Assembly: GCA_031291305.1 (NCBI GenBank)
Contig: JARLJH010000020.1
Span: 1 to 64,000, forward strand
Length of the DNA stretch: 64,000 nt
From: Rhodoferax sp.
GTDB lineage: Bacteria; Pseudomonadota; Gammaproteobacteria; Burkholderiales; Burkholderiaceae_C
Direction of reading: 5' to 3'
In this document: one piece after another, positions 1-64,000 of the stretch
How the letters are laid out: the number at the start of each line of letters is the position of its first letter
Numbering within the stretch: the stretch's first letter is position 1
Notes under the pieces: model-generated
What the model was told of the DNA's origin: nothing
What the model saw: the letters and a program-made list of their open reading frames with translations, nothing else
The model's database searches: none
Position numbers and translations under genes: made by a program

Positions 1-590
1 ACCAGCGTTCGATCGCGGATGATGCCCGCCTTCACGCTCTCCATCAGCCCGGCGCGCAGTTCGCGGTCCGAAAGCGTGCCCAGCACGCCTATATCGGCAA
101 ACACCGCGAGTGGATGATGGAAGCTTCCGACCAGGTTTTTGCCCTCGGGCAGGTTGACGCCGGTCTTGCCGCCGACGCTTGAGTCGACCTGCGCCAGGAA
201 CGTCGTGGGCACCTGCACATAGGCAATGCCGCGCATGTAAATCGCGGCCACAAATCCGCCCACGTCGCCCACAATGCCGCCGCCAAAGGCGATCAGCAGC
301 GAGCCGCGATCGCCCCCGGCCTGCGCCATGCCGCGAAGCAGTTTTTCAACGCTGCCGAGGGTTTTGTATTTCTCGCCCGGCTCCAGAAAAAGCACGATGG
401 GCGGCTCACGAAAGGAAGTCAGAAATGCCTCGGACCAGAGAGCCCAGATTGGCGCGGAAGTGAGCACGAAAACTCGCCGTGGCAGCCGGCCGGCAATCCT
501 CTCAATGCGAGGCGCCAGGGTCTCGATCAGGCCGCTGCCGGCGATCACGTCGTATTTAGCCGAAGGTGTGTCGACACGAATGGTTTGCAC
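1..590 (-). CDS. aroB: 3-dehydroquinate synthase, partial (C-terminus beyond window)
   Basis: Second step of the shikimate pathway: converts DAHP to 3-dehydroquinate using NAD and a divalent metal in the cytoplasm. The minus-strand translation contains the family signatures [13 protein letters not shown] (NAD-binding glycine-rich turn), [19 protein letters not shown] and NLVGSFHHP, in the right order and spacing. About 196 of the usual 350-370 residues are present; the rest lies before base 1. I place the start at a GTG (588-590), giving [20 protein letters not shown]; the frame stays open further upstream with no better start, so the start is uncertain. The family call is firm. Confidence 0.9.
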
Positions 591-701
591 GCTGCTTTTA
601 TCGTAAATGCATAGGCTGGGGTGGAGCACAAAGCAAAGCGGCGAAGCTGGTTTGCTCCGCCGCTGGTTGTGGATGAAGCCGCTCGGTTTAGCAGCTATGG
701 A

Positions 702-1274
702 TTACTTCTGGTCTGTGCTGCTGTCATGTCCGCGGGGCCTTCCACCGCCACCGCCGCTTGGCCGTCCACCACCACCACCACTTGGTCGTCCGCCGCCTCC
801 TCCGCCGCTACGGGGAGCGCTGGCACGGGGAGCGCTGTTGCTTCTCGCTGCAGGTCGACCCGCACTGGGACGGGCACCGCCGGAACGTACTGCGCCGCTA
901 CCGTGAACCGCGCCGCCGCCCCCACTGCGTACTCCACCCCCACCGCCGCCGCGAGCAAAGTTGCTGTGGTTGGCCGCGTAACCGCCGCCACCGCTGTAAC
1001 TGCCGCCGCCGCCGTTCACAAAGCGATGCCCGCCCCAGCCGTGGCCATAACCCCAACCGGCCCACGGACCCATGCCCAGAAAGATGCCGTTGTAAAAGTA
1101 GCCCGGGCCGTAAAAGCCGTAAGGCGAGCAGGCGTAAGGGGCATAGTCGTAGTAGCCATATTGGCAAACTGGTTGGATACCTACTTCGACGACAACCTGT
1201 GCCTTCGCGGCCGGCGCAATCGCCATGCCGACCAGCAGTGCAGAAGTACCGATGAGAATCTTGAGTCCACGCAT
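702..1274 (-). CDS. glycine-rich secreted protein of unknown function
   Basis: 190-residue protein. Starting at the ATG at 1274, it opens with a signal peptide (MRGLKILIGTSALLVGMAIA, cleavage probably after AKA). A Tyr/Gly/Pro/Phe-rich stretch follows (residues about 40-75), then a low-complexity Gly/Ser/Arg tail with tandem RPSGGGGG units ending in a hydrophilic HDSSTDQK. The frame extends 23 codons further upstream, but that extension lacks a signal peptide, so I prefer 1274. Such YXX-motif glycine-rich exported proteins are common in Acidobacteriota. No enzyme motif is visible and I assign no function. Confidence 0.6.
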   Translation of the reverse strand: MRGLKILIGTSALLVGMAIAPAAKAQVVVEVGIQPVCQYGYYDYAPYACSPYGFYGPGYFYNGIFLGMGPWAGWGYGHGWGGHRFVNGGGGSYSGGGGYAANHSNFARGGGGGGVRSGGGGAVHGSGAVRSGGARPSAGRPAARSNSAPRASAPRSGGGGGGRPSGGGGGRPSGGGGGRPRGHDSSTDQK

Positions 1275-1543
1275 GTGTTCCCCCCTTGAGGTGTGTGCCG
1301 TTGCCTGTTGTGCGCTGGAAGCTCTTCGGTCTCGATGAAGCACCTGGCCGTCGGAGCTACCATAAGGATTCTTGTTTTCGTATCCTCAAAATCCCTCACA
1401 CGCCCCGGGGGTTGTTGACGGTATGTCCTTACGAATTCAACCTTAGGCTCCATTTAGGCGGCGGTCTGAGCATTATGAACCACCATGCCTGGTGGAACCA
1501 TCCCGGAAATTCAGAGCGCCGCGAGTGTTAGCCTCAAAAGGTT

Positions 1544-3154
1544 ATGGCAATTCCTACTCAGGTTGATTTTCTGGTCATGGGCGCGGGTGTGGCAGGGTTG
1601 CGCGCAGCGGTGGAACTTGCGCGGCACGGTGAAGTGCTCGTGGTTACCAAGGAGTCGCTTGGCGAATCGAACACGCATTATGCGCAGGGCGGAATCGCCG
1701 TGGCCACGGAAGGCGACGCAGACATTGCTCTGCATCTTGAAGACACGGTCAACGCCGGCGATGGCCTTGTCTATCGGCCGGCCGCCGAGGTACTTGTGAA
1801 CGAAGGGCCGCGGCGCGTGGCGGAGTTGATTGACTGGGGAGCGGACTTCGACAAGCAGGATGGGGAACTGCTGCGCACCCGCGAGGGCGCCCATTCGCTG
1901 CCACGCATTCTTCACGCCAACGGAGACGCGACAGGCGCTGAGATCAGCCGTTCTTTGGTCGCGTACGCGCGCGCCCACAAGCGCATTCAGTTTGCCGAGT
2001 GGACCATGGTCACCCGCCTGGTGGTTGCCGATGGCCGCGTTGTGGCGGCAGATCTGGCCGCGGCGGGGCCGGAAGCAGCCGACCCTCAACCGCATCGCGT
2101 TGCTGTCCGTTCTGTGCTGATCGCGGCCGGTGGCGCGGGACAGGTTTACTCTGACACCACCAACCCCGCAGTGGCCACCGGAGACGGCATCGCGCTTGCC
2201 TTTGATGCCGGTGCCGCCCTGGCCGACATGGAGTTTTACCAGTTCCACCCCACGGCGTTGGCTCTGCCGGGTGTGCCGCGCTTTCTGCTTTCGGAAGCCC
2301 TGCGCGGCGAAGGCGCGTATCTTCGCAATGATCGCGGCGAGCGCTTCATGGAGCGTTACCATCCGCTGCTTGAACTCGCTCCGCGCGATGTGGTGGCGCG
2401 GGCCATTGCGCGCGAAGGCATGGGCAAAAACGCCGCAGACACGCGCGTGGTTCATCTGGATATGCGTCACGTCAAGAACGTCGACCTGCACCAGCGTTTT
2501 CCGGGCATCAGCGCGTTTTTGGCCAAGCACGATCTTGACCTGATGCGCGATCTCATCCCCGTCCGTCCCGCGGCGCATTACCTCATGGGCGGCATCCGCA
2601 CCGATCTCGATGGACGTACAAACGTGAAGGGCCTCTATGCCGCGGGCGAGGCAGCCTGCACCGGCGTTCACGGGGCCAACCGGCTCGCGTCCAACTCGTT
2701 GCTGGAAGGCCTGGTCTTTGGTGCCCGTGCTGCCGCTGCCATGCTCGCTGATGGATTGTCGTTCGTGCCGATCGCTGAAGTTGCCGCACCGCTCCAGGCG
2801 ATGACGCGCGAGGAAGACGCTTTCGTCGAAATCCTCGTTCACCATTTGCAAAGAGCGATGTGGATCGACGCCGGGTTATTGCGCCAGGAGTCGACGCTGC
2901 TTGCGGGGCTTGCTGCCCAGGCTGAGTGCGAAGCCGGTCTTCAGCGTTTCGTCCAGCAGGGCAAAACCAGCCGCCCGCTGCTTGAAGGCCTGGCGTTAAG
3001 CTCCGTGGCGCAGGTAATTCTCATCTCGGCACTGGCGCGCACTGAGAGCCGAGGCGCCCATTTTCGCAACGACTATCCACATCGCGACGACACGAACTTC
3101 CGCGCACATTCCGTTCTCACGCGCGGTGCCGAAATCTCGTTTGAAGTCTGGTAG
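1544..3154 (+). CDS. nadB: L-aspartate oxidase
   Basis: FAD-dependent oxidation of L-aspartate to iminoaspartate, the first step of de novo NAD synthesis, working with NadA. 536 residues, the normal length. It has an N-terminal Rossmann FAD motif (residues 8-20, VMGAGVAGLRAAVELA type), the SNTHYAQGGIA signature of the succinate dehydrogenase/aspartate oxidase family, the FHPTAL active-site segment around residue 230, HYLMGGIRTDLDG, and the C-terminal ALRTESRGAHFR-type segment (here LARTESRGAHFRNDYP). The ATG has a purine-rich AAAAGG only about 2 bases upstream. The 269-base gap upstream (1275-1543) contains no other gene that I can see. No nadA or nadC nearby. Confidence 0.92.
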   Translation: MAIPTQVDFLVMGAGVAGLRAAVELARHGEVLVVTKESLGESNTHYAQGGIAVATEGDADIALHLEDTVNAGDGLVYRPAAEVLVNEGPRRVAELIDWGADFDKQDGELLRTREGAHSLPRILHANGDATGAEISRSLVAYARAHKRIQFAEWTMVTRLVVADGRVVAADLAAAGPEAADPQPHRVAVRSVLIAAGGAGQVYSDTTNPAVATGDGIALAFDAGAALADMEFYQFHPTALALPGVPRFLLSEALRGEGAYLRNDRGERFMERYHPLLELAPRDVVARAIAREGMGKNAADTRVVHLDMRHVKNVDLHQRFPGISAFLAKHDLDLMRDLIPVRPAAHYLMGGIRTDLDGRTNVKGLYAAGEAACTGVHGANRLASNSLLEGLVFGARAAAAMLADGLSFVPIAEVAAPLQAMTREEDAFVEILVHHLQRAMWIDAGLLRQESTLLAGLAAQAECEAGLQRFVQQGKTSRPLLEGLALSSVAQVILISALARTESRGAHFRNDYPHRDDTNFRAHSVLTRGAEISFEVW

Positions 3155-3159
3155 CCGGA

Positions 3160-4023
3160 CTAACTCGCCGCCGTCTTTTCGGGCGCAAGCACTGACAGGA
3201 CCGCGCAGAGCGCAAGAATTGCTCCCATGATGGCCAGCGAAAGGGTGATAGGCACGTCAATCCAGTGCGCGGTCAGCATCTTCAGCGCCACAAACGCCAG
3301 CAGCGCGCCCAGCCCATAATGCAGATAGCGCAGCCGATCAAGCAGCGCGGCCAGCGCAAAGTAGAGCGAGCGAAGCCCGAGAATCGCCGCGATATTTGAC
3401 GTGTATACCACAAACGGATTGTGGCTTATGGCCAGCACCGCCGGAATCGAATCGGTCGCGAAAATCACGTCCGTCACTTCAATCGCCAGAATCACCGGAA
3501 GCAGCGAGCCCTTCGCCGGCTGAAGGTTGCGAATCCATTCTGGAATAGCCGCGTTGGCCGAACCGCCGCGCGCCAGCCGGAAAGCCGCGTAGAGCAGAAA
3601 CAGGCCGAAGATCCAGTTGATCCATTCAAACCGGCGAAGCAGCGCGATACCGGCAACGATAAACAGCGCGCGCAGCACAACCGCTCCGGCCACGCCCCAC
3701 AGCAACGCATTGTGCTGCCGCTGCCGGCTGATGCGGAACCCCCGAAAGATGACCAGAAAGACGAAGAGATTGTCTACGCTGAGCGAGGTTTCAATCGCAT
3801 AGCCGCCTACCCATTCGAGCGCCGTCTGCCGGCCGTGAGAGACAGCGATCCAGCAGGCGAATGCCGCTGCGGTAACGATCAGCACCCCGGTCCAGATCCA
3901 GGCAAACATCTGCGCATTGCGGTCCTCCTGCTTGTGCCCAGGCAGCAGGGAATCGATCAGCAGCAGCGCCGCCACCGCCGCATGGAACCACAGCCACCAT
4001 GTCCAGGAAACGCCCGCAATCAT
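3160..4023 (-). CDS. TerC family integral membrane protein
   Basis: 287-residue inner-membrane protein with about seven to eight hydrophobic segments, starting at a predicted ATG with WTWWLWFHAAVAALLLIDSL as the first helix. The family hallmarks are present: ETSLSVDNLFVFLVIF in the third helix and EVTDVIFATDSIPAVLAI in the middle of the protein, with acidic residues inside membrane helices thought to bind metal. TerC/Alx proteins are linked to tellurite resistance and manganese export or metalation of exoenzymes; the substrate here cannot be told from sequence. It is convergent with nadB with a 5-base gap. Of TerC subfamilies it is closest in shape to Alx. Confidence 0.85.
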   Translation of the reverse strand: MIAGVSWTWWLWFHAAVAALLLIDSLLPGHKQEDRNAQMFAWIWTGVLIVTAAAFACWIAVSHGRQTALEWVGGYAIETSLSVDNLFVFLVIFRGFRISRQRQHNALLWGVAGAVVLRALFIVAGIALLRRFEWINWIFGLFLLYAAFRLARGGSANAAIPEWIRNLQPAKGSLLPVILAIEVTDVIFATDSIPAVLAISHNPFVVYTSNIAAILGLRSLYFALAALLDRLRYLHYGLGALLAFVALKMLTAHWIDVPITLSLAIMGAILALCAVLSVLAPEKTAAS

Positions 4024-4075
4024 TCCTGAATGCTACAGGATGAGTAAGCCAATCGATCCCTTTCCTGAGTCGCGA

Positions 4076-4507
4076 CTATTCCAGTACCAGCACATGCTTC
4101 CCGAACTTCGGTCCGGCCATGTGCTTTATCGCCTTGTCCAAAGTCACAAGCACGCCGTTTTCCTGAATCACTAAGCCCAACAGCCAGGCATCTGTGATTT
4201 GCTGGTGGCCCCAAACGCGTTCCCGAAAGGGAGCGACGAGTTCCGGCCAACTGGCCGTGATGGGCCAATACCGGTAGCCCGGGCGTTTGGTCAGGGCGCC
4301 GAGAATGTCGGCCGCATCGTCAAACGTCAAACGACCCAGTTTAGGATTCACTGATATACGCAAGAATCCTGCCTGGGAGAACGCGCAGAGGCCCCAATCG
4401 AGGCCCGACGTGACAAACCAACTCATCACTATGCGGTAATGGACGTGAGCCTCGTCGGTGAGGGCTATCAACACATTCACATCGAGCAGATAATTCGGCT
4501 CGCTCAA
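4076..4507 (-). CDS. PIN-domain ribonuclease toxin (VapC-like)
   Basis: 143 residues. The PIN fold is marked by the N-terminal YLLDVNVLIAL (first catalytic Asp), a central acidic segment, QITDAWLLGLVIQENG (later acidic residues) and VLVTLDKAIKHMAG at the end. PIN toxins are Mg-dependent RNases, often cutting tRNA or rRNA. The start is TTG at 4507, which overlaps the antitoxin stop as TTGA, so the pair is translationally coupled. The upstream partner is a ribbon-helix-helix type antitoxin, which supports a VapBC-type toxin-antitoxin pair. The RNA target is unknown. Confidence 0.8.
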   Translation of the reverse strand: MSEPNYLLDVNVLIALTDEAHVHYRIVMSWFVTSGLDWGLCAFSQAGFLRISVNPKLGRLTFDDAADILGALTKRPGYRYWPITASWPELVAPFRERVWGHQQITDAWLLGLVIQENGVLVTLDKAIKHMAGPKFGKHVLVLE

Positions 4508-4752
4508 TCGTCGTACTCTTCCAATGCGGCTTTCACCATCTCCGTGGTGATGACTCTACCGCGAGCGCGTGCGACGAGCAGTCCATTTGGGAGTCTCTTG
4601 AGCCGTGGCGAAGGGGATGGCTCAGCAAGCCGTGCCTCCTGGGCCTTACGCGCGAATTCGCTGAGCGCGGCACCCAGCGTGATGCCCTTGCCTTTGGCGC
4701 AGAGCATAGCCAACTCATACGCGTCGTCGTCGAGTGTGACTGTGGTTCTCAT
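4504..4752 (-). CDS. VapB-like antitoxin
   Basis: 82 residues from the ATG at 4752. The N-terminal MRTTVTLDDDAYELAMLCA matches the ribbon-helix-helix strand-and-helix pattern of antitoxins that bind their own operator as dimers. The C-terminal half (LPNGLLVARARGRVITTEMV, then KAALEEYDD) is the likely toxin-wrapping tail. The open frame extends 15 codons upstream to 4797, but the internal ATG matches the family start. It overlaps the downstream PIN toxin by four bases. Upstream DNA around 4755-4800 is AT-rich and would hold the promoter and operator. Confidence 0.75.
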   Translation of the reverse strand: MRTTVTLDDDAYELAMLCAKGKGITLGAALSEFARKAQEARLAEPSPSPRLKRLPNGLLVARARGRVITTEMVKAALEEYDD

Positions 4753-4872
4753 GCGATGATTATGCATCAAGTTTGAATTTGATGCAACTAATCGCAATTG
4801 ATGCAGAGTGAGACAAGTACATCGATAGCTATAACTACATCAAATCGAAGCGGAAGCAACGAACTGCCCATC

Positions 4873-5334
4873 TCACCGCAAATCAATCAGCCGAATCGTC
4901 TCCAGGAACACATCCCCGTCAATCGTCAAACTCCGCGCGCTGATCTTGTCCAGTGTGTCCTGGGCTGTGTGGTGGTAGCTGTTGTTCGGGCCGTAATCCA
5001 GGTCAATCACATCGATTGATGGCACACCGCGCTGCACAAAGGGCAGGTGATCGTCCTCCACCGCCTCTTCGGTCTGGAAGAAATACCGCTCGTAGCCGAA
5101 CTTGTGCGCTGCCTGCTTGACCAGGTCCACCAGCCAGCCGGTTGACTTGGTTTCCCGCTGAATGTCCAGGTCCTTGTCGCCGATCATGTCGGCCAGCATG
5201 AACGCCTTGATCTTGCCCAGCGTTCCATCGCGGCCCCACTTTGACGCCAGGTGGCGGCTGCCATAAGTTGAGTCGGACGCGGACCAGGTCTGGATAGCTT
5301 CTTCGCCGTCAAAGAAAACCAGCCACACCGAATA
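4873..5334 (-). pseudogene. M28-family peptidase / glutaminyl-cyclase-like, C-terminal fragment only
   Basis: About 154 residues that match the C-terminal half of the M28 zinc peptidase/glutaminyl-cyclase family. SVWLVFFDGEEA is the family's metal-ligand and catalytic Glu segment, DSTYGSRHLA follows, then IKAFMLADMIGDKDLDI and, near the end, DDHLPFVQRGVPSIDVIDLD and HHTAQDTLDKIS (a further metal ligand region). The N-terminal half with the first zinc ligands and any signal peptide is missing. In their place the frame is joined, without a stop, to a RecD-like helicase. This fragment belongs with the Acidobacteriota-like left end. It is very probably a cut gene at a chimeric join, not a real fusion protein. 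Confidence 0.8.
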
Positions 5335-7305
5335 GCCGTCGAACTCAGCAACGCAAATGATTGAATCCGTCGATTCTGGTTCAACCGCACGGACTATTCT
5401 GCCGAGGGCTCCATTCCTCAGACCCAGCGTGTAGTCGTTGTCAGTGAACATCACCAGGTCGCCAACCCTCAACCCCAGGCTGTCATCAGTTCTCTCGGGC
5501 AATAGGCCAAATTCCTTAGTCATTGATTGAACCGGAATTTCTTGGCTCTGGAAGTGGCTGTGCAGCATTTCATTGATCCCGCGGACCCCACCGGCCCCAT
5601 TGCGTGTCGTCGAAAGCACTTGCGCACTGAAGTCCTTGCCATTGCCACCAAGTGCCAAGTACACGTCCTTCACCATTTGGTCGACCTCGGCACTTCGGCA
5701 TTCGATGAACGAGACACCTGATCCAATGCCCTGATACGCTGCCCATGTCGGACACCGATGCGCCCTAATGTCGGCTGCAACCTGTGGAATTCCGCTTGCA
5801 GAGGACTGGCGCTTAACTGTCTTCAGTTGCACCTGGGGAATTGAAGGAAGATCGGCTAGTGCGTGTAACACGAGGCCCGGCCCAATGGGTGGCAGTTGCG
5901 AAGGATCGCCAATTAGCACCAGCCTCACACCGTTGGGCACATGCCGCAGTAAACGGTACATGAGAATGACGTCCACCATGGATACTTCATCGACAAGGAC
6001 AAGGCTACCGGCCACCACTTCTTCATCGAGCAGAAACGCCGCAATCGTTTTGCTTGGTCGCCCCGTGGCTTCGGTCATGCGCTGTGCGGCTCTACCTGCT
6101 AAGGCAAGCTGGTAAATGACCAGACCCGGCTGATCTCGTTCCAGAGCCTGACACAGCGCTTTAAGTACGGTGGTCTTGCCCGTACCGGCACCACCAAGGA
6201 TGAGACTAAAGTGATTCGTAGCGCTTACGCGCACGGCATTTATCTGTTCGTCGGTTAAAGCAATGCCGTTCATGCTCTCGTACAGAGTAATCGACGCATC
6301 GACGTGGCTGATGGGGAGAATAGGCACGTCAAGCAATTCACCCTGACCGTCAAAGTCCGGGCCCGTCAACATGCCGTGCATACGAGCAGCGACATACGAC
6401 TCGATCCGGTTCATCCCAGAGGTCTGCAGCACCTCAGCGACTTCGCAGATGCGCCCGTCGGTTAAGGCGACCGCCAAAGCTTGATCGGCCAAGTCTGAGA
6501 TCCCCAGCAACTGCATTAGACCTGCTCGAACCTTGGCGCGTGCAAGGCAGGTGTGCCCGACTCCCAAGGCCCGGTACAACGCCTCTTCAGTGGCTGCCAG
6601 GAGGCGGCGCGGATCATCGCTTGCAATACCAAACCTATTTCGCGCAAGGCCGTCAACGACCGCCCATCTGGCCTCGAAAGAGACCAAGAGGTAGGGATTG
6701 GCTTCGATCTTTTCCTTTGCCTGGCCTTGGTAGTATGCTGCAACCGACGCACCTATCTTGCGGGGAATGCCTAGCTGATCCAGCCACATTAACGTCTGCG
6801 CAACCCGGTGTTTCTCGAAGGCCTGGCACAAACTTTCGGCGGACTGCTGCCCGACGATCACGGAAATTTCGTAAACATTGCCCTGTTCAATCAACTCAAC
6901 AAGACGGGGGCCGAAGTGTTCGTACAGGCGTCGTGCTTTCACTTCACCAATGCCTTGGCAGTCGGGGGACTGCGCGATCCATTGCACCAGGTTTCGCCCG
7001 GACGGACGCAGCAGTGACAACTGCACAGCATTGATCTGTTGCTCACAGTGCTTGATGCCGTTTAGCTCATAGAAACGCGTCGAAGGAGTGCCCTGTACCT
7101 CCCAAACCTGGGCCGTGTCCACAAAACTGCTGTCCGGGATGACGGAGTAGTCTGCAACGACAACATGGCCATCCCCACTGTCAGTCTTGCCGCCGAAGAT
7201 GATTCCACCATTCACACCCCTGGAGCGCACAGAGGTAACCCTGAGCGTCACCGTCACAGTTGGCTCTGCATGGTGGTCAGCAAAAGCTGCAAGGACCGCA
7301 CTCAT
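4873..7305 (-). CDS. RecD-like SF1 helicase, truncated and fused in frame to an M28 peptidase tail
   Basis: The frame codes 810 residues; the first about 655 are a RecD/RecD2-like helicase. It has a helix-hairpin-helix segment (GIGEVKARRLYEHFG, about 118-132), Walker A GGAGTGKTT (371-379), the DExx box LVLVDEVSMVD (435-445) and GDPSQLPPIG (466-475). The usual C-terminal UvrD_C_2 block with the HKSQG motif is absent because the frame switches to M28 peptidase sequence after EFDGY, near 5335. Its ATG overlaps the stop of the preceding coiled-coil gene by four bases, making it the sixth gene of the recombinase operon. The intact protein would presumably unwind or remodel DNA during element transfer; that role is inference. 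Confidence 0.75.
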   Translation of the reverse strand: MSAVLAAFADHHAEPTVTVTLRVTSVRSRGVNGGIIFGGKTDSGDGHVVVADYSVIPDSSFVDTAQVWEVQGTPSTRFYELNGIKHCEQQINAVQLSLLRPSGRNLVQWIAQSPDCQGIGEVKARRLYEHFGPRLVELIEQGNVYEISVIVGQQSAESLCQAFEKHRVAQTLMWLDQLGIPRKIGASVAAYYQGQAKEKIEANPYLLVSFEARWAVVDGLARNRFGIASDDPRRLLAATEEALYRALGVGHTCLARAKVRAGLMQLLGISDLADQALAVALTDGRICEVAEVLQTSGMNRIESYVAARMHGMLTGPDFDGQGELLDVPILPISHVDASITLYESMNGIALTDEQINAVRVSATNHFSLILGGAGTGKTTVLKALCQALERDQPGLVIYQLALAGRAAQRMTEATGRPSKTIAAFLLDEEVVAGSLVLVDEVSMVDVILMYRLLRHVPNGVRLVLIGDPSQLPPIGPGLVLHALADLPSIPQVQLKTVKRQSSASGIPQVAADIRAHRCPTWAAYQGIGSGVSFIECRSAEVDQMVKDVYLALGGNGKDFSAQVLSTTRNGAGGVRGINEMLHSHFQSQEIPVQSMTKEFGLLPERTDDSLGLRVGDLVMFTDNDYTLGLRNGALGRIVRAVEPESTDSIICVAEFDGYSVWLVFFDGEEAIQTWSASDSTYGSRHLASKWGRDGTLGKIKAFMLADMIGDKDLDIQRETKSTGWLVDLVKQAAHKFGYERYFFQTEEAVEDDHLPFVQRGVPSIDVIDLDYGPNNSYHHTAQDTLDKISARSLTIDGDVFLETIRLIDLR
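5325..5345. other. probable chimeric join between two genomes
   Basis: On the minus strand the helicase reading CVAEFDG passes directly into YSVWLVFFDGEEA of an M28 peptidase. Both halves contain FDG encoded by nearly the same codons (TTCGAC/TTTGAC plus GGC), a short shared stretch that could have driven a false or microhomology join. Gene content on the two sides fits different phyla. Same strand and same frame by chance has a probability of about one in six, so the open fusion is not evidence of a real gene. Confidence 0.7.
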
Positions 7306-7817
7306 GGATTCAGCAACCTTCCTGTGCGGCTCAGGTGTTCTTCGCGCATCTGGTTCCTGCGCAACTGATCCTTGAGTTCACGCACCTCCGCCTTGAGTGT
7401 GGCATTTTGCTCCTCCAGAGCCTTGACGCGATGTTCCGCTTTTCCCTTGGCCGCCATAGCACGGCGCACGGACTGCTCGGCCAGCGCCTCGGTCTGAGAT
7501 GTGTTCGGTTCGTCTTGCCCTTGAGTAGGTGAGTGCCCAGTGACAAGAATACCCAGGGCGATCAGTCGTTCTTCCACCGATTCAAGCGCGACGGCAAGGG
7601 CAGGGTTTTGCTGCCATGCAGCGCGTCCGAAGCCGCATTCGGCAGCAATTTCAGAGCGGTTGAGTTTGCCCGCGCGCAGGTAGTCGCGCCAGTCCTCGGC
7701 CTTCTCCCTTTCGCCCACCCAAGCATTGAAGCGTTCAACTGCCTGCGTCGCCAGTTCGGCATTGCTGGGTTTGCGTGTGGCCTGGCACTCTTCGCTAAAC
7801 AGTCCATGTGCCATCAC
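7302..7817 (-). CDS. small coiled-coil accessory protein of the recombinase module
   Basis: 171 residues. The N-terminal half contains a predicted helix-turn-helix-like stretch (KLNRSEIAAECGFGRAAWQQ, about residues 50-69) followed by NPALAVALESVEERL. The C-terminal half (about 110-165) is a charged heptad-rich coiled coil (HRVKALEEQNATLKAEVREL). The layout of a DNA-contacting head plus coiled coil recalls small accessory proteins such as TnpC of Tn554, but I cannot show homology. It overlaps both neighbours by four bases, so it is translated with the recombinases and helicase. The function in recombination is inferred from context only. Confidence 0.7.
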   Translation of the reverse strand: MMAHGLFSEECQATRKPSNAELATQAVERFNAWVGEREKAEDWRDYLRAGKLNRSEIAAECGFGRAAWQQNPALAVALESVEERLIALGILVTGHSPTQGQDEPNTSQTEALAEQSVRRAMAAKGKAEHRVKALEEQNATLKAEVRELKDQLRRNQMREEHLSRTGRLLNP

Positions 7818-8236
7818 TTGGCTCCCCCGGTGTGGTGCCGGTCAATCTCCGGCAATGGTTGATTGAGCTGGTCCAGTGTGAGTTTTCCTCGGCTGTTGTA
7901 GAGCCAGACGGCAAACTGTTGATTCAGTTGGTTCAGCCGCCACTTGAGTTCTTGGATTTCGGCGTCCTTGGCCGCCAGCCGATGAGCCGCTGCGGCCAAG
8001 CTGCTGGGAAGTGCTGCCTTTGGCGGTGGGGCGACTTTCAGCCCAGCCTTGCGCGCCTGAAAGGCTTCTTGTATCGCAGGGTGGGCACTCAGTCCCTGGC
8101 GTCCAGGGCGGTACCCCAGAATCGCTGCTGACTGTTCACAGACAGATTCCCAGGAAATCTTTTCTTCGGACCAACCGCGAATGATATTCACAATGGCTTG
8201 GACATCATCGGGTCTAATGTGTTTGTTACGCGCCAT
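7814..8236 (-). CDS. small helical accessory protein of the recombinase module
   Basis: 140 residues. The N-terminal region (RPDDVQAIVNIIRGWSEEKI, then WESVCEQSAAILGYRPGRQGLSAH) looks like a small helical, possibly DNA-binding domain. A Pro/Ala linker follows, then a coiled coil (LAAKDAEIQELKWRLNQLNQ, about 90-110) and an Asn/Gln-rich end. It overlaps the 777-residue recombinase by 11 bases and the next small gene by four. Size and position resemble the small third protein of gamma-mobile-trio modules, but this is a comparison by layout and memory, not a demonstrated match. No catalytic motif is visible. Confidence 0.7.
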   Translation of the reverse strand: MARNKHIRPDDVQAIVNIIRGWSEEKISWESVCEQSAAILGYRPGRQGLSAHPAIQEAFQARKAGLKVAPPPKAALPSSLAAAAHRLAAKDAEIQELKWRLNQLNQQFAVWLYNSRGKLTLDQLNQPLPEIDRHHTGGAK

Positions 8237-10559
8237 GTGTTTTCTCCTGCTTTGGGGCGCCCGATTGCAGGCTGTGAGACAGTGGCGGCGGACGATAGAT
8301 CGTGATGGATTTTTCGGTCATATCATCTTGTTTGATTGCCACCAGCATTTCCTGAACCACGTCGCTGGGAACAGTATTGTTTTCCAGAGCCCGCATGGCA
8401 ACACTGCGAAGGACGCGGTGCAGATGCGTTTGGCTGTTAGAACCAGCAAGTTTGACAAGTGCACCCTCTTGGGTCTGATTGCTTTGCAGTATGTCCACTA
8501 GTTGCTGTAGCTTGTCGTGCCATTTGCTTTGGGCGTTGTACCAATCCTGTGCGCCCCAGTCGCCATCGTCCATCTTTGCCTTGGCCTGATTGACCTCATG
8601 GGCGACGAGGCTCATGAGTTCTTTGATACGCACCAGTTTTTCCTGTTCCTCACCTCCAGAGCCCTTGATGCAGGTATGGTCGCTGCAGTCAAGGCACTGA
8701 GCGAATCCCTCGCATGGACTGAGCACGTAATCGTGTTCACAGCGGCCGTAGAGGGTATTGATGCCAGAAAGTTGGGGCTGCATGTCCAGGTCCTGGCAGG
8801 ACGCGGGCTTGTTACCTGTGTTAATACGCCAGTATCCGTGGGTGGTGATTTCGCTTGACCTTGAATTTGAACCAGGGACGGTGGCTTTGATCGACTCTGT
8901 GCCATTGGGACGGAAGGGAACGATGCTGAAGTCGCCAGTGCTATCGGTCAAAATCTCTTTTGCCCGGTCGACGCGCTCCTGTTCGGTCATGTTGTTATAG
9001 ACCTCGTTTTGAGCCTGATTGGCCCGACCGGACCACCATGCAATCTGCTCATTGGTCATTTTTCCGCGTTGGGCTTCGGTGTTGAGCAAATGCCGCATGC
9101 TGTGCGATCTGAGTTTCAGCGGTTCACCGTTGGAATCACGGTAGCCGTGGCGGTCGAAAATGCTGGTTCGGGTCGCGTCCGAGAGCCCAACGTCTTGTAA
9201 GTAGCGAGGCAGAGATGGCATCCAAAGTTGAACCGGACTGGTGCCCATCCCTGGGTGCAGTTGATTTGCGCGCATACAAAAGAGTGCTTCGCTAAACTTC
9301 AGTCCACCTTTTTTGCCTTTAGCGGCTTCTTTTGCATTGATGTATGGGAAGTGGGGATGATTCGTCTGATGCCTTGGTATCACATGCGTATGCCACAGAT
9401 CATGCAAACTGTATGTGTGATTTTTGGTTGTTAGCTTTGCCATTTTTAAGGATGCCGCTGGCATCACTGTCGATAGCCCCAATGCCATACACACTTGCTC
9501 TGCTGTTAAGGGCTCGTCTTCATCGACATTCGGGCAATTGGCGTGGCGGTAGAAGCGGTTTCCGGTCTTGGGGTCTTCCATCCAACGGGCAAGGTTTCTG
9601 GCCTCTTCGGTCATGCTTTTCACACGGTCAAGCGCGATTTGAGCGACTGGCACCATGCCGTCCCAAATCCATTTGATATAGCTCCCAAAGCCCTTGCCAG
9701 CCTCCCACCGCAAACCAACCTGCTCCGTCCTAAAGCGGTCGGTGGCCTTGAAGACAAGATCGACCGGAAGATGATGAGTTTCTTCGCCGCCTCGGGATGG
9801 GGCCGACAAGAGTAAGGCAGTGACACTCGTGGTGTAGATGTCGCGCTGATGTGATGGATCGAGTGGGTTGAGGTCGTGGTTGAAGATTTCGGCTAGGGCT
9901 TTCAACGCATCCTGATCGGGCAGTTTTGATGCACGGTGCGCCTCACCAGCACTGCCCACCGCCAATCCCAATTGCTTTACTTTCGGCATGGGGGAGACCC
10001 AGGAGCCCACGGCCGCTAGGGTGAGTTGTCGTTTGCCCAGGAGAGATGCAATAGCTTGCAAAGCCTGTCCGGTTTGGTACACGTTTTGCCCGGTGAAATA
10101 TTTCGGAATAAGGGCAGCAGCCCGGTCCAACACCGCAATATTGATGTTGGCTGGATTTGCATCCGAATTGAATTCCAATAGTGCCATCTCCAGCAAGCGC
10201 AAGGGAGGAAGGCGGTGGTGGTGGTGGGAGCTACTTTCGCGGGGATTTTGTGCGTGACGCTCGCGGACGTATGCTTTAGCGAATTCGATGAATGAAAGAT
10301 CAAGCAGATGTGAAAGCGGGATATTTTTGCGTTTGCTGGACTTAATCCAGTCATATTTGATGAAGGATCCCACTCCGGGCCATTTCCAGGCGCTCCAGTC
10401 GAGATCCGATCCCAGTACGGTTAGGTCTTCTTTGGCTGATCGAATGTACTCAGCCAAGTTTGCAGCAGCCTGGGCATGGTCTTTCGGTGTGAGTGTGGTA
10501 ACCGAGGTTAGCGGCGTAGGTTTCGCGTCCCCTGATTGATCGAGGTCATCCAAACTCAT
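8226..10559 (-). CDS. large divergent tyrosine recombinase (third recombinase of the module)
   Basis: 777 residues. The catalytic set of tyrosine recombinases can be picked out: Arg256 in APSRGGEE, His486-x-x-Arg489 in SHSMRHLLNT, Trp508/509 in the place of the second His, and the nucleophile Tyr521 in NEVYNN. The N-terminal 200 residues would be the arm/core-binding region and include a short His run (112-115). After the catalytic domain a Cys/His-rich segment (Cys588, 607, 616, 622, 625, 630) suggests a zinc-binding domain, followed by a helical tail. It is much larger than ordinary phage integrases. It overlaps its neighbours by 4 and 11 bases. It probably cuts or joins element ends together with the two upstream recombinases. 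Confidence 0.8.
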   Translation of the reverse strand: MSLDDLDQSGDAKPTPLTSVTTLTPKDHAQAAANLAEYIRSAKEDLTVLGSDLDWSAWKWPGVGSFIKYDWIKSSKRKNIPLSHLLDLSFIEFAKAYVRERHAQNPRESSSHHHHRLPPLRLLEMALLEFNSDANPANINIAVLDRAAALIPKYFTGQNVYQTGQALQAIASLLGKRQLTLAAVGSWVSPMPKVKQLGLAVGSAGEAHRASKLPDQDALKALAEIFNHDLNPLDPSHQRDIYTTSVTALLLSAPSRGGEETHHLPVDLVFKATDRFRTEQVGLRWEAGKGFGSYIKWIWDGMVPVAQIALDRVKSMTEEARNLARWMEDPKTGNRFYRHANCPNVDEDEPLTAEQVCMALGLSTVMPAASLKMAKLTTKNHTYSLHDLWHTHVIPRHQTNHPHFPYINAKEAAKGKKGGLKFSEALFCMRANQLHPGMGTSPVQLWMPSLPRYLQDVGLSDATRTSIFDRHGYRDSNGEPLKLRSHSMRHLLNTEAQRGKMTNEQIAWWSGRANQAQNEVYNNMTEQERVDRAKEILTDSTGDFSIVPFRPNGTESIKATVPGSNSRSSEITTHGYWRINTGNKPASCQDLDMQPQLSGINTLYGRCEHDYVLSPCEGFAQCLDCSDHTCIKGSGGEEQEKLVRIKELMSLVAHEVNQAKAKMDDGDWGAQDWYNAQSKWHDKLQQLVDILQSNQTQEGALVKLAGSNSQTHLHRVLRSVAMRALENNTVPSDVVQEMLVAIKQDDMTEKSITIYRPPPLSHSLQSGAPKQEKTHGA

Positions 10560-12308
10560 AGGCGGACCTCCGCACCTTCGGGATATTTGGGGATACTCAA
10601 CTCTTGGCGGCGAACTTCACATTTTTGGATCACGTTGATGATTGCCACGATGGTCGAGTCTGCGGCTTTGGTGACTCGATGGTCCTTGCCAAGCGTCGCC
10701 TCGCGTTGGTGACGCTCGGTCAGTAGTTCGCTCAGAACATCCAAGTGGGGCCCCTCCAGCCAGGGCTGGAAATGGTCACACTCGTAGCAGCACAGGGGAA
10801 TGCGACTGCCCATTCCACATTGTTTGCGGGTACCACAAGTTGCAGTGCCCTTGCCCTTGAAGTGAATACGGCTGGATCGCGGATCGTCCCCCGCCAACGC
10901 GTCCGCTTCCGTGTCAACTATTTGCCCTCGAAACAACTGGGCCAAGTTTCGCATTGTCGGAGACAGGGCCATGGCTGTGTTGGCAGGAATGGCATGTTCT
11001 GGCAGGTTGTCGGTATAGACCTTCACCGATTCAACAGTGCTGTGATCCAGCAACCAGGCGATGATGTCTCGACCTAAGCCTTCGCGGGCGAGGTCGGTGC
11101 CCTTGGTGTGGCGCAGGCGTAAGGCGTTGATGCTCAGGGGCTCGCCCGTGCGTGAAACGCTTCCAGCTACCTTCACCGCAGCCTGCAACAGAATGGTGAT
11201 TTTTTGACCGGAATGATGCCACTGCGCGCCTGCTGCTGCCGCTCTTAGGTCTTGGAGCGCTTGACCGTGCTGACCGTCATGTCTCAACGGAGCAAGTGCC
11301 TCAAGCGATGTCGAGATTCTTTTCCAGTCGGGGAATATCGGTAAATCGGCTTGGAGGGCCAAAAGGTCTTGTGCTTGGAGCGCCCAGTCGTGACTCGCCA
11401 ACAGGCTTTCGAAACCACGTTGGACCATGCGCTGTTGCATGCGAAAAACCGCAAAGAATTCAGGTGACCATTGCACTGACCGGAACTCATCGCGAAATGT
11501 TGCAGCATGTTGCTTGCTACGGGGAACGTGCATCAGTAGCAGTGTTTCAGTGGGAGCTTTGTGGTCGTCGGATTTTGAGGTTGAATCTGGGTCGAGGGCA
11601 CGCCCTTCATCAAGATCCTTGCACTTGAGATTGGCGCTCTGACTGGGGCGGCGACCCGTGGCGATGTGGAATAGGCTGAGCGAAAATGGCTCCAAGTCGA
11701 GTGTGTCCCGTTCGTATGCGGATTGAATGTCTTTGGCTAAGGTTGTGCAGTTCAGTTGGCTCCAGTGGGCCCTTCTTGGGGTCCATAGATCGCACGGCAC
11801 GCCCGCTTTCATAACCCTTGAAGGTCATCTCTTTCAGTGCCTCGTACACTTTTCGATCTATCCCTGGATAGCGAAGGCTGTACCAATCTTTGAGGAAAGC
11901 TCTGAGTGTCCTGAGATAACCCTCATGCCCAAAACGCTGGATCAGTGTTTCCCGATAGTTTTGTAAGTCCACGACCCACCAATTGGCGATGGGTTTTCCC
12001 GGGTTTACGCGCTTGGCGTAGTCCTTGAGAATTGAACTTAGGTTGCTGAGCACGGCCGGGCTGCGATTGCGAGCGACGTGACACAGTGTCATCGTCAGGC
12101 CCACCTGTAGCTCCGGAGCCATCAGGGCTCGCAGTGGAGCAACCTTCAGCGTAATTCGGGCGTTGAGTTTCCATTCGTCGGCATAAATGTCGAAAGCTTC
12201 GCCTTGAAGCGATACCTCAATTTGACTCGGGCGAGCGACAACGTGGTCGCCTGAATTGACCGTTGCGAAGGCCAATCCAAGCGGGAGGTCAGTTCGGTCG
12301 TCGCTCAT
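10556..12308 (-). pseudogene. second tyrosine recombinase, broken by a one-base frameshift
   Basis: The region reads as one protein of about 583 residues only if one base is skipped near 11734-11744. Frame one gives residues 1-190, ending PLEPTELHNL. Frame two continues AKDIQSAYERDTLDLEPFSL. The total length is 3x584+1 bases, exactly one too many. Catalytic residues in the second frame: Arg in ATGRRPSQ (about 219), Arg399 in LRLRHTKGT, His422 in LDHSTVES, Tyr431 in VKVYTD; the usual first His of HxxR is Leu. A Cys-rich segment (CGTRKQC, CCYECDHFQPW) lies near the C-terminus. The slip site CTT-AGC-C could permit +1 frameshifting, but an indel or sequencing error is simpler. It overlaps both neighbours by four bases. 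Confidence 0.75.
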
Positions 12309-13579
12309 GTCGTGTCTCCTTTGTCGCCCCTGTTCAGCCTCATAGCCTCCGCTAGTGTTTCTTGAGTTTTGAGACCTGCCTCGCTGGCTTTGCGGTCGAT
12401 GTGCCGCTTGTTGTAAACCTTAGCCATGTCTGACTGCTCAGACCAGCCGTTGAGGTTGGCTCGTACTTTGGTTTCTTCGTCTTCATTGCGCTCCCCAGTT
12501 CTTTTGTCAAACGTCTCGCTTAGCTTGTCATTGAAGTGGTGCCGAAGGAGATGGGGATGCAGATGGGACAGTCGTGGCTCGGATTGCTTTATGGTGCGAA
12601 AGACTTCTTCCAAAGCGCCTTTGGTCATGGGTTGTCCCTGCGTCGGTCCAGCTTTGTGATTCACAAGCAGGTAGGGATGTTTACTGGCACCGGGCACTCC
12701 GCGCCTTTCAACGATATAGTCTTGATAGAGTTGAATCACCTCACGGGTCACCGCAATCGTGTGCTCCCTGGTTTTTACGCGAGGCTGATTGAGGCGTGGA
12801 TCAAGCTTGCTGTCCGGTCGACGCACGATGCTCAATTGTTGGCGGCGGGGATCAATGTCTCTGGCTTGAATGTTGAGCACTTCGCTCTTGCGTTTGCCCG
12901 CGCAACGCATGATTTGAATTGCTAGGTAATTGCGTATTTGGGTTCCAGTTTCGCGGAAGGGGTTGCGAGCTGATCCCGGTGTGATGATTTCATGGAGCAA
13001 GGCATCGTCTTGAGCCGACCACGCGCTTTGTTCTGGGTCGCTACCAAGAGAACGCACCGCCGGACGCAGTTTGAGGATATTGGCCCGCATCCTCTCGATC
13101 TCGAAGATTCGCTCGGAGTTCATCGCTGGTCCGCCAAGTTCCTCCGCAAACCATTGAAGGTAATTGGCCATTTCTGTTAATCGCGTATAGGCGGTGGCTG
13201 AAGCAACGGTTTTAGTCGCTGGTTTGAAGCCGCGTTTGCCTTCTGTTAACGAGACGACGACGGATGTCGCTTGCGTGCCCGGTCCCATGTGAGTCTGCGC
13301 CGCCCGGCGCAAATGTTCGCATTCAACCGGGGAGAGGTAGCCACATCTACTGAAACGCTGCTCAATAGGGATGTTCTGCTCTTGAAGGTGAATCAGCAGA
13401 ACATGGATGGCGTTGAACGCTGACTGCATCGCCGACAGCGACAGACCTTTATTCCGAATTTTGGCGGTGACGTACAGAAGGCTTGGTTGGTGAGGTAAAC
13501 CGATTTCAACATTCAGCAGGTGACAGAAACGCTCACCATCAGGCCAGCGATAGTTCTCAAGCTTGTATTGTTTGGACAT
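12305..13579 (-). CDS. tyrosine recombinase (first gene of the module)
   Basis: 424 residues, first gene in the six-gene operon. The catalytic residues are complete: Arg230 in CAGKRKSEVL, Lys269 in VKTREHTI, His343-x-x-Arg346 in HPHLLRHHFN, Trp379 in place of the second His, and Tyr389 in AKVYNKRH. The N-terminal 200 residues form the predicted SAM-like core-binding domain. The ATG at 13577-13579 is preceded by AT-rich DNA with an inverted repeat (13598-13617). It ends in ATGA overlap with the second recombinase. Size and position as lead gene resemble the recombinase of trio-type islands. Breakage and joining of DNA at the element ends is the expected role. Confidence 0.85.
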   Translation of the reverse strand: MSKQYKLENYRWPDGERFCHLLNVEIGLPHQPSLLYVTAKIRNKGLSLSAMQSAFNAIHVLLIHLQEQNIPIEQRFSRCGYLSPVECEHLRRAAQTHMGPGTQATSVVVSLTEGKRGFKPATKTVASATAYTRLTEMANYLQWFAEELGGPAMNSERIFEIERMRANILKLRPAVRSLGSDPEQSAWSAQDDALLHEIITPGSARNPFRETGTQIRNYLAIQIMRCAGKRKSEVLNIQARDIDPRRQQLSIVRRPDSKLDPRLNQPRVKTREHTIAVTREVIQLYQDYIVERRGVPGASKHPYLLVNHKAGPTQGQPMTKGALEEVFRTIKQSEPRLSHLHPHLLRHHFNDKLSETFDKRTGERNEDEETKVRANLNGWSEQSDMAKVYNKRHIDRKASEAGLKTQETLAEAMRLNRGDKGDTT

Positions 13580-13597
13580 TATGGAAATCTAAGCGAC

Positions 13598-13617
13598 ATA
13601 TGAACAATATATCATAT
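13598..13617. promoter_or_regulatory. inverted repeat upstream of the recombinase operon (possible operator)
   Basis: ATATGA, eight AT-rich bases, then TCATAT: perfect six-base arms lying 19 bases before the first recombinase start. It overlaps the place where a promoter should sit. A regulator or one of the small module proteins could bind here, or it could be a recombinase core site at an element end. Both are inference. A second short palindrome, TTACTTT-TCAT-AAAGTAA, follows at 13621-13638. Confidence 0.4.
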
Positions 13618-13637
13618 AAGTTACTTTTCATAAAGTA

Positions 13638-13657
13638 AAGGACACCGAGGCGTCCTT
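13638..13657 (-). terminator. rho-independent terminator of rpmB-rpmG
   Basis: Read on the minus strand, AAGGACGC, the loop CTCG, then GTGTCCTT form an eight-pair stem with one G-U pair, followed by TACTTT. It lies 62 bases past the rpmG stop in the correct orientation. It marks the border between the ribosomal gene pair and the recombinase module. Confidence 0.65.
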
Positions 13658-13719
13658 CATTTAGTGCTGTTTTACCTAGAGAGTAAGCTGATTAGCGACA
13701 CTCAAGGCCTTAACTACAC

Positions 13720-13890
13720 CTATTTCAGTTTCATTTCCTTGTATTCCACGTGCTTGCGAGCTTTGGGATCAAATTTCTTGATCAGCAATTTCTCGGGAGT
13801 GGTCTTCTTGTTTTTATCTGTGGTGTAGAAGTGACCGGTGCCGGCTGTCGATTCCAGCTTGATTTTTTCGCGTCCGCCTTTGTTTGCCAT
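13720..13890 (-). CDS. rpmG: 50S ribosomal protein L33
   Basis: 56 residues starting [20 protein letters not shown], with [15 protein letters not shown] and a basic end [14 protein letters not shown]. This is full-length L33 of the proteobacterial type without the four zinc-binding cysteines. It lies 17 bases after rpmB, in the usual rpmB-rpmG order, and a terminator follows. It sits in the 50S subunit near the E site. Confidence 0.95.
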
Positions 13891-13907
13891 GATGATTCCT
13901 TAATGAA

Positions 13908-14141
13908 TTAGGCTTGGCCACGTGCGCGCAGGTCTGCGAGCACAGCATCGATGCCGTTTTTGTCGATCAAACGCAGTCCGGCGTTGGATATGCGCAGGCG
14001 AATCCAGCGGTTTTCCGATTCCACCCAAAAGCGGCGGTATTGCAGGTTCGGCAGAAACCGACGCTTGTTTTTGTTGTTGGCGTGGGAAACTGTATTTCCC
14101 ACCATCGGGCCTTTGCCCGTAACTTCACATACGCGTGCCAT
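13908..14141 (-). CDS. rpmB: 50S ribosomal protein L28
   Basis: 77 residues. [20 protein letters not shown] is the L28 signature, followed by the basic [13 protein letters not shown] and [16 protein letters not shown] segments. Normal length. It is the first gene of the rpmB-rpmG pair; the promoter should lie in the 143-base gap before it (14142-14284). Confidence 0.96.
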
Positions 14142-14284
14142 GTGGACACTCCGATATTTTTAACGGCCCCAACTGACGCTGGGAGCCTCACCTCGCCAAG
14201 AAATAGGGTGGCGGTAACCCGATTGCTGCCCGATTCCCTCACGGGGGCGTTCAGCAAAGCCAAGCATTATAGCCTGCTATTGGC

Positions 14285-15250
<966 letters not shown>

Positions 15251-15379
15251 TCAATAGAGAGAATGTGCCGTGTAAAGTTGAGGGTGACTTGAAACATATC
15301 AAGCTAGCTTTCAACCTGATATCCTGCATGGTTAAAGACTGTGTAGTCGTGTGGGTTGTATTTTTTGAGGGATTATGTG

Positions 15380-16054
15380 ATGTCGCTGTTGACCAATTTG
15401 GATTTGTTGCGTCGTGTGTCGATATTTTCGGCGCTCACGGACACACAAATGCGCCAACTGGCAGGTGCTGTCACTAAAAGAAGGGTCAAGCGTGGCGAAT
15501 TGATCGTTGAACAGGGGAAGAAAAGTGATGCTCTTTTCGTGATTTTGTCAGGCCGGGCACGGGTGGTCATTACTGACCGACGCGCCAGAGAGGTGATTCT
15601 GAACATGCTTGGTCCAGGGGATTACATTGGCGAGATGAGCCTGATTGATGGGAAAAGTCATTCTGCCAACGTGCAAGCAGAAGTACAGTGTGATTTGTTG
15701 GAGTTGGGGCATGTCGAGTTCATGCGTTGTCTAGCTGAAAACCACGTTATTGCCAATTCCATCATTGTTGGGCTAGTAGGCCGTTTGCGCAGGGCGGATG
15801 AAAACATCAGTTCCCTGGCCTTGCAGGATGTTTATGGGCGGGTTGCCAAGGTACTGATGGGTGTGGCCGTTCCTGAAGGCGAGCGACGACTTGTCATCAA
15901 GGAAAAGATAACGCGGCAGGACATTGCAAAAATGGTGGGGGCATCGCGCGAGATGGTCAGTCGGGTCATGCGTGACTTTGAAGATCAGGGATTCATCACA
16001 ACCATCGAAGATGGCACGATTTTCCTTACCGAGCGGCGATCAAAGCCGCGCTAG
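15380..16054 (+). CDS. Crp/Fnr-family transcriptional regulator
   Basis: 224 residues. An N-terminal cyclic-nucleotide-binding beta barrel (GELIVEQGKKSDALFVILSG, then MLGPGDYIGEMSLIDG) is joined by a dimer helix to a C-terminal winged helix-turn-helix (ITRQDIAKMVGASREMVSRV). No iron-sulphur cysteine set at the N-terminus, so it is more Crp-like than Fnr-like. I chose the start at 15380 because GAGGG lies nine bases upstream; the frame opens eight codons earlier. Its position between trxB and ftsK is typical for Burkholderiales. Ligand and targets are unknown. Confidence 0.85.
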   Translation: MSLLTNLDLLRRVSIFSALTDTQMRQLAGAVTKRRVKRGELIVEQGKKSDALFVILSGRARVVITDRRAREVILNMLGPGDYIGEMSLIDGKSHSANVQAEVQCDLLELGHVEFMRCLAENHVIANSIIVGLVGRLRRADENISSLALQDVYGRVAKVLMGVAVPEGERRLVIKEKITRQDIAKMVGASREMVSRVMRDFEDQGFITTIEDGTIFLTERRSKPR

Positions 16055-16083
16055 GCTAGCATCCCCAGGTTCACAATTTGCCA

Positions 16084-18432
16084 ATGACGTATTCTCTTAA
16101 CGCACTTAACACCGCCAGTAGTTCTCGTCAGCAGCCGGCGCGCTCTGGTTTGGGACGGTTTGCGGACGAGCTAAAGCTGGTTACTGGCTTGCTGCTGCTG
16201 GTGCTGTGGTTGCTTTCGCTGATCACCTATTCACCCCTGGATATGGCTTGGTCAACCTCAGGTACTGGTGCGCCCATATTGAATCAAGTCGGACATCTGG
16301 GTGCATGGTTGGCTGATGGCAGCTATTTTTTGTTGGGATTTTCGGTTTGGTGGGCTGTCGCGGCTGGTGTGAGAGTGTGGCTGTCGGCTCTTGCACATCG
16401 ATTGCGCGGTCATGAAGACATGCTTGCGCATGACGTTGCATCATCGACGTTCACTGGTCGGTGGGCGCAAGGCCGAAGCGCATTCTGGTTGGGTCTGATT
16501 CTGCTGATAAGTGCCAGTGCTATGCTGGAATGGACTCGTTTTTACAGTCTTGAGGCACGTTTGCCTGGGCATGGTGGCGGTATTCTGGGTTATTTTCTGG
16601 GGCCTCTGGGTGTGCATTGGCTGGGCTTTACAGGTTCGGGTCTGGTTGCCATTGCGGTCATGGTTCTTGGTTCTGCGTTGGTTTTTCGGTTTTCGTGGGG
16701 ACGCGTAGCCGAACGTCTGGGCGCCTGGATGTATGGGCAGATTGAAACCCGACGTGAAAAAATTGAGATTCAACAGGATGTTGCGCTGGGGCAGCAGGCG
16801 GCGCAGGCGCGCGCCGACGTTTTGGTGGAGGAGCGTCAGGACATTGCAGTGAATCACCCCAAGCCGGTGGCAGTTATTGAGCCAGTTGCTGTGGAACTTC
16901 CCAAGAGTGAGAGGGTGGCCAAAGAGCGCCAGAAAACCTTGTTCAAGGACGCGCTTGACAGTAAGTTGCCGCAGGTGGACTTGCTCGACGCGGCCCTGTT
17001 GCGCCAGGAGACCGTCGCGCCCGAGACGCTGGAGATGACCAGCCGCATGATCGAGAAAAAGCTCAAGGACTTCGGTGTGGAGGTGACGGTGGTGCTGGCG
17101 CAGCCTGGGCCGGTGATCACGCGTTATGAAATCGAGCCGGCCACCGGTGTCAAGGGCTCTCAGATCGTTGGGCTTGCCAAAGACTTGGCGCGCAGCCTTA
17201 GTCTGGTATCGATCCGCGTGGTGGAGACCATTCCCGGCAAAAACTACATGGCGCTGGAATTACCCAATGCCAAGCGCCAGACCATCAAGCTCAGCGAGAT
17301 TCTGGGCTCCAAAATCTACAACGAAGCCAAGTCTCTGCTGACGATGGGCCTGGGCAAAGACATCATTGGTAACCCGGTGGTAGCAGATCTGGCCAAGATG
17401 CCACACGTGCTGGTGGCCGGTACCACGGGATCAGGCAAGTCGGTGGGTATCAACGCCATGATTTTGAGTTTGCTCTACAAGGCCGAGGCGCACGATGTAC
17501 GGCTGCTGATGATCGACCCGAAAATGCTGGAAATGTCGGTCTATGAAGGCATTCCGCACCTGTTGTGCCCAGTGGTCACTGATATGAAGCAGGCTGCAAA
17601 TGGTCTGACCTGGTGCGTGGCCGAGATGGAGCGCCGCTACAAGTTGATGAGCAAGATGGGCGTGCGCAACCTAGCTGGCTTTAACACCCGCATGGACGAA
17701 GCCAAGGCACGCGGTGAGTTCATTGGCAACCCGTTTAGTCTGACGCCAGAAGCCCCTGAACCGCTGGATCGCTTGCCGCATATCGTGGTGGTGATTGACG
17801 AGTTGGCCGATCTGATGATGGTGGTGGGTAAGAAGATTGAGGAACTGATTGCACGACTGGCGCAAAAAGCCCGTGCTGCGGGTATTCACTTGATTTTGGC
17901 GACTCAGCGACCAAGCGTGGATGTGATCACCGGTCTCATCAAGGCGAATATTCCGACCCGTATCGCCTTTCAAGTGAGCAGCAAGATCGACAGCCGCACC
18001 ATTTTGGATCAGATGGGAGCTGAAGCATTGCTGGGTATGGGTGACATGCTCTACATGCCTAGCGGTACCGGCCTGCCCATCCGCGTGCACGGCGCATTTG
18101 TCAGCGACGAAGAAGTGCATCGTGTCGTCAGCTATTTGAAGAGTCAGGGTGAGCCCAACTACATCGATGGCATTCTGGAAGGCGGCACGGTGGACGGGGA
18201 GGACGGTGCGGGCGCGCTGGATGGCGTCGGCGAGAAAGACCCGATGTACGATCAGGCCGTGGAGGTGGTGCTCAAGAACCGTAAGGCCAGCATCTCTCTG
18301 GTGCAGCGACATCTGAAGATCGGCTACAACCGCGCGGCCAGGCTAGTGGAAGACATGGAAAAAGCCGGGCTGGTTAGCAGCATGAGCAGCAGCGGCCAAC
18401 GCGACATTTTGGTGCCCACGCGCAACGAGTAA
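16084..18432 (+). CDS. ftsK: DNA translocase FtsK
   Basis: About 782 residues. The N-terminus has four to five membrane segments (about residues 30-210), anchoring the protein at the division septum. A linker rich in Glu/Gln/Val follows, then the RecA-like motor with Walker [13 protein letters not shown], Walker [13 protein letters not shown] and [14 protein letters not shown]. The C-terminal winged-helix gamma domain ([20 protein letters not shown]) reads KOPS sites. It pumps chromosome ends during division and activates XerCD. The start is ATG at 16084 (a TTG two codons earlier is possible). Its stop overlaps the lolA start (TAATG), so the two are coupled. Confidence 0.95.
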
Positions 18433-19085
18433 TGGATAAATCAATGGTTTTTAAACGTTTTCTGGTTGCTACGTTATTGATATCTACTTGTGCCTGTAGC
18501 GCTTGGGCTCAAGGCTTAAAGAGCTTGGAGAATTTCGTCAAAAACGTTAAATCCGGGCAGGCGGATTTCAACCAGGTGGTGACCTCCCCGGGTAAAGATG
18601 GTCAGCCACCCCGCGTAAAAACGTCGAGTGGCCAGTTTGCGTTTGCCCGACCGAATCGATTCAAATTCATCTACAGAAAGCCTTTTGAGCAAAGTATCGT
18701 GGCTGACGGTCAGACGCTATGGCTGTTTGATGCGGACCTGAATCAGGTTACGGCGCGCAAGCAGGCAGCCGTTCTGGGGTCCACACCAGCCGCGCTGATT
18801 GCCGCCGCGCCTGATCTGCGTGCTGTGTCTGCTGAATTTTCCTTATCTGAGGCTCCCTCCGCGAGCGGACTGGAATGGGTGCTTGCCACGCCACGTGCCC
18901 GAGACAGTTCCTTGCAAAGCGTGCGGGTGGGCTTTCATGATGGGGAACTGGCGCGCCTGGAAATTTTGGACAGCTTTGGCCAGAAATCGGTTCTAACTTT
19001 CAGTGCCTTTGACGCCAATGCGTCGTTGGATGCAGCTGCGTTTCAGTTCAAGCCGCCCGCTGGGGCTGATGTCATTCGGCAGTAG
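18432..19085 (+). CDS. lolA: outer-membrane lipoprotein carrier protein LolA
   Basis: Periplasmic chaperone that carries lipoproteins from the LolCDE complex to LolB. 217 residues with a signal peptide (MVFKRFLVATLLISTCACSA, ending AWA), then the LolA fold: LENFVKNVKSGQADFNQVVT, SSGQFAFARPNRFKFIYRKP, VADGQTLWLFDADLNQVTAR. The C-terminus keeps AFQFKPPAGADVIRQ. The start overlaps the ftsK stop. The ftsK-lolA-rarA order is common in Betaproteobacteria; here the lap locus separates lolA from rarA. Confidence 0.93.
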   Translation: MDKSMVFKRFLVATLLISTCACSAWAQGLKSLENFVKNVKSGQADFNQVVTSPGKDGQPPRVKTSSGQFAFARPNRFKFIYRKPFEQSIVADGQTLWLFDADLNQVTARKQAAVLGSTPAALIAAAPDLRAVSAEFSLSEAPSASGLEWVLATPRARDSSLQSVRVGFHDGELARLEILDSFGQKSVLTFSAFDANASLDAAAFQFKPPAGADVIRQ

Positions 19086-19126
19086 CCCCGAGGGGTTCTG
19101 ATCGGATCGGCTTAAACTGTAACGGC

Positions 19127-20965
19127 TTAGAAGGTGCGACCCTTGGTGACGGTTTCACGCTTGATTTTCCAGTTGTTGCCAACAAATTCCAGACTAAGCG
19201 TTTTCTCAACGACGTCTCGGTAATCCTTTGATCCGTACTCCTGTACAAAAGATACCTCGGCGTGATTGGCTTCACATTGAGTTTGCTTGATGTCCTTGAG
19301 CACAGCTGTAAAACCGTCCGGCTTACTAACCCTCTGTCGGCGCAAGGCCACCCATTTTTCACGTGACAGGTTCATTGCAGGCTCAAACGCGTCGCTGTAG
19401 GCGGCGAGGTACGAATTGACGTCCTTGTTGTTCCATGCTGAGACCCAGCGATTGATTGAGGGCGTGATCTGCAAGCAGTTGTTGGTAATCGCTGGTACCG
19501 GTGCCGGGGTCACCGCTGGGATCACAATAGGCGCAGGCTCGGAGGTGACAGGTGTTTTGGGCAAATCTTGCTTGTTTAGAGTCATCACTTCGGGCATGGC
19601 TGTGCTGCAGGACAGCGCATCGTCATCATCAGTTGTCCCATCGGGCAATGGTGGGACTTCGGTTTGCAGCGGGCGCAACTCCAGAGCTTGCAACAATGTG
19701 TCGTTGGCAGTTAGAACACGGGCTTTGGCGAGCTGCAGATCATATTTGGCATTGACCAAGTTACGACGCGCGGTATAGAGTTCATTTTCCGTGTCAAGCA
19801 AATCAAGCAAGGAACGTTGGCCAATGTCGAACTGTTGGCGGTAAGCTTCACGCGCCTTGGCCGTGGAGAGTTCGTGTTGCGCTAGAAACTCCATTTGAGA
19901 CTCTAGCCGAGAGACATCATTGAGGGCAATCAGCGATGTCTGACGCACATCACGGCATTGTTTATCCCGCAGGTCGTAGGCGGAATTCAGTTTGGCCGCG
20001 TACTGCTTCACCCGCGCGGAGTCAGAGCCGCCGTTGTACAAGTTGTAGTTCATCACCAGTTCAATGGCGCGATCTCCATAACTGCCGTATATGCCGCTGT
20101 AGCCGTAACGGTTGCGTTCGACGTCTTGGGAGAGTCGTAACTCCACGGTTGGCAAGTAGCTGGATTTGCGCAATGCGGCATCAGCTCGAAATGCCCTAAT
20201 GGTGGAGACCGCGCTGAGAAAGTCAGGATTTTTGCGAACTGTATTGGCGACAAAATCTGTTCTGGCGGGTAAAAAAGTGCTCAGTGACGGTACCGGGTTG
20301 AGTTCGTTGGCTGGCTCTTCGCCGACCAAGCGCTGAAAGCGCGCTGAAACATCATGCAGATTGCTAGCTTCTGACAACCAGTTGGACTCGGCCAGTGCCA
20401 ATCTTCCGGAAGCTTGCTCCAAGTCTACTCGTCGACCCACTCCAGCTTTGGTGCGCTCCGTGATCCGTTCATGCACATCGAGGTGGGATGCATAGTTTTC
20501 TTTAGCGAGAGCCACGAGTTCGCGGTAGCGTAAAACGTCAATATATGCGTGCACGGTGTCCAGCGCGGTTTGATCGCTGACCGAAATCAGATCGTAGTAA
20601 GCAGCCATTCGGCTATGCCCCAAACGCCGCACATCGTTGGAAACGGCGAAACCATCAAAAAGTGTTTGGCGCAACTGGATCGTACTGAGAGAGTGGCTGT
20701 AGCTGTCGTATTGATCCGAGGAGGGCGATTTGTTGCTATCGCGTCCAGTAGACACGTTTAGATCGATCCGTGGTCGCCACCCGCCTTTGGAACTGTCTTC
20801 CTCGCTGGTAATTGCCAAAAAACTCTCGTTTTTGGCCTTGACTTCCGGATTTTTGAGGACAGCGCGCTCAACCGCGTCTTTCAGTGTTGTTGCGCTTTGG
20901 CTCCATGCCATGCCAGTTGTAAAAATCGCCACAGCCAGTGTCATGAGTGACGGTTTGAAGAACAT
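19127..20965 (-). CDS. TolC-family outer-membrane channel (LapE-like) with C-terminal NTF2-like domain
   Basis: 612 residues from the ATG at 20965, which begins a signal peptide (MFFKPSLMTLAVAIFTTGMA, cleavage near WSQS). Residues about 20-440 are a TolC/OEP channel: TLKDAVERAVLKNPEVKAKN, QLRQTLFDGF, RQQFDIGQRSLLDLLDTENE and NAKYDLQLAKARVL, the repeated helix pairs of the family. After a Pro-rich linker, residues about 503-612 form a second domain (INRWVSAWNNKDVNSYLAAY, then VSFVQEYGSKDYRD and NNWKIKRE) resembling the NTF2-like tail of Cds6-type L,D-transpeptidases. This fusion is unusual. It is divergent from lapG and probably the exit channel for the LapBC type I exporter. Confidence 0.85.
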   Translation of the reverse strand: MFFKPSLMTLAVAIFTTGMAWSQSATTLKDAVERAVLKNPEVKAKNESFLAITSEEDSSKGGWRPRIDLNVSTGRDSNKSPSSDQYDSYSHSLSTIQLRQTLFDGFAVSNDVRRLGHSRMAAYYDLISVSDQTALDTVHAYIDVLRYRELVALAKENYASHLDVHERITERTKAGVGRRVDLEQASGRLALAESNWLSEASNLHDVSARFQRLVGEEPANELNPVPSLSTFLPARTDFVANTVRKNPDFLSAVSTIRAFRADAALRKSSYLPTVELRLSQDVERNRYGYSGIYGSYGDRAIELVMNYNLYNGGSDSARVKQYAAKLNSAYDLRDKQCRDVRQTSLIALNDVSRLESQMEFLAQHELSTAKAREAYRQQFDIGQRSLLDLLDTENELYTARRNLVNAKYDLQLAKARVLTANDTLLQALELRPLQTEVPPLPDGTTDDDDALSCSTAMPEVMTLNKQDLPKTPVTSEPAPIVIPAVTPAPVPAITNNCLQITPSINRWVSAWNNKDVNSYLAAYSDAFEPAMNLSREKWVALRRQRVSKPDGFTAVLKDIKQTQCEANHAEVSFVQEYGSKDYRDVVEKTLSLEFVGNNWKIKRETVTKGRTF

Positions 20966-21085
20966 GATTTCCCCTTGAATATGCGGTATTCTTAGCCACT
21001 CGTAACTGACCAAGCAGCTGTATGGCTGTCAACCTGATGATGAATCGTTGCATTCTATTGTTGCAACTTGTAACAAGTCGATTAG

Positions 21086-21751
21086 ATGCGTGATTTGTTT
21101 CACGCAGTCTACAGGATTGTGCTGGGGCTTCTGATTGTTCTGGCGGCGGGGGCGACCCCTGATGTTGATACCTTGCAGGCCTCATTTATCAAGCGTTGGC
21201 CGCAGGGGAACATGGTCAAGTTTCGAGCTTGGCGGGAGTTAGTTGCTTCGGCTGCTGCCCTGTCCGATGCCGAAAGGCTCAAGCAGGTCAACCAGTTTTT
21301 CAACCGAACCGTTGTTTACTCTGAAGATATTGTTACTTGGGGGCAGGCGGTGTATTGGGCTACACCGATTGAAACCATGGGCAAGGGTGCCGGTGACTGT
21401 GTGGGCTTTGTGATTGCAAAGTTTTTCACACTGAAGATGATGGGCATACCCGAAAATAAACTGCGTCTCATTTATGTCTATGCCCACTTTGGTTCCGGTC
21501 CTGATGCACCCAAGCAGGCGCACATGGTGTTGGCGTTCTACGCCACGCCCGAGGCAGATCCATTGGTGCTTGACAACCTGCTGGGCGACGTGCGTCTGGC
21601 CTCACTCCGTCCCGATTTAACACCAGTGTTCAGTTTTAACACGCAAGGTGTTTTTGTCGGAACCAGTAGCGCCTCGGTGCCATCCGGTGCTGGCCACTTG
21701 TCGCGCTGGGAAGATTTACTCAAGCGCGCGCGCGCAGAGGGCTTTGATTAG
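21086..21751 (+). CDS. lapG: LapG-like periplasmic transglutaminase-like cysteine protease
   Basis: 221 residues with an N-terminal hydrophobic signal (about residues 8-24). LapG cuts the retention module of a LapA-type adhesin, releasing cells from the surface, and is held inactive by LapD. The triad Cys105 (GAGDCVGF), His146 (AHMVLAFY) and Asp163 (LVLDNLL) is present, as is WATPIETMGKGAGD. In known LapG proteins the Cys sits in GDCEDFAIAK, where Asp, Glu and Asp bind calcium; here it reads GDCVGFVIAK, so two of the ligands are lost. lapD follows 26 bases downstream. Confidence 0.88.
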   Translation: MRDLFHAVYRIVLGLLIVLAAGATPDVDTLQASFIKRWPQGNMVKFRAWRELVASAAALSDAERLKQVNQFFNRTVVYSEDIVTWGQAVYWATPIETMGKGAGDCVGFVIAKFFTLKMMGIPENKLRLIYVYAHFGSGPDAPKQAHMVLAFYATPEADPLVLDNLLGDVRLASLRPDLTPVFSFNTQGVFVGTSSASVPSGAGHLSRWEDLLKRARAEGFD

Positions 21752-21777
21752 CTCGTTCAGAAACAGGAGTTGACACC

Positions 21778-23709
21778 ATGTCCATGTATCGCCAACTGTG
21801 GCTTGCCATCATCGTCAGCACTTTGCTGGCACTTTGCGGCAGCATGCTTGCTTCGATGCTCAGTGCTCGCAGCTATCTGCAGTCGCAGTTGTCGATCAAG
21901 AATACCGATAACGCGACTGCGCTGGCTTTGTCGCTCAGTCAGAGTAACCCTGACCCGGTGATGGTCGAACTTGTGGTGTCGTCGCTTTTTGATCGAGGCC
22001 ATTACGAGCGCATCAGTGTCACCGACCCAGCTGGCGTAGTGATGGTGGAGCGGGTCTCGTCAGACGACGCTGACTTGGACGCCCCACGCTGGTTTGTGCG
22101 GGCGCTTCCAATCCGGTCTGATCCTGGTTTGGCGCAAATCAGCAATGGGTGGAAGCAGTTTGGGACCGTTACTCTGGTTAGCCATAGCCGTTTTGCCTAT
22201 GCCGCTTTGTGGAAAAGTGCGCAACAGATGGCACTGGCGCTGATCCTTGCAGGATTGGTTGGCGGCTATTTGGGGTCGCTTGTGCTGAGGCGTTTGCGCA
22301 AGCCGTTGAATGCGGTGATTGGTCAAGCCAACGCAATCACCAGTCGCCGTTTTGTCACGATTGAGGAACCCGACGTTCCTGAATTGAAACAATTGGCCTC
22401 GGCCATGAATGCGACGGTCAAACGCTTGAAAAGCATGTTCGAGGAGGAAGCAGTCAGGCTGGACAAGGTCAGGCAAGATGCCAACTGCGACCCGTTGACC
22501 GGCCTCGCCAACAGAAGTTATTTTCTGGCGCGTTTGCGTGATGCGTCGATGGCACGCGATTCTGCTGGTGAGTCAGTCATCATCGCCAGACTCGCAAACT
22601 TGTCCGTTGCCAACCAAATGCTGGGTCGGGCTGCAACCGACGAACTATTGTGTCAATTCGGGGCTGTGATGGGAGATGCCGCTGCAATGCACCCGGATGC
22701 GTTGGCTGCGCGGTTGAATGGTGCCGATTTTGCCTTGCTGCTGCCTGGAACCGGTCTGTTTGAATTGGCGACAACTGCTGAAAATCTGTTGGCTTCGCTA
22801 ACCTCGGCAGCTACGGCCTTTGTCCCTGACAAGGCGACCACTTGGCTGGGATGCGGTTATTTCCCGGCTGGGGTTGAAGTGGACAACATTTTGGCGCAAG
22901 TGGATACTGCGCTGGCTGCAGCTGAGTTGGAGGCGCGTGATGGCGTGCACTATTGTGGTCGCCAATGTGAAGAGACCTTGCCCAAAAGTGCCAAAGATTG
23001 GGCCACCATCATTCAACGTGCGTTGAGTGAGAAGTGGGTTCGACTGGTTTCCTTCCCCGTTGTGACGCTGGGTGGAGCCTTGATGCATCGCGAATGCCCG
23101 CTACGGCTGATGTTTGATATTCACGGTGAGTGGCATCCCGCTGGCTACTTTTTGCCAGTCGCTGAGCGCTTAAAACTCACGCCGCAGTTGGATTTGGCTG
23201 CGGTTGAACTGGGTTTGGCCGAACTTGAAGCTAGACCTAGTCTGTCTGGGCTGGCGATCAATTTGTCGGCGAGTTCTATCCAGCTACCGGGATTTCGCGC
23301 AGAGCTGCGTGAGATGTTGCTGAACAGCTCAGGGGCATCACGTCTTTGGTTGGAGGTGCCGGAGGCGGGTGCATTGACGCACTTTGACGCGTTTCGCGCC
23401 TTGTGTCTTGAGTTGCGTAACCTGAAATGCCAAATTGGTTTAGAGCATTTCGGGCGCCAATTCAGCGAGTTTGGTCGCTTTCATGATCTGGGCCTGGACT
23501 ACGTCAAGGTCGATGCAAGTTTTATTCGTGGTATTCATGCGAACTTGGGAAATCAATCATTTTTGCGCGGACTTTCCTCTATTGCCCATAGCATTGGACT
23601 CAAGGTTGTCGCAGAGGGGGTTGCCGAAACCGAGGATTTGCTGGCGCTGGGCGATGTTGGCTTTGATGGCGCCACGGGTCCTGCCGTCAAGGATGGTGAT
23701 TCAACTTGA
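21778..23709 (+). CDS. lapD: LapD-like inner-membrane c-di-GMP receptor
   Basis: 643 residues, the usual LapD length. Order: first membrane helix (about 7-30), periplasmic LapD/MoxY-type PAS-like domain, second helix (about 150-170), HAMP (RRLRKPLNAVIGQANAITSR), degenerate GGDEF (LNGADFALLLPG at about 313-324 in place of the GGDEF loop) and a degenerate EAL domain (LEVPEAGALTHF, GLEHFGRQFSEFGRFHDLG, DYVKVDASFIRGI). Both enzymatic signatures are altered, as in other LapD proteins that bind c-di-GMP without turnover. When loaded, LapD sequesters LapG and keeps the adhesin on the surface. It follows lapG closely. Confidence 0.88.
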   Translation: MSMYRQLWLAIIVSTLLALCGSMLASMLSARSYLQSQLSIKNTDNATALALSLSQSNPDPVMVELVVSSLFDRGHYERISVTDPAGVVMVERVSSDDADLDAPRWFVRALPIRSDPGLAQISNGWKQFGTVTLVSHSRFAYAALWKSAQQMALALILAGLVGGYLGSLVLRRLRKPLNAVIGQANAITSRRFVTIEEPDVPELKQLASAMNATVKRLKSMFEEEAVRLDKVRQDANCDPLTGLANRSYFLARLRDASMARDSAGESVIIARLANLSVANQMLGRAATDELLCQFGAVMGDAAAMHPDALAARLNGADFALLLPGTGLFELATTAENLLASLTSAATAFVPDKATTWLGCGYFPAGVEVDNILAQVDTALAAAELEARDGVHYCGRQCEETLPKSAKDWATIIQRALSEKWVRLVSFPVVTLGGALMHRECPLRLMFDIHGEWHPAGYFLPVAERLKLTPQLDLAAVELGLAELEARPSLSGLAINLSASSIQLPGFRAELREMLLNSSGASRLWLEVPEAGALTHFDAFRALCLELRNLKCQIGLEHFGRQFSEFGRFHDLGLDYVKVDASFIRGIHANLGNQSFLRGLSSIAHSIGLKVVAEGVAETEDLLALGDVGFDGATGPAVKDGDST

Positions 23710-23790
23710 GAGGACGTGCGAGGTCGCTACTTGTCAACCGATACACTATCGAGGCAGTGTCACTTATGCCTCTTTGTGGAGCTTAATCAA

Positions 23791-24114
23791 ATGTTTCATG
23801 TGCTTCGTAGCCCCGATGGTTCTATCCAGCAAGTGTCCAAAGTGCCGTTGCCGAGCAGTGAGCCAATTGAAGAGAGTGATCCAGAGCTTCATACCTTTTG
23901 GGCCGGTGCTTCAAGCCAACCGTTATTTGGTGCAGCCGATGCGGAATTTGTCCGCGTTATTGAAGATTTGATTGACGTGTTGATCACCAAAAACCTTATC
24001 ATGCATACTGATCTGCCGGACGCCGCGCAAAGAAAACTTACCTTCCGAAAGGGGCTTCGAAACCGCGTTCTGGGTGCTTTAGACTTGCTGGATTCAGACG
24101 ATAGAGTACTTTAG
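23791..24114 (+). CDS. small conserved protein of the lap locus, unknown function
   Basis: 107 residues from ATG 23791 (MFHVLRSPDGSIQQVSKVPL). Acidic middle, then a helical stretch (DAEFVRVIEDLIDVLITKNL) and a basic Arg-rich end before DLLDSDDRVL. No signal peptide, so cytoplasmic. The frame opens 25 codons earlier, but that part is low quality. It lies between lapD and lapB, about 80 bases after lapD and 35 before lapB. Similar small genes accompany LapB-type exporters in Betaproteobacteria, as I recall. No catalytic motif; the role is unknown. Confidence 0.65.
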   Translation: MFHVLRSPDGSIQQVSKVPLPSSEPIEESDPELHTFWAGASSQPLFGAADAEFVRVIEDLIDVLITKNLIMHTDLPDAAQRKLTFRKGLRNRVLGALDLLDSDDRVL

Positions 24115-24148
24115 CAGTACGTGAAGCACATGATGATCCTTGAACTTT

Positions 24149-26338
24149 ATGACCGCCCCTCAACCGATTAAGACACCTGTAGAAATCAAACAATTTGGGG
24201 CTTGGCACGTGGGTGAACACAGCGCCCATTTTGATCCGTTACTGCAGTGTGTCGTGGCGATGGCTCGTATCTATGGCACAACGACCACCCCCGAAGCACT
24301 TTCTGCGGGTCTGCCGCTTGAAAACAATCTGATCACACCTGCATTGCTGCCAAGGGCTGCAGCCAGAGCCAAATTGACTGCGAAACTGGCTAGACGTGCT
24401 TTGGATGATTTGCGTCCTGGGTTGCTACCCGTTGTTCTTCTTCTTAAAGATAAGCAGGCGTGCATTCTGCTGGAATGGCTGCTTGATGGTCGAGCACGGG
24501 TCAGGTTTGCCGAATGCGGGGAATCAGCAGAAGTATTGTCCAAAGACGAACTCGAAGCACTTTACGCAGGTATCGTCTTTTTTGTCCGCCCTGTTTTCAA
24601 CTTTGATCAGCGTGCGCCAGATACCGGGCAAATCAAATCCAGGCATTGGTTTTGGGGTGTCGTGATCCAAAACTGGCGCTTGTACCGTGACAGCTTGATT
24701 GCCGCTGCATTGATCAATCTGTTCGCGCTGGCCTTACCCTTGTTTTCCATGACGGTTTATGACAGGGTCGTGCCGAATCGTGCGCAAGAAACTTTGTGGG
24801 TTTTGGCCATTGGTGTTTTGTTGATGTTATTTTTTGACACGGCGCTGCGGACAGTCAGGGCTTATGTGCTTGATACGGCCGGGAAGAGAATCGATGTCAC
24901 GCTATCTGCCAAGATCATGGGTAAGGTATTAGGCATGAAAATGTCTGATAGACCCGTGTCTGTAGGTTCTTTTGCAGCTAATTTAAGAGCGTTTGAGTCT
25001 GTAAGGGATTTTGTTGCTTCGGCATCCGTCACAACTTTGGTTGATATTCCCTTTGTTTTTTTGTTCTTCTTTGTTTTGGCCTGGATATCACCTTGGTTGA
25101 TATTGCCGCCATTGATTTGCATTGTTCTGCTGTTGATCTCCAGTCTGCTGGTTCAGCAAAAAATGCAGGAATTGGTTGACGTGACGCAGCGCGCTACCTC
25201 ACAGCGCAATGCCACTTTGGTTGAAAGTTTGGTGGGTATTGAGACCATCAAATTCACAGTGGCCGAAAGTAACTTCCAGAGAAAGTGGGAGCATTCAACC
25301 ATCTTCCTGGCTCAAAATGGCACCAAGCTTAAATTTCTGTCGGCGGCTATCATGAACTTCGCGCAGACGATGCAGCAGTTTGTCACCGTCTCGGTCTTGG
25401 TCGTTGGGGTTTATCTGCTGATTGACAACCAGGTCAGCATGGGTGGGATCATTGCTGCGTCGATGTTGTCTGGCCGGGCGATGGCACCCTTTGGGCAGGT
25501 CGCCGGTTTGTTGATGCAGTTTCATCATGCCAAAAATGGCCTGGCGTCCATTGAAAGCCATATGCAAGCGCCGTCGGAGCGTGGTGACGATGCAGCGTTT
25601 TTGCACCGAACAAGATTTCAAGGACAGATCGAATTCAAGAACGTGAGCTTCACTTATCCTGGGCAACAGCAGGGCGCCTTGAATAAGGTGTCTTTCAGAA
25701 TCGGAGCTGGCGAAAAGGTTGCACTTATTGGACGCGTGGGGTCTGGTAAGTCGACGATTCAAAAGCTGATTCTTGGCTTGTATCAGCCCACTGAAGGCGC
25801 CATTTTCATCGACGGCATTGACATGCGCCAGATTGACCCGGCCGAATTAAGGAGGGCAGCGGGTTATGTGTCGCAAGACGTCAGCCTTTTCTATGGTTCC
25901 TTAAAGGAAAACATAGCCTTGGGTGCGCCATTTGCGGACGATCAAGACATTATTGCTGCGGCCGAAATTGCCGGCGTATCCGAGTTTGCCAATCGGCATC
26001 CTCAAGGGTTTGACATGGCCATCGGAGAACGTGGTGAATCCTTGTCGGGTGGACAGCGTCAGGCGGTTGGCATTGCCCGCGCTGTTTTGAATGATTCGCC
26101 GATTTTGTTGCTTGATGAGCCAAGTAGCGCTATGGATCATCAGAGTGAAGATACTTTGAAAGCCAGATTACGCCGTTTTTCGGACAGGAAAACGTTGGTT
26201 TTGGTGACCCACCGAAGTTCATTGCTTGAAATGGTTGACCGCTTGATTGTGATTGACAACGGGCAGATCATGGCTGATGGTCCTAAGGCGCAGGTTGTTG
26301 AAGCACTGCAAAGTGGCAGGATCGGAAAGGCTTCGTGA
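24149..26338 (+). CDS. lapB: type I secretion ABC transporter, LapB-like
   Basis: About 729 residues. The N-terminal C39-like domain (about 1-130) lacks the peptidase Cys/His pair, as in HlyB/LapB exporters that do not trim their cargo. The membrane domain has five to six helices (for example WRLYRDSLIAAALINLFALA), then the ATPase: Walker A GRVGSGKST, signature LSGGQRQAVG, Walker B ILLLDEPSSAMD and H-loop LVTHRSS. It exports a large RTX-type adhesin with LapC and the TolC-like protein. Start ATG 24149; TTG 24140 is an alternative. It overlaps lapC (TGATG). Confidence 0.9.
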   Translation: MTAPQPIKTPVEIKQFGAWHVGEHSAHFDPLLQCVVAMARIYGTTTTPEALSAGLPLENNLITPALLPRAAARAKLTAKLARRALDDLRPGLLPVVLLLKDKQACILLEWLLDGRARVRFAECGESAEVLSKDELEALYAGIVFFVRPVFNFDQRAPDTGQIKSRHWFWGVVIQNWRLYRDSLIAAALINLFALALPLFSMTVYDRVVPNRAQETLWVLAIGVLLMLFFDTALRTVRAYVLDTAGKRIDVTLSAKIMGKVLGMKMSDRPVSVGSFAANLRAFESVRDFVASASVTTLVDIPFVFLFFFVLAWISPWLILPPLICIVLLLISSLLVQQKMQELVDVTQRATSQRNATLVESLVGIETIKFTVAESNFQRKWEHSTIFLAQNGTKLKFLSAAIMNFAQTMQQFVTVSVLVVGVYLLIDNQVSMGGIIAASMLSGRAMAPFGQVAGLLMQFHHAKNGLASIESHMQAPSERGDDAAFLHRTRFQGQIEFKNVSFTYPGQQQGALNKVSFRIGAGEKVALIGRVGSGKSTIQKLILGLYQPTEGAIFIDGIDMRQIDPAELRRAAGYVSQDVSLFYGSLKENIALGAPFADDQDIIAAAEIAGVSEFANRHPQGFDMAIGERGESLSGGQRQAVGIARAVLNDSPILLLDEPSSAMDHQSEDTLKARLRRFSDRKTLVLVTHRSSLLEMVDRLIVIDNGQIMADGPKAQVVEALQSGRIGKAS

Positions 26339-27750
26339 TGGTCATGGGTGTAGCAGCAACCAAAATTCTGAGGTTGTGGTCCAGGTTTTATGGTTCCGTC
26401 TCAATACAAATTGATGCTTTCTTGCTTGCCCTGATGGGCCAGCAGAAGGAGTTGGATGGCGACTTTGACGCCAACGCAGACTGGGCTATTGCCGAGCAGA
26501 CGCCGCGCGGTGCCCGTTTGCTCATTTGGCTCGGAGCGATTGCCGTCATTTTGTTGATTGTTTGGGCCGCGTTTGCTGATTTGGACGAAGTAACGCGTGG
26601 TGAAGGCAAGGTTATTCCGTCCCGACAGGTCCAGATTCTTCAAAGCTTGGATGGCGGCATCGTTTCGGAGATCCTGGTCAAGGAAGGGCAGATTGTCAAA
26701 ACCGGCGATCTGTTAGTGAAGGTTGACCCGACGCGAATGGTGTCGTCTTTGCGCGAGAACCAATCCCAATACCTGTCACTCCTGGCCAAGGCCGCACGAC
26801 TGAAGGCAATTGCTGAAGGGTCCAGATTCGTGCCCCCGGAAGAAGTTGTGAAGGACGCCCCTGAAATTGTCGAGCAGGAACGCAATCTCTATGAGTCACG
26901 TAAGGCCGAGCTTGAAGCTGGTATGGCTGTGGCTAGGCAGCAATCGTTGCAGCGCTCGCAGGAGCTTATCTCGGTGCGGGCCCGGCGTGAACAGGCTGCG
27001 CAAAGCTACACCCTGACGGCCAAAGAGCTCGACATGACGCGTCCTTTGGTAAAAACGGGTGCCGTTTCTGATGTGGAACTCTTGAGACTGGAGCGCGACG
27101 TGGCTCGCTATCGTGGCGAACGAGATAGCGCCGACTCTGACATTCCCAGATTGCAGGCTGCAGTGGCCGAAGCCAATCGAAAAGTTCAGGAGACCGACCT
27201 TACGTTTCGGAACACTGCGAGATCGGAGCTGAGCGAGGTCAATGCAAAAATCAGCGCATTGTCTGAGGGAAGCACTGCTCTTGAAGACCGTGTAAAACAG
27301 ACCGAAATCAGATCCCCCGTGAATGGCACGGTAAAGCAACTCAAAGTCAATACGGTGGGCGGGGTTGTTCAGCCTGGCAAAGACATTATTGAACTCGTGC
27401 CCTCTGACGACGCTTTGATCCTAGAAACTCGAGTCACTCCACGAGACATTGCTTTTCTCAAACCTGGTCAGAAGGCAATGGTCAAATTTACCGCGTATGA
27501 CTACGCAATTTACGGCAGTCTGGATGCAGAGTTGATCGTCATTGGCGCTGACAGTGTGATGGACGAAAAAGGGAATGCTTTCTTTTTGGTGCGAGTGAAA
27601 ACGCTATCGACAACGATTGGCCCTCAGAAGCTGCCCATTATTCCTGGCATGATGGCTGAGGTGGATATCCTGACCGGCAAGAAATCAGTTCTCAGATACC
27701 TTCTGAAACCTATTTTGAGAGCCAAAGCTTCGGCGATGACAGAACGCTGA
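26338..27750 (+). CDS. lapC: HlyD-family membrane fusion protein, LapC-like
   Basis: About 470 residues. A cytoplasmic N-terminus, one membrane helix (LLIWLGAIAVILLIVWAAFA, about 60-80), then a biotinyl-lipoyl half motif (GKVIPSRQVQILQSLDGGIV), a long coiled-coil hairpin (about 130-320) and the second lipoyl half with the beta barrel (IRSPVNGTVKQLKVNTVGGV, then VQPGKDIIELVP). It links LapB to the outer-membrane channel. The ATG overlaps the lapB stop. A repeat element follows the stop by about 50 bases. No adhesin gene is adjacent, so the cargo must be elsewhere. Confidence 0.9.
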   Translation: MVMGVAATKILRLWSRFYGSVSIQIDAFLLALMGQQKELDGDFDANADWAIAEQTPRGARLLIWLGAIAVILLIVWAAFADLDEVTRGEGKVIPSRQVQILQSLDGGIVSEILVKEGQIVKTGDLLVKVDPTRMVSSLRENQSQYLSLLAKAARLKAIAEGSRFVPPEEVVKDAPEIVEQERNLYESRKAELEAGMAVARQQSLQRSQELISVRARREQAAQSYTLTAKELDMTRPLVKTGAVSDVELLRLERDVARYRGERDSADSDIPRLQAAVAEANRKVQETDLTFRNTARSELSEVNAKISALSEGSTALEDRVKQTEIRSPVNGTVKQLKVNTVGGVVQPGKDIIELVPSDDALILETRVTPRDIAFLKPGQKAMVKFTAYDYAIYGSLDAELIVIGADSVMDEKGNAFFLVRVKTLSTTIGPQKLPIIPGMMAEVDILTGKKSVLRYLLKPILRAKASAMTER

Positions 27751-27800
27751 AATTGGATTGTCAGGTTTACTCGGAGTGGTAGACGCAATGATTTCAAGTC

Positions 27801-27844
27801 AATAGCTGCAAACCCATACTACATGGGGGTTGGAGGCTATTATT
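27801..27844. repeat. dispersed palindromic repeat, divergent copy
   Basis: AATAGCTGCAAACCC and GGGTTGGAGGCTATT pair around a short loop. It resembles the AGCT/GGCTA palindromes found elsewhere in this window (33652, 51531, 61668). Lying just after lapC, it could also serve as a terminator. Confidence 0.45.
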
Positions 27845-27917
27845 CGCAAGAGGAAATCCAAGTCTTTATAGATGTTAAACGCCATGCGGGTGCATACATT
27901 GCGCCACAATAGTGCGC

Positions 27918-29234
27918 ATGACGCTTTCCCACTCTTCACATCAGCCTCTGGCCGAGAGCTTGCGCCCCAAAACACTGGCTGAGGTGATCGGTCAGGAGCA
28001 CATGCTGGGCGAAGGCATGGCACTACGTCTGGCATTTGAGTCTGGTCAGCCGCACAGCTGCATCCTCTGGGGTCCTCCTGGCACTGGAAAGACGACGATT
28101 GCACGCCTGATGGCTGACGCATTTGATGCGCAGTTCATCACCATCAGCGCGGTGTTGGGTGGTGTCAAGGACATTCGCGAGGCGGTGGAGCGGGCACAGC
28201 TGGCGCAGTCGCAGGGCAGGCGTACGCTGGTATTTGTCGATGAGGTTCACCGCTTCAACAAGAGCCAGCAGGATGCGTTTTTGCCGCACGTGGAAAGCGG
28301 CCTGTTTACCTTTGTCGGTGCCACCACTGAAAACCCATCGTTTGAGGTGAATTCTGCGCTGTTGTCACGTGCGGTGGTGTACGTATTGCAAGCTCTCACG
28401 TCCGAAGATCTTAAGAAAATAGTGGCCTCAGCCCAGATGCTACATGAACTTCCTGCTATTGATGATGTAGCGATTGAGCGTTTGGTGGCGTATGCTGATG
28501 GTGATGCTCGGCGGCTCTTGAATACGCTGGAAACGCTGGCCGTGGCTGCGGCGCAAGAAAAACGCAACGAGATCACCGACACCTGGCTGCTTAAAGTCCT
28601 GGGTGAACGTATGCGTCGCTATGACAAAGGCGGCGAGCAGTTTTACGACACCATCAGCGCGCTGCACAAAAGCGTGCGTGGCAGCGACCCCGATGCGGCG
28701 CTTTACTGGCTGGTGCGTATGCTCGACGGCGGTGCCGATCCGAAATACATGGCCCGGCGGCTGATACGTATGGCGAGTGAAGACATCGGCCTGGCCGATC
28801 CACGCGCGCTACGCCTGGCGCTTGATGCTGCCGAGGTGTACGAGCGCTTGGGTACGCCCGAGGGCGAACTGGCGCTGGCCGAGTGTGTGGTATATCTGGC
28901 CATCGCGCCCAAAAGCAACGCGGTGTACAAGGCCTTCAACGAGGCCAAGGCCTTTGTCAAAAAAGACAGCACCCGCCCCGTGCCGATGCATCTGCGCAAT
29001 GCACCGACCAAACTCATGAAGCAACTGGATTATGGCAAGGGTTACCGCTACGCGCACGACGAAGCGGGTGGTTTTGCGGCGGGTGAGCGTTACCTGCCTG
29101 ACGGCATGGCTGAACCTGGGTTTTACCGACCGGTGGAACGCGGCCTGGAGATCAAGATTGCCGAGAAGTTGCGCAGCTTGCGTGCGCAAAACCAGGCGGC
29201 TGGTCAATCAGAGCGACCGACTGTCAAGGGCTAG
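27918..29234 (+). CDS. rarA: replication-associated recombination protein A (AAA ATPase)
   Basis: About 438 residues. RarA/MgsA is a clamp-loader-like AAA ATPase acting at stalled replication forks. Seen: LAESLRPKTLAEVIGQEHML at the N-terminus, Walker A LWGPPGTGKTTIAR, Walker B TLVFVDEVHRFNKSQQDAFL (DEVH) and sensor GATTENPSFEVN, then the C-terminal tetramer domain (RLIRMASEDIGLADPRAL, APKSNAVYKAFNEA). Start ATG 27918; GTG 27912 is an alternative. The last four bases overlap the convergent NifX-like gene. Confidence 0.93.
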   Translation: MTLSHSSHQPLAESLRPKTLAEVIGQEHMLGEGMALRLAFESGQPHSCILWGPPGTGKTTIARLMADAFDAQFITISAVLGGVKDIREAVERAQLAQSQGRRTLVFVDEVHRFNKSQQDAFLPHVESGLFTFVGATTENPSFEVNSALLSRAVVYVLQALTSEDLKKIVASAQMLHELPAIDDVAIERLVAYADGDARRLLNTLETLAVAAAQEKRNEITDTWLLKVLGERMRRYDKGGEQFYDTISALHKSVRGSDPDAALYWLVRMLDGGADPKYMARRLIRMASEDIGLADPRALRLALDAAEVYERLGTPEGELALAECVVYLAIAPKSNAVYKAFNEAKAFVKKDSTRPVPMHLRNAPTKLMKQLDYGKGYRYAHDEAGGFAAGERYLPDGMAEPGFYRPVERGLEIKIAEKLRSLRAQNQAAGQSERPTVKG

Positions 29235-29620
29235 TTGTGATGGTGATCATGGTCATGGTGACTGTCGCAGTCGTGTGGTGGTTCGGTGACCAGGGGCAGG
29301 GTGCCATTGAGCCACGCCGCCACGGCGCGGTCCGGGTCAGTTTCGGTGGTCACGGCTACCTGAATGCCTTTTTCGCCCAGGCGTGTTTGCAGGCCGCGGC
29401 CTGCGCTGGCGGCAATCAGCAGTGATGTGCCATCCAGCGGGTGTGCTGCCTGTGGGCTGACGGTCTGGGCACTTTCGTGAAAGCTTTGTTCCAGGGGCAA
29501 TTCAAGCAGTTCTTTGCCGATGACTTGCTGGTTCTGGATGTCGTATACCCAGAACTTGCGACATTTGCCGGCGTGTTCGGTGATCGTTTTGCGGTTTTGG
29601 CTGGTGACGGCGATTTTCAT
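29231..29620 (-). CDS. NifX/NifB-domain (dinitrogenase cofactor-type) protein with His-rich tail
   Basis: 129 residues from ATG 29620 (MKIAVTSQNRKTITEHAGKC). Residues 1-110 match the small alpha/beta fold of the NifX/NafY/NifB C-terminal domain, which binds iron-molybdenum cofactor precursors or other metal clusters: FWVYDIQNQQVIGKELLELP, LIAASAGRGLQTRLGEKGIQ. The tail is CDSHHDHDHHH, probably metal binding. No nif genes are nearby, so the role is more likely general metal-cluster handling than nitrogen fixation. The frame runs upstream to 29932, but that part is not protein-like. Confidence 0.75.
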   Translation of the reverse strand: MKIAVTSQNRKTITEHAGKCRKFWVYDIQNQQVIGKELLELPLEQSFHESAQTVSPQAAHPLDGTSLLIAASAGRGLQTRLGEKGIQVAVTTETDPDRAVAAWLNGTLPLVTEPPHDCDSHHDHDHHHN

Positions 29621-30100
29621 GGGGTGGGTCCGGTGAGGCGCTGGCAACGGAGTTGCCGCAGGAGCAATAACATGCAACCACCGTGCCATCTCAAGAAAAA
29701 TTGTATGTTGTTGATTTATAAGGAGTAAATGGCTGGTTGGGACAGTGGTCTGATTCGCCAGAAGACCAAAAGTGACAGATTTGGCAGTGCCCACGCCAGC
29801 GTGTAATTCCGTCTTTTGGCAGTTATGTGGTACGTCAAGTGTGGCAATTGAATGAGTTAGGCTAATGATGTATGAGCACATCTGATGGGGCCTCCGGCAA
29901 GGGTAAACCCGGTTACCTGTTGGGCGGACCACCTAGCCCCGTTGACTACAATCGCGGCCACTTCCGCCCCCGGGGCTTCGTTCTGGCAGGTTTATTGCTT
30001 AACGACTCGAGTTGCGAGTGGTGCAGGGTTTTGCAGACTCACGGCGTGGGTCGATGTATCAGCCGACTGGAAGTTCGGCCAATTTCGGAGAATAAAGTTT
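29621..30100. other. 480-base intergenic leader upstream of livH
   Basis: Contains the promoter region for the minus-strand NifX-like gene and the plus-strand liv operon. Near 29888-29980 a GC-rich stretch holds several self-complementary pieces: GGGTAAACCC, GGGGCC with a later TAGCCCC, and CCCCCGGGG. This could be a structured leader RNA. I could not match it to a riboswitch class that I know. A 25-codon frame at 29729-29806 has a good AAGGAG site but no recognisable product. Confidence 0.4.
29729..29806 (+). CDS. possible 25-residue small peptide with strong ribosome binding site
   Basis: AAGGAG (29720-29725) stands three bases before ATG 29729. The frame reads MAGWDSGLIRQKTKSDRFGS and ends in TAA at 29806. 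No leader-peptide codon run (Leu/Ile/Val) is evident that would suit attenuation of the downstream branched-chain transporter. It may be chance. Confidence 0.2.
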   Translation: MAGWDSGLIRQKTKSDRFGSAHASV

Positions 30101-31030
30101 ATGGATACCTTGATACAGCAGATCATCAATGGTCTGGTGTTGGGCAGCATGTATGCCTTGGTGGCGTTGGGCTACACCATGGTGTACGGCATCATTGGCC
30201 TGATCAACTTTGCCCACGGTGAGGTGCTGATGGTGGGGGCGCTGACCAGTTGGAGCATCATTGGCCTGATGCAGGATGCCATGCCTGGAACGCCCGGCTG
30301 GATCATCCTCCTTGTGTCCTTGGTGATTGCCTGCGTGGTGGCTGCGGTGCTGAATTTCACCATTGAAAAATTGGCTTACCGTCCACTGCGTAACAGTCCC
30401 AAACTAGCACCGCTGATCACCGCCATTGGTATGTCGCTGTTGCTGCAGACCTTGGCCATGATCATCTGGAAGCCCAATTACAAACCGTATCCGAGCCTGT
30501 TGCCCATGGTGCCGTATCAAATCGGTGGGGCTGTGATCTCGCTCACGCAGGTGCTGATTCTGGCGACGACAGCCATTTCGCTGGGTTTGTTGATGTGGTT
30601 GGTCAACTACACCCGCATGGGGCGCGCCATGCGAGCCACGGCCGAAAACCCAAGGGTGGCGGCATTGATGGGCGTCAAACCTGATTTTGTGATTTCCGCC
30701 ACCTTTGTCATTGGTGCCGTTCTGGCGGCCATTGCCGGGGTGATGTGGGCCGCCAACTATGGCACCGTGCAGCACACCATGGGCTTCTTGCCGGGTCTCA
30801 AGGCCTTTACAGCAGCCGTTTTTGGCGGCATTGGCAATCTGGCGGGAGCGGTAGTAGGTGGCATTGTGCTGGGTTTGATTGAATCCTTGGGTGCAGGGTA
30901 TATCGGCGACCTCACCGGCGGTGTGTTCGGTAGCAACTACTCCGATATCTTTGCGTTCATTGTGCTGATCATCGTGCTCACACTGCGTCCCTCAGGCTTG
31001 CTGGGTGAGCGTGTGGCGGATCGGGCGTAA
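30101..31030 (+). CDS. livH: branched-chain amino acid ABC transporter permease LivH
   Basis: 309 residues from ATG 30101, preceded by GGAG about nine bases upstream. Eight or so membrane helices. MDTLIQQIINGLVLGSMYAL and GLINFAHGEVLMVGA are the LivH signatures; the permease coupling loop is RAMRATAENPRVAALMGV. It ends NYSDIFAFIVLIIVLTLRPS. First gene of livHMGF. The frame is open upstream to 29885 but lacks family sequence. The transporter imports branched-chain amino acids or related amides/amines; specificity depends on a binding protein that is not in the window. Confidence 0.92.
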   Translation: MDTLIQQIINGLVLGSMYALVALGYTMVYGIIGLINFAHGEVLMVGALTSWSIIGLMQDAMPGTPGWIILLVSLVIACVVAAVLNFTIEKLAYRPLRNSPKLAPLITAIGMSLLLQTLAMIIWKPNYKPYPSLLPMVPYQIGGAVISLTQVLILATTAISLGLLMWLVNYTRMGRAMRATAENPRVAALMGVKPDFVISATFVIGAVLAAIAGVMWAANYGTVQHTMGFLPGLKAFTAAVFGGIGNLAGAVVGGIVLGLIESLGAGYIGDLTGGVFGSNYSDIFAFIVLIIVLTLRPSGLLGERVADRA

Positions 31031-31041
31031 GGAGACAAGTC

Positions 31042-32124
31042 GTGAAACAAAAACAAATCATCATCTTTTTGCTGGCCGCCGTTGGCCTGCTGTTGACCCC
31101 GCTCATTCTGCAGAGCTTCGGCAACGCCTGGGTGCGTATTGCCGATATGGCCTTGCTCTACGTGCTGCTGGCCTTGGGCCTGAACATTGTGGTGGGTTAC
31201 GCCGGTCTGCTGGACCTGGGTTACGTGGCGTTTTTTGCCATTGGTGCCTACATGTATGCCTTATTGGCTTCGCCACACTTGACCGAGAACTTCCCGGCCA
31301 TCGCAGCGATGTTTCCGGACGGTTTGCACATGCCCATCTGGGTCATCATCCCGGCTTCAGCGGGGCTGGCGGGGTTGTTTGGTGTGCTGCTGGGTGCGCC
31401 GACCTTGCGCTTGCGGGGTGACTACCTGGCGATTGTGACGCTCGGTTTTGGCGAGATCATCCGTGTGTTCATGAACAACCTGGATCGCCCGATCAACATC
31501 ACCAACGGTCCCAAAGGTATGGGTGAAATTGATTCCTTGTCTTTTTTTGGTTTGAATTTTGGCCACAGCATTGAGATTGGTGGCTATGAGATCGCGTCAG
31601 TGAGTCTCTACTTCTACCTGTTTTTGGTGTTGGTGCTTTTCAGTGTGCTCATTTCACACCGCTTGCAGTTGTCACGTGTGGGGCGTGCCTGGATGGCGAT
31701 TCGTGAAGACGAAATTGCCGCCAAGGCCATGGGCATCAACACCCGTAACCTCAAACTGCTGGCGTTTGGCATGGGCGCAACATTTGGTGGCGTGTCGGGT
31801 GCCATGTTCGCTTCGTTCCAGGGCTTCATTTCACCGGAGTCTTTCAGCTTGATGGAGTCGATCATGATTGTGGCGATGATTGTGCTCGGTGGCATTGGGC
31901 ACCTGCCTGGTGTCATCATGGGCGCGATTGCGCTGTCGGCCTTGCCTGAGGTGCTGCGTTATGTGGCCGACCCGCTGCAAAGCATGACCGGTGGGCGACT
32001 GGATGCCGCTATTCTGCGCCAGCTGTTGATTGCTTCAGCCATGATTGGTGTCATGCTGGTGCGCCCGCGTGGTCTGTGGCCCTCCCCGGAACATGGCAAG
32101 TCACTCGCAAGCACCAAGCCTTGA
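31042..32124 (+). CDS. livM: branched-chain amino acid ABC transporter permease LivM
   Basis: 360 residues from a GTG, 11 bases after livH. About ten membrane helices, with LNIVVGYAGLLDLGYVAFFA and PTLRLRGDYLAIVTLGFGEI (both LivM signatures) and the coupling loop RVGRAWMAIREDEIAAKAMG. Ends in VRPRGLWPSPEH. It forms the transmembrane heterodimer with LivH and is coupled to LivG and LivF on the cytoplasmic side. Confidence 0.92.
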   Translation: MKQKQIIIFLLAAVGLLLTPLILQSFGNAWVRIADMALLYVLLALGLNIVVGYAGLLDLGYVAFFAIGAYMYALLASPHLTENFPAIAAMFPDGLHMPIWVIIPASAGLAGLFGVLLGAPTLRLRGDYLAIVTLGFGEIIRVFMNNLDRPINITNGPKGMGEIDSLSFFGLNFGHSIEIGGYEIASVSLYFYLFLVLVLFSVLISHRLQLSRVGRAWMAIREDEIAAKAMGINTRNLKLLAFGMGATFGGVSGAMFASFQGFISPESFSLMESIMIVAMIVLGGIGHLPGVIMGAIALSALPEVLRYVADPLQSMTGGRLDAAILRQLLIASAMIGVMLVRPRGLWPSPEHGKSLASTKP

Positions 32125-32153
32125 GCGCCAGTGTTTCAAAGGAATAACCAGAA

Positions 32154-32924
32154 ATGACAGATCTCGTTCTTAACGTCACGGGCGTTTCCAAACGCTTCGG
32201 TGGCCTGCAAGCCCTGAGCGATGTGGGCATCCAGATCCAGCGTGGCCAGGTGTATGGCCTGATTGGTCCTAACGGCGCCGGTAAAACAACTTTCTTCAAT
32301 GTGTTGACTGGCCTGTACACGCCAGACACGGGCAGCTTTGAGCTGGCTGGCAAATCTTATCGGCCTACCGCCGTGCATCAGGTGGCCAAGGCGGGGATCG
32401 CACGCACTTTTCAAAATATCCGGCTGTTCGCTGAGATGACTGCCGTGGAAAATGTCATGGTGGGTCGCCATGTGCGCACCCATTCAGGTCTATTGGGCGC
32501 GGTGTTTCGCACTCCGGGTTTTAAAGCCGAAGAAGCCGCCATTGCCCAGCGCGCACAGGAACTGCTCGAATACGTTGGCATCGGCCACCTGGCAGATTTC
32601 AAGGCGCGCACATTGAGCTATGGTGATCAACGCCGTCTGGAAATCGCCCGTGCGCTGGCCACTGACCCGCAACTCATTGCTTTGGATGAGCCAGCTGCTG
32701 GTATGAACAGCACCGAAAAGGTGCTGCTGCGCGAGCTGATCGACAAGATTCGCAACGACAACCGCACCATTTTGTTGATCGAGCACGACGTCAAACTGGT
32801 GATGGGCCTGTGTGACCGCGTGACCGTGTTGGACTACGGCAAACAGATTGCCGAAGGCACGCCTGCCGATGTGCAGCGCAATGAAAAAGTGATTGAAGCC
32901 TATTTGGGCACAGGTGGCCACTGA
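32154..32924 (+). CDS. livG: branched-chain amino acid ABC transporter ATP-binding protein LivG
   Basis: 256 residues. Walker A GPNGAGKTTFFNVLTG, LivG-specific GIARTFQNIRLFAEMTAVEN, signature segment LSYGDQRRLEIARALATDP, Walker B LIALDEPAAGMN, and the switch His in LLIEHDVKLVMGLCDRVTVL. The stop is one base before the livF start. Cytoplasmic ATPase partner of LivF. Confidence 0.92.
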   Translation: MTDLVLNVTGVSKRFGGLQALSDVGIQIQRGQVYGLIGPNGAGKTTFFNVLTGLYTPDTGSFELAGKSYRPTAVHQVAKAGIARTFQNIRLFAEMTAVENVMVGRHVRTHSGLLGAVFRTPGFKAEEAAIAQRAQELLEYVGIGHLADFKARTLSYGDQRRLEIARALATDPQLIALDEPAAGMNSTEKVLLRELIDKIRNDNRTILLIEHDVKLVMGLCDRVTVLDYGKQIAEGTPADVQRNEKVIEAYLGTGGH

Positions 32925-32925
32925 T

Positions 32926-33645
32926 ATGACAACAAAAACTCTATTGAAAATCAAGGGCCTCAAGGTCGCCTACGGTGGCATTCAGGCTGTCAAGGGCGTG
33001 GATTTTGAGGTGCATGAGGGCGAGCTGGTGTCGCTGATTGGCTCCAACGGCGCTGGCAAAACGACCACCATGAAAGCCATCACCGGCTCGCTGCCGATCA
33101 ACGACGGTGACATTGAGTACATGGGCAAGAGCATCCGCGGTCAAGGGCCTTGGGACCTGGTCAAGCAGGGCCTGGCCATGGTGCCCGAAGGTCGTGGCAT
33201 CTTTACCCGCATGACCATTCTGGAAAACCTGCAGATGGGTGCCTACATCCGCAACGACAAGGCCGAGATTCTGCTGGACATCGAGAAGGTGTTTGGCATC
33301 TTCCCGCGCCTGAAAGAGCGCAAGGACCAGCTTGCCGGTACGCTTAGCGGTGGTGAGCAGCAGATGGTGGCCATGGGGCGCGCTTTGATCAGCCGTCCCA
33401 AGGTGCTGCTGCTTGACGAGCCGTCCATGGGCCTGTCGCCAATCATGGTGGACAAGATCTTTGAAGTCGTGCGGGATGTGTACGCGCAAGGGGTGACGGT
33501 GCTGCTGGTGGAGCAAAACGCCAGCCGCGCACTCGCCATTGCCAACCGGGGCTACGTGATGGATTCCGGCCTGATTACCATGACGGGTGAGGGCAAGACC
33601 ATGCTCAACGATCCCAAGGTGCGTGCTGCCTATCTGGGTGAGTAG
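32926..33645 (+). CDS. livF: branched-chain amino acid ABC transporter ATP-binding protein LivF
   Basis: 239 residues. Walker A GSNGAGKTTTMKAITG, QGLAMVPEGRGIFTRMTILE (typical LivF), signature LSGGEQQMVAMGRALISRPK, Walker B VLLLDEPSMGLSP and LLVEQNASRALAIANRGYV. The start at 32926 directly follows the livG stop; an upstream in-frame start at 32893 overlaps livG and lacks family sequence. Last gene of the operon, followed by a repeat and a terminator. No livK-type binding protein gene is present. Confidence 0.92.
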   Translation: MTTKTLLKIKGLKVAYGGIQAVKGVDFEVHEGELVSLIGSNGAGKTTTMKAITGSLPINDGDIEYMGKSIRGQGPWDLVKQGLAMVPEGRGIFTRMTILENLQMGAYIRNDKAEILLDIEKVFGIFPRLKERKDQLAGTLSGGEQQMVAMGRALISRPKVLLLDEPSMGLSPIMVDKIFEVVRDVYAQGVTVLLVEQNASRALAIANRGYVMDSGLITMTGEGKTMLNDPKVRAAYLGE

Positions 33646-33651
33646 TGTAGG

Positions 33652-33702
33652 TATTTTTGGCCTCTAGCCCCTATGAAATAAGGGCTAGTAGCTATAATAT
33701 TT
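33652..33702. repeat. dispersed palindromic repeat, intact copy
   Basis: GGCCTCTAGCCCCTATGA and ATAAGGGCTAGTAGCTAT form a long imperfect hairpin flanked by ATTTTT and AATATTT. The same core (AGCT, TAGCC, loop, GGGCTA, AGGCC) recurs at 27801, 51531 and 61668 and inside xdhA and xdhB. Repeats of this type are familiar from Comamonadaceae genomes. Confidence 0.75.
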
Positions 33703-33711
33703 GATGTATTT

Positions 33712-33731
33712 ACCGGGCCATGGCCCGGTTT
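33712..33731. terminator. bidirectional terminator between livF and the amidohydrolase gene
   Basis: ACCGGGCC and GGCCCGGT form a perfect palindrome with a two-base centre (AT), followed by TTTC on the plus strand. It sits between two convergent genes, directly before the stop codon of the minus-strand gene. Confidence 0.7.
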
Positions 33732-35183
33732 TCATTGGGTTTGATGCCCGTGAATGGCTAACTGACGGGCCATGTGGTTGTGTCTTTCAATCAGCGGCCC
33801 AAGGTCGACTGTGGTGAGTTGCCCGTGTCGTACCACCACCCGTCCGTTGACCACCGTGTAGGCCGCTTGCGGGCTGGCGCACAGCAGCAGCGCGCCCACA
33901 GGGTCATGCACCGCACCACCAGCAAACGCCAGCGTATTCAGATTAAACAGCGCCAGATCAGCGCACATTCCCGGTGCCAAATGCCCAATATCGGTGCGAC
34001 CTAGCACCTGCGCGCCGCCGCGCGTGGCCATTGACAGGGCATCACGTGCCGTCATTTGTGCCGGTCCCAGATCGCAGCCGAAGAAGCTGCGTTGCCCCCC
34101 AGCTTCATCCGCGCGGGTTTCGGGGGGCTGCATGGCCCGGCCTACACGTGCCAACAGAAGGGCTTGACGCGCTTCGTTCACCATGTGGGCGCCGTCGTTG
34201 CTGGCGCTGCCATCTACGCCCAGTCCGACCGGCACGCCAGCGTTCAGCATTTTGCGAATCGGGGCAATGCCGCTGGCCAGGCGCATGTTGCTGCATGGGC
34301 AATGCGCCACACCGGTGCGCGTGGCGGCGAACAGGCTGATGCCCTCGTCGTCGAGCTTGACACAGTGCGCGTGCCACACATCGTGGCCCAGCCAGCCCAG
34401 GTCTTGCGCGTATTGCGTGGGGGTGCAGTTGAATTTTTCGCGGCTGTAGGCCAGGTCGTGGTCGTTTTCGGCCAGGTGTGTGTGCAGGCGCACGCCATAG
34501 CTGCGTGCCAGCAGGGCGGACTGGCGCATCAGATCCTGGCTGACGCTGAATGGCGAGCACGGTGCTACCGCCACGTTGACCATGGCGCCGTGACGGGTGC
34601 CGTGCCAGGTTTCGATCAGTCGTTGCGTGTCTGTCAGGATGGCGTCTTCGTTTTCCACCACCGCATCGGGCGGCAAACCGCCTTGCGATTGACCCACACT
34701 CATGCTGCCGCGCGAGGCCACAAAGCGCATGCCAATCTGCTGCGCGGCCTCGATGCTGTCGTCCAGCCGAACGCCGTTGGGGTAGATGTAGAGGTGGTCA
34801 CTGCTGGTGGTACAGCCACTGAGCAGCAACTCGGCCATGGCGATCTGGGTACTCACAAAGACCATGTCCGGCGTCAATCCGGCCCAGATCGGATACAGAC
34901 CACGTAGCCAGCCAAACAGCTCTGCGTTTTGCACCTCTGGAATGGCGCGTGTCAGGCTCTGAGTCATGTGATGGTGCGTGTTGATCAGGCCCGGCGTGAC
35001 GAGATGGCCGCGTGCGTCAATCACCTCGTCAGCAGTTTGTGGCAGGTCGGCTGCAGGCCCGATGGCCTCTATGCGGTGGCCGCGTATGAACAGCGAGGCA
35101 TCGCGGAACTCGCGTGCCGCCGAGGGTAGGGCGTGGTCAAAGGTGGCGACGCTCTGGGCGTTCTTGATCAACAGGGTGCGCAT
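33732..35183 (-). CDS. 8-oxoguanine deaminase-type amidohydrolase
   Basis: 483 residues. Metal-dependent deaminase of the amidohydrolase superfamily. N-terminal metal site LVTPGLINTHHHMTQ, a mid-protein HTHLAEN, HAHCVKLDDEGI, and VGLGVDGSASNDGA with the catalytic Asp. SDHLYIYPNGVRLDDSIEAA and SRGSMSVGQSQGGLPPD match enzymes that turn 8-oxoguanine into urate (the Pa0142 group), so that is the best call. A related guanine or cytosine deaminase activity cannot be ruled out. Its setting beside xdhAB and a purine transporter fits purine breakdown. It is divergent from a Crp/Fnr gene. Confidence 0.82.
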   Translation of the reverse strand: MRTLLIKNAQSVATFDHALPSAAREFRDASLFIRGHRIEAIGPAADLPQTADEVIDARGHLVTPGLINTHHHMTQSLTRAIPEVQNAELFGWLRGLYPIWAGLTPDMVFVSTQIAMAELLLSGCTTSSDHLYIYPNGVRLDDSIEAAQQIGMRFVASRGSMSVGQSQGGLPPDAVVENEDAILTDTQRLIETWHGTRHGAMVNVAVAPCSPFSVSQDLMRQSALLARSYGVRLHTHLAENDHDLAYSREKFNCTPTQYAQDLGWLGHDVWHAHCVKLDDEGISLFAATRTGVAHCPCSNMRLASGIAPIRKMLNAGVPVGLGVDGSASNDGAHMVNEARQALLLARVGRAMQPPETRADEAGGQRSFFGCDLGPAQMTARDALSMATRGGAQVLGRTDIGHLAPGMCADLALFNLNTLAFAGGAVHDPVGALLLCASPQAAYTVVNGRVVVRHGQLTTVDLGPLIERHNHMARQLAIHGHQTQ

Positions 35184-35248
35184 GGCGGTGTGGTGAACTG
35201 GGATGGTGAGTGGGCGTCAGATGATCAACATCAAATTTTTTTGCATGT

Positions 35249-35262
35249 TTGATCTGGCTCAA
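35249..35262. promoter_or_regulatory. FNR-like binding site
   Basis: TTGATCTGGCTCAA matches the FNR consensus TTGAT-N4-ATCAA at nine of ten positions. It lies 36 bases before the Crp/Fnr gene start and 66 before the divergent deaminase start, so it could control either or both. Confidence 0.5.
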
Positions 35263-35297
35263 GACAGTCAATTTTGATATACCGCATATTAGACAGG

Positions 35298-35921
35298 ATG
35301 TTCTTGGTTCACATCATCAATCCGCTCGCTCAAACACACACTCTTTGTCGTGGCCAAGTCCTGCTCCGGCGGGGATTCGCCCCTGACCAAGTTAGCTACA
35401 TTGAATCTGGCCGCGTGGCGCTTGGCATCATGGGTGCAGATGACATGGAACACCAGATTGGTGTGCTTGAAGGCCCGTGCTGGTTGGATGCCAGTTCGGT
35501 GGTGCTGGGCTTGCCGCATTTGGTGGATGCGGTGGCGGACACGCCGTTGCAAACGTACACGGTAGCTGCCGCCGAATTCAAAAAGGCCATTGCCGACATG
35601 CCCGATACGGCCCGAGCGGTGCTGACCGATGTGGCTATGGCATACCGCAGGCAAACCGAGTTCGCCGTGAGTCGTTTAGCCAAGGAAGCAGAAGCACGTT
35701 GCGCAGAGTGGCTGCTGAGTCATGCGCATTTTGGCGCCAAAGGTGAACTGGCTGTGGAATTGCAGCAGCGCAAGTGCAGCATTGCCGCGCAATTGGGTAT
35801 CGCGCCGGAAACATTGTCACGGGTGTTGCGCAATTTGCGCGAGCAGCGCCTCATCAGCGGCTCCGGGCGGATCTTGAGTTTGATCAACCCTGGGGCACTG
35901 CGTTCGCTGGCTGGTTTCTAA
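35298..35921 (+). CDS. Crp/Fnr-family transcriptional regulator (divergent type)
   Basis: About 207 residues from ATG 35298. The N-terminal domain is a weak cyclic-nucleotide-like barrel (LCRGQVLLRRGFAPDQVSYI, then ESGRVALGIMG); the C-terminal winged helix contains RKCSIAAQLGIAPETLSRVL as recognition helix. No four-cysteine Fe-S set of true FNR. Proteins of this shape often sit beside anaerobic or nitrogen-control genes in Betaproteobacteria. An FNR-like site lies just upstream and could allow autoregulation or control by another FNR. Targets may include the flanking purine genes; this is inference. Confidence 0.78.
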   Translation: MFLVHIINPLAQTHTLCRGQVLLRRGFAPDQVSYIESGRVALGIMGADDMEHQIGVLEGPCWLDASSVVLGLPHLVDAVADTPLQTYTVAAAEFKKAIADMPDTARAVLTDVAMAYRRQTEFAVSRLAKEAEARCAEWLLSHAHFGAKGELAVELQQRKCSIAAQLGIAPETLSRVLRNLREQRLISGSGRILSLINPGALRSLAGF

Positions 35922-35995
35922 CGGCCATGGCCAAAAGCCATTCTTGGCAAATGTGGTCGTTGTTCCGCGTGAAGGCAGGCTGAGCGCTTGCTGGC

Positions 35996-38380
35996 TCAGG
36001 TGCCTTGCAGCGCTTTAAGCACCCTTTCAGGTGTGGCTGGCGCGTCCAGCATCACACGTGCATCACCGTGTGTCCGCGCCACTGCATCACGCAAGGCCTC
36101 GATCACGCTAATGGCCAGCATAAACGGTGGTTCGCCCACGGCTTTGGAGCCGCCAACGTTGTCTTCGGTGTTGGCAGCGTCCCAGAGGTTGACCTTGAAA
36201 TGCGCAGGCACATCGCCCGCAGTCGGGATTTTGTAGGTGCTGGGTGCGTGGGTGGTCAACAGACCGGTGTCGTTCCAGACCAGCTCCTCAGTGGTGAGCC
36301 AGCCCATGCCTTGCACAAACCCACCTTCGATCTGGCCGATATCCAGCCCGGGGTTGATGGAGTGCCCCACGTCGTGCAGGATGTCCACACGCAGCACCTT
36401 GTTTTCGCCAGTGAGGGTGTCAATGGCCACCTCGGTACACGCGGCACCATAGGCGAAGTAATAAAACGGTCGTCCGGTGAGTGTGGTTTTGTCGTAGTGG
36501 ATTTTGGGGGTACGGTAGAAGCCGTCGCTCCAGAGTTGGATGCGGTTGGCGTAGGCGGCTTTGACCACGTCGTCAAAGGCGCGGATATTCTTGGGAGAGA
36601 TGACCTGACCGTTCTTGAAAGTGACAGCACCGGCACCCACACCATCCAAGCCGCTGACAAAGGCCGCCAGGTTATCGCGTACGTGGCGCGCTGCAAACTG
36701 GGCGGCACGACCATTCAGGTCGGTGCCCGCGGACGCGGCCGTGGCTGACGCGTTGGGGATTTTGCTGGTGTCGCTGGCGGTGGCCAGCACCCGGTGCAGT
36801 GGCACACCGAGTTCATCGGCTACCACTTGCGCCACCTTGGTGTTCAAGCCCTGGCCCATTTCCACGCCGCCGTGGTTCACCTGCACGCTGCCGTCCAGAT
36901 ACACGTGCACCAGCGCACCGGCTTGGTTGAACAGCGTGGCGGTGAAGCTGATGCCGAACTTGACCGGTGTGATGGCGATGCCGCGCTTCAGCACCGTGTG
37001 GCTGGCGTTCCACGAAGAAATGGCCTCTAGCCTTTGTTGATATTTGGCAGATAGCTCTAGTTGTGATAGCAAAGGCTGAAGGATGTTGCCCTCCACCTGC
37101 ATGCCGTAATGGGTGGTGTCGCGGCGTTGCGGGGTGGTTGCGGCAGAGGGTGTGATGATCTCGTCGCTGTAGAGGTTGCGCCGCCGCACGGCCAGCGGGT
37201 CCAGCCCCAGATGGCGGGCGATGTCGCCCAGAATCGCTTCGGTGACGATCATGCCTTGCGGACCGCCAAAACCGCGAAACGCCGTGTGGCTTTGCGTGTT
37301 GAGCTTGCAGCGGTAGGAGGTGATGGCCACATCCTGCAGGTAGTAGGCGTTGTCGGCATGAAAAATGGCGCGGTCGGCCACCGGGCCAGACAAGTCCGCG
37401 CTGAAGCCGCAGTGCGCGGCCATGCTGATCTTCAGGCCGCACAGGCGACCGGTGTCGTCAAAACCGACGGTGTACTCGTAGCTGAACGGGTGGCGTTTGC
37501 CGGTGATCATGAAATCATCGTCGCGGTCGAAGCGCAGCTTCACCGGTCGTTTCACCTTGGCCGCCGCCACAGCCGCCCACACGGCCAGATGCCCGGCCTG
37601 GGTTTCCTTGCCGCCAAAGCCGCCACCCAGACGGCGGGTTTCAACCCGCACGGCGTGGTTGTCCAGGCCCAGTGCGTGCGCCACCCAGTGTTGCACCTCG
37701 CCGGGGTGCTGGGTGCTGCTGTAGATGAGCCATTGCTGCTGCTCCTGTGGCAGCGCGTAGGCGACCTGGCCTTCCAGGTAAAAGTGTTCCTGGCCACCCA
37801 CCTCCAGCGTGCCGCTGAAGGTATGTGGTGCGCGTGCCAGTGCGGCTTCGGCATCACCGCGCGTCACGGTCACCGGCGGCAACACATAGCTTTGCGCGGC
37901 CAACGCGTCTTTCACGGTCAGCACGGCGGGCAGGGGCTCGATGTCGACTTTGACCAGCCTGGCCGCGCGGCGGGCCAGCATCACGCTGTCGGCCACGACC
38001 AGGCCGATGACCTGACCGATGTGCTGCACGGTGTCGCTGGCGAACACCGGCTCATCCCCGGCAAACGCCGCCAGTATGGGGTCGCCCGGTACGTCATTTG
38101 CAAAAATAATAGCTCGAACCCCAGGTAAATCCTGGGCTACAGCCGAATTGATCCCTTTGACCTTGCCGTGGGCAACGGTGGACAAAATGGGTGCCGCATG
38201 CAGCGTGCCGCGCACTTCCGGCAGGTCGTCGATATACGGCGCCGCGCCCGCTATTTGAGCCTGGGCGCTTTCATGGGGCACGGTATTGCCGCAGGCGCTG
38301 GTGCTTGGCGTGGCGAGTGGGGTGGGCGACATAGCCTGGGCCAGATCAGCCGGTGTCAGGGTGTGCGTTGGTGCTTTCAT
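35996..38380 (-). CDS. xdhB: xanthine dehydrogenase molybdenum-binding subunit
   Basis: 794 residues from ATG 38380, which overlaps the xdhA stop by four bases. It binds the molybdopterin cofactor and oxidises hypoxanthine and xanthine to urate. Seen: QAQIAGAAPYIDDLPEVRGT at the N-terminus, RLGGGFGGKETQ (molybdopterin), AFRGFGGPQGM, NHGGVEMGQGLNTK, and the catalytic Glu in KAVGEPPFMLAIS near the C-terminus. Two stretches (37021-37083 and 38101-38145) resemble the dispersed repeat family at DNA level while staying in frame. The frame opens further upstream inside xdhA but lacks family sequence. No xdhC maturation gene is adjacent. Confidence 0.93.
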   Translation of the reverse strand: MKAPTHTLTPADLAQAMSPTPLATPSTSACGNTVPHESAQAQIAGAAPYIDDLPEVRGTLHAAPILSTVAHGKVKGINSAVAQDLPGVRAIIFANDVPGDPILAAFAGDEPVFASDTVQHIGQVIGLVVADSVMLARRAARLVKVDIEPLPAVLTVKDALAAQSYVLPPVTVTRGDAEAALARAPHTFSGTLEVGGQEHFYLEGQVAYALPQEQQQWLIYSSTQHPGEVQHWVAHALGLDNHAVRVETRRLGGGFGGKETQAGHLAVWAAVAAAKVKRPVKLRFDRDDDFMITGKRHPFSYEYTVGFDDTGRLCGLKISMAAHCGFSADLSGPVADRAIFHADNAYYLQDVAITSYRCKLNTQSHTAFRGFGGPQGMIVTEAILGDIARHLGLDPLAVRRRNLYSDEIITPSAATTPQRRDTTHYGMQVEGNILQPLLSQLELSAKYQQRLEAISSWNASHTVLKRGIAITPVKFGISFTATLFNQAGALVHVYLDGSVQVNHGGVEMGQGLNTKVAQVVADELGVPLHRVLATASDTSKIPNASATAASAGTDLNGRAAQFAARHVRDNLAAFVSGLDGVGAGAVTFKNGQVISPKNIRAFDDVVKAAYANRIQLWSDGFYRTPKIHYDKTTLTGRPFYYFAYGAACTEVAIDTLTGENKVLRVDILHDVGHSINPGLDIGQIEGGFVQGMGWLTTEELVWNDTGLLTTHAPSTYKIPTAGDVPAHFKVNLWDAANTEDNVGGSKAVGEPPFMLAISVIEALRDAVARTHGDARVMLDAPATPERVLKALQGT
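37021..37083 (-). repeat. repeat-family copy inside xdhB coding sequence
   Basis: On the coding strand it contains TTTGCTATC, CTAGAGCT, GCCAA and GGCTAGAGGCC in the same order and spacing as the copy in xdhA. About 70 percent identity over 62 bases without gaps by eye. It encodes LLSQLELSAKYQQRLEA, which occupies a helix that other XdhB proteins also have. Confidence 0.55.
38101..38145 (-). repeat. possible repeat-family copy inside xdhB, N-terminal part
   Basis: Coding strand GGCTGTAGCCCAGG, then CCTGGGGTTCGAGCTATT and ATTTTTGCAAA, resembling the other copies (TAGCCC, GGGT, AGCT, ATTTTT). It encodes part of AVAQDLPGVRAIIFANDVPG, a region normally conserved as DLPGV, so chance resemblance is possible. 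Confidence 0.35.
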
Positions 38381-39843
38381 ACGGACAGGTCCTCCAGAGA
38401 CAGACTGGCCAGGCTGATATCGGGCTCGCCCTGGCTCTCCAGCCACAGCCGCTGCAGCAGGTTGCCCAGCACCTGGCTGCGGTACTGGCTGCTGGCGCGC
38501 ATGTCGGAGATAGGTTGGAACTCGCTGCGCAGCGTAGCCATCGCCCGCTCCACCGTGGCGGAGGTCCACGCTTGGCCGACCAGTGCCGCTTCGGTCAAAC
38601 GTGCCCGAGCTGGTGTGGCTGCCACACCGCCCGCGCCAATGGAAGCCACGGCCACCACGCCATCGCGAACCTGCAGTTGCACCGCCAGACAAACGGCAGA
38701 AATATCGTCTTCAAATCGCTTGGAAACCTTGTACACCCGCAGGAACTCTTCAGGCTCCGGGTGAGGCACCAGAATCTGCGTCAGCACCTCGTCGCTCGCC
38801 ATCACGTTCTGGCGGTAGCCGGTGTAGAGCGATTCCAGCGCCAGGGTGCGGGTGCCGCGCACGCTGGCCAGCACCACCTGGGCACCCAGCGCAATCAGCA
38901 GTGGCATCGAGTCGCCAATCGGCGAGCCGTTGGCCACATTGCCGCCCAGCGTGCCCGAGTTGCGCACCGGTGCACCAGCAAAGCGCATGGCAAAGCTGTG
39001 CAGGGCAGAGCGCCTGGCAACGAGTGCCGCAAAGGCTTCGGTGAGCGTGACGGCGGCGCCAAGGCACAGGTGGCTTGCCGTGGTGGTGATCTGGCGCAGT
39101 TCTTCGACCCGCGTCACGTCCAGCACCTGCGCAAAGTCCTTGTGCAGTTTGTTGACCCACAGCCCCACATCGGTGCAGCCCGCCACGATTTGCGCCTGCG
39201 GGTGGGCAGCGCGCAAGGCGAGCAGGTCTGCGAGCGTGGTAGGAGTTTTATATGAAAAATCGGCCTTTAGCCCTTGATTCGTATTGGCTATAAGCTCTAA
39301 TTTCGATAGTAAATGGGTTTCATCAACAGCCACGGTTGGCACGGTCTGCATCTGCTGTGCGGCATCCAGAATGGGCCGGTAGCCGGTGCAGCGGCACAGG
39401 TTGCCGGAGAGCGCCTCCTGCGCGCCCTCGCGGGTCACTGTCTGGCCTTGGCAGACCTGGGTTTGGTACAGGCCAAACAGGCTCATGGCAAAACCCGGCG
39501 TGCAAAAGCCGCACTGGCTGGCATGGTTGGCCAGCAGCGCCTGTTGTACCGGGTGCGGTGTGCCATCCGACGCGGCAATGTCCTGCGCCGTCCACAGCAC
39601 CATGCCGTGAATCGACTGCGCCATGCGGATGCAACTGTTGACCGCGCTGTAGTGAAGCTGGTCACCACGCTTTTCGCCCAGCACCACGGTGCAGGCGCCG
39701 CAGTCACCCTCGTTGCAGCCTTCCTTGGTGGCCGTCAGGCCCAGGTCGTCGCGCAGCAGTTGGAGCAGGGTTCGGGTGGGCGGTACCTGGCGGCAGGTGA
39801 CGATGTCGCCACGGTGCACAAATTCAAGGTCAGGATGGTGCAT
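38377..39843 (-). CDS. xdhA: xanthine dehydrogenase FeS/FAD subunit
   Basis: 488 residues from ATG 39843. N-terminal plant-type [2Fe-2S] domain (Cys43, 48, 51 in GCNEGDCGACTVV, and Cys71), then the second [2Fe-2S] domain (CGFCTPGF, LCRCTGYRP), then an FAD-binding domain with IVAGCTDVGLW and RNSGTLGGNVANGSPIGDSM. It passes electrons from the molybdenum site to NAD. Between the FeS and FAD domains (about residues 177-199) lies LLSKLELIANTNQGLKADFS, encoded by a copy of the dispersed repeat. It overlaps xdhB by four bases and is divergent from the nucleoside transporter operon. Confidence 0.92.
   Translation of the reverse strand: MHHPDLEFVHRGDIVTCRQVPPTRTLLQLLRDDLGLTATKEGCNEGDCGACTVVLGEKRGDQLHYSAVNSCIRMAQSIHGMVLWTAQDIAASDGTPHPVQQALLANHASQCGFCTPGFAMSLFGLYQTQVCQGQTVTREGAQEALSGNLCRCTGYRPILDAAQQMQTVPTVAVDETHLLSKLELIANTNQGLKADFSYKTPTTLADLLALRAAHPQAQIVAGCTDVGLWVNKLHKDFAQVLDVTRVEELRQITTTASHLCLGAAVTLTEAFAALVARRSALHSFAMRFAGAPVRNSGTLGGNVANGSPIGDSMPLLIALGAQVVLASVRGTRTLALESLYTGYRQNVMASDEVLTQILVPHPEPEEFLRVYKVSKRFEDDISAVCLAVQLQVRDGVVAVASIGAGGVAATPARARLTEAALVGQAWTSATVERAMATLRSEFQPISDMRASSQYRSQVLGNLLQRLWLESQGEPDISLASLSLEDLSV
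39253..39315 (-). repeat. repeat-family copy inside xdhA coding sequence
   Basis: Coding strand shows TTTACTATC, TTAGAGCTTATAGCCAA, then CAAGGGCTAAAGGCCGATTT. This matches the palindrome core at 33652 (AGCT, TAGCC, GGGCTA, AGGCC) and its sister copy in xdhB. It falls in the linker between the iron-sulphur and FAD domains and keeps the reading frame. Confidence 0.65.
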
Positions 39844-40050
39844 AGGTTTTGATGTTGAAAAGCTACGGTATCTGTCAGCGGATGGGTCAACGGGTTGCAA
39901 GATTCCTGCCAACGATGGCATTGTCCTTGCTTAAATTGATTGTTGCGGCGAGCGTCAGACGCCGCCGTTTATTCAATACACTTCGATCAAAAATAGATTC
40001 TCTCCAATCAGGCTTTACGGCATTTTGAAACAATTCGCAGTCCATCGCCC

Positions 40051-41628
40051 ATGACCACACCAAGACTACAACTTAGCGGTATTACCAAGCGTTATCCAAG
40101 CGTGGTTGCCAACAGTGAAGTCAATCTGACCGTCATGCCCGGTGAAACCCATGCAGTGCTGGGTGAGAACGGTGCCGGCAAATCGACCTTGATGAAAATC
40201 ATCTACGGCTCGGTCAAGCCCGACGAGGGCTCGGTGTTTTTCAACGGCCAAGTGGCCCACATCAAGAACCCGCAGGAAGCGCGCGCCCTTGGTATCAGCA
40301 TGGTGTTTCAGCACTTCAGCCTGTTTGACACCATCACGGTGGCTGAGAACGTCTGGCTGGGCCTGAGCAAAACCCTGAGTCTGGCGGAGGTCACCCGCAG
40401 CATCGAGGCCAAAGCCACCGAGTACGGGTTGGACATCGATCCGGCGCGCCCGGTGCACACCTTGAGTGTGGGTGAGATGCAGCGCGTGGAAATCATTCGT
40501 GCGCTGCTGACCAATCCGCAGCTGTTGATCCTGGATGAGCCGACTTCGGTGCTGACACCGCAGGCAGTGGAGAAACTCTTTGTGGTGCTGAAAAAGCTGG
40601 CGTCCGAGGGCTGCAGCATTTTGTACATCAGCCACAAGCTGCACGAAATCCGCGAACTGTGCAACGCCTGCACCGTGCTGCGCGGGGGCAAGGTCACCGG
40701 TGTCTGCAACCCCTCGCAAGAGAGCAACGCCTCGCTGTCCAAAATGATGATCGGTGCCGAGCCGCCACAGCTCATGCACCGGGCGCAAGACCCGGGGCCG
40801 AGCGTGCTGCGCGTCAGCAACCTGATCCTGCCGCGTGAGGACCAGTTTGGCGTCGATCTGGAAGCCATCACCTTCGAAGTGCGCGCGGGCGAGGTGGTCG
40901 GCATTGCTGGCGTGTCGGGCAATGGTCAGAAAGAATTGTTGTGCGCCTTGTCAGGGGAAGATGACCGTGCCAAGCCAGGCAGTGTGCGGATCGGGCGTAT
41001 CGACGTGTCGGCCATGCACCCGGGGCGCAGGCGCAAGCTGGGCCTGCATTTTGTGCCCGAAGAGCGGCTGGGACGGGGTGCTGTGCCCACGCTGTCGCTG
41101 GCGCAAAACCTGTTGCTGACGCGCCAGGAGGCCATTGCTTACCCGCACTTTCTGGGTGGCTGGATTCGTGTCGGGCAGCTGGAGCGCCAGGCTGCCGACA
41201 TCATTGCGCGCTTCAAGGTCAAGGCTGGTGGGGCAGGCTCGGTGGCGCGCTCGCTGTCGGGGGGCAATCTGCAGAAATTCATTGTCGGGCGCGAAATTGA
41301 CGCCAACCCCAAATTGTTCATCGTCTCGCAACCCACCTGGGGGGTCGATGTGGGCGCTGCGGCGCAGATTCGTGGCGAGATTCTGGCCCTGCGCGACGCC
41401 GGTTGCGCCGTGCTGGTGGTGAGCGAAGAGCTCGATGAACTGTTTGAAGTGTGTGACCGCCTGCATGTGATTGCGCGCGGCCAGTTGTCACCCTCAGTGC
41501 CGGTGGCCGAGGCGACGGTCGAGATGATTGGAGAGTGGATGAGTGGCTTGTGGGACTATGAGGTGCAGGCGCATCTGGCTGAGATGTCGGGGCTGACCAG
41601 CGATACGCAGGAGGCTGGCCATGCTTAA
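40051..41628 (+). CDS. nucleoside/purine ABC transporter ATP-binding protein
   Basis: 525 residues with two ATPase modules, like NupO/YufO and the sugar transporter RbsA. First module: Walker A GENGAGKSTLMKIIYG, signature LSVGEMQRVEIIRALLTNPQ, Walker B LLILDEPTSVLTP. Second module: degenerate Walker A (GVSGNGQKELLCALSG), LSGGNLQKFIVGREI and SQPTWGVDVGA. It powers import of nucleosides with the two permeases and the BMP-type binding protein downstream. It overlaps the next gene by eight bases. It is divergent from xdhA with a 207-base gap that would hold both promoters. Confidence 0.9.
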   Translation: MTTPRLQLSGITKRYPSVVANSEVNLTVMPGETHAVLGENGAGKSTLMKIIYGSVKPDEGSVFFNGQVAHIKNPQEARALGISMVFQHFSLFDTITVAENVWLGLSKTLSLAEVTRSIEAKATEYGLDIDPARPVHTLSVGEMQRVEIIRALLTNPQLLILDEPTSVLTPQAVEKLFVVLKKLASEGCSILYISHKLHEIRELCNACTVLRGGKVTGVCNPSQESNASLSKMMIGAEPPQLMHRAQDPGPSVLRVSNLILPREDQFGVDLEAITFEVRAGEVVGIAGVSGNGQKELLCALSGEDDRAKPGSVRIGRIDVSAMHPGRRRKLGLHFVPEERLGRGAVPTLSLAQNLLLTRQEAIAYPHFLGGWIRVGQLERQAADIIARFKVKAGGAGSVARSLSGGNLQKFIVGREIDANPKLFIVSQPTWGVDVGAAAQIRGEILALRDAGCAVLVVSEELDELFEVCDRLHVIARGQLSPSVPVAEATVEMIGEWMSGLWDYEVQAHLAEMSGLTSDTQEAGHA

Positions 41629-42688
41629 GCTCGAAGCCCGCCCGGAACCTTCCAGACTGTGGACCTATGGCTCGCCTTTGCTGGCGCTTGCGATCACGGT
41701 GCTGATTGGCACGGCGATGTTTGTCGCTCTGGGCAAAGATCCGCTCAAGGGTCTGCAAATGTTCTTCTGGTTGCCGATCAACAGTGGCTACGCCTGGGGT
41801 GAACTGCTGGTCAAGGCCACGCCGCTGCTCATCATCGCGCTGGGCTTGGCGGTGTGTTTTCGCTCCAACGTGTGGAACATCGGTGCCGAGGGGCAATACA
41901 TCATCGGGGCGATTTTTGCTGCCGGGGTGGCGCTGATGGCCGATGCCTCCACCAGTGCCTGGATCGTGGTGCCCATCTTGCTGGCGGGTGTGGTGGGTGG
42001 CATGGTCTGGGCGGCCATCACCGCCTTGCTGCGCGACCGTTTCAATGCCAACGAGATTTTGGTCAGCCTGATGCTGGTGTATGTGGCGGTGCAGGTCTTG
42101 AGCTACCTGGTGGGTGGGCCCTGGAAGGACCCGATGGGCTTCAATTTTCCGCAGAGCAAAACCTTTGAGGCTGCGACGCACATTCCACGACTGTTTGCAC
42201 ACTCGCGCGTCAATATCGGTGTGCTTTTTGCATTGCTGGGCGTGGCAGGGCTGTGGATATTCCTGTTTCGTACGCGCTCTGGGTTTTCGCTGCAAGTCGG
42301 CGGGTTGGCGCCAGCAGCGGCGCGGTACGCCGGGTTTTCCTCCCGCAAGGCTTTGTGGACTGCATTGCTGATTTCTGGCGGGGCCGCTGGCCTGGCAGGT
42401 GCGCTGGAGGTGGCCGGGCCCATCGGTCAGCTCACGCCGTATGTGCCGGCAGGGTATGGTTTTGCAGCCATCATCGTCGCCTATGTCGGGCGCCTGCATC
42501 CGGTCGGGCTGGTGTTTTCCAGTCTGCTGATGAGCATGTTCTACATTGGAGGTGAGCTGGCGCAGTCGCGCCTGGGGCTCACCAAGTCGCTGACCGGGGT
42601 GTTCCAGGGCTTGCTGCTGTTCAGTCTGCTGGCATGCGACACGCTGGTGAATTACCGTCTGGTGTTGCAGAAGAACAGGAACCATTGA
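41621..42688 (+). CDS. nucleoside ABC transporter permease 1
   Basis: 355 residues with nine to ten hydrophobic helices. The BPD_transp_2 signature is present: KATPLLIIALGLAVCFRSNV with NIGAEGQYIIGAIFA, and FNANEILVSLMLVYVAVQVL. Family of NupP/YufP. It overlaps the ATPase gene by eight bases and the second permease by one (TGATG), so the operon is tightly coupled. Inner membrane. Confidence 0.9.
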   Translation: MLKLEARPEPSRLWTYGSPLLALAITVLIGTAMFVALGKDPLKGLQMFFWLPINSGYAWGELLVKATPLLIIALGLAVCFRSNVWNIGAEGQYIIGAIFAAGVALMADASTSAWIVVPILLAGVVGGMVWAAITALLRDRFNANEILVSLMLVYVAVQVLSYLVGGPWKDPMGFNFPQSKTFEAATHIPRLFAHSRVNIGVLFALLGVAGLWIFLFRTRSGFSLQVGGLAPAAARYAGFSSRKALWTALLISGGAAGLAGALEVAGPIGQLTPYVPAGYGFAAIIVAYVGRLHPVGLVFSSLLMSMFYIGGELAQSRLGLTKSLTGVFQGLLLFSLLACDTLVNYRLVLQKNRNH

Positions 42689-43608
42689 TGGAAACCTACG
42701 CACTGTTATTGGCCTCCACGCTGAACGCGGGTACGGTGCTGGCCATCGCCTCGTTGGGGCTGCTGATCAATGAGAAGGTCGGCATTGTCAATCTGGGTGC
42801 CGAGGGCATGATGCTCTGTGCGGCCATCGCCGGTTTTGCCACGGTGGTCACCACCGGCTCGGACGTGATGGGTTTTGCCGCAGGCATGACCGTGGGAGCC
42901 GTGCTGGCAGCTGTGTTTGGCGTGTTGGTGATCTGGCTCAACACCAACCAATATGCCACCGGGTTGGCACTGACGCTGTTTGGCACCGGCTTTTCAGCCT
43001 TTGTGGGCACCAATTTTGTGCAGGCCAGGATGCCAGAACGGCCAACGTTTGCTATTCCTTACCTGTCAGATATACCGCTGGTCGGGCCGGCGCTGTTTCG
43101 GCATCATCCGCTGGTCTATTTGACGGTCGCATTCGCGATGGTCTTGATCTGGTTCATGTACCGCACCCGCAGTGGCCTGATCATGCGCAGCGTGGGTGAG
43201 AGCCCCGAATCCGCCCACGCGCTGGGTTACCCGGTGCGCCGCATCCGTCTGGCTGCGGTGGTGGCAGGTGGCGCGCTGTGCGGTCTGGCCGGGGCTTACC
43301 TCTCGGTGGTCTATACGCCGTTATGGGTGGAAGGCATGGTCGCGGGCAAGGGCTGGATTGCCCTGGCGCTGACCACCTTTGCCACTTGGCGACCGGCACG
43401 TGTGTTGCTGGGTGCCTACCTGTTTGGCGGTGTGACCATGCTGCAGTTCCACTTGCAAGGCATTGGCGTGGATGTGCCCAGCCAGTTCCTCAGCATGTTG
43501 CCTTATGTGTCGACGATCGTGGTGTTGGCACTGATCTCGCGCAACCCGCAATGGATCCGTATCAACATGCCTGCCAGCATTGGCAAGCCGTTTTATCCAG
43601 GCGCGTAA
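42688..43608 (+). CDS. nucleoside ABC transporter permease 2
   Basis: 306 residues from ATG 42688, overlapping the stop of the first permease. About eight membrane helices; GLLINEKVGIVNLGAEGMML is the family motif, with IMRSVGESPESAHALGYPVR as the ATPase-coupling loop. NupQ/YufQ type. The upstream open frame (from 42634) is inside the previous gene and not used. Confidence 0.9.
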   Translation: METYALLLASTLNAGTVLAIASLGLLINEKVGIVNLGAEGMMLCAAIAGFATVVTTGSDVMGFAAGMTVGAVLAAVFGVLVIWLNTNQYATGLALTLFGTGFSAFVGTNFVQARMPERPTFAIPYLSDIPLVGPALFRHHPLVYLTVAFAMVLIWFMYRTRSGLIMRSVGESPESAHALGYPVRRIRLAAVVAGGALCGLAGAYLSVVYTPLWVEGMVAGKGWIALALTTFATWRPARVLLGAYLFGGVTMLQFHLQGIGVDVPSQFLSMLPYVSTIVVLALISRNPQWIRINMPASIGKPFYPGA

Positions 43609-43688
43609 GCCATGAAGAAGGCGCTTCTGTTGCGTTCATAATCTCCGTTTGTTTAACCCGTCGTAACCCCCTTTGATAAGGACATGAA

Positions 43689-44855
43689 ATGACCGATCTG
43701 CAAAAACGTACGCTGCTCAAAGTAGCTGCACTGACTGCCGTGGCCTCCGCCGCGCTGGTTGGCTGCGGCAAAAAAGAGGAACCGGCTCCTGCACCTGCCC
43801 CCGCGCCTGCGCCAGTCGCCTCGGCTCCCGCACCTGCCAAGCCTGATCCCCTGAAAATTGCTTTCGCCTATGTGGGACCGGTGGGTGATGGTGGCTGGTC
43901 GTTCGCGCATGACAACGGTCGCAAAGCCCTTGAGAAGGAATTTGGCGACAAGATCGTCACCACGTTCGTTGAGAACGTGCCCGAGTCTGCCGATGCCGAG
44001 CGTGTCTTGCGTGACATGGCTGGCCAGGGCAATAAGCTGATTTTTGGTACCACCTTCGGTTACATGGAACCCATGCTCAAGGTGGCTGCCGAGTTCCCGG
44101 ACGTGAAATTTGAGCATGCCACGGGTTACAAGCAGTCCACCAACCTGCGCACCTACGACAGCCGCACCTATGAAGGTGCTTATATGGCTGGCGTCATTGC
44201 CGGTGCCATGACCAAGAGCAATACGCTGGGCGTGGTGGCTTCGGTGCCGATTCCTGAAGTGATCCGCAACATCAACAGCTTTACCCTCGGCGCACAAAGC
44301 AGCAACCCCAAGATCAAGACCAAGGTGGTCTGGGTGAACGGCTGGTTTGACCCACCGAAAGAAACCGAAGCAGCCACCAGCCTGATCAACGGTGGTGCCG
44401 ATGTGCTGTTCCAGAACACCGACTCGCCTGCCGTGCTGAAGACGGCTGAGGCCAAAGGCAAACGCGCTTTCGGCTGGGACTCTGACATGACGGCCTACGG
44501 CCCGAAAGCGCACCTGGCATCGAGCATCATCAACTGGGGACCGTACTACATCAAGGCCACCAAGGATGTGCTGGATGGCACCTGGACCGGTGGTGGTCAT
44601 TCGTGGTGGGGCGTGAAAGAAGGCGCCATCGATATCGTCTCGATCGCTGATGATGTGCCCGCAGAAACCAAAGCCAAGATTGATGAGATCAAGAAGGGCC
44701 TGACCGACGGCAGCTTTGCCATCTGGAAGGGACCGATCAAGAACAATGTCGGCAAGGAAGTCCTGGCCAAGGACGTCGTTGCTGATGACAAGTTCCTGAG
44801 CGGTATCAACTTCTTCGTCAAGGGCGTGGAAGGCAAAGTGCCTGGCGTCAAATAA
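43689..44855 (+). CDS. BMP-family substrate-binding lipoprotein (nucleoside transport)
   Basis: 388 residues. Signal with lipobox AALVGC (Cys27), then an Ala/Pro-rich linker with repeated AP units, then the Bmp/PnrA fold: IAFAYVGPVGDGGWSFAHDN, ATGYKQSTNLRTYDSRTYEG, GWDSDMTAYGPKAHLAS. BMP-family proteins bind purine nucleosides or purine bases; the surrounding xdhAB, add and guaD support this. It lies 80 bases after permease 2, and a strong terminator follows. As a lipoprotein it sits on the periplasmic side of the membrane. Confidence 0.9.
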   Translation: MTDLQKRTLLKVAALTAVASAALVGCGKKEEPAPAPAPAPAPVASAPAPAKPDPLKIAFAYVGPVGDGGWSFAHDNGRKALEKEFGDKIVTTFVENVPESADAERVLRDMAGQGNKLIFGTTFGYMEPMLKVAAEFPDVKFEHATGYKQSTNLRTYDSRTYEGAYMAGVIAGAMTKSNTLGVVASVPIPEVIRNINSFTLGAQSSNPKIKTKVVWVNGWFDPPKETEAATSLINGGADVLFQNTDSPAVLKTAEAKGKRAFGWDSDMTAYGPKAHLASSIINWGPYYIKATKDVLDGTWTGGGHSWWGVKEGAIDIVSIADDVPAETKAKIDEIKKGLTDGSFAIWKGPIKNNVGKEVLAKDVVADDKFLSGINFFVKGVEGKVPGVK

Positions 44856-44870
44856 GCTGTTTTTTTCCTC

Positions 44871-44902
44871 AAAAAGCCGCCTTTCAGGGCGGCTTTTTTT
44901 TT
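44871..44902 (+). terminator. rho-independent terminator after the BMP gene
   Basis: AAAAAGCCGCC, loop TTTCAG, GGCGGCTTTTTTTTT: an eleven-pair stem with a long T tract, 16 bases past the stop codon. It closes the nucleoside transporter operon. Confidence 0.92.
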
Positions 44903-44927
44903 AGCTATTTTTTGTAAATAATTTCTG

Positions 44928-44991
44928 TTTGTGATCAAAAAAATGTAGATTTTTGATAAAACTTGATTAAAAAAGTAATTTTGTGATCACA
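44928..44991. promoter_or_regulatory. paired TTTGTGATCA boxes upstream of the glutamine-synthetase-like gene
   Basis: TTTGTGATCA occurs at 44928-44937 and again at 44980-44989, 52 bases apart, or about five DNA turns. The second copy is part of the perfect palindrome TGTGATCACA (44982-44991). The region is very AT-rich and lies 32 bases before the gene start. This looks like an operator pair for a dimeric regulator; the GntR gene two genes downstream is one candidate. Confidence 0.45.
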
Positions 44992-45022
44992 TAATACAGT
45001 CTTTCAATCCTAAGAGTCCAGC

Positions 45023-46360
45023 ATGAAAGACACCATTGCCCAGTTTTTGCAACAGCACCACATTCACGAGGTTGAATGCGTTATTCCAGACATGACTGGC
45101 ATTGCTCGCGGCAAGATCCTGCCCAAGGATTTGTTTCTGAACGCGGGTGAAATGCGTATTCCCAAAAGCGTGTTGCTCAACACGGTGAATGGGCAACAGC
45201 CCGACAACGGCCCTTATGTGGGTGACACCGATCCCGATATGGTGTGTCTGCCCGACGTGAGCACCGCGCGGGTGGTGCCTTGGGCGGCCGAGCCGGTGGC
45301 GGTGGTGATCCATGACTGTTTTGAGGACGATGGCAGTGCCGTGCAACTGTCGCCGCGCAGTGTGCTGCGCCACGTGGTTTCGCTGTACGAGAAGCAGGGT
45401 TGGAAGCCGGTGGTTGCGCCCGAGATGGAGTTCTACCTGGTGGCGCGCCAGCAAAATCCGCATGAACCATTGCAGCCGCCACTGGGGCGCACCGGCAAGT
45501 CCGAGGCCGGTCGGCAGTCGTATTCGATCGATGCGGTCAATGACTTCGATCCCTTCTTCATGGAGCTGTCGCAGTTTTGCAGCGTGCACCGACTGGGTGT
45601 CGAGACGCTGATCCACGAGGCTGGTGCCGGTCAGATGGAAATCAACTTCAGCCATGGTGACCCGCTGGACCTGGCGGATCGGGTGTTTTTGTTCAAGCGA
45701 ACGGTGCGTGAAACCGCTTTGCGCCACGGCATCTTTGCCACCTTCATGGCCAAGCCCATGGAGATGGAGCCGGGCAGCGCCATGCACATTCACCAAAGCA
45801 TTTTGGACATGGACACTGGGCGCAACATCTTCTCGAATGAGGACGGGTCAGCCAGTGCGCATTTTCATCATTACATCGGCGGCTTGCAAAAGTATGTGCC
45901 GCAGGTGATGCCGATGCTGGCGCCCTACGTCAACTCCTACCGACGCTTGTCGCGCTACCTGTCGGCGCCGATCAATGTGCAGTGGGGGCTGGACAACCGC
46001 ACCTGCGGCATTCGGGTACCCAAGTCCAGCCCCGCCAACCGTCGGGTGGAAAACCGCGTGCCCGGCGTGGACGTGAACCCCTATTTGGCCACTGCGGCCA
46101 CGTTGGCCTGTGGCTACCTGGGCATGATGGAGCAACTCAAACCCTCAGACCCGATGAGCAGCAGCGCCTGGGACCTGGACTACGAATTGCCGCGCCACCT
46201 GGAAGATGCCATCAAGCGCATGCGGGGCTGTGAGGCCATGGCCGAGGTGTTGTGGCCGAAGTTTGTGAAAGCTTTTTGCGAGGTCAAGGAACTCGAATAT
46301 GCCACCTACAACCGCGTCATCAGCTCGTGGGAGCGGGAGCATTTGCTGCTTCTGGTTTAA
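45023..46360 (+). CDS. glutamine-synthetase-family ligase (gamma-glutamylpolyamine synthetase-like)
   Basis: 445 residues, the size of PuuA/GlnT-type enzymes. MTGIARGKILPKDLFL near the N-terminus, PEMEFYLVARQ (metal-binding Glu), GAGQMEINFSHGDPLDLADR, EPGSAMHIHQSILDMDTGRN, WGLDNRTCGIRVP and the C-terminal NRRVENRVPGVDVNPYLATA. These are the active-site regions of glutamine synthetase fold ligases. The family joins glutamate to ammonia or an amine. Followed by an aminotransferase and a GntR regulator, which suits an amine or polyamine pathway over primary ammonia assimilation. The substrate is not fixed by sequence. Confidence 0.85.
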   Translation: MKDTIAQFLQQHHIHEVECVIPDMTGIARGKILPKDLFLNAGEMRIPKSVLLNTVNGQQPDNGPYVGDTDPDMVCLPDVSTARVVPWAAEPVAVVIHDCFEDDGSAVQLSPRSVLRHVVSLYEKQGWKPVVAPEMEFYLVARQQNPHEPLQPPLGRTGKSEAGRQSYSIDAVNDFDPFFMELSQFCSVHRLGVETLIHEAGAGQMEINFSHGDPLDLADRVFLFKRTVRETALRHGIFATFMAKPMEMEPGSAMHIHQSILDMDTGRNIFSNEDGSASAHFHHYIGGLQKYVPQVMPMLAPYVNSYRRLSRYLSAPINVQWGLDNRTCGIRVPKSSPANRRVENRVPGVDVNPYLATAATLACGYLGMMEQLKPSDPMSSSAWDLDYELPRHLEDAIKRMRGCEAMAEVLWPKFVKAFCEVKELEYATYNRVISSWEREHLLLLV

Positions 46361-46424
46361 CTGTCCAAGTTCAGGACAAATTTCAGCGTGATGATGCAAT
46401 AGGCAAAAGGATGAGTGACTAGAA

Positions 46425-47792
46425 ATGTATACAAAAGATTCAATTGATGCGATGACGCAACGGGAGCGGGACCACTTCATCACCGCCCATCCCAAGTCGC
46501 AAGCTTTGGCAACACAGGCTGCCCAGCACTGGTTGTACGGCGTGCCGCTGCACTGGATGAGCGATTGGTCTACGCCGTTTGCACTGCAGGTAAGTCGTGC
46601 CCAAGGTTCTCATCTGACCGACGTTGATGGTCTCAACTACGTGGACTTTTGCCTAGGTGATACCGGTGCCATGTTCGGCCACGCCCCGGCGCCGGTGGCA
46701 CAGGCGGTACAGCGCCAGGTGGCTCAGGGCTGCACCACCATGTTGGCCAGCGACGATGTCGCCTGGGTCGGGGCCGAGTTGGCGAGGCGTTTTGGTCTGC
46801 CAATGTGGCAAACCGCCTTGTCGGCCAGTGACGCCAACCGCTTTTTGCTGCGCTGGGTGCGGGCCGCCACCGGGCGCAAAAAGCTATTGGTGTTCAACGG
46901 CTGCTACCACGGCACAGTCGATGATGTGTTTGTCGATCTGGTGAATGGTCAGCCCCGTCAGCGTGACAGTTTGTTGGGCCAGGTGCATGATTTGACCGAG
47001 CACACCGTGGTGGTGGAGTTCAATGACCTACCTGCCTTGGAAGCCGCACTGAAAGCGGGTGACGTGGCCTGTGTGCTGGCCGAACCGGTGATGACCAATA
47101 TCGGCATGGTACTGCCCGAGGACGGGTTCTGGTCGCAAGCCCAGGCCTTGATTCGTCAGCACGGCAGCTTGCTGATTCTGGATGAAACCCATACCTTCAG
47201 CAGTGGTCCGGGTGGTTATGCCCGCGCCCACGGGCTGCAGTCGGATGCGCTGGTGCTGGGCAAACCGATTGCCGGTGGTGTGCCCTGTGCGGTGTATGGC
47301 TTCAGTGCCAAGTTGGCGCAGCAGGCCATGCAAGCCAAGCGTGCCGCGCCTCCGGGCCACTCTGGCATCGGCACCACACTGACGGGCAACATGCTGGCCA
47401 TGGCCGCCATGCGGGCCACCCTGGCTGAGGTAGCGACGGACGCGGCCTTTGCGCACATGATTGCCTTGGCGGGCCAGTTGGCCGATGGTCTGCGAGCCTG
47501 CATTGAACGCCACCATTTGGCCTGGAGTGTGACCCAGGTCGGAGCCCGTTGTGAGTTTCAGTTTGGCTCGGTCTTGCCGGTCAATGGCACGCAGGCCGAG
47601 GCGCTGTTTGATCCCGCGCTGGAAAGTCTGATTCATCTGGCCCTGTTGAACCGCGGTGTCATCATTACGCCGTTTCACAACATGCTGCTGTGCAGCCCCG
47701 CCACCACACAAGCCGATGTGCAGCGTTTGCTGACGGCTTTTGATGAGGTGCTGGCACTGTTGCTCAAGGACGGTGTGGGAGACCTTGCCTGA
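46425..47792 (+). CDS. class III PLP-dependent aminotransferase
   Basis: 455 residues. Glutamate-1-semialdehyde aminomutase-like group: YVDFCLGDTGAMFGHAPAPV near the N-terminus, FNGCYHGTVDDVFVD, LLILDETHTFSSGPGGYARA (Asp binding the PLP ring), and the PLP-binding Lys in LVLGKPIAGGVPCAVYG. True HemL is unlikely given the context and divergent motifs; it probably removes an amino group from an amine or amino acid processed with the upstream ligase. It overlaps the GntR gene by one base. A short inverted repeat (TGTCC/GGACA, 46362-46378) lies in the gap before it. Confidence 0.82.
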   Translation: MYTKDSIDAMTQRERDHFITAHPKSQALATQAAQHWLYGVPLHWMSDWSTPFALQVSRAQGSHLTDVDGLNYVDFCLGDTGAMFGHAPAPVAQAVQRQVAQGCTTMLASDDVAWVGAELARRFGLPMWQTALSASDANRFLLRWVRAATGRKKLLVFNGCYHGTVDDVFVDLVNGQPRQRDSLLGQVHDLTEHTVVVEFNDLPALEAALKAGDVACVLAEPVMTNIGMVLPEDGFWSQAQALIRQHGSLLILDETHTFSSGPGGYARAHGLQSDALVLGKPIAGGVPCAVYGFSAKLAQQAMQAKRAAPPGHSGIGTTLTGNMLAMAAMRATLAEVATDAAFAHMIALAGQLADGLRACIERHHLAWSVTQVGARCEFQFGSVLPVNGTQAEALFDPALESLIHLALLNRGVIITPFHNMLLCSPATTQADVQRLLTAFDEVLALLLKDGVGDLA

Positions 47793-48433
47793 TGACTACT
47801 ACTCAGCAGGATGCGATCTACGCTACCTTGTTTCAGTGGCTCACTGTTGGTCGCTTTGTGCCGGGGGAGCGGCTCAAGATACGTGACATTGCCGCTTCTC
47901 TGGGGGTTAGCACGATGCCGGTGCGAGCTGCGCTGCTGCGCCTGGCGGCCGAAGGTGCCTTGAGTTACAGCCCTAACTGCGGTGTGGCTGTGCCCAAGCT
48001 CTCCAAGGCTGAGTTTGACGATGTGCTGCAAATCCGCTTGTTGTTGGAGGGCGAGGCGGCTGAGCGCGGTGCCCTGCGCCTGAGTGCCGCCGATAAGCAA
48101 GCCTTGTGTGAGCTGCTGCAAGCAATGGCGCAAGCCTTGACAACGTCCGATGCCAAAACCTATCTGGACGCCAATGAGGAATTCCATTTGCTGCTCTACC
48201 GGGCTGCGGGCTCGCCCTTGCTGCTGAGTTTGATTCAGACCGTGTGGCTCAAGGTTGGTCCTTTGTCCAATCGTTTGTTTGACGACAACTCCGCTTTGGC
48301 GGTGCTCAACCATGCCCACGATGATGTGATGCAGGCGTTGGATGCAGGTGATGCCGCTGGCGTGCGCCGTGCCATTGAGCGCGACCTGTTTGTGGCTGGC
48401 CAGTTCTTGCGCCGGGTTTGTTCGGCAAGTTGA
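47792..48433 (+). CDS. GntR-family transcriptional regulator (FadR-like C-terminal domain)
   Basis: 213 residues. N-terminal winged helix (GERLKIRDIAASLGVSTMPV, then RAALLRLAAEGAL) and an all-helical FCD ligand-binding domain with metal-binding candidates (DANEEFHLLLYRAAG, LNHAHDDVMQALDAGD). The start overlaps the aminotransferase stop (TGATG). It probably controls the ligase-aminotransferase genes and may use the TTTGTGATCA boxes at 44928-44991. Confidence 0.85.
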   Translation: MTTTQQDAIYATLFQWLTVGRFVPGERLKIRDIAASLGVSTMPVRAALLRLAAEGALSYSPNCGVAVPKLSKAEFDDVLQIRLLLEGEAAERGALRLSAADKQALCELLQAMAQALTTSDAKTYLDANEEFHLLLYRAAGSPLLLSLIQTVWLKVGPLSNRLFDDNSALAVLNHAHDDVMQALDAGDAAGVRRAIERDLFVAGQFLRRVCSAS

Positions 48434-48450
48434 GGCGTTAGCATTGGTGC

Positions 48451-49512
48451 ATGAACTCAATCATGAATCCCATGAAGCCAATCCAATCTATCTCTCCCGA
48501 ACGACTGCCTGAGCTGCTGCGTCGCATGCCAAAGGCCGAGTTACACATGCACATCGAAGGCTCGCTGGAGCCCGAGTTGATGTTTGCACTGGCAGCACGC
48601 AATGGTTTGACGGTACCCTATGACGATGTGGAGGCGCTTCGTCGCGCGTACGTTTTTGGCAATCTGCAGGAATTCCTGGACATCTATCATGCGGGCACGA
48701 TGGTGCTGCGTTGTGAACAGGATTTCTATGACATGACCTGGGCCTATCTGCAGCGCGCGGCGGCGGACCATGTGTTGCATACCGAAATCTTCTTTGATAC
48801 CCAGACGCACACGGGTCATGGCGTGAGTGCCGATGTGGTCATCAGCGGCCTGCACCGGGCCTGCGTCGATGCCCAGGCGCAACTCGGCATCAGCGCGAGC
48901 TTGATTCTGTGTTTCTTGCGCCATTTGAGCGAAGCCGAGGCGTTCGAGGCATTGGAGCAAGCCATGCCGCATCTGGACAAGTTGGTGGGTGTGGGACTGG
49001 CATCCAGCGAGCTGGGTCATCCGCCCGAGAAATTTGCCCGAGTGTTTGCCAAGGCGCGTGGACTGGGCCTGCACCTCGTCGCCCATGCGGGTGAAGAAGG
49101 GCCTCCGGCCTATATCTGGAGCGCGTTGGATGCTCTCAAAGTTGAGCGCATTGACCACGGTGTGCAGGCCATGAAGGATGCCGCATTGGTGGCGCGCCTG
49201 GTCAAAGACAAGATACCGCTGACGGTGTGCCCGCTGTCCAACCTGAAACTGCGCGTCTTCCCCCAACTGGCGCAACACAACCTGGTTCAGATGCTTGACG
49301 CCGGTCTGGTCGCCACTGTCAACTCCGATGACCCCGCTTATTTTGGCGGCTACGTCAACGAGAACTTCACCCAGACGTTTGCGGCACTGCAACTGACGGC
49401 GCAGCACGCTTACCAGTTGGCACTCAACAGCTTTGAGGCCAGTTTTCTCGACGCCTCAGTCAAGCTGGCCTATCGCCATCGCTTGAACGAGTTTTTTGAA
49501 ACGTTTGTTTGA
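48451..49512 (+). CDS. add: adenosine deaminase (or adenine deaminase-like)
   Basis: 353 residues. Zinc hydrolase that deaminates adenosine to inosine. Metal site [20 protein letters not shown], then [18 protein letters not shown] (catalytic Glu), [26 protein letters not shown], and [18 protein letters not shown] with metal-binding Asp. The [20 protein letters not shown] and [12 protein letters not shown] pattern is also shared by bacterial adenine deaminases of this fold, so adenine is an alternative substrate. Start ATG 48451; later in-frame ATGs at 48463 and 48472 are possible. Fits the purine cluster. Confidence 0.88.
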
Positions 49513-49596
49513 GTGAAGTGGTTCTACAGGACTTGAACAGCCATTCATGCCGTCAAGGCGCTGGATGACGGATCAGGTCCTCAGTGACAGACGATC

Positions 49597-50142
49597 TCAG
49601 CGCACCGGCACCCAGAGTTGCAGGCGCGGCAGCATCATGCGGTAGGGTGCCAGCAGCAGGGCGGCCATGAGCCATTTGATGCTCAGGTCGCCAGAGGCCA
49701 GCATCAGCCAGTTCATGTCCGAGCCATAAAAGGCCAGAAAGAAGAAGGTGCCCGTATCGACCACCGAGGCCACCGCTGAGCCGATCAGCGGCGCTTTCCA
49801 CCATGAGCCCGCGCGCAGGCGGTTGAAGGCCACGATGTCGAGCAACTGGCCCAGAATGAACGCCATGCCCGACGCTAGGGCAATGCGCCAAGGTGCCAGC
49901 GCCAGTGACATCACCACTGCGATGGCAAAACCGGCCCAGGCGACGCGCCGGGCAGCGGCATTGCCAACGGCGCGATTGGTCAGGTCGGTAACCAGAAACG
50001 CGACAGGAAAGGTGAAGGCACCCCAGGTCAACCAGTCGTTGATCGGGAATTGCACCAGATAGTTAGAGGAGACGATGACCATCAGCATGGCCAAAATCGG
50101 CCGCCAGAGGGTCAAAAGAGGGGTACGGTTGGGAGAAGTCAT
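49597..50142 (-). CDS. yhhQ: queuosine precursor transporter (VUT family)
   Basis: 181 residues from ATG 50142 (MTSPNRTPLLTLWRP). About six membrane helices: SNYLVQFPINDWLTWGAFTF, PVAFLVTDLTNRAVGNAAAR and GMAFILGQLLDIVAFNRLR are typical of the YhhQ/VUT group, which imports preQ0 or preQ1 for tRNA modification. SDMNWLMLASGDLSIKWLMA is conserved near the end. It lies between two purine deaminase genes on the opposite strand. Confidence 0.85.
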   Translation of the reverse strand: MTSPNRTPLLTLWRPILAMLMVIVSSNYLVQFPINDWLTWGAFTFPVAFLVTDLTNRAVGNAAARRVAWAGFAIAVVMSLALAPWRIALASGMAFILGQLLDIVAFNRLRAGSWWKAPLIGSAVASVVDTGTFFFLAFYGSDMNWLMLASGDLSIKWLMAALLLAPYRMMLPRLQLWVPVR

Positions 50143-50209
50143 TGGGCAATTATCGCAGCGCAGCACGATGCCTGCTCACTGGCTGGAAATTGGGTAAGCT
50201 CTGGCCCCT

Positions 50210-51532
50210 ATGAAAGCTTACCGATCCTCACTCCTGTATTTCCAACCTAGCAGCGAGCCGCGCCACAGTGTCATCTATGAAGAAGATGGTTTGTTGGTGG
50301 TTGGGCCCAACCACCAAGGCGTGCAGGTGGTGCAGGCCGTCGGTCCCTACCGCGACGTGGTTGCGCGCTATCCAGAGGTGTCGGTGCAGCACTTTCCCGG
50401 TCGCATCATCGCACCGGGTTTCGTGGATTTGCACAGCCATTACCCGCAAACCAACGTGATCGGCTCGCCAGCCGACGGCTTGCTGCCATGGCTGGAGAAT
50501 TACACCTTTCCAGAAGAAAATCGCTTCTCAGCCCCCGAATACTGTGCGCAAGCAGCTGCATTTTTCGTAGCGGAGATGCTGCGCCATGGTGTGACCACGT
50601 CGCTGACGTTTGCCACCTCGCATCCGGCCTCGGTGCACGCTTTGTTCACCGAGGCGCAGCGACAACGCCTGCGCATGATTACCGGCCTGTGCCTGATGGA
50701 CCGGCACGCACCGCCGGATTTGCTAAACCGGCCTTGCCGTCCTGGCGGCACCGACGCCACCGAGCAAAGCCTGATCGACTCCGAAGCCCTGCTGAAGCAG
50801 TGGCACGGCGTGGACCGACTGGGCTACGCCATCACACCACGTTTTGCGCCCACCAGTACCGATGCACAGTTGCATGGCGCTGGTGCGCTGGCGGCACGCT
50901 ACCCGGATGTCTGGATTCAGTCCCATGTGGCAGAAAACCATGAGGAGGTTGCCTGGGCGCGCGACCTTTTTCCGACCTCAGACAGTTACCTGTCTACCTA
51001 CGCTGACTTTGGCCTGCTGCGCCAGCGCGCTATCTATGCGCATTGCATCCACTTTGACGATGCTGATCGTGTGCTGATGCGCGACTCTGGCGCAGCCGCA
51101 GCCGTCTGCCCCACGAGCAACCTGTTTTTGGGTAGCGGTTTTTTTGACTACGCTGGGGCGGATCGGGCAGGGTTCCACTACGGACTGGCCAACGACGTGG
51201 GCGGTGGCACCAGCTTCAGTCCATTTCACACCATGCTTGCGGCGTACTACGTGGGGCGTGAGGGTCAGACCAAGACGGGTCTGTCGTTGTCACCCCAGCA
51301 ACTCTGGTGGCAGCATACGGCAGGTGCGGCGCAGGCACTGGGCTTGAGCGGCGTTGTTGGCAACTTGCAGCCCGGCTGCGAGGCAGATTTTGTGGTGCTC
51401 AATCCGAAAGCTACGCCACTCTTAGAGCGCCGCACGGCGCAGGCCAGCAACCTGGACGAATTGCTGTTTGCGATGATTGTGCTGGGTGATGATCGGCTGG
51501 TGGAACAGACGGTGATTTCGCAGGCTTTTTAG
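50210..51532 (+). CDS. guaD: guanine deaminase
   Basis: 440 residues. Amidohydrolase converting guanine to xanthine, feeding XdhAB. Zinc site GRIIAPGFVDLHSHYPQTNV, SPADGLLPWLENYTFPEENR (guanine deaminase signature), VWIQSHVAENHEEV, YAHCIHFDDADR, CPTSNLFLGSGFFDY and GLANDVGGGTSFSPFHTM with the catalytic Asp. Normal length. A palindromic repeat follows the stop directly. Confidence 0.92.
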   Translation: MKAYRSSLLYFQPSSEPRHSVIYEEDGLLVVGPNHQGVQVVQAVGPYRDVVARYPEVSVQHFPGRIIAPGFVDLHSHYPQTNVIGSPADGLLPWLENYTFPEENRFSAPEYCAQAAAFFVAEMLRHGVTTSLTFATSHPASVHALFTEAQRQRLRMITGLCLMDRHAPPDLLNRPCRPGGTDATEQSLIDSEALLKQWHGVDRLGYAITPRFAPTSTDAQLHGAGALAARYPDVWIQSHVAENHEEVAWARDLFPTSDSYLSTYADFGLLRQRAIYAHCIHFDDADRVLMRDSGAAAAVCPTSNLFLGSGFFDYAGADRAGFHYGLANDVGGGTSFSPFHTMLAAYYVGREGQTKTGLSLSPQQLWWQHTAGAAQALGLSGVVGNLQPGCEADFVVLNPKATPLLERRTAQASNLDELLFAMIVLGDDRLVEQTVISQAF

Positions 51533-51570
51533 CCTTCTAGCCCAGATAATATAAGGGCTAGAAGCTATGA
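51531..51570. repeat. dispersed palindromic repeat after guaD
   Basis: AGCCTTCTAGCCC, short AT loop, then AAGGGCTAGAAGCTAT form a hairpin. Same core as the copy at 33652. It begins at the guaD stop codon and may act as terminator. Confidence 0.7.
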
Positions 51571-51671
51571 ATACTGAAAATTTGAAGGTGCCAATTAGCT
51601 GCTGTTGATGCGTGGTAGCCGTCCCATGCAGCCTGCTTACAATCTGGCCAATTCCAGGAGACCAATTCCCC

Positions 51672-52244
51672 ATGAGCATAAAAAGCGACAAATGGATCCG
51701 CCGCATGGCTGAGCAACACGGCATGATCGAGCCCTTCGAGCCTGGCCAGATTCGCCAACGCGACGGCAACAAAATCATCAGCTACGGCACCAGCAGCTAT
51801 GGCTATGACATTCGCTGCGCCCCTGAATTCAAGGTCTTCACCAATATCCACAGCACGGTGGTGGACCCGAAGAACTTTGACGAGAAGAGCTTTGTTGATT
51901 TCAACGAAGAAGTCTGCATCATCCCGCCCAACAGCTTTGCGCTGGCGCGCACCATGGAGTACTTCCGTATTCCGCGCAATGTACTCACCGTTTGTCTGGG
52001 CAAAAGCACCTATGCGCGTTGCGGCATCATCGTCAACGTGACGCCTTTCGAGCCCGAGTGGGAAGGCTATGTGACACTGGAGTTCTCCAACACCACGCCG
52101 CTGCCTGCCAAGATCTACGCAGGTGAAGGCTGCGCCCAGGTGCTGTTCTTTGAGAGCGATAAGGACGATGTGTGCGAAACCAGCTACAAAGACCGTGGCG
52201 GCAAGTACCAGGGGCAACGCGGCGTGACCCTGCCCAAGGCGTGA
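51672..52244 (+). CDS. dcd: dCTP deaminase
   Basis: 190 residues from ATG 51672 with AGGAG about 15 bases upstream. Makes dUTP from dCTP for thymidylate synthesis. Signatures: [60 protein letters not shown] (catalytic Glu) and [15 protein letters not shown] at the C-terminus. Normal length. Confidence 0.95.
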
Positions 52245-52260
52245 ACCGGCTCGCATTCGC

Positions 52261-53136
52261 ATGAAGTGGGAAGGTAACCGCCAGTCAGACAATGTGGAAG
52301 ACCGCCGCGATGAGGGTGGATCATCTGGCGGTGGGGGTTTGGGTGGCCGGCATATCGGCATTGGCTCCATCGTCATCGCGCTGGTAGCCTCGTATTTCCT
52401 GGGTGTCAATCCGATGACGGTGCTGAGTCTTCTCAGCGGTGGCAGCCCGGTGCCGCAAACTCAGTCTGCGCCAGCCCATAAGCCTCCGGCAGGCGATCAC
52501 TTGGCAACCTTCGTTTCCACCGTGTTGGCCGATACCGAAGATGTCTGGACCGACGTTTTTGCGCAAAGCGGTGGTACCTACCAGAAGCCCAAACTGGTGC
52601 TGTTTCGCGGTTCCACGCCCACCGCTTGCGGACAGGGGCAAACCGCCATGGGGCCGTTTTATTGCCCTGCCGACCGTAAGGTTTATATTGACCTGGGTTT
52701 TTACGAAACACTGAAGAATCAGCTTGGTGCGCCCGGCGACTTCGCCCAGGCCTATGTGATTGCCCATGAGGTAGGCCACCATGTACAAAACCTGCTGGGC
52801 ATCAGCGAGAAAATGGACCAGATGCGTGGGCGTGTTAGCCAGGTGCAATACAACGCCCTGAGTGTGCGTTTGGAACTGCAGGCTGACTGCTTTGCCGGTG
52901 TCTGGGCCAATCGTGCGCAGGCCTCGCGCCAGTTGCTTGAGGCGGGTGATGTGGAAGAGGCCATGAACGCTGCTGCGAAGATTGGAGACGACGCGTTGCA
53001 GCGAGCGCATGGTGGCCAGGTGGTGCCTGATAGCTTCACCCACGGCACCAGTGCCCAGCGCCAGCACTGGTTTGATACCGGGTTCAAAAACGGCAGTGTT
53101 CAGCGCTGTGACACCTTCGCGGCGCGCCAACTTTGA
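52261..53136 (+). CDS. neutral zinc metallopeptidase (YpfJ family)
   Basis: 291 residues. One membrane anchor (IGIGSIVIALVASYFLGVNP, about 38-57) after a Gly-rich hydrophilic start MKWEGNRQSDNVEDRRDEGG. The zinc site is AYVIAHEVGHHVQNLLGIS, and LELQADCFAGVWANRA supplies the third ligand; GPFYCPADRKVYIDLGFY is family typical. The catalytic domain probably faces the periplasm. Substrate unknown. It lies 16 bases after dcd. Confidence 0.88.
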   Translation: MKWEGNRQSDNVEDRRDEGGSSGGGGLGGRHIGIGSIVIALVASYFLGVNPMTVLSLLSGGSPVPQTQSAPAHKPPAGDHLATFVSTVLADTEDVWTDVFAQSGGTYQKPKLVLFRGSTPTACGQGQTAMGPFYCPADRKVYIDLGFYETLKNQLGAPGDFAQAYVIAHEVGHHVQNLLGISEKMDQMRGRVSQVQYNALSVRLELQADCFAGVWANRAQASRQLLEAGDVEEAMNAAAKIGDDALQRAHGGQVVPDSFTHGTSAQRQHWFDTGFKNGSVQRCDTFAARQL

Positions 53137-53218
53137 CGCTTGGGCGATAATGAGGCTTTGCTCCAGCCCTTGGAGCGACACCAGCTATCGGATGGGTAGC
53201 AACTGAAACTGGCTCTGA

Positions 53219-54706
53219 ATGACCGACCTGACCCCTGATTTGATTCCCGAACTGAGTGATGAGACACTCCCCATGGCCTTTGCGCAACTGCAACTGGCCG
53301 CCCCGCTGGCCCGCGCTGTGGCAGAGATGGGTTACGAGACCATGACGCCGATCCAGGCGCAGGCTATCCCCGTGGTGCTACAAGGCCGTGACGTGATGGG
53401 TGCCGCACAAACCGGCACTGGCAAAACCGCCGCATTTGCCTTGCCGCTGCTGCAACGCATGCTCCGGCATGAAAACGCGTCTACTTCACCCGCGCGCCAT
53501 CCTGTGCGTGCGCTTGTGTTGCTGCCCACGCGTGAGCTGGCCGATCAGGTGGCTGAACAGGTCAGCCTGTATGGCAAATACACCAACTTGCGCAGTACGG
53601 TGGTGTTTGGCGGCATCGACATGAAGCCGCAAACGCTGGAGTTGAAAAAAGGCGTGGAAGTCCTGGTGGCAACGCCCGGACGCTTGCTGGACCACATTGA
53701 AGCTAAGAACTGTGTGCTCAATCAGGTGGAGTATGTGGTGCTGGACGAAGCTGACCGCATGCTTGACATCGGGTTTTTGCCCGACTTGCAGCGCATTCTG
53801 AGCTTTCTGCCCAAGCAGCGTACCACCTTGCTGTTTTCTGCAACGTTCTCGCCCGAGATCAAGCGGCTTGCTAACAGTTACCTGCAAAATCCGGTGACGA
53901 TCGAGGTGGCGCGCTCCAACGCCACAGCGTCCACGGTGGAACAGCACTTTTACAGTGTCGGTGACGATGATAAACGTCATGCACTGCATCAGATCCTGAA
54001 ACAGCGCGAGCTCAAACAGGCCTTTGTATTTGTCAACAGCAAGCTCGGGTGTGCCCGACTGGCCCGATCACTGGAGCGTGAGGGCCTGAAAACCACCGCA
54101 CTGCATGGCGACAAGAGCCAGGACGAACGCCTGAAAGCCTTGGAGTCTTTCAAAAAAGGTGAGGTGGATTTGCTGGTGTGCACCGATGTGGCCGCGCGTG
54201 GGCTCGACATCAAGGACGTGCCGGCGGTGTTCAACTTTGACATCCCTTTCCACGCTGAAGATTATGTGCACCGTATTGGGCGCACCGGGCGAGCTGGTCA
54301 ATCCGGTCTGGCGGTGAATTTTGTGTCCAAGAGTGATGCGCGCCTGGTCGCGGACATTGAAAAATTGCTCAAAACCAAGATTGATCTGGAAGCCATGGAG
54401 TTTGAAGAGGACTTGCCGGACATCCGCAAACAGGGCCACATCAACGATGGCAGGCGCATGTATCAGCGCGAGGCTGGTGATGTCGCACGCGACGAGTTCC
54501 CGGCACGCAGGCGTGAGCCGCGCAGTGATTTCAGGCGCAGCAATGCGGCACCTGTCGATCCGTTCTTTGACAAGCCTTATGAGCCTTCTTTGTCGCCAGA
54601 TGCGGCTCCTTCCTGGGAGGCGGCGGCGGCTCGCCCGGGTGTGCGCACCATCTCGAGCAACATCAAATCCAAACGCAAAGTGGCGGCGTTGTTCTCGCCA
54701 GCCTGA
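53219..54706 (+). CDS. rhlE: DEAD-box ATP-dependent RNA helicase (RhlE-like)
   Basis: 495 residues. Q-motif region (YETMTPIQAQAIPVVLQGRD), Walker A AAQTGTGKTAAFALP, PTRELADQV, GG and TPGRLLDHI, DEAD box VLDEADRMLDIGF, SATFSPEI, and second-domain motifs VCTDVAARGLDIKDVPAVFN and HRIGRTGRAGQSG. A basic, low-complexity C-terminal tail (about 430-495) probably binds RNA. It remodels RNA in ribosome assembly or decay. Confidence 0.9.
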   Translation: MTDLTPDLIPELSDETLPMAFAQLQLAAPLARAVAEMGYETMTPIQAQAIPVVLQGRDVMGAAQTGTGKTAAFALPLLQRMLRHENASTSPARHPVRALVLLPTRELADQVAEQVSLYGKYTNLRSTVVFGGIDMKPQTLELKKGVEVLVATPGRLLDHIEAKNCVLNQVEYVVLDEADRMLDIGFLPDLQRILSFLPKQRTTLLFSATFSPEIKRLANSYLQNPVTIEVARSNATASTVEQHFYSVGDDDKRHALHQILKQRELKQAFVFVNSKLGCARLARSLEREGLKTTALHGDKSQDERLKALESFKKGEVDLLVCTDVAARGLDIKDVPAVFNFDIPFHAEDYVHRIGRTGRAGQSGLAVNFVSKSDARLVADIEKLLKTKIDLEAMEFEEDLPDIRKQGHINDGRRMYQREAGDVARDEFPARRREPRSDFRRSNAAPVDPFFDKPYEPSLSPDAAPSWEAAAARPGVRTISSNIKSKRKVAALFSPA

Positions 54707-54715
54707 GCGCGTGCC

Positions 54716-55567
54716 TCAAGTGCCAGGTTTTTGAGCCTGAGGGCACGGCACTTGAATCAATTCATGCGCTGTTTCGTGTTCACCTTGACAGAGCTTGAGC
54801 GCGCTTAAACAGCCACCCCACACGCAGCCGGTGTCCAGTGCCAGCACGTCGGTGCGGTCCAGCCAGCCCAGCGTGGACCAATGGCCGAAGGCCACGCACA
54901 CGTCGGCGCTTTGCCGACCAGGTACGTCATACCACGGCAGGTAACCAGGGGGGGCCGCGTCGGCCCCGTCTGATACCGAAAACTCCATCTCACCTTTCCG
55001 TGTGCAAAACCGTAGTCGCGTCAGGGCGTTGACAATAACTCTTAGCCGGTCCACACCGGTCAGCTTGTCGTTCCAACCGGTGGGCGCGTTGCCGTACATC
55101 TGATGCAGGAAATTCGACAAATCCGGGCCACGCAAAACCGACTCAACTTCTCTGGCGAGTGCAATAGTTTTCATAGCGTTCCATGAAGGCAGGACACCGG
55201 CATGAACCATTAGATAGTCTATATCTTGGTGCCGTTGCAAGATCGCCATAGGTTGCTGGCGCAACCAGTCCAGCATGGCGGCACGGTCCGGCGCGTTGAG
55301 CACGGCATCGAGCGTGTCCTTGCGGCCAGGTTTGCGCGCGCCGTGTGCTGCGGCCAGCAGGTGTAGGTCATGGTTGCCCAGAACGCATTGCACCGCCGTA
55401 CCGTAAGACATCAGGCTGCGTAATACACCGACGGAGTCGGGCCCGCGGTTGACCAGATCACCCAACAAAAACAAAGTGTCGCGGCTGGGGGAAAAGGAAA
55501 TCTCGTGTAGCAAGCGCTGCAGCGCAGTATTGCAGCCCTGGACGTCGCCAATCAGGTAAAGTGCCAT
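54716..55567 (-). CDS. apaH: bis(5'-nucleosyl)-tetraphosphatase, symmetrical
   Basis: 283 residues. Metallophosphatase that splits Ap4A into two ADP. MALYLIGDVQGCNTALQRLL (GDxxG), FLLGDLVNRGPDSVGVLRSL (GDxVxRG), QCVLGNHDLHLLAAAHG (GNHD) and FGHWSTLGWLDRTDVLALDT (C-terminal His). Normal length. Divergent from the CNNM/CBS gene, with a gap of only 24 bases. Confidence 0.94.
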   Translation of the reverse strand: MALYLIGDVQGCNTALQRLLHEISFSPSRDTLFLLGDLVNRGPDSVGVLRSLMSYGTAVQCVLGNHDLHLLAAAHGARKPGRKDTLDAVLNAPDRAAMLDWLRQQPMAILQRHQDIDYLMVHAGVLPSWNAMKTIALAREVESVLRGPDLSNFLHQMYGNAPTGWNDKLTGVDRLRVIVNALTRLRFCTRKGEMEFSVSDGADAAPPGYLPWYDVPGRQSADVCVAFGHWSTLGWLDRTDVLALDTGCVWGGCLSALKLCQGEHETAHELIQVPCPQAQKPGT

Positions 55568-55591
55568 GATGATGATTGTCGTTTGCCGCGC

Positions 55592-56890
55592 ATGGAATTT
55601 TTGCTGATTGTCTTTTTGACCTTGCTTAATGGCGTATTTGCCATGTCCGAGCTGGCGCTGGCGGCCAGCCGCAAGTCACGGCTGAACGCGATGGCAGAGG
55701 ACGGTGACAAGGGTGCCCAAGCTGCATTGACATTGTTGAACAATCCAAACCAGTTTTTGTCAACGGTGCAAGTTGGTATCACGTCCATTGGCGTGCTCAA
55801 CGGCATTGTGGGTGAAGCAGCTTTCAGCGAGAGGCTGGCACACTGGTTGCACACGCTGGGGATTGCCGAAAAGGCTTCCGCTGTTTCGGCCACGGCGCTG
55901 GTGGTCACGCTGATCACCTTCACCACCATTATTTTTGGTGAGTTGGTTCCCAAGCGCATCGGTCAACTTTACCCTGAGCCGGTGGCACGTTGGGTAGGTC
56001 GTCCCATGCTATGGTTGGCCCGCGCGGCAGGGCCATTTGTGAAACTGCTGTCTGGCACCACGGCAGCCACTTTGCAGCTGCTGCGTATCGATACCAACGC
56101 CGCACGGCCCATGACCGAGGAAGAAATCTCCGCCAGTCTGGAAGAGGGGGTGGATGCCGGTGTGATCGAAGAGCACGAGCATCAGATGGTGCAAAACGTG
56201 TTCAGCCTCGATGATCGACCACTGACTTCATTGATGGTGCCTAGCGCTGAAGTGGATTGGTTGGATGCCAGCACGACTGTGGCCGGTAGTCTGCAAAAGG
56301 TGGGCACAGATGGTGCTCAAAAGTCACATTCCTGGTACCCGGTGTGCCGGGGGTCTCTGAACGATGTCATTGGCAAGATCAGTGTGGCACGTCTGCTGGA
56401 ACTCGGGGCTGACAGCACCGGAACGCTGGCAGACTATGTAATGCCAGCCGTGTTTGTGCCGGAGACGCTCAGTGGTATGGAACTACTGGAGCAGTTTCGC
56501 GCCAAAGTGGGACGTATGGTGCTAGTGGTGGATGAGTATGGTGTCGTGCAGGGCCTGCTGACTCCCTATGACTTGCTTGAAGCCATTACGGGTGAGCTGC
56601 AGCCAGGCCTTCAGACCGATGCCTGGGCCACGCAGCATGACGATGGAAGTTGGCTGCTGGACGGGTTGATGCCTGTCAACGAGCTTAAGGCGCGCCTGGA
56701 TATTGATGACCTGCCCGATGAGGACCGGGGTCGCTACAACACCCTGGCCGGGCTGTTGATGGCCGTCAGTGGGCATTTGCCGGTGGCGGGGGAGCAAATA
56801 GTTTGCGAGGGCTGGCTGTTTGAGGTGGTTGACCTGGACGGCAAGCGCATCGACAAGGTACTGGCCCACAAGCTACCTGGCGAGCTGTAA
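55592..56890 (+). CDS. CNNM/CBS-domain membrane protein (hemolysin family, CorB/YtfL-like)
   Basis: About 432 residues from ATG 55592. DUF21/CNNM membrane domain with three to four helices (MEFLLIVFLTLLNGVFAMSE, SAVSATALVVTLITFTTIIF, FGELVPKRIGQLYPEPVARW), two CBS domains (DRPLTSLMVPSAEVDWLDAS, MVLVVDEYGVVQGLLTPYDL) and a C-terminal transporter-associated domain (LLDGLMPVNELKARLDIDDL). Such proteins are linked to magnesium or polyamine export and stress tolerance. The substrate is not certain. TTG 55583 is an alternative start. Confidence 0.87.
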   Translation: MEFLLIVFLTLLNGVFAMSELALAASRKSRLNAMAEDGDKGAQAALTLLNNPNQFLSTVQVGITSIGVLNGIVGEAAFSERLAHWLHTLGIAEKASAVSATALVVTLITFTTIIFGELVPKRIGQLYPEPVARWVGRPMLWLARAAGPFVKLLSGTTAATLQLLRIDTNAARPMTEEEISASLEEGVDAGVIEEHEHQMVQNVFSLDDRPLTSLMVPSAEVDWLDASTTVAGSLQKVGTDGAQKSHSWYPVCRGSLNDVIGKISVARLLELGADSTGTLADYVMPAVFVPETLSGMELLEQFRAKVGRMVLVVDEYGVVQGLLTPYDLLEAITGELQPGLQTDAWATQHDDGSWLLDGLMPVNELKARLDIDDLPDEDRGRYNTLAGLLMAVSGHLPVAGEQIVCEGWLFEVVDLDGKRIDKVLAHKLPGEL

Positions 56891-56908
56891 CTCCGTTCGC
56901 ATCTGGCC

Positions 56909-57679
56909 TCATGCGCGACCAGCAAGCTCGTAGGCGAGCAAGCCCAACATTTCGTGTAGGGCCACACGCCATTTTTTCACCCCCTCGTCCATGGCGTATT
57001 GCGTCCACGGTGTCTCCAGACCCGTACGGAAGTCAACTGGGTAAGCGGTGACGGTCCAGCCCGCTTTCCGAAATACTGCCATGGCGCGTGGCATATGGTA
57101 GGCCGATGTCAATAGCAACCAGGGCTTTGTGGCATCAACGCCAGGGAGTTGCTTGCTCATGACTGCATTGTCGTAAGTGGTGCGCGACGCCGATTCCAGC
57201 AATAGTTTGGAGGATGGCAAGCCCTGACCTTGAAAAAACAGTCGGGCGCGCTCAGCCTCGGACAGTCCGGTGGCAAATAGCTCGCCTTCGCCTCCGGTAA
57301 ACAGCACTTTTAGATGCGGCTGATGGCGTATCAGCGGGGCAACCTCGGTCATCCGTTCCGCAGCTTCGTTCAGGGCGCTTTGCCCCGGTACTGTCCAGAC
57401 GTAGGCTGGCTCCAGTGCACCGCCCAGTACGATCACGCCCGTATAGGCGCTCCAGTCTTGAGTCGGGCTGGCTGCGGGGTATTGCCTTTCGAGATGGCGC
57501 AGGGCGGCGTCGGGCAAAGGCTCCCAGCCCAAGAGAAGCAGCAACGCAAGTGCGGCGGCGTTCGCCCTCACGGCCCAGTCTGGCCTGTTTGGGGTTAGTA
57601 ACAATCCAGCAAGCAGCAGTAGCGCAACCCACGCCAGTGGTTGGGTTAAAAACAAAAAGAATTTCCCGGTGAGAAACAT
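56909..57679 (-). CDS. YdcF/ElyC/SanA-family membrane protein
   Basis: 256 residues. Two N-terminal membrane helices (FFLFLTQPLAWVALLLLAGL and NAAALALLLLLGWEP) followed by a DUF218 domain: GVIVLGGALEPAYVW, KVLFTGGEGELFATGLSEAE, LPSSKLLLESASRTTYDNAV, WLLLTSAYHMPRAMAVFRKA. Members act in envelope polysaccharide or peptidoglycan precursor handling. Convergent with the CNNM/CBS gene. Confidence 0.85.
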   Translation of the reverse strand: MFLTGKFFLFLTQPLAWVALLLLAGLLLTPNRPDWAVRANAAALALLLLLGWEPLPDAALRHLERQYPAASPTQDWSAYTGVIVLGGALEPAYVWTVPGQSALNEAAERMTEVAPLIRHQPHLKVLFTGGEGELFATGLSEAERARLFFQGQGLPSSKLLLESASRTTYDNAVMSKQLPGVDATKPWLLLTSAYHMPRAMAVFRKAGWTVTAYPVDFRTGLETPWTQYAMDEGVKKWRVALHEMLGLLAYELAGRA

Positions 57680-57876
57680 ACAGCGGGTGTTAGGGAAGCG
57701 TCAAATTCAAGCAGGGCCAAAAAGGATGATCAAGATCAACGAATTGTTAATAAATAATTAATTATTGAGATGCAAGGATATACTTCCCCGCAGCAAAACA
57801 CGTTTCAGCGTCTTTCAGACTTGACTCTACAGTGTATTGAAGGCGCGTCCCACGAATCAATTGAACGGAAGTTGCG

Positions 57877-59430
57877 ATGACCCTACCGATTGAAGCCATG
57901 AATACATTGCGCGACCGGCGCGCAAAGATCACCAACAACATCCCGCCTGAAAAGCTTGAGGCCTTGCATGCCAAGGGCATGCTGTCGGCGCGGGAGCGGG
58001 TGGAGACACTCTTTCTGGAAGGTTCTTTTCAGGAACTTGGCATGCACGCACACCACAACGCGGTGTCGTTTGGCATGGCAGGGCGTGAGTTGCCTACCGA
58101 CGGCGTGATCACAGGGACCGGTTATGTGGGCGACATGCAGGTGGCTGCATTCAGCCAGGACTTTCAGGTGTTGGCGGGCACCATGGGCAAGATGCAGGCT
58201 CGCAAAATCGTTCGTCTGATGCGCCACGCGCTACGTGTGGGTGTGCCGATGGTGGCGTTTAAAGATTCGGGTGGCGCACGCATTCAGGAAGGCGTTGACG
58301 CTCTGTCGGGCTATGGTGACGTGTTCTATTACAACGTCATGCTCTCTGGTGTGGTGCCGCAAATTGCCGTGGTTCTTGGACCTTGCGCCGGGGGGGCCGC
58401 CTACTCTCCTGCGCTAATGGATTTTGTCATCATGGCGCGCCACAACGCGTACATGTTCTTGACCGGCCCCGAAGTCATCAAGGCTGTGACCGGACGCACT
58501 ACGACCATGGATGAGGTGGGCAGTGCTGAGATGCATGCTTCGGTCAGCGGTAACGTTCACTTCATTGCAGAGGATGACCAGCATGCCATTGCTCTGGTCA
58601 AAGGCCTGCTGTCCTACCTGCCACCCAACAACACTGAAGACCCGCCGCATGACTTGACGATGCCCATTGACGAGATCGTTGATGAGGGCATGAAGGACCT
58701 GATTCCGGCCGAGTCTTCCGAACCTTTGGACATGCAGGCTGTGATTCGTCGTCTGGTGGACAAAGGAGAACTGCTGGAAGTCCATGCGAATTTTGCGCGC
58801 AATGTGATTGTTGGTTTTGCACGCATCTCTGGCGTGGTGGTGGGGGTCGTGGCTAATCAACCCATGGTGATGGCTGGTGCTCTGGACATGGACGCTGCTG
58901 ACAAGATTGCCCGCTTTGTGCGCACCTGCAATGTTTTCAACATACCGCTGATCACCTTGGTGGATGTGCCTGGATTTTTGCCTGGTGTCGAGCAGGAGCG
59001 TGGCGGCATCATCCGCCACGGTGCCAAGATGCTGCATGCTTTTGCTTCTGCCACGGTACCCAAACTTACCGTGATTTTGCGCAAATCTTATGGTGGCTCC
59101 TACTTGGCCATGTGCAGCCAGGAGATGCGCGCCGACATGGTGTACGCTTGGCCGTCGGCCGAAATCGCTGTCATGGGGGCGGAGGCCGCAGTGAAGATTC
59201 TTTACCGCAAGGAAATCAAGGAAGCGGCAGACGGTAAGGCCAAAGCAGCGGAATTGACCAAGCAGTATCGTGAAGAGTTTGCTTCGCCTTATGCTGCAGC
59301 GTCCAACTTTTACATCACTGATGTGATTGATCCGGCTGATACACGCTGGACACTGGCGTTGGCACTGCGAAAGACTCTTGGGAAACGCGAATTGCGTCCC
59401 GGCAAGAAACACGGCAACATGCCGCTCTAG
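57877..59430 (+). CDS. mmdA: acyl-CoA decarboxylase/carboxylase carboxyltransferase subunit (MmdA-like)
   Basis: 517 residues. Two crotonase-like halves of the carboxyltransferase family: FQVLAGTMGKMQARKIVRLM, VAFKDSGGARIQEGVDALSG, GPCAGGAAYSPALMDFVIMA, MTGP-type FLTGPEVIKAVTGRTTTMDE, LVDVPGFLPGVEQERGGIIR and LRKSYGGSYLAMCSQEM. It moves the carboxyl group between acyl-CoA and biotin. The three genes that follow (OadG-like, biotin carrier, membrane beta subunit) and the absence of biotin carboxylase point to a sodium-pumping decarboxylase. Methylmalonyl-CoA is the best guess; glutaconyl-CoA is an alternative. Start could also be ATG 57898. Confidence 0.88.
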   Translation: MTLPIEAMNTLRDRRAKITNNIPPEKLEALHAKGMLSARERVETLFLEGSFQELGMHAHHNAVSFGMAGRELPTDGVITGTGYVGDMQVAAFSQDFQVLAGTMGKMQARKIVRLMRHALRVGVPMVAFKDSGGARIQEGVDALSGYGDVFYYNVMLSGVVPQIAVVLGPCAGGAAYSPALMDFVIMARHNAYMFLTGPEVIKAVTGRTTTMDEVGSAEMHASVSGNVHFIAEDDQHAIALVKGLLSYLPPNNTEDPPHDLTMPIDEIVDEGMKDLIPAESSEPLDMQAVIRRLVDKGELLEVHANFARNVIVGFARISGVVVGVVANQPMVMAGALDMDAADKIARFVRTCNVFNIPLITLVDVPGFLPGVEQERGGIIRHGAKMLHAFASATVPKLTVILRKSYGGSYLAMCSQEMRADMVYAWPSAEIAVMGAEAAVKILYRKEIKEAADGKAKAAELTKQYREEFASPYAAASNFYITDVIDPADTRWTLALALRKTLGKRELRPGKKHGNMPL

Positions 59431-59459
59431 CCCCTCAATCATCACCAAGGATATTGCTC

Positions 59460-59792
59460 ATGTTGGTCGGCGAGTCAGCACTTTTTTCTTTACAGGTCTA
59501 TGGCATCGCCATTGTCATTGCCATGTTGGCAGCGGTGCTGATCAAAGTTCTGGTGATGGTCACGGGTCGGCTCGAACGCGGCGTCGCGGCCAAATCAGTG
59601 CCGCAGGGTGCTGTTTGTCCGGTGGCCCAGGGCATTCCTGATGAAGACGTTGCGGCCTTGACAGCCGCCATTTATGCGGCTATTGGGCCACACCTCATTC
59701 TGCATATATCTCCCACCAGCCGCACTTGGTCAAGCCACGGGCGGGCAGCACAACACACTTCGCATGCCGTCCTTCAACGGCCTCAACACTGA
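59460..59792 (+). CDS. sodium-pump decarboxylase delta/gamma subunit (OadG family)
   Basis: 110 residues. One membrane helix (LFSLQVYGIAIVIAMLAAVL, about 8-32) then a soluble tail with DEDVAALTAAIYAAIGPHLI, the conserved OadG_beta segment in which xxALxAA(I/V)xA precedes the end, and a His-rich end. Small subunits of this family assemble the membrane and soluble parts. Lies 29 bases after mmdA. Confidence 0.8.
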   Translation: MLVGESALFSLQVYGIAIVIAMLAAVLIKVLVMVTGRLERGVAAKSVPQGAVCPVAQGIPDEDVAALTAAIYAAIGPHLILHISPTSRTWSSHGRAAQHTSHAVLQRPQH

Positions 59793-59806
59793 AACTGGAA
59801 CTCACC

Positions 59807-60217
59807 ATGACCCGACTTTTCAAAGTAACTGTCAACGGCCGCGAATACGATGTGGCGGTACTGGAGATGACACCCGGAGCTGCGCCGACCGCAGGGGCGA
59901 CCATGGCTGCGCCCGGATTTTCCGGCGACGCCAGTACGGGTGCTGCGCCCGCCGCTCCTGTGCCGGTGGCCACTCATGCCACTGCACCCTCCGGTGCGGC
60001 AACCTCGGGTGATGAGGTCGCGCAGCTCGGCGGTGTCGTGGTGCAGATCGATGTCAGAGTCGGCCAGACGGTGACGCAAGGTCAGAGCTTGCTGGTTCTG
60101 GAAGCCATGAAGATGAAAAACCATTTGCTGGCCAGCCGCGCTGGTCAGGTCACCCGGGTTCTGGTGGCCGCGGGTGACGCGGTTGAGGCCGGTCAACCCC
60201 TGCTGACCATCCAGTAG
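59807..60217 (+). CDS. biotin carrier subunit of the decarboxylase
   Basis: 136 residues from ATG 59807. MTRLFKVTVNGREYDVAVLE, then a flexible Ala/Pro/Gly/Thr linker (about 25-65) and a biotinyl domain with VLEAMKMKNHLLASRAGQVT; the Lys in EAMKM is biotinylated. It shuttles CO2 from the carboxyltransferase to the membrane beta subunit. It lies 14 bases after the OadG-like gene. Confidence 0.9.
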   Translation: MTRLFKVTVNGREYDVAVLEMTPGAAPTAGATMAAPGFSGDASTGAAPAAPVPVATHATAPSGAATSGDEVAQLGGVVVQIDVRVGQTVTQGQSLLVLEAMKMKNHLLASRAGQVTRVLVAAGDAVEAGQPLLTIQ

Positions 60218-60238
60218 GCTACCAACGAGTCCGTCAAG

Positions 60239-61444
60239 TTGATCCATCTCAATTTTCTTGACCTCTTCCAGGGTGTTGCCACCCTGGCCGCGGCCGAGCC
60301 GAAAATCATGTTTGGCCGCATCTTTTTGATGCTGCTGGGCTTTCTGTTGATCTACCTGGGCGCCAAAAAGGTTCTTGAGCCACTGTTGATGATTCCGATG
60401 GGGCTGGGCATGTCGTCCGTCAACGCGGGTGTCATGTTTCTCGAAGGCGGCAAAGCCGGCACGTTGTTTGTTGACCCACTGGTTTCCAGCCCCGTTGACG
60501 TGATCAACGTCCTGCAAATCAACTGGCTGCAACCGATTTACACGCTGACGTTCAGCAATGGCCTGATCGCCTGTCTGGTGTTCATGGGCATTGGCGTGCT
60601 ACTGGATGTGGGTTATGTCATGGCACGGCCGTTTCAAAGCATGTTTATTGCCCTGTTTGCCGAAATGGGCACCTTTGCCGTCTTCCCGCTGGCCATTGCG
60701 CTGGGCCTGACCGCGCCTGAGGCCGCGTCGGTGTCCACCATTGGCGGAGCGGATGGCCCGATGGTGCTGTTCACCTCTTTGATTCTGGCTAAACAACTGT
60801 TTGTTCCCATCACCGTGGTGGGCTACCTGTATCTTGGATTGACCTACGGTGGCTACCCGTACCTGATCAAATGGCTGGTGCCCAAGCATATCCGTGGCAT
60901 CAGTATGGCTGCAGATCGAGGCCCCAGCATCAGTCGGTCGCAAAAACTCGTGTTTGCGGTCGTTGCCTGCACCTTGTTGTGTTTGCTGTTTCCGGTGGCT
61001 GCACCGCTGTTCTTCTCGCTGTTTGTCGGCGTGGCCGTGCGCGAAAGCGGTTTGGAGTCGTTCACCAAGCTACTCAGCGAAACGGTTCTGTATGGTGCCA
61101 CGTTCTTCCTTGGTCTGACGCTTGGCGTGCTGTGCGAAGCCAATACGCTGTTGGAGCCGACGGTCCTGAAGTTGCTGCTGCTGGGTATGATGGCCCTGCT
61201 GATTTCGGCCCTGGGTGGCTTGCTGGGTGGATACATCCTTTACTTTGTAACAGGTAAAAAGTTCAACCCGATCATCGGGATTGCGGGTGTCAGCTGTGTG
61301 CCCACTACTGCCAAGGTGGTGCAAAAAATCGCCACCGAGGCCAACCCGTCAGCCATCATCCTGCCGCAGGCATTGGGAGCCAATATCAGCGGCGTGATCA
61401 CCAGCGCCATCATTGCCGGAGCGTTTGTCAGCTTGCTGCGATAG
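60239..61444 (+). CDS. mmdB: sodium-pumping decarboxylase beta subunit (MmdB/GcdB/OadB family)
   Basis: 401 residues from a TTG start; no ATG fits the family start. About nine to eleven membrane helices. The active-site helix is in STIGGADGPMVLFTSLILAK (Asp of GGADGP, sodium and CO2 site), and conserved regions include LVFMGIGVLLDVGYVMARPF and GIAGVSCVPTTAKVVQKIAT, then LGANISGVITSAIIAG. It decarboxylates carboxybiotin while exporting sodium. Last gene of the four-gene operon; a terminator follows. Confidence 0.9.
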   Translation: MIHLNFLDLFQGVATLAAAEPKIMFGRIFLMLLGFLLIYLGAKKVLEPLLMIPMGLGMSSVNAGVMFLEGGKAGTLFVDPLVSSPVDVINVLQINWLQPIYTLTFSNGLIACLVFMGIGVLLDVGYVMARPFQSMFIALFAEMGTFAVFPLAIALGLTAPEAASVSTIGGADGPMVLFTSLILAKQLFVPITVVGYLYLGLTYGGYPYLIKWLVPKHIRGISMAADRGPSISRSQKLVFAVVACTLLCLLFPVAAPLFFSLFVGVAVRESGLESFTKLLSETVLYGATFFLGLTLGVLCEANTLLEPTVLKLLLLGMMALLISALGGLLGGYILYFVTGKKFNPIIGIAGVSCVPTTAKVVQKIATEANPSAIILPQALGANISGVITSAIIAGAFVSLLR

Positions 61445-61560
61445 GCGCCTGTGTGCTGCAAGCCGCTGACGTACTTAAGATTTGCATAAGTTGGCCCAAG
61501 TACATTTGGATTCGGGCTAACGCCCCAGTGTGATGTTCACCATGCTGCTTGCAAAATTTG

Positions 61561-61589
61561 ACCCAGCCTAACCCGCTGGGTTCTTTTTT
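61561..61589 (+). terminator. rho-independent terminator of the decarboxylase operon
   Basis: ACCCAGC, loop CTAACCC, GCTGGGT, then TCTTTTTT. Seven-pair stem with a T tract, 117 bases past the beta-subunit stop. Confidence 0.75.
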
Positions 61590-61667
61590 GCCCAGAAGCG
61601 CTTGCGGTGGTGAACTGCCAGCACCACCGCTCAGGTGATGAGACACCGGTAGCCACAGCTTTATATA

Positions 61668-61716
61668 GAAAATAGGCCTGTAGCCCTTATTTATAAAGGG
61701 TACGATGCTTCAAAAA
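61668..61716. repeat. dispersed palindromic repeat
   Basis: AATAGGCCTGTAGCCCTTAT, then ATAAAGGGTACGATGCTTCA. Carries the GGCC, TAGCCC, loop, GGGT core of the family seen at 33652 and 51531, with some decay on the right arm. Confidence 0.6.
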
Positions 61717-61749
61717 ATGTAGCTTCTGCATTGCAAGGAAGGGCATGCC

Positions 61750-61902
61750 TTAATGCCCGAACAGCCCCTTGAGCGCATCACTGACCTTGTCTTTCAGCAC
61801 GCCTGCGGCCTTGGTTTGGGTTTCTTTCACTTTCTCATCCCCTCGGGCTTCGTGCTCGGCTTTCTTTGCTTCAACCTGGGCCTTGGCGGCGTCTTGCAGC
61901 AT
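61750..61902 (-). CDS. small Lys/Ala/Glu-rich helical protein, hypothetical
   Basis: 50 residues, MLQDAAKAQVEAKKAEHEAR to SDALKGLFGH. It is a charged amphipathic helix with no signal peptide, and the composition (Ala, Lys, Glu) is protein-like. An in-frame stop lies two codons before the ATG and no clear ribosome binding site is visible. The upstream DNA in a neighbouring frame reads MALSQTSETLNHA, so the true gene may be longer and frameshifted. Function unknown. Confidence 0.35.
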   Translation of the reverse strand: MLQDAAKAQVEAKKAEHEARGDEKVKETQTKAAGVLKDKVSDALKGLFGH

Positions 61903-61962
61903 GGTTTAACGTTTCGCTGGTCTGGCTCAAGGCCATAATTGGCGGTTCTATAAGGAGACAAA

Positions 61963-62430
61963 ATGAAGGCCTTCCAAGAGTACTACCCCGAAAACCTGTC
62001 ACATTGTTATGGCTGTGGCGCCAAAAACGACCATGGCCACCGCATCAAAACCTATTGGGATGGTAACGAGACCGTGACCCGTTTCACCCCCGAGCCGTAT
62101 CACACCGCCGTCCCGGGCTACACCTATGGTGGCCTGCTGGCGTCGTTGATCGACTGCCATGGCACGGGCACAGCGGCGGCGGCCATGTACCGCCAGGAAG
62201 GACGCGAGATGGACAGCCTGCCATCCTTCCGATTTGTCACGGGTTCATTGCATGTGGATTATTTGAAGCCCACGCCCATCGGCGGAGAACTGGAAATTCG
62301 TGGTCGCATCAAGGAGATCAAGGGTCGCAAGGTGGTGGTGGAAGCCACCGTTTACGCCGGTGGCGTGGCGACCGCACGGGGCGAAGTGGTGGCCATCCAG
62401 ATGCCGGAGAATTTTGGCGCGGCGGCCTGA
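61963..62430 (+). CDS. PaaI-family hotdog thioesterase
   Basis: 155 residues. Single hotdog fold: the N-terminal NLSHCYGCGAKNDHGHRIKT, central helix GYTYGGLLASLIDCHGTGTA (catalytic Asp candidate), and strands FVTGSLHVDYLKPTPIGGEL and GRKVVVEATVYAGGVATARG. Members hydrolyse acyl-CoA thioesters. Preceded by AAGGAG about nine bases before the ATG. Adjacent to the decarboxylase operon, which also uses acyl-CoA, but a link is unproven. Confidence 0.85.
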   Translation: MKAFQEYYPENLSHCYGCGAKNDHGHRIKTYWDGNETVTRFTPEPYHTAVPGYTYGGLLASLIDCHGTGTAAAAMYRQEGREMDSLPSFRFVTGSLHVDYLKPTPIGGELEIRGRIKEIKGRKVVVEATVYAGGVATARGEVVAIQMPENFGAAA

Positions 62431-62442
62431 TTCAAGGTTGCG

Positions 62443-63426
62443 TCAACGGGTCGATTCGGCCTGCGGTGTGGTCGTTGCCCCGAGCAGGTTTGAATAGCGT
62501 AAAGCCTGAGCCTGGAAGCGTTCCAGCGCCGGTGTTGGGCGCTTGTCCTGATGCACAACAAGATAACACTGACGTGTCATCCGGGGCATCGGGGTGCTGA
62601 CCACCTGCAGGCGCCTGGCTCCGATGAAGTCGCCCACTACCCATTGCGACAGACAGGCCAGCCCCAAGCCTTCGGCGGCGGCCTGCATGATGGCCTGCGA
62701 GCTTCCCATGACGATGCTGCGCCGGTAGGAGTGCAGGTAGGGCAGCAACAAGTGGTCGGTCGTTTCGCGCGTGCCCGACCCCAGTTCGCGCAGCAACCAG
62801 ACTGCCTTGCGCAGCGCGTCCAATGACATCGCCGCTGGTTCGACAGCACCCGCACCCGTTTCTGCCAAGCCGTTGTTACGCGCATAGTCAGGCGCGCAGA
62901 CCACCAGCAATTCATCCTGCAACCAGGGCGTCATCGTCAGCATCGGCTGGTGCGAGGGGCCTTCAATCAGGCCGATATCCAGTTCAAAAGCGGCTACTGC
63001 ATCGCAAATGGTCTCGGTGTTGCCGATCACGATATGCGACTGCCAGGCGCTGCTTTGGTCGTGCTGCTGTTGCAGAAACCGCCCCAGCAGCTTGGGCAAC
63101 ACGTCGTTGCCGATGGTGGTGCTGGCCCCAATGCGCAGCGACTGGGCCTGTGCCAGCCCGTCTTTGGCGGTTTGTTCGATGGACATGGCGCAGTCGAGCA
63201 TGCCTTGCGCTTGCGGCAGCAGTGTGCGGCCGTTGTCATTGAGCAGCAGGCGTTTGCCGACACGGTCGAACAAGCTCAGTGACAGCAGTCGCTCCAATTC
63301 ATTAATGGCGGAGCTGGTGGCGGACTGGGACAGGGACAGTTCAACGCTGGCGGCTGTGGTGCTGCCACAACCCACCACGGCGACGAATATTTGAAGTTGA
63401 CGCAGCGTCAGGCGAAGGACTGGCAT
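62443..63426 (-). CDS. LysR-family transcriptional regulator
   Basis: 327 residues. N-terminal winged helix: RLTLRQLQIFVAVVGCGSTT, SLSQSATSSAINELERLLSL as recognition region, and LFDRVGKRLLLNDNGRTLLP. The effector domain spans about 90-310 (LRIGASTTIGNDVLPKLLGR, LLLPYLHSYRRSIVMGSSQA). It is divergent from a YeiH-family gene with a 115-base gap, the classical LysR layout (as for yeiE-yeiH), so it probably controls that transporter. Confidence 0.9.
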   Translation of the reverse strand: MPVLRLTLRQLQIFVAVVGCGSTTAASVELSLSQSATSSAINELERLLSLSLFDRVGKRLLLNDNGRTLLPQAQGMLDCAMSIEQTAKDGLAQAQSLRIGASTTIGNDVLPKLLGRFLQQQHDQSSAWQSHIVIGNTETICDAVAAFELDIGLIEGPSHQPMLTMTPWLQDELLVVCAPDYARNNGLAETGAGAVEPAAMSLDALRKAVWLLRELGSGTRETTDHLLLPYLHSYRRSIVMGSSQAIMQAAAEGLGLACLSQWVVGDFIGARRLQVVSTPMPRMTRQCYLVVHQDKRPTPALERFQAQALRYSNLLGATTTPQAESTR

Positions 63427-63541
63427 GAATGGAGGTTTATATAGCGATTAAGTAGGTAAATACTACCTGAATTACCTGTTTTACAGATTGATGGTGGCGA
63501 CTTAAATTTGATCGCATCTTGTTCATCCTTGTTAAAACACC

Positions 63542-64000
63542 ATGACGCATTCTTCGACGGTTAACCTTTCCAACCCTCAAATTCTCAGCGCCCGGGCGCT
63601 GGCCGCGCTACAACACTTTGGGCCGGGCTTGCTGCTCAGCGCTGCTTTGGCAGGTGCCGGTATGGCCTTGGGTGGCATCGGCTGGCTGCAAAACCATGGT
63701 CTGAGCGCGCTGACCATGGCGATTCTGTTGGGGATGTTGGTGGGTAACACGGCGTATCCACACCTGGCAGGGCATTGCGGTGCGGGCGTGAATTTTTCCA
63801 AGCAGCGTCTGCTGCGTCTGGGCATCATCCTGTACGGCCTGCGCCTGACCTTGCAGGACATTGGTCATGTCGGCTTGAGCGGCGTGCTGATTGATGCGCT
63901 GGTTTTGAGCTCGACCTTCACCCTGTCTTACCTGTTGGGCACACGCTGGCTCAAGCTGGACCCGAAGGCGGCGATGCTGATTGGTGCGGGCAGTTCCATC
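63542..64000 (+). CDS. YeiH-family putative sulfate exporter, partial (C-terminus beyond window)
   Basis: First 153 residues from ATG 63542. Several membrane helices: FGPGLLLSAALAGAGMALGG, HGLSALTMAILLGMLVGNTA, LRLGIILYGLRLTLQDIGHV (family signature GIILYGLRLT), and ALVLSSTFTLSYLLGTRWLK. The last bases encode AAMLIGAGSSI, matching the conserved LIGAGSSICGAAA region that follows. The protein is usually about 350 residues. Divergent LysR regulator upstream. Transport of sulfate/sulfite-type anions is the family annotation, weakly tested. Confidence 0.87.
   Translation, partial: MTHSSTVNLSNPQILSARALAALQHFGPGLLLSAALAGAGMALGGIGWLQNHGLSALTMAILLGMLVGNTAYPHLAGHCGAGVNFSKQRLLRLGIILYGLRLTLQDIGHVGLSGVLIDALVLSSTFTLSYLLGTRWLKLDPKAAMLIGAGSSI

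What the first reader, a model, noticed from the sequence alone, without database searches (positions are those of the whole stretch)
5335..13579. Six-gene overlapping operon: three tyrosine recombinases, two coiled-coil proteins and a RecD-like helicase
All five gene junctions overlap (4, 4, 11, 4, 4 bases), so the proteins are made together. Tandem tyrosine recombinase trios (RIT), Tn554 TnpA/B/C and gamma-mobile-trio islands are known layouts, named here from memory. A helicase as sixth coupled gene and two different small coiled-coil proteins would be an extension of these. The three recombinases differ strongly from one another, so this is not simple duplication. It may be a distinct class of mobile element whose movement needs DNA unwinding.
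Basis: partly seen in the sequence, partly recalled or inferred. Interest (0 to 1): 0.85.

Follow-up and report, generated by a model that had tools for sequence, protein, structure and literature searches.

The report
GInt island with swappable helicase pair
The six genes are the front end of a worn-out copy of a known kind of bacterial genomic island that moves with three recombinases, plus an optional two-gene helicase cassette that has been swapped between otherwise different kinds of island.

Summary
The layout is real but was read too generously. The first four genes are the ginABCD operon of a GInt (Genomic Island with three Integrases, PMC5385486): 74 of 80 relatives from one genome scan carry all four, and 43 of 79 elements examined sit behind ssb, a known GInt target. 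This copy lies at the 3' end of rpmG; its right end is on another contig of the genome. It is a relic: ginB is split by a frameshift near 11,735, and the helicase lost its C-terminal motifs and runs in frame into a piece of an M28 peptidase gene, ending at 4873, not 5335. The last two genes, a VPA1267-family protein and a RecD2-like helicase, are an optional coupled pair: 11 of 71 evaluable scan loci have it, as do annotated GMT islands and two unassigned recombinase modules. A GInt and a GMT share the pair at 88-93% DNA identity from its first start codon to just past the helicase stop, with no DNA match outside in the stretches compared. My searches of the held papers showed no description of this; the GMT paper was not held. 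New variant of a known kind; the pair's role is inferred.

The parts
13720..13890 (-). rpmG (ribosomal protein L33), the target gene; the island begins at its stop codon (...CTGAAATA|GG)
   Evidence: PF00471 60 bits; read directly. In genus relatives rpmG is followed by its own terminator, which is displaced here. The native downstream sequence lies on contig C43 of the same genome from 37376 on.
12305..13579 (-). R1 = GinA, tyrosine recombinase, 424 aa
   Evidence: PF00589 3e-14; GmtY model 30 bits against a cut-off of 340; R230, H343, R346 and Y389 in 78 of 78 rows, W379 in 75.
10556..12308 (-). R2 = GinB, tyrosine recombinase, broken: ORFs 11610-12308 (N part) and 10556-11812 (C part), frameshift near 11733-11740
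   Evidence: Both parts hit NF041502 (114 and 292 bits, cut-off 350); stops in frame; alignment to L049 GinB.
8226..10559 (-). R3 = GinC, divergent tyrosine recombinase, 777 aa
   Evidence: Weak PF00589; best-segment identity 56% to L049, 26-45% to the other scan loci; R256, R489, R512 and Y521 in 87 of 87 rows, H486 in 86.
7814..8236 (-). GinD, 140 aa, helical N-terminus plus long helix (coiled coil)
   Evidence: Profile hit in 77 of 80 scan loci; AF2 model mean pLDDT 81.7.
7302..7817 (-). VPA1267-family protein (NF040697), 171 aa, first gene of the optional pair
   Evidence: 102 bits against a cut-off of 90; profile match to GinD 94%, E 1e-7, partly in the coiled coil; AF2 mean pLDDT 76.9.
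5356..7305 (-). RecD2-like SF1 helicase, truncated: Walker A and B kept, C-terminal motifs lost (end approximate)
   Evidence: TIGR01448 285 bits over residues 89-643; alignment to 12 homologues. Motif names recalled.
4873..5334 (-). 3' part of a Peptidase_M28 gene, fused in frame to the helicase (start approximate)
   Evidence: PF04389 1.9e-19 over residues 658-802 of the fused ORF; no match in 23 other genomes of the genus.
4076..4797 (-). VapC (PIN) toxin gene and a VapB-like partner; cargo or neighbouring acquired DNA
   Evidence: PF01850 1e-6 and TIGR00028 79.6 bits (cut-off 73.6) for VapC; partner only a weak PF09957 hit, below cut-off.

Best explanation
This is a decayed GInt genomic island at the 3' end of rpmG. 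Known for GInts (PMC5385486): GinA, GinB, GinC and GinD are all needed to excise and integrate the element at a short site, often at the end of a conserved gene, via a circle. Shown here: four gin-type genes in order, the left and right junctions with rpmG, a broken ginB, a truncated helicase, and an added VPA1267-helicase pair that recurs in other GInts and in GMT islands and has been exchanged as one block. Inferred: in intact islands the pair is an accessory to recombination. The VPA1267 protein, built like GinD, would bring the RecD2-like helicase to the recombination complex, and the helicase would unwind or displace a strand while the circle is made or copied. The window copy is not expected to move by itself. 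The confidence given covers identity, decay and exchange; the accessory role alone I put at about 0.5.
For: GInt identity: 74 of 80 scan loci hold all four genes; an SSB C-terminus lies within 600 nt upstream of R1 in 43 of 79 elements examined (43 of 73 with at least 600 nt upstream), a target reported for GInts; a ribonucleotide reductase gene lies upstream in L009, L010 and L105, also a reported target. Ends: C50 13721|13720 and C43 37375|37376, the latter continuing into the terminator and desaturase gene found behind rpmG in relatives. Pair as a unit: the helicase start overlaps the VPA1267 stop by 4 nt in 16 of 20 loci and by 1 nt in 2. Pair tied to recombinases: VPA1267 matched 12 of 398 genomes; in the 9 whose surroundings were read, 9 have a recombinase-type module directly upstream. 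In plasmids 33 of 40 listed VPA1267 matches (47 records) overlap an annotated gmtX, and 4 of the other 7 have a GmtX match ending 2 nt away. Exchange: L101 (GInt) against L156 (GMT) 93.0% over 2,647 nt, from the VPA1267 start codon to 44 nt past the helicase stop; L157 (GInt) against L156 88.3% over 2,629 nt.
Against: 60 of 71 evaluable scan loci lack the full pair (L049 keeps a shortened VPA1267 gene, L070 a helicase fragment), so recombination in general does not need it. The pair needs at least 14 changes on a GinC tree with 17 pair and 63 no-pair rows, the pattern expected of cargo. 47 plasmid records match VPA1267 (E 1e-3) against 134 for GmtX (E 1e-10). No experiment links the pair to excision. 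The L031 helicase matches PADLOC's typeIV_RecD at 200 bits, and known defence genes follow the pair in several islands, so it could be defence cargo. The two junctions share exactly only 'TA', against 10-17 nt imperfect repeats reported for GInts. No GInt reference sequence from the paper was compared.
Confidence: 0.8

Rival explanations
1. The VPA1267-helicase pair is ordinary cargo, most likely an anti-phage system, that happens to be the first cargo module after ginD or gmtX.
For: Optional and scattered; the L031 helicase matches typeIV_RecD (200 bits). Of 8 proteins behind the pair that I chose from 6 loci for PADLOC, those of five loci gave strong defence hits: L022 (PD-Lambda-2 B and C), L032 (RT-Toprim), L037 (GajA), L045 (MzaC, MzaE), L074 (type I methyltransferase); L033 gave only a weak one. 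L066 has a type I restriction subunit.
Against: It follows the last recombination gene directly in all 9 regions read from the phylum search, precedes the other cargo, is followed by ordinary-looking genes in L036 and L048, and its small protein resembles GinD.
Confidence: 0.35
2. One reading: a distinct class of mobile element whose movement requires the helicase.
For: The six-gene order recurs and the last two genes are tightly coupled.
Against: The first four genes correspond to a described operon; a minimal GInt built in the paper integrated and excised, all four gin genes were needed, and no helicase is mentioned. Most evaluable relatives lack the pair.
Confidence: 0.05
3. The broken ginB and the helicase-peptidase fusion are assembly or sequencing artefacts and the real island is intact.
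For: Draft assembly, 69 contigs, 1.43% contamination. The first 5.3 kb of the contig look foreign: no M28 match in 23 other genomes of the genus, only two short DNA matches for the terC stretch, and an aspartate-oxidase-like gene at most 44% identical to any match in the 24 genomes searched, including another one of this genome on C22 (43%).
Against: The fusion keeps an open frame of 810 aa; other elements also carry broken gin genes (L005 by an IS1, L037, L048).
Confidence: 0.25
4. The helicase-M28 fusion is a working two-domain protein.
For: Open reading frame of 810 aa.
Against: Both partners are partial: the helicase lacks the C-terminal motifs and the M28 match covers only profile positions 56-191 of 193; none of the 12 aligned homologues shows the fusion.
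Confidence: 0.02

Closest known systems
GInt, Genomic Island with three Integrases (ginABCD; Bardaji et al. 2017, PMC5385486; read: outline and abstract, parts 1-3 of 6 of the text, and passages)
   Same: Three tyrosine recombinases plus one small protein in one operon at the 5' end; insertion at the end of a conserved gene, often ssb; cargo from the ginD stop on.
   Different: Target here is rpmG; the junctions share exactly only 'TA'; a second small protein and a RecD2-like helicase follow ginD; this copy is broken. 'helicase' has 0 occurrences in the paper's main text; its supplement was not seen.
Gamma-Mobile-Trio islands (gmtY, gmtZ, gmtX; Mahata et al. 2024; paper not held, seen only as citations, one sentence in PMC12715929, and plasmid annotation)
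   Same: Recombinase module followed, in L156 and L158, by the same VPA1267-helicase pair in the same position.
   Different: R1 scores 30 bits against GmtY's cut-off of 340. Outside the pair, L156 shows no DNA match to L101 or L157, and the only protein matches are weak ones between GmtY and GinA (24-30%, E 5e-5 and 4e-4).
Strand-biased circularizing integrative elements, SE (intA, tfp, intB, srap; PMC10214605, passages read)
   Same: Four-gene core with a small coiled-coil helper; the paper compares them with GInts.
   Different: Gene order and families differ by that paper; 'helicase' has 0 occurrences in its main text. No SE protein was compared here.
Tn554 (TnpA, TnpB, TnpC) and RIT trios
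   Same: Tandem tyrosine recombinases; the GInt paper reports low but significant identity of GinD with TnpC, data not shown there.
   Different: Three proteins each by the table in PMC10214605, no helicase listed; not compared here by sequence.

Membership tests
GInt | ginABCD operon: three tyrosine recombinases and one small protein, in that order | tested here: met
   all four in 74 of 80 scan loci. No reference sequence from the paper was compared; identity rests on number, order, sizes, target genes and the NF041502 family. In this copy ginB is split.
GInt | Site-specific insertion, typically at a conserved gene end | tested here: met
   rpmG 3' end here; SSB tail upstream in 43 of 79 elements examined.
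GInt | Flanking imperfect direct repeats of 10-17 nt | tested here: inconclusive
   The junctions share exactly only 'TA'; no second copy of the rpmG tail with up to 2 mismatches in the genome. A loose likeness (CTGAAATAG and CTTAATGAG, 6 of 9) can be seen at the two ends but was not tested against chance.
GInt | Cargo starting at the ginD stop codon | tested here: met
   The pair overlaps the ginD stop by 4 nt here; L032 and L029 match at 92% until 13 nt before the end of ginD and then differ.
GInt | Short AT-rich 3' end | tested here: inconclusive
   Last 300 nt before the right junction are 55.7% AT against 43.0% for the window; no further control.
GInt | All four genes essential for excision and integration | not testable with these tools
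   Shown in the paper by mutants.
GMT | GmtY recombinase over the curated cut-off | tested here: not met
   30 bits against 340.
RIT / Tn554 | RitABC or TnpABC proteins | not tested
   No so-named model among the hits, but no reference sequence was compared.
SE | intA-tfp-intB-srap order and families | not tested
   Only the paper's statement that GInt and SE separate by sequence.

The most novel reading that the evidence does not exclude
The VPA1267-RecD2-like helicase pair is a portable mobility cassette: a self-contained two-gene unit that plugs in directly behind the last recombination gene of at least three different tyrosine-recombinase modules (GInt, GMT, the L104 type, and perhaps the L102/L103 type as a fourth), is exchanged between them with ends at its own start codon and just past its stop, and gives the host island helicase-driven strand displacement during replicative or strand-biased circle formation.
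Probability: 0.35. Interest if true: 0.72.

Novelty: new variant of a known kind. Interest (0 to 1): 0.5.

Why it matters
GInt and GMT islands carry defence, toxin and resistance cargo, but how multi-recombinase islands move, and why several GInts left no detectable empty site after circle formation, is open. A helicase pair shared by different recombinase modules and swapped as one block points to a common, separable step in their movement and gives a direct test: remove the pair and look at circles and empty sites. It also gives a marker (a VPA1267-family gene next to a RecD2-like helicase) for finding island types that are not yet assigned, such as those in L102-L104.

Tried and rejected
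GMT membership: rejected on the GmtY score. A repeat of the rpmG tail as attR: none in the window with up to 3 mismatches or in the genome with up to 2. The missing helicase C-terminus in the stretches of C43 and C50 fetched: not found. A shared motif TTTTGTAAAGTTT as island end: near both sides in L036, L042 and L048 but not general. PDB fold search with the GinD model: nothing, best E 1.6; the VPA1267 model was not searched. PDB sequence searches with GinD and VPA1267 profiles: no match better than E 0.003, nearly all coiled coils. DUF6262 (which I recall as TnpC-like) is hit by 7 of 19 VPA1267 and 5 of 25 GinD members, but unrelated coiled-coil families are hit about as often (Cnn_1N 6 of 19, ZapB 7 of 25), so I give it little weight. 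The 2025 PNAS paper on phage-carried islands (PMC12595487, outline and passages): a different, single-integrase, tmRNA-targeting type.

Dropped before counts: 9 of 80 scan loci not evaluable downstream of ginD; 7 of 87 rows not evaluable on the GinC tree, a quick tree with SH-aLRT support only; 3 of the 12 genomes with a VPA1267 match (loci L096, L099, L100) not read in context. The scan kept the best 80 of 94 relatives. In the helicase tree L102 and L103 were labelled GMT; one search then found no blastp match of theirs to GmtYZX of L156 and L158, so that label is unsure and the '3 changes' for GMT rests partly on it. What stands without them is the closeness of L156 (annotated GMT) to L101 and L157 (GInt).
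Full report
What is there. On the - strand the window holds R1, R2, R3, two small proteins and a RecD2-like helicase with overlaps of 4, 4, 11, 4 and 4 nt. R1 and the C part of R2 match the phage integrase family above its cut-off, R3 only weakly; the second small protein is VPA1267 family, over its cut-off. Two corrections are needed. R2 is broken into two frames near 11733-11740. The helicase ORF continues to 4873 and ends in a piece of a Peptidase_M28; against 12 homologues it lacks the C-terminal stretch with 'HKAQGSQF' and 'YTA.TRA', which I name from memory as SF1 motifs V and VI.

Relatives. A scan of genome contigs with an R3 alignment found 94 relatives, of which the best 80 were kept. 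The VPA1267-helicase pair follows directly in 11 of the 71 loci that could be judged. Of the other loci, L049, the nearest relative, keeps a shortened VPA1267 gene and L070 a helicase fragment. In the order-wide search with R3, 2 of 399 genomes had a match, the window's own among them.

Known kind. The four-gene core corresponds to the ginABCD operon of GInts (PMC5385486; outline, abstract, parts 1-3 of 6 and passages read). That paper reports insertion at the end of ssb and of a ribonucleoside-diphosphate reductase gene. Here an SSB tail lies within 600 nt upstream of R1 in 43 of 79 elements examined, or 43 of the 73 with at least 600 nt upstream, and a ribonucleotide reductase gene lies upstream in L009, L010 and L105. 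'Helicase' has 0 occurrences in the main text of that paper and of the related SE paper. I did not compare the paper's own sequences. The two papers say that GinC lacks the first arginine, or the catalytic RHRY motif; in 87 GinC rows here R256, R489, R512 and Y521 are invariant and H486 is kept in 86, with R489 and Y521 32 residues apart. I read this as a possible catalytic set by position; it is not shown.

Ends. In genus relatives rpmG is followed by a terminator and in many by a desaturase gene. In the window rpmG runs into the island at its stop codon. On contig C43 of the same genome, from 37376, lies the native continuation (TAATTCGG..., terminator, desaturase), matching relatives by blastn, and left of it other sequence with a resolvase-type serine recombinase gene. 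So the rpmG locus is split: left end on C50, right end on C43. The two junctions share exactly only 'TA'; longer imperfect repeats as reported for GInts were not tested against chance. What lies between is unclear. The genes at window 1-5335 look foreign to the genus: the M28 piece matches none of 23 other genomes, the terC stretch gives only two short DNA matches, and the aspartate-oxidase-like gene is at most 44% identical to any other match in the 24 genomes. This may be cargo, a rearrangement, or a chimeric contig.

The pair. VPA1267 and helicase genes overlap by 4 nt in 16 of 20 loci and by 1 nt in 2 more. A phylum search found VPA1267 in 12 of 398 genomes, 5 over the cut-off. Nine of these 12 were read in context (eight fetched regions and the window). 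Six have the R1-R2-R3 module upstream (window, L101, L105, L106, L107, L108; in L105 and L106 the small gene in between is not recognised by the GinD profile), and three (L102, L103, L104) have other modules, each with a recombinase-like gene. In plasmids, 33 of 40 listed VPA1267 matches (47 records) overlap an annotated gmtX, and 4 of the other 7 have a GmtX match ending 2 nt away. L156 and L158 show gmtY, a second large gene, gmtX, VPA1267 and AAA ATPase in a row, while L157 shows a GInt-type module with the pair. Against this, 134 plasmid records match GmtX at E 1e-10, so the pair is optional there too. The helicase itself belongs to a wide family: 372 plasmid and 36 phage records match at E 1e-20.

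Exchange. On a GinC tree of 87 rows (17 with the pair, 63 without, 7 not judged) the pair needs at least 14 changes. L032 has the pair and its near twin L029 does not; their DNA matches at 92% until 13 nt before the end of ginD. On a helicase tree, those of GInts L101 and L157 group with those of L156 (annotated GMT) and L102 at 100/99 support. At DNA level L101 and L156 match at 93.0% over 2,647 nt, and L157 and L156 at 88.3% over 2,629 nt, in both cases from the VPA1267 start codon (or the base before it) to 25-45 nt past the helicase stop, and nowhere else in the 14-16 kb stretches compared at E 1e-5. In L157 the helicase frame is shorter (669 aa). The window's own helicase is nearest to L031, L064 and L066 (47-51%), while its GinC is nearest to L049, L010 and L009 (43-56%), which lack the helicase: the pair and the core have different histories.

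Function. Of 8 proteins behind the pair that I chose from 6 loci, those of five loci gave strong PADLOC defence hits (L022, L032, L037, L045, L074), and L066 has a type I restriction subunit. In L036 and L048 the next genes are a GntR/aminotransferase-type regulator and an RmlD-type enzyme, so these islands may hold the six genes alone. Both small proteins are predicted as mainly helical with a long C-terminal helix and resemble each other as profiles, partly through the coiled coil. I put the accessory role in recombination or circle copying at about even odds, with defence cargo as the main rival. No experiment decides this.

Limits. The GMT paper was not held, so whether it already describes the pair is unknown. 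Paper searches: gamma-mobile-trio (6 papers, 2 opened at passages); VPA1267, VPA1268, VPA1269, GmtX, GmtZ (15 of 21 listed); ginABCD, GInts, ginD (20 of 20,209 listed, mostly unrelated words; PMC6405952, which names ginABCD, was not opened); RecD-like with tyrosine recombinase (4 listed, none opened). None of what I saw describes the pair. Decay in this copy may in part be assembly error.

Noticed in passing
L153 (own genome, contig C43) 36540-37124 in contig coordinates: A resolvase-type serine recombinase gene (PF00239) next to the right end of the island, with an inverted pair of about 20 nt nearby (seen by eye) that may be a small IS-like element.
   Followed up: partly
window 1544-3154: An aspartate-oxidase-like gene at most 44% identical to any other match in 24 genomes of the genus, while this genome has another match on C22; the first 5 kb of the contig look acquired or chimeric.
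   Followed up: partly
L102 4214-9672, L103 6644-12098, L104 4420-9267: Three-gene recombinase modules in front of the VPA1267-helicase pair that had no blastp match to GmtYZX of L156/L158 or to the L101 Gin proteins; L102 and L103 are distantly alike and by layout might be remote GMT relatives.
   Followed up: partly
GinC rows, window 8226-10559: GinC keeps R256, R489, R512 and Y521 in 87 of 87 rows and H486 in 86, although two papers call it an incomplete or non-catalytic recombinase.
   Followed up: partly
L062 5553-6857: A GinA-like gene lies behind ginD on the opposite strand instead of in front of ginB.
   Followed up: no
L160 7519-10316: A VPA1267-like and helicase pair (65 and 606 bits) in a Rhodovastum plasmid directly behind a RepB-type primase gene rather than a recombinase module; a possible counter-example to the mobility reading.
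   Followed up: no
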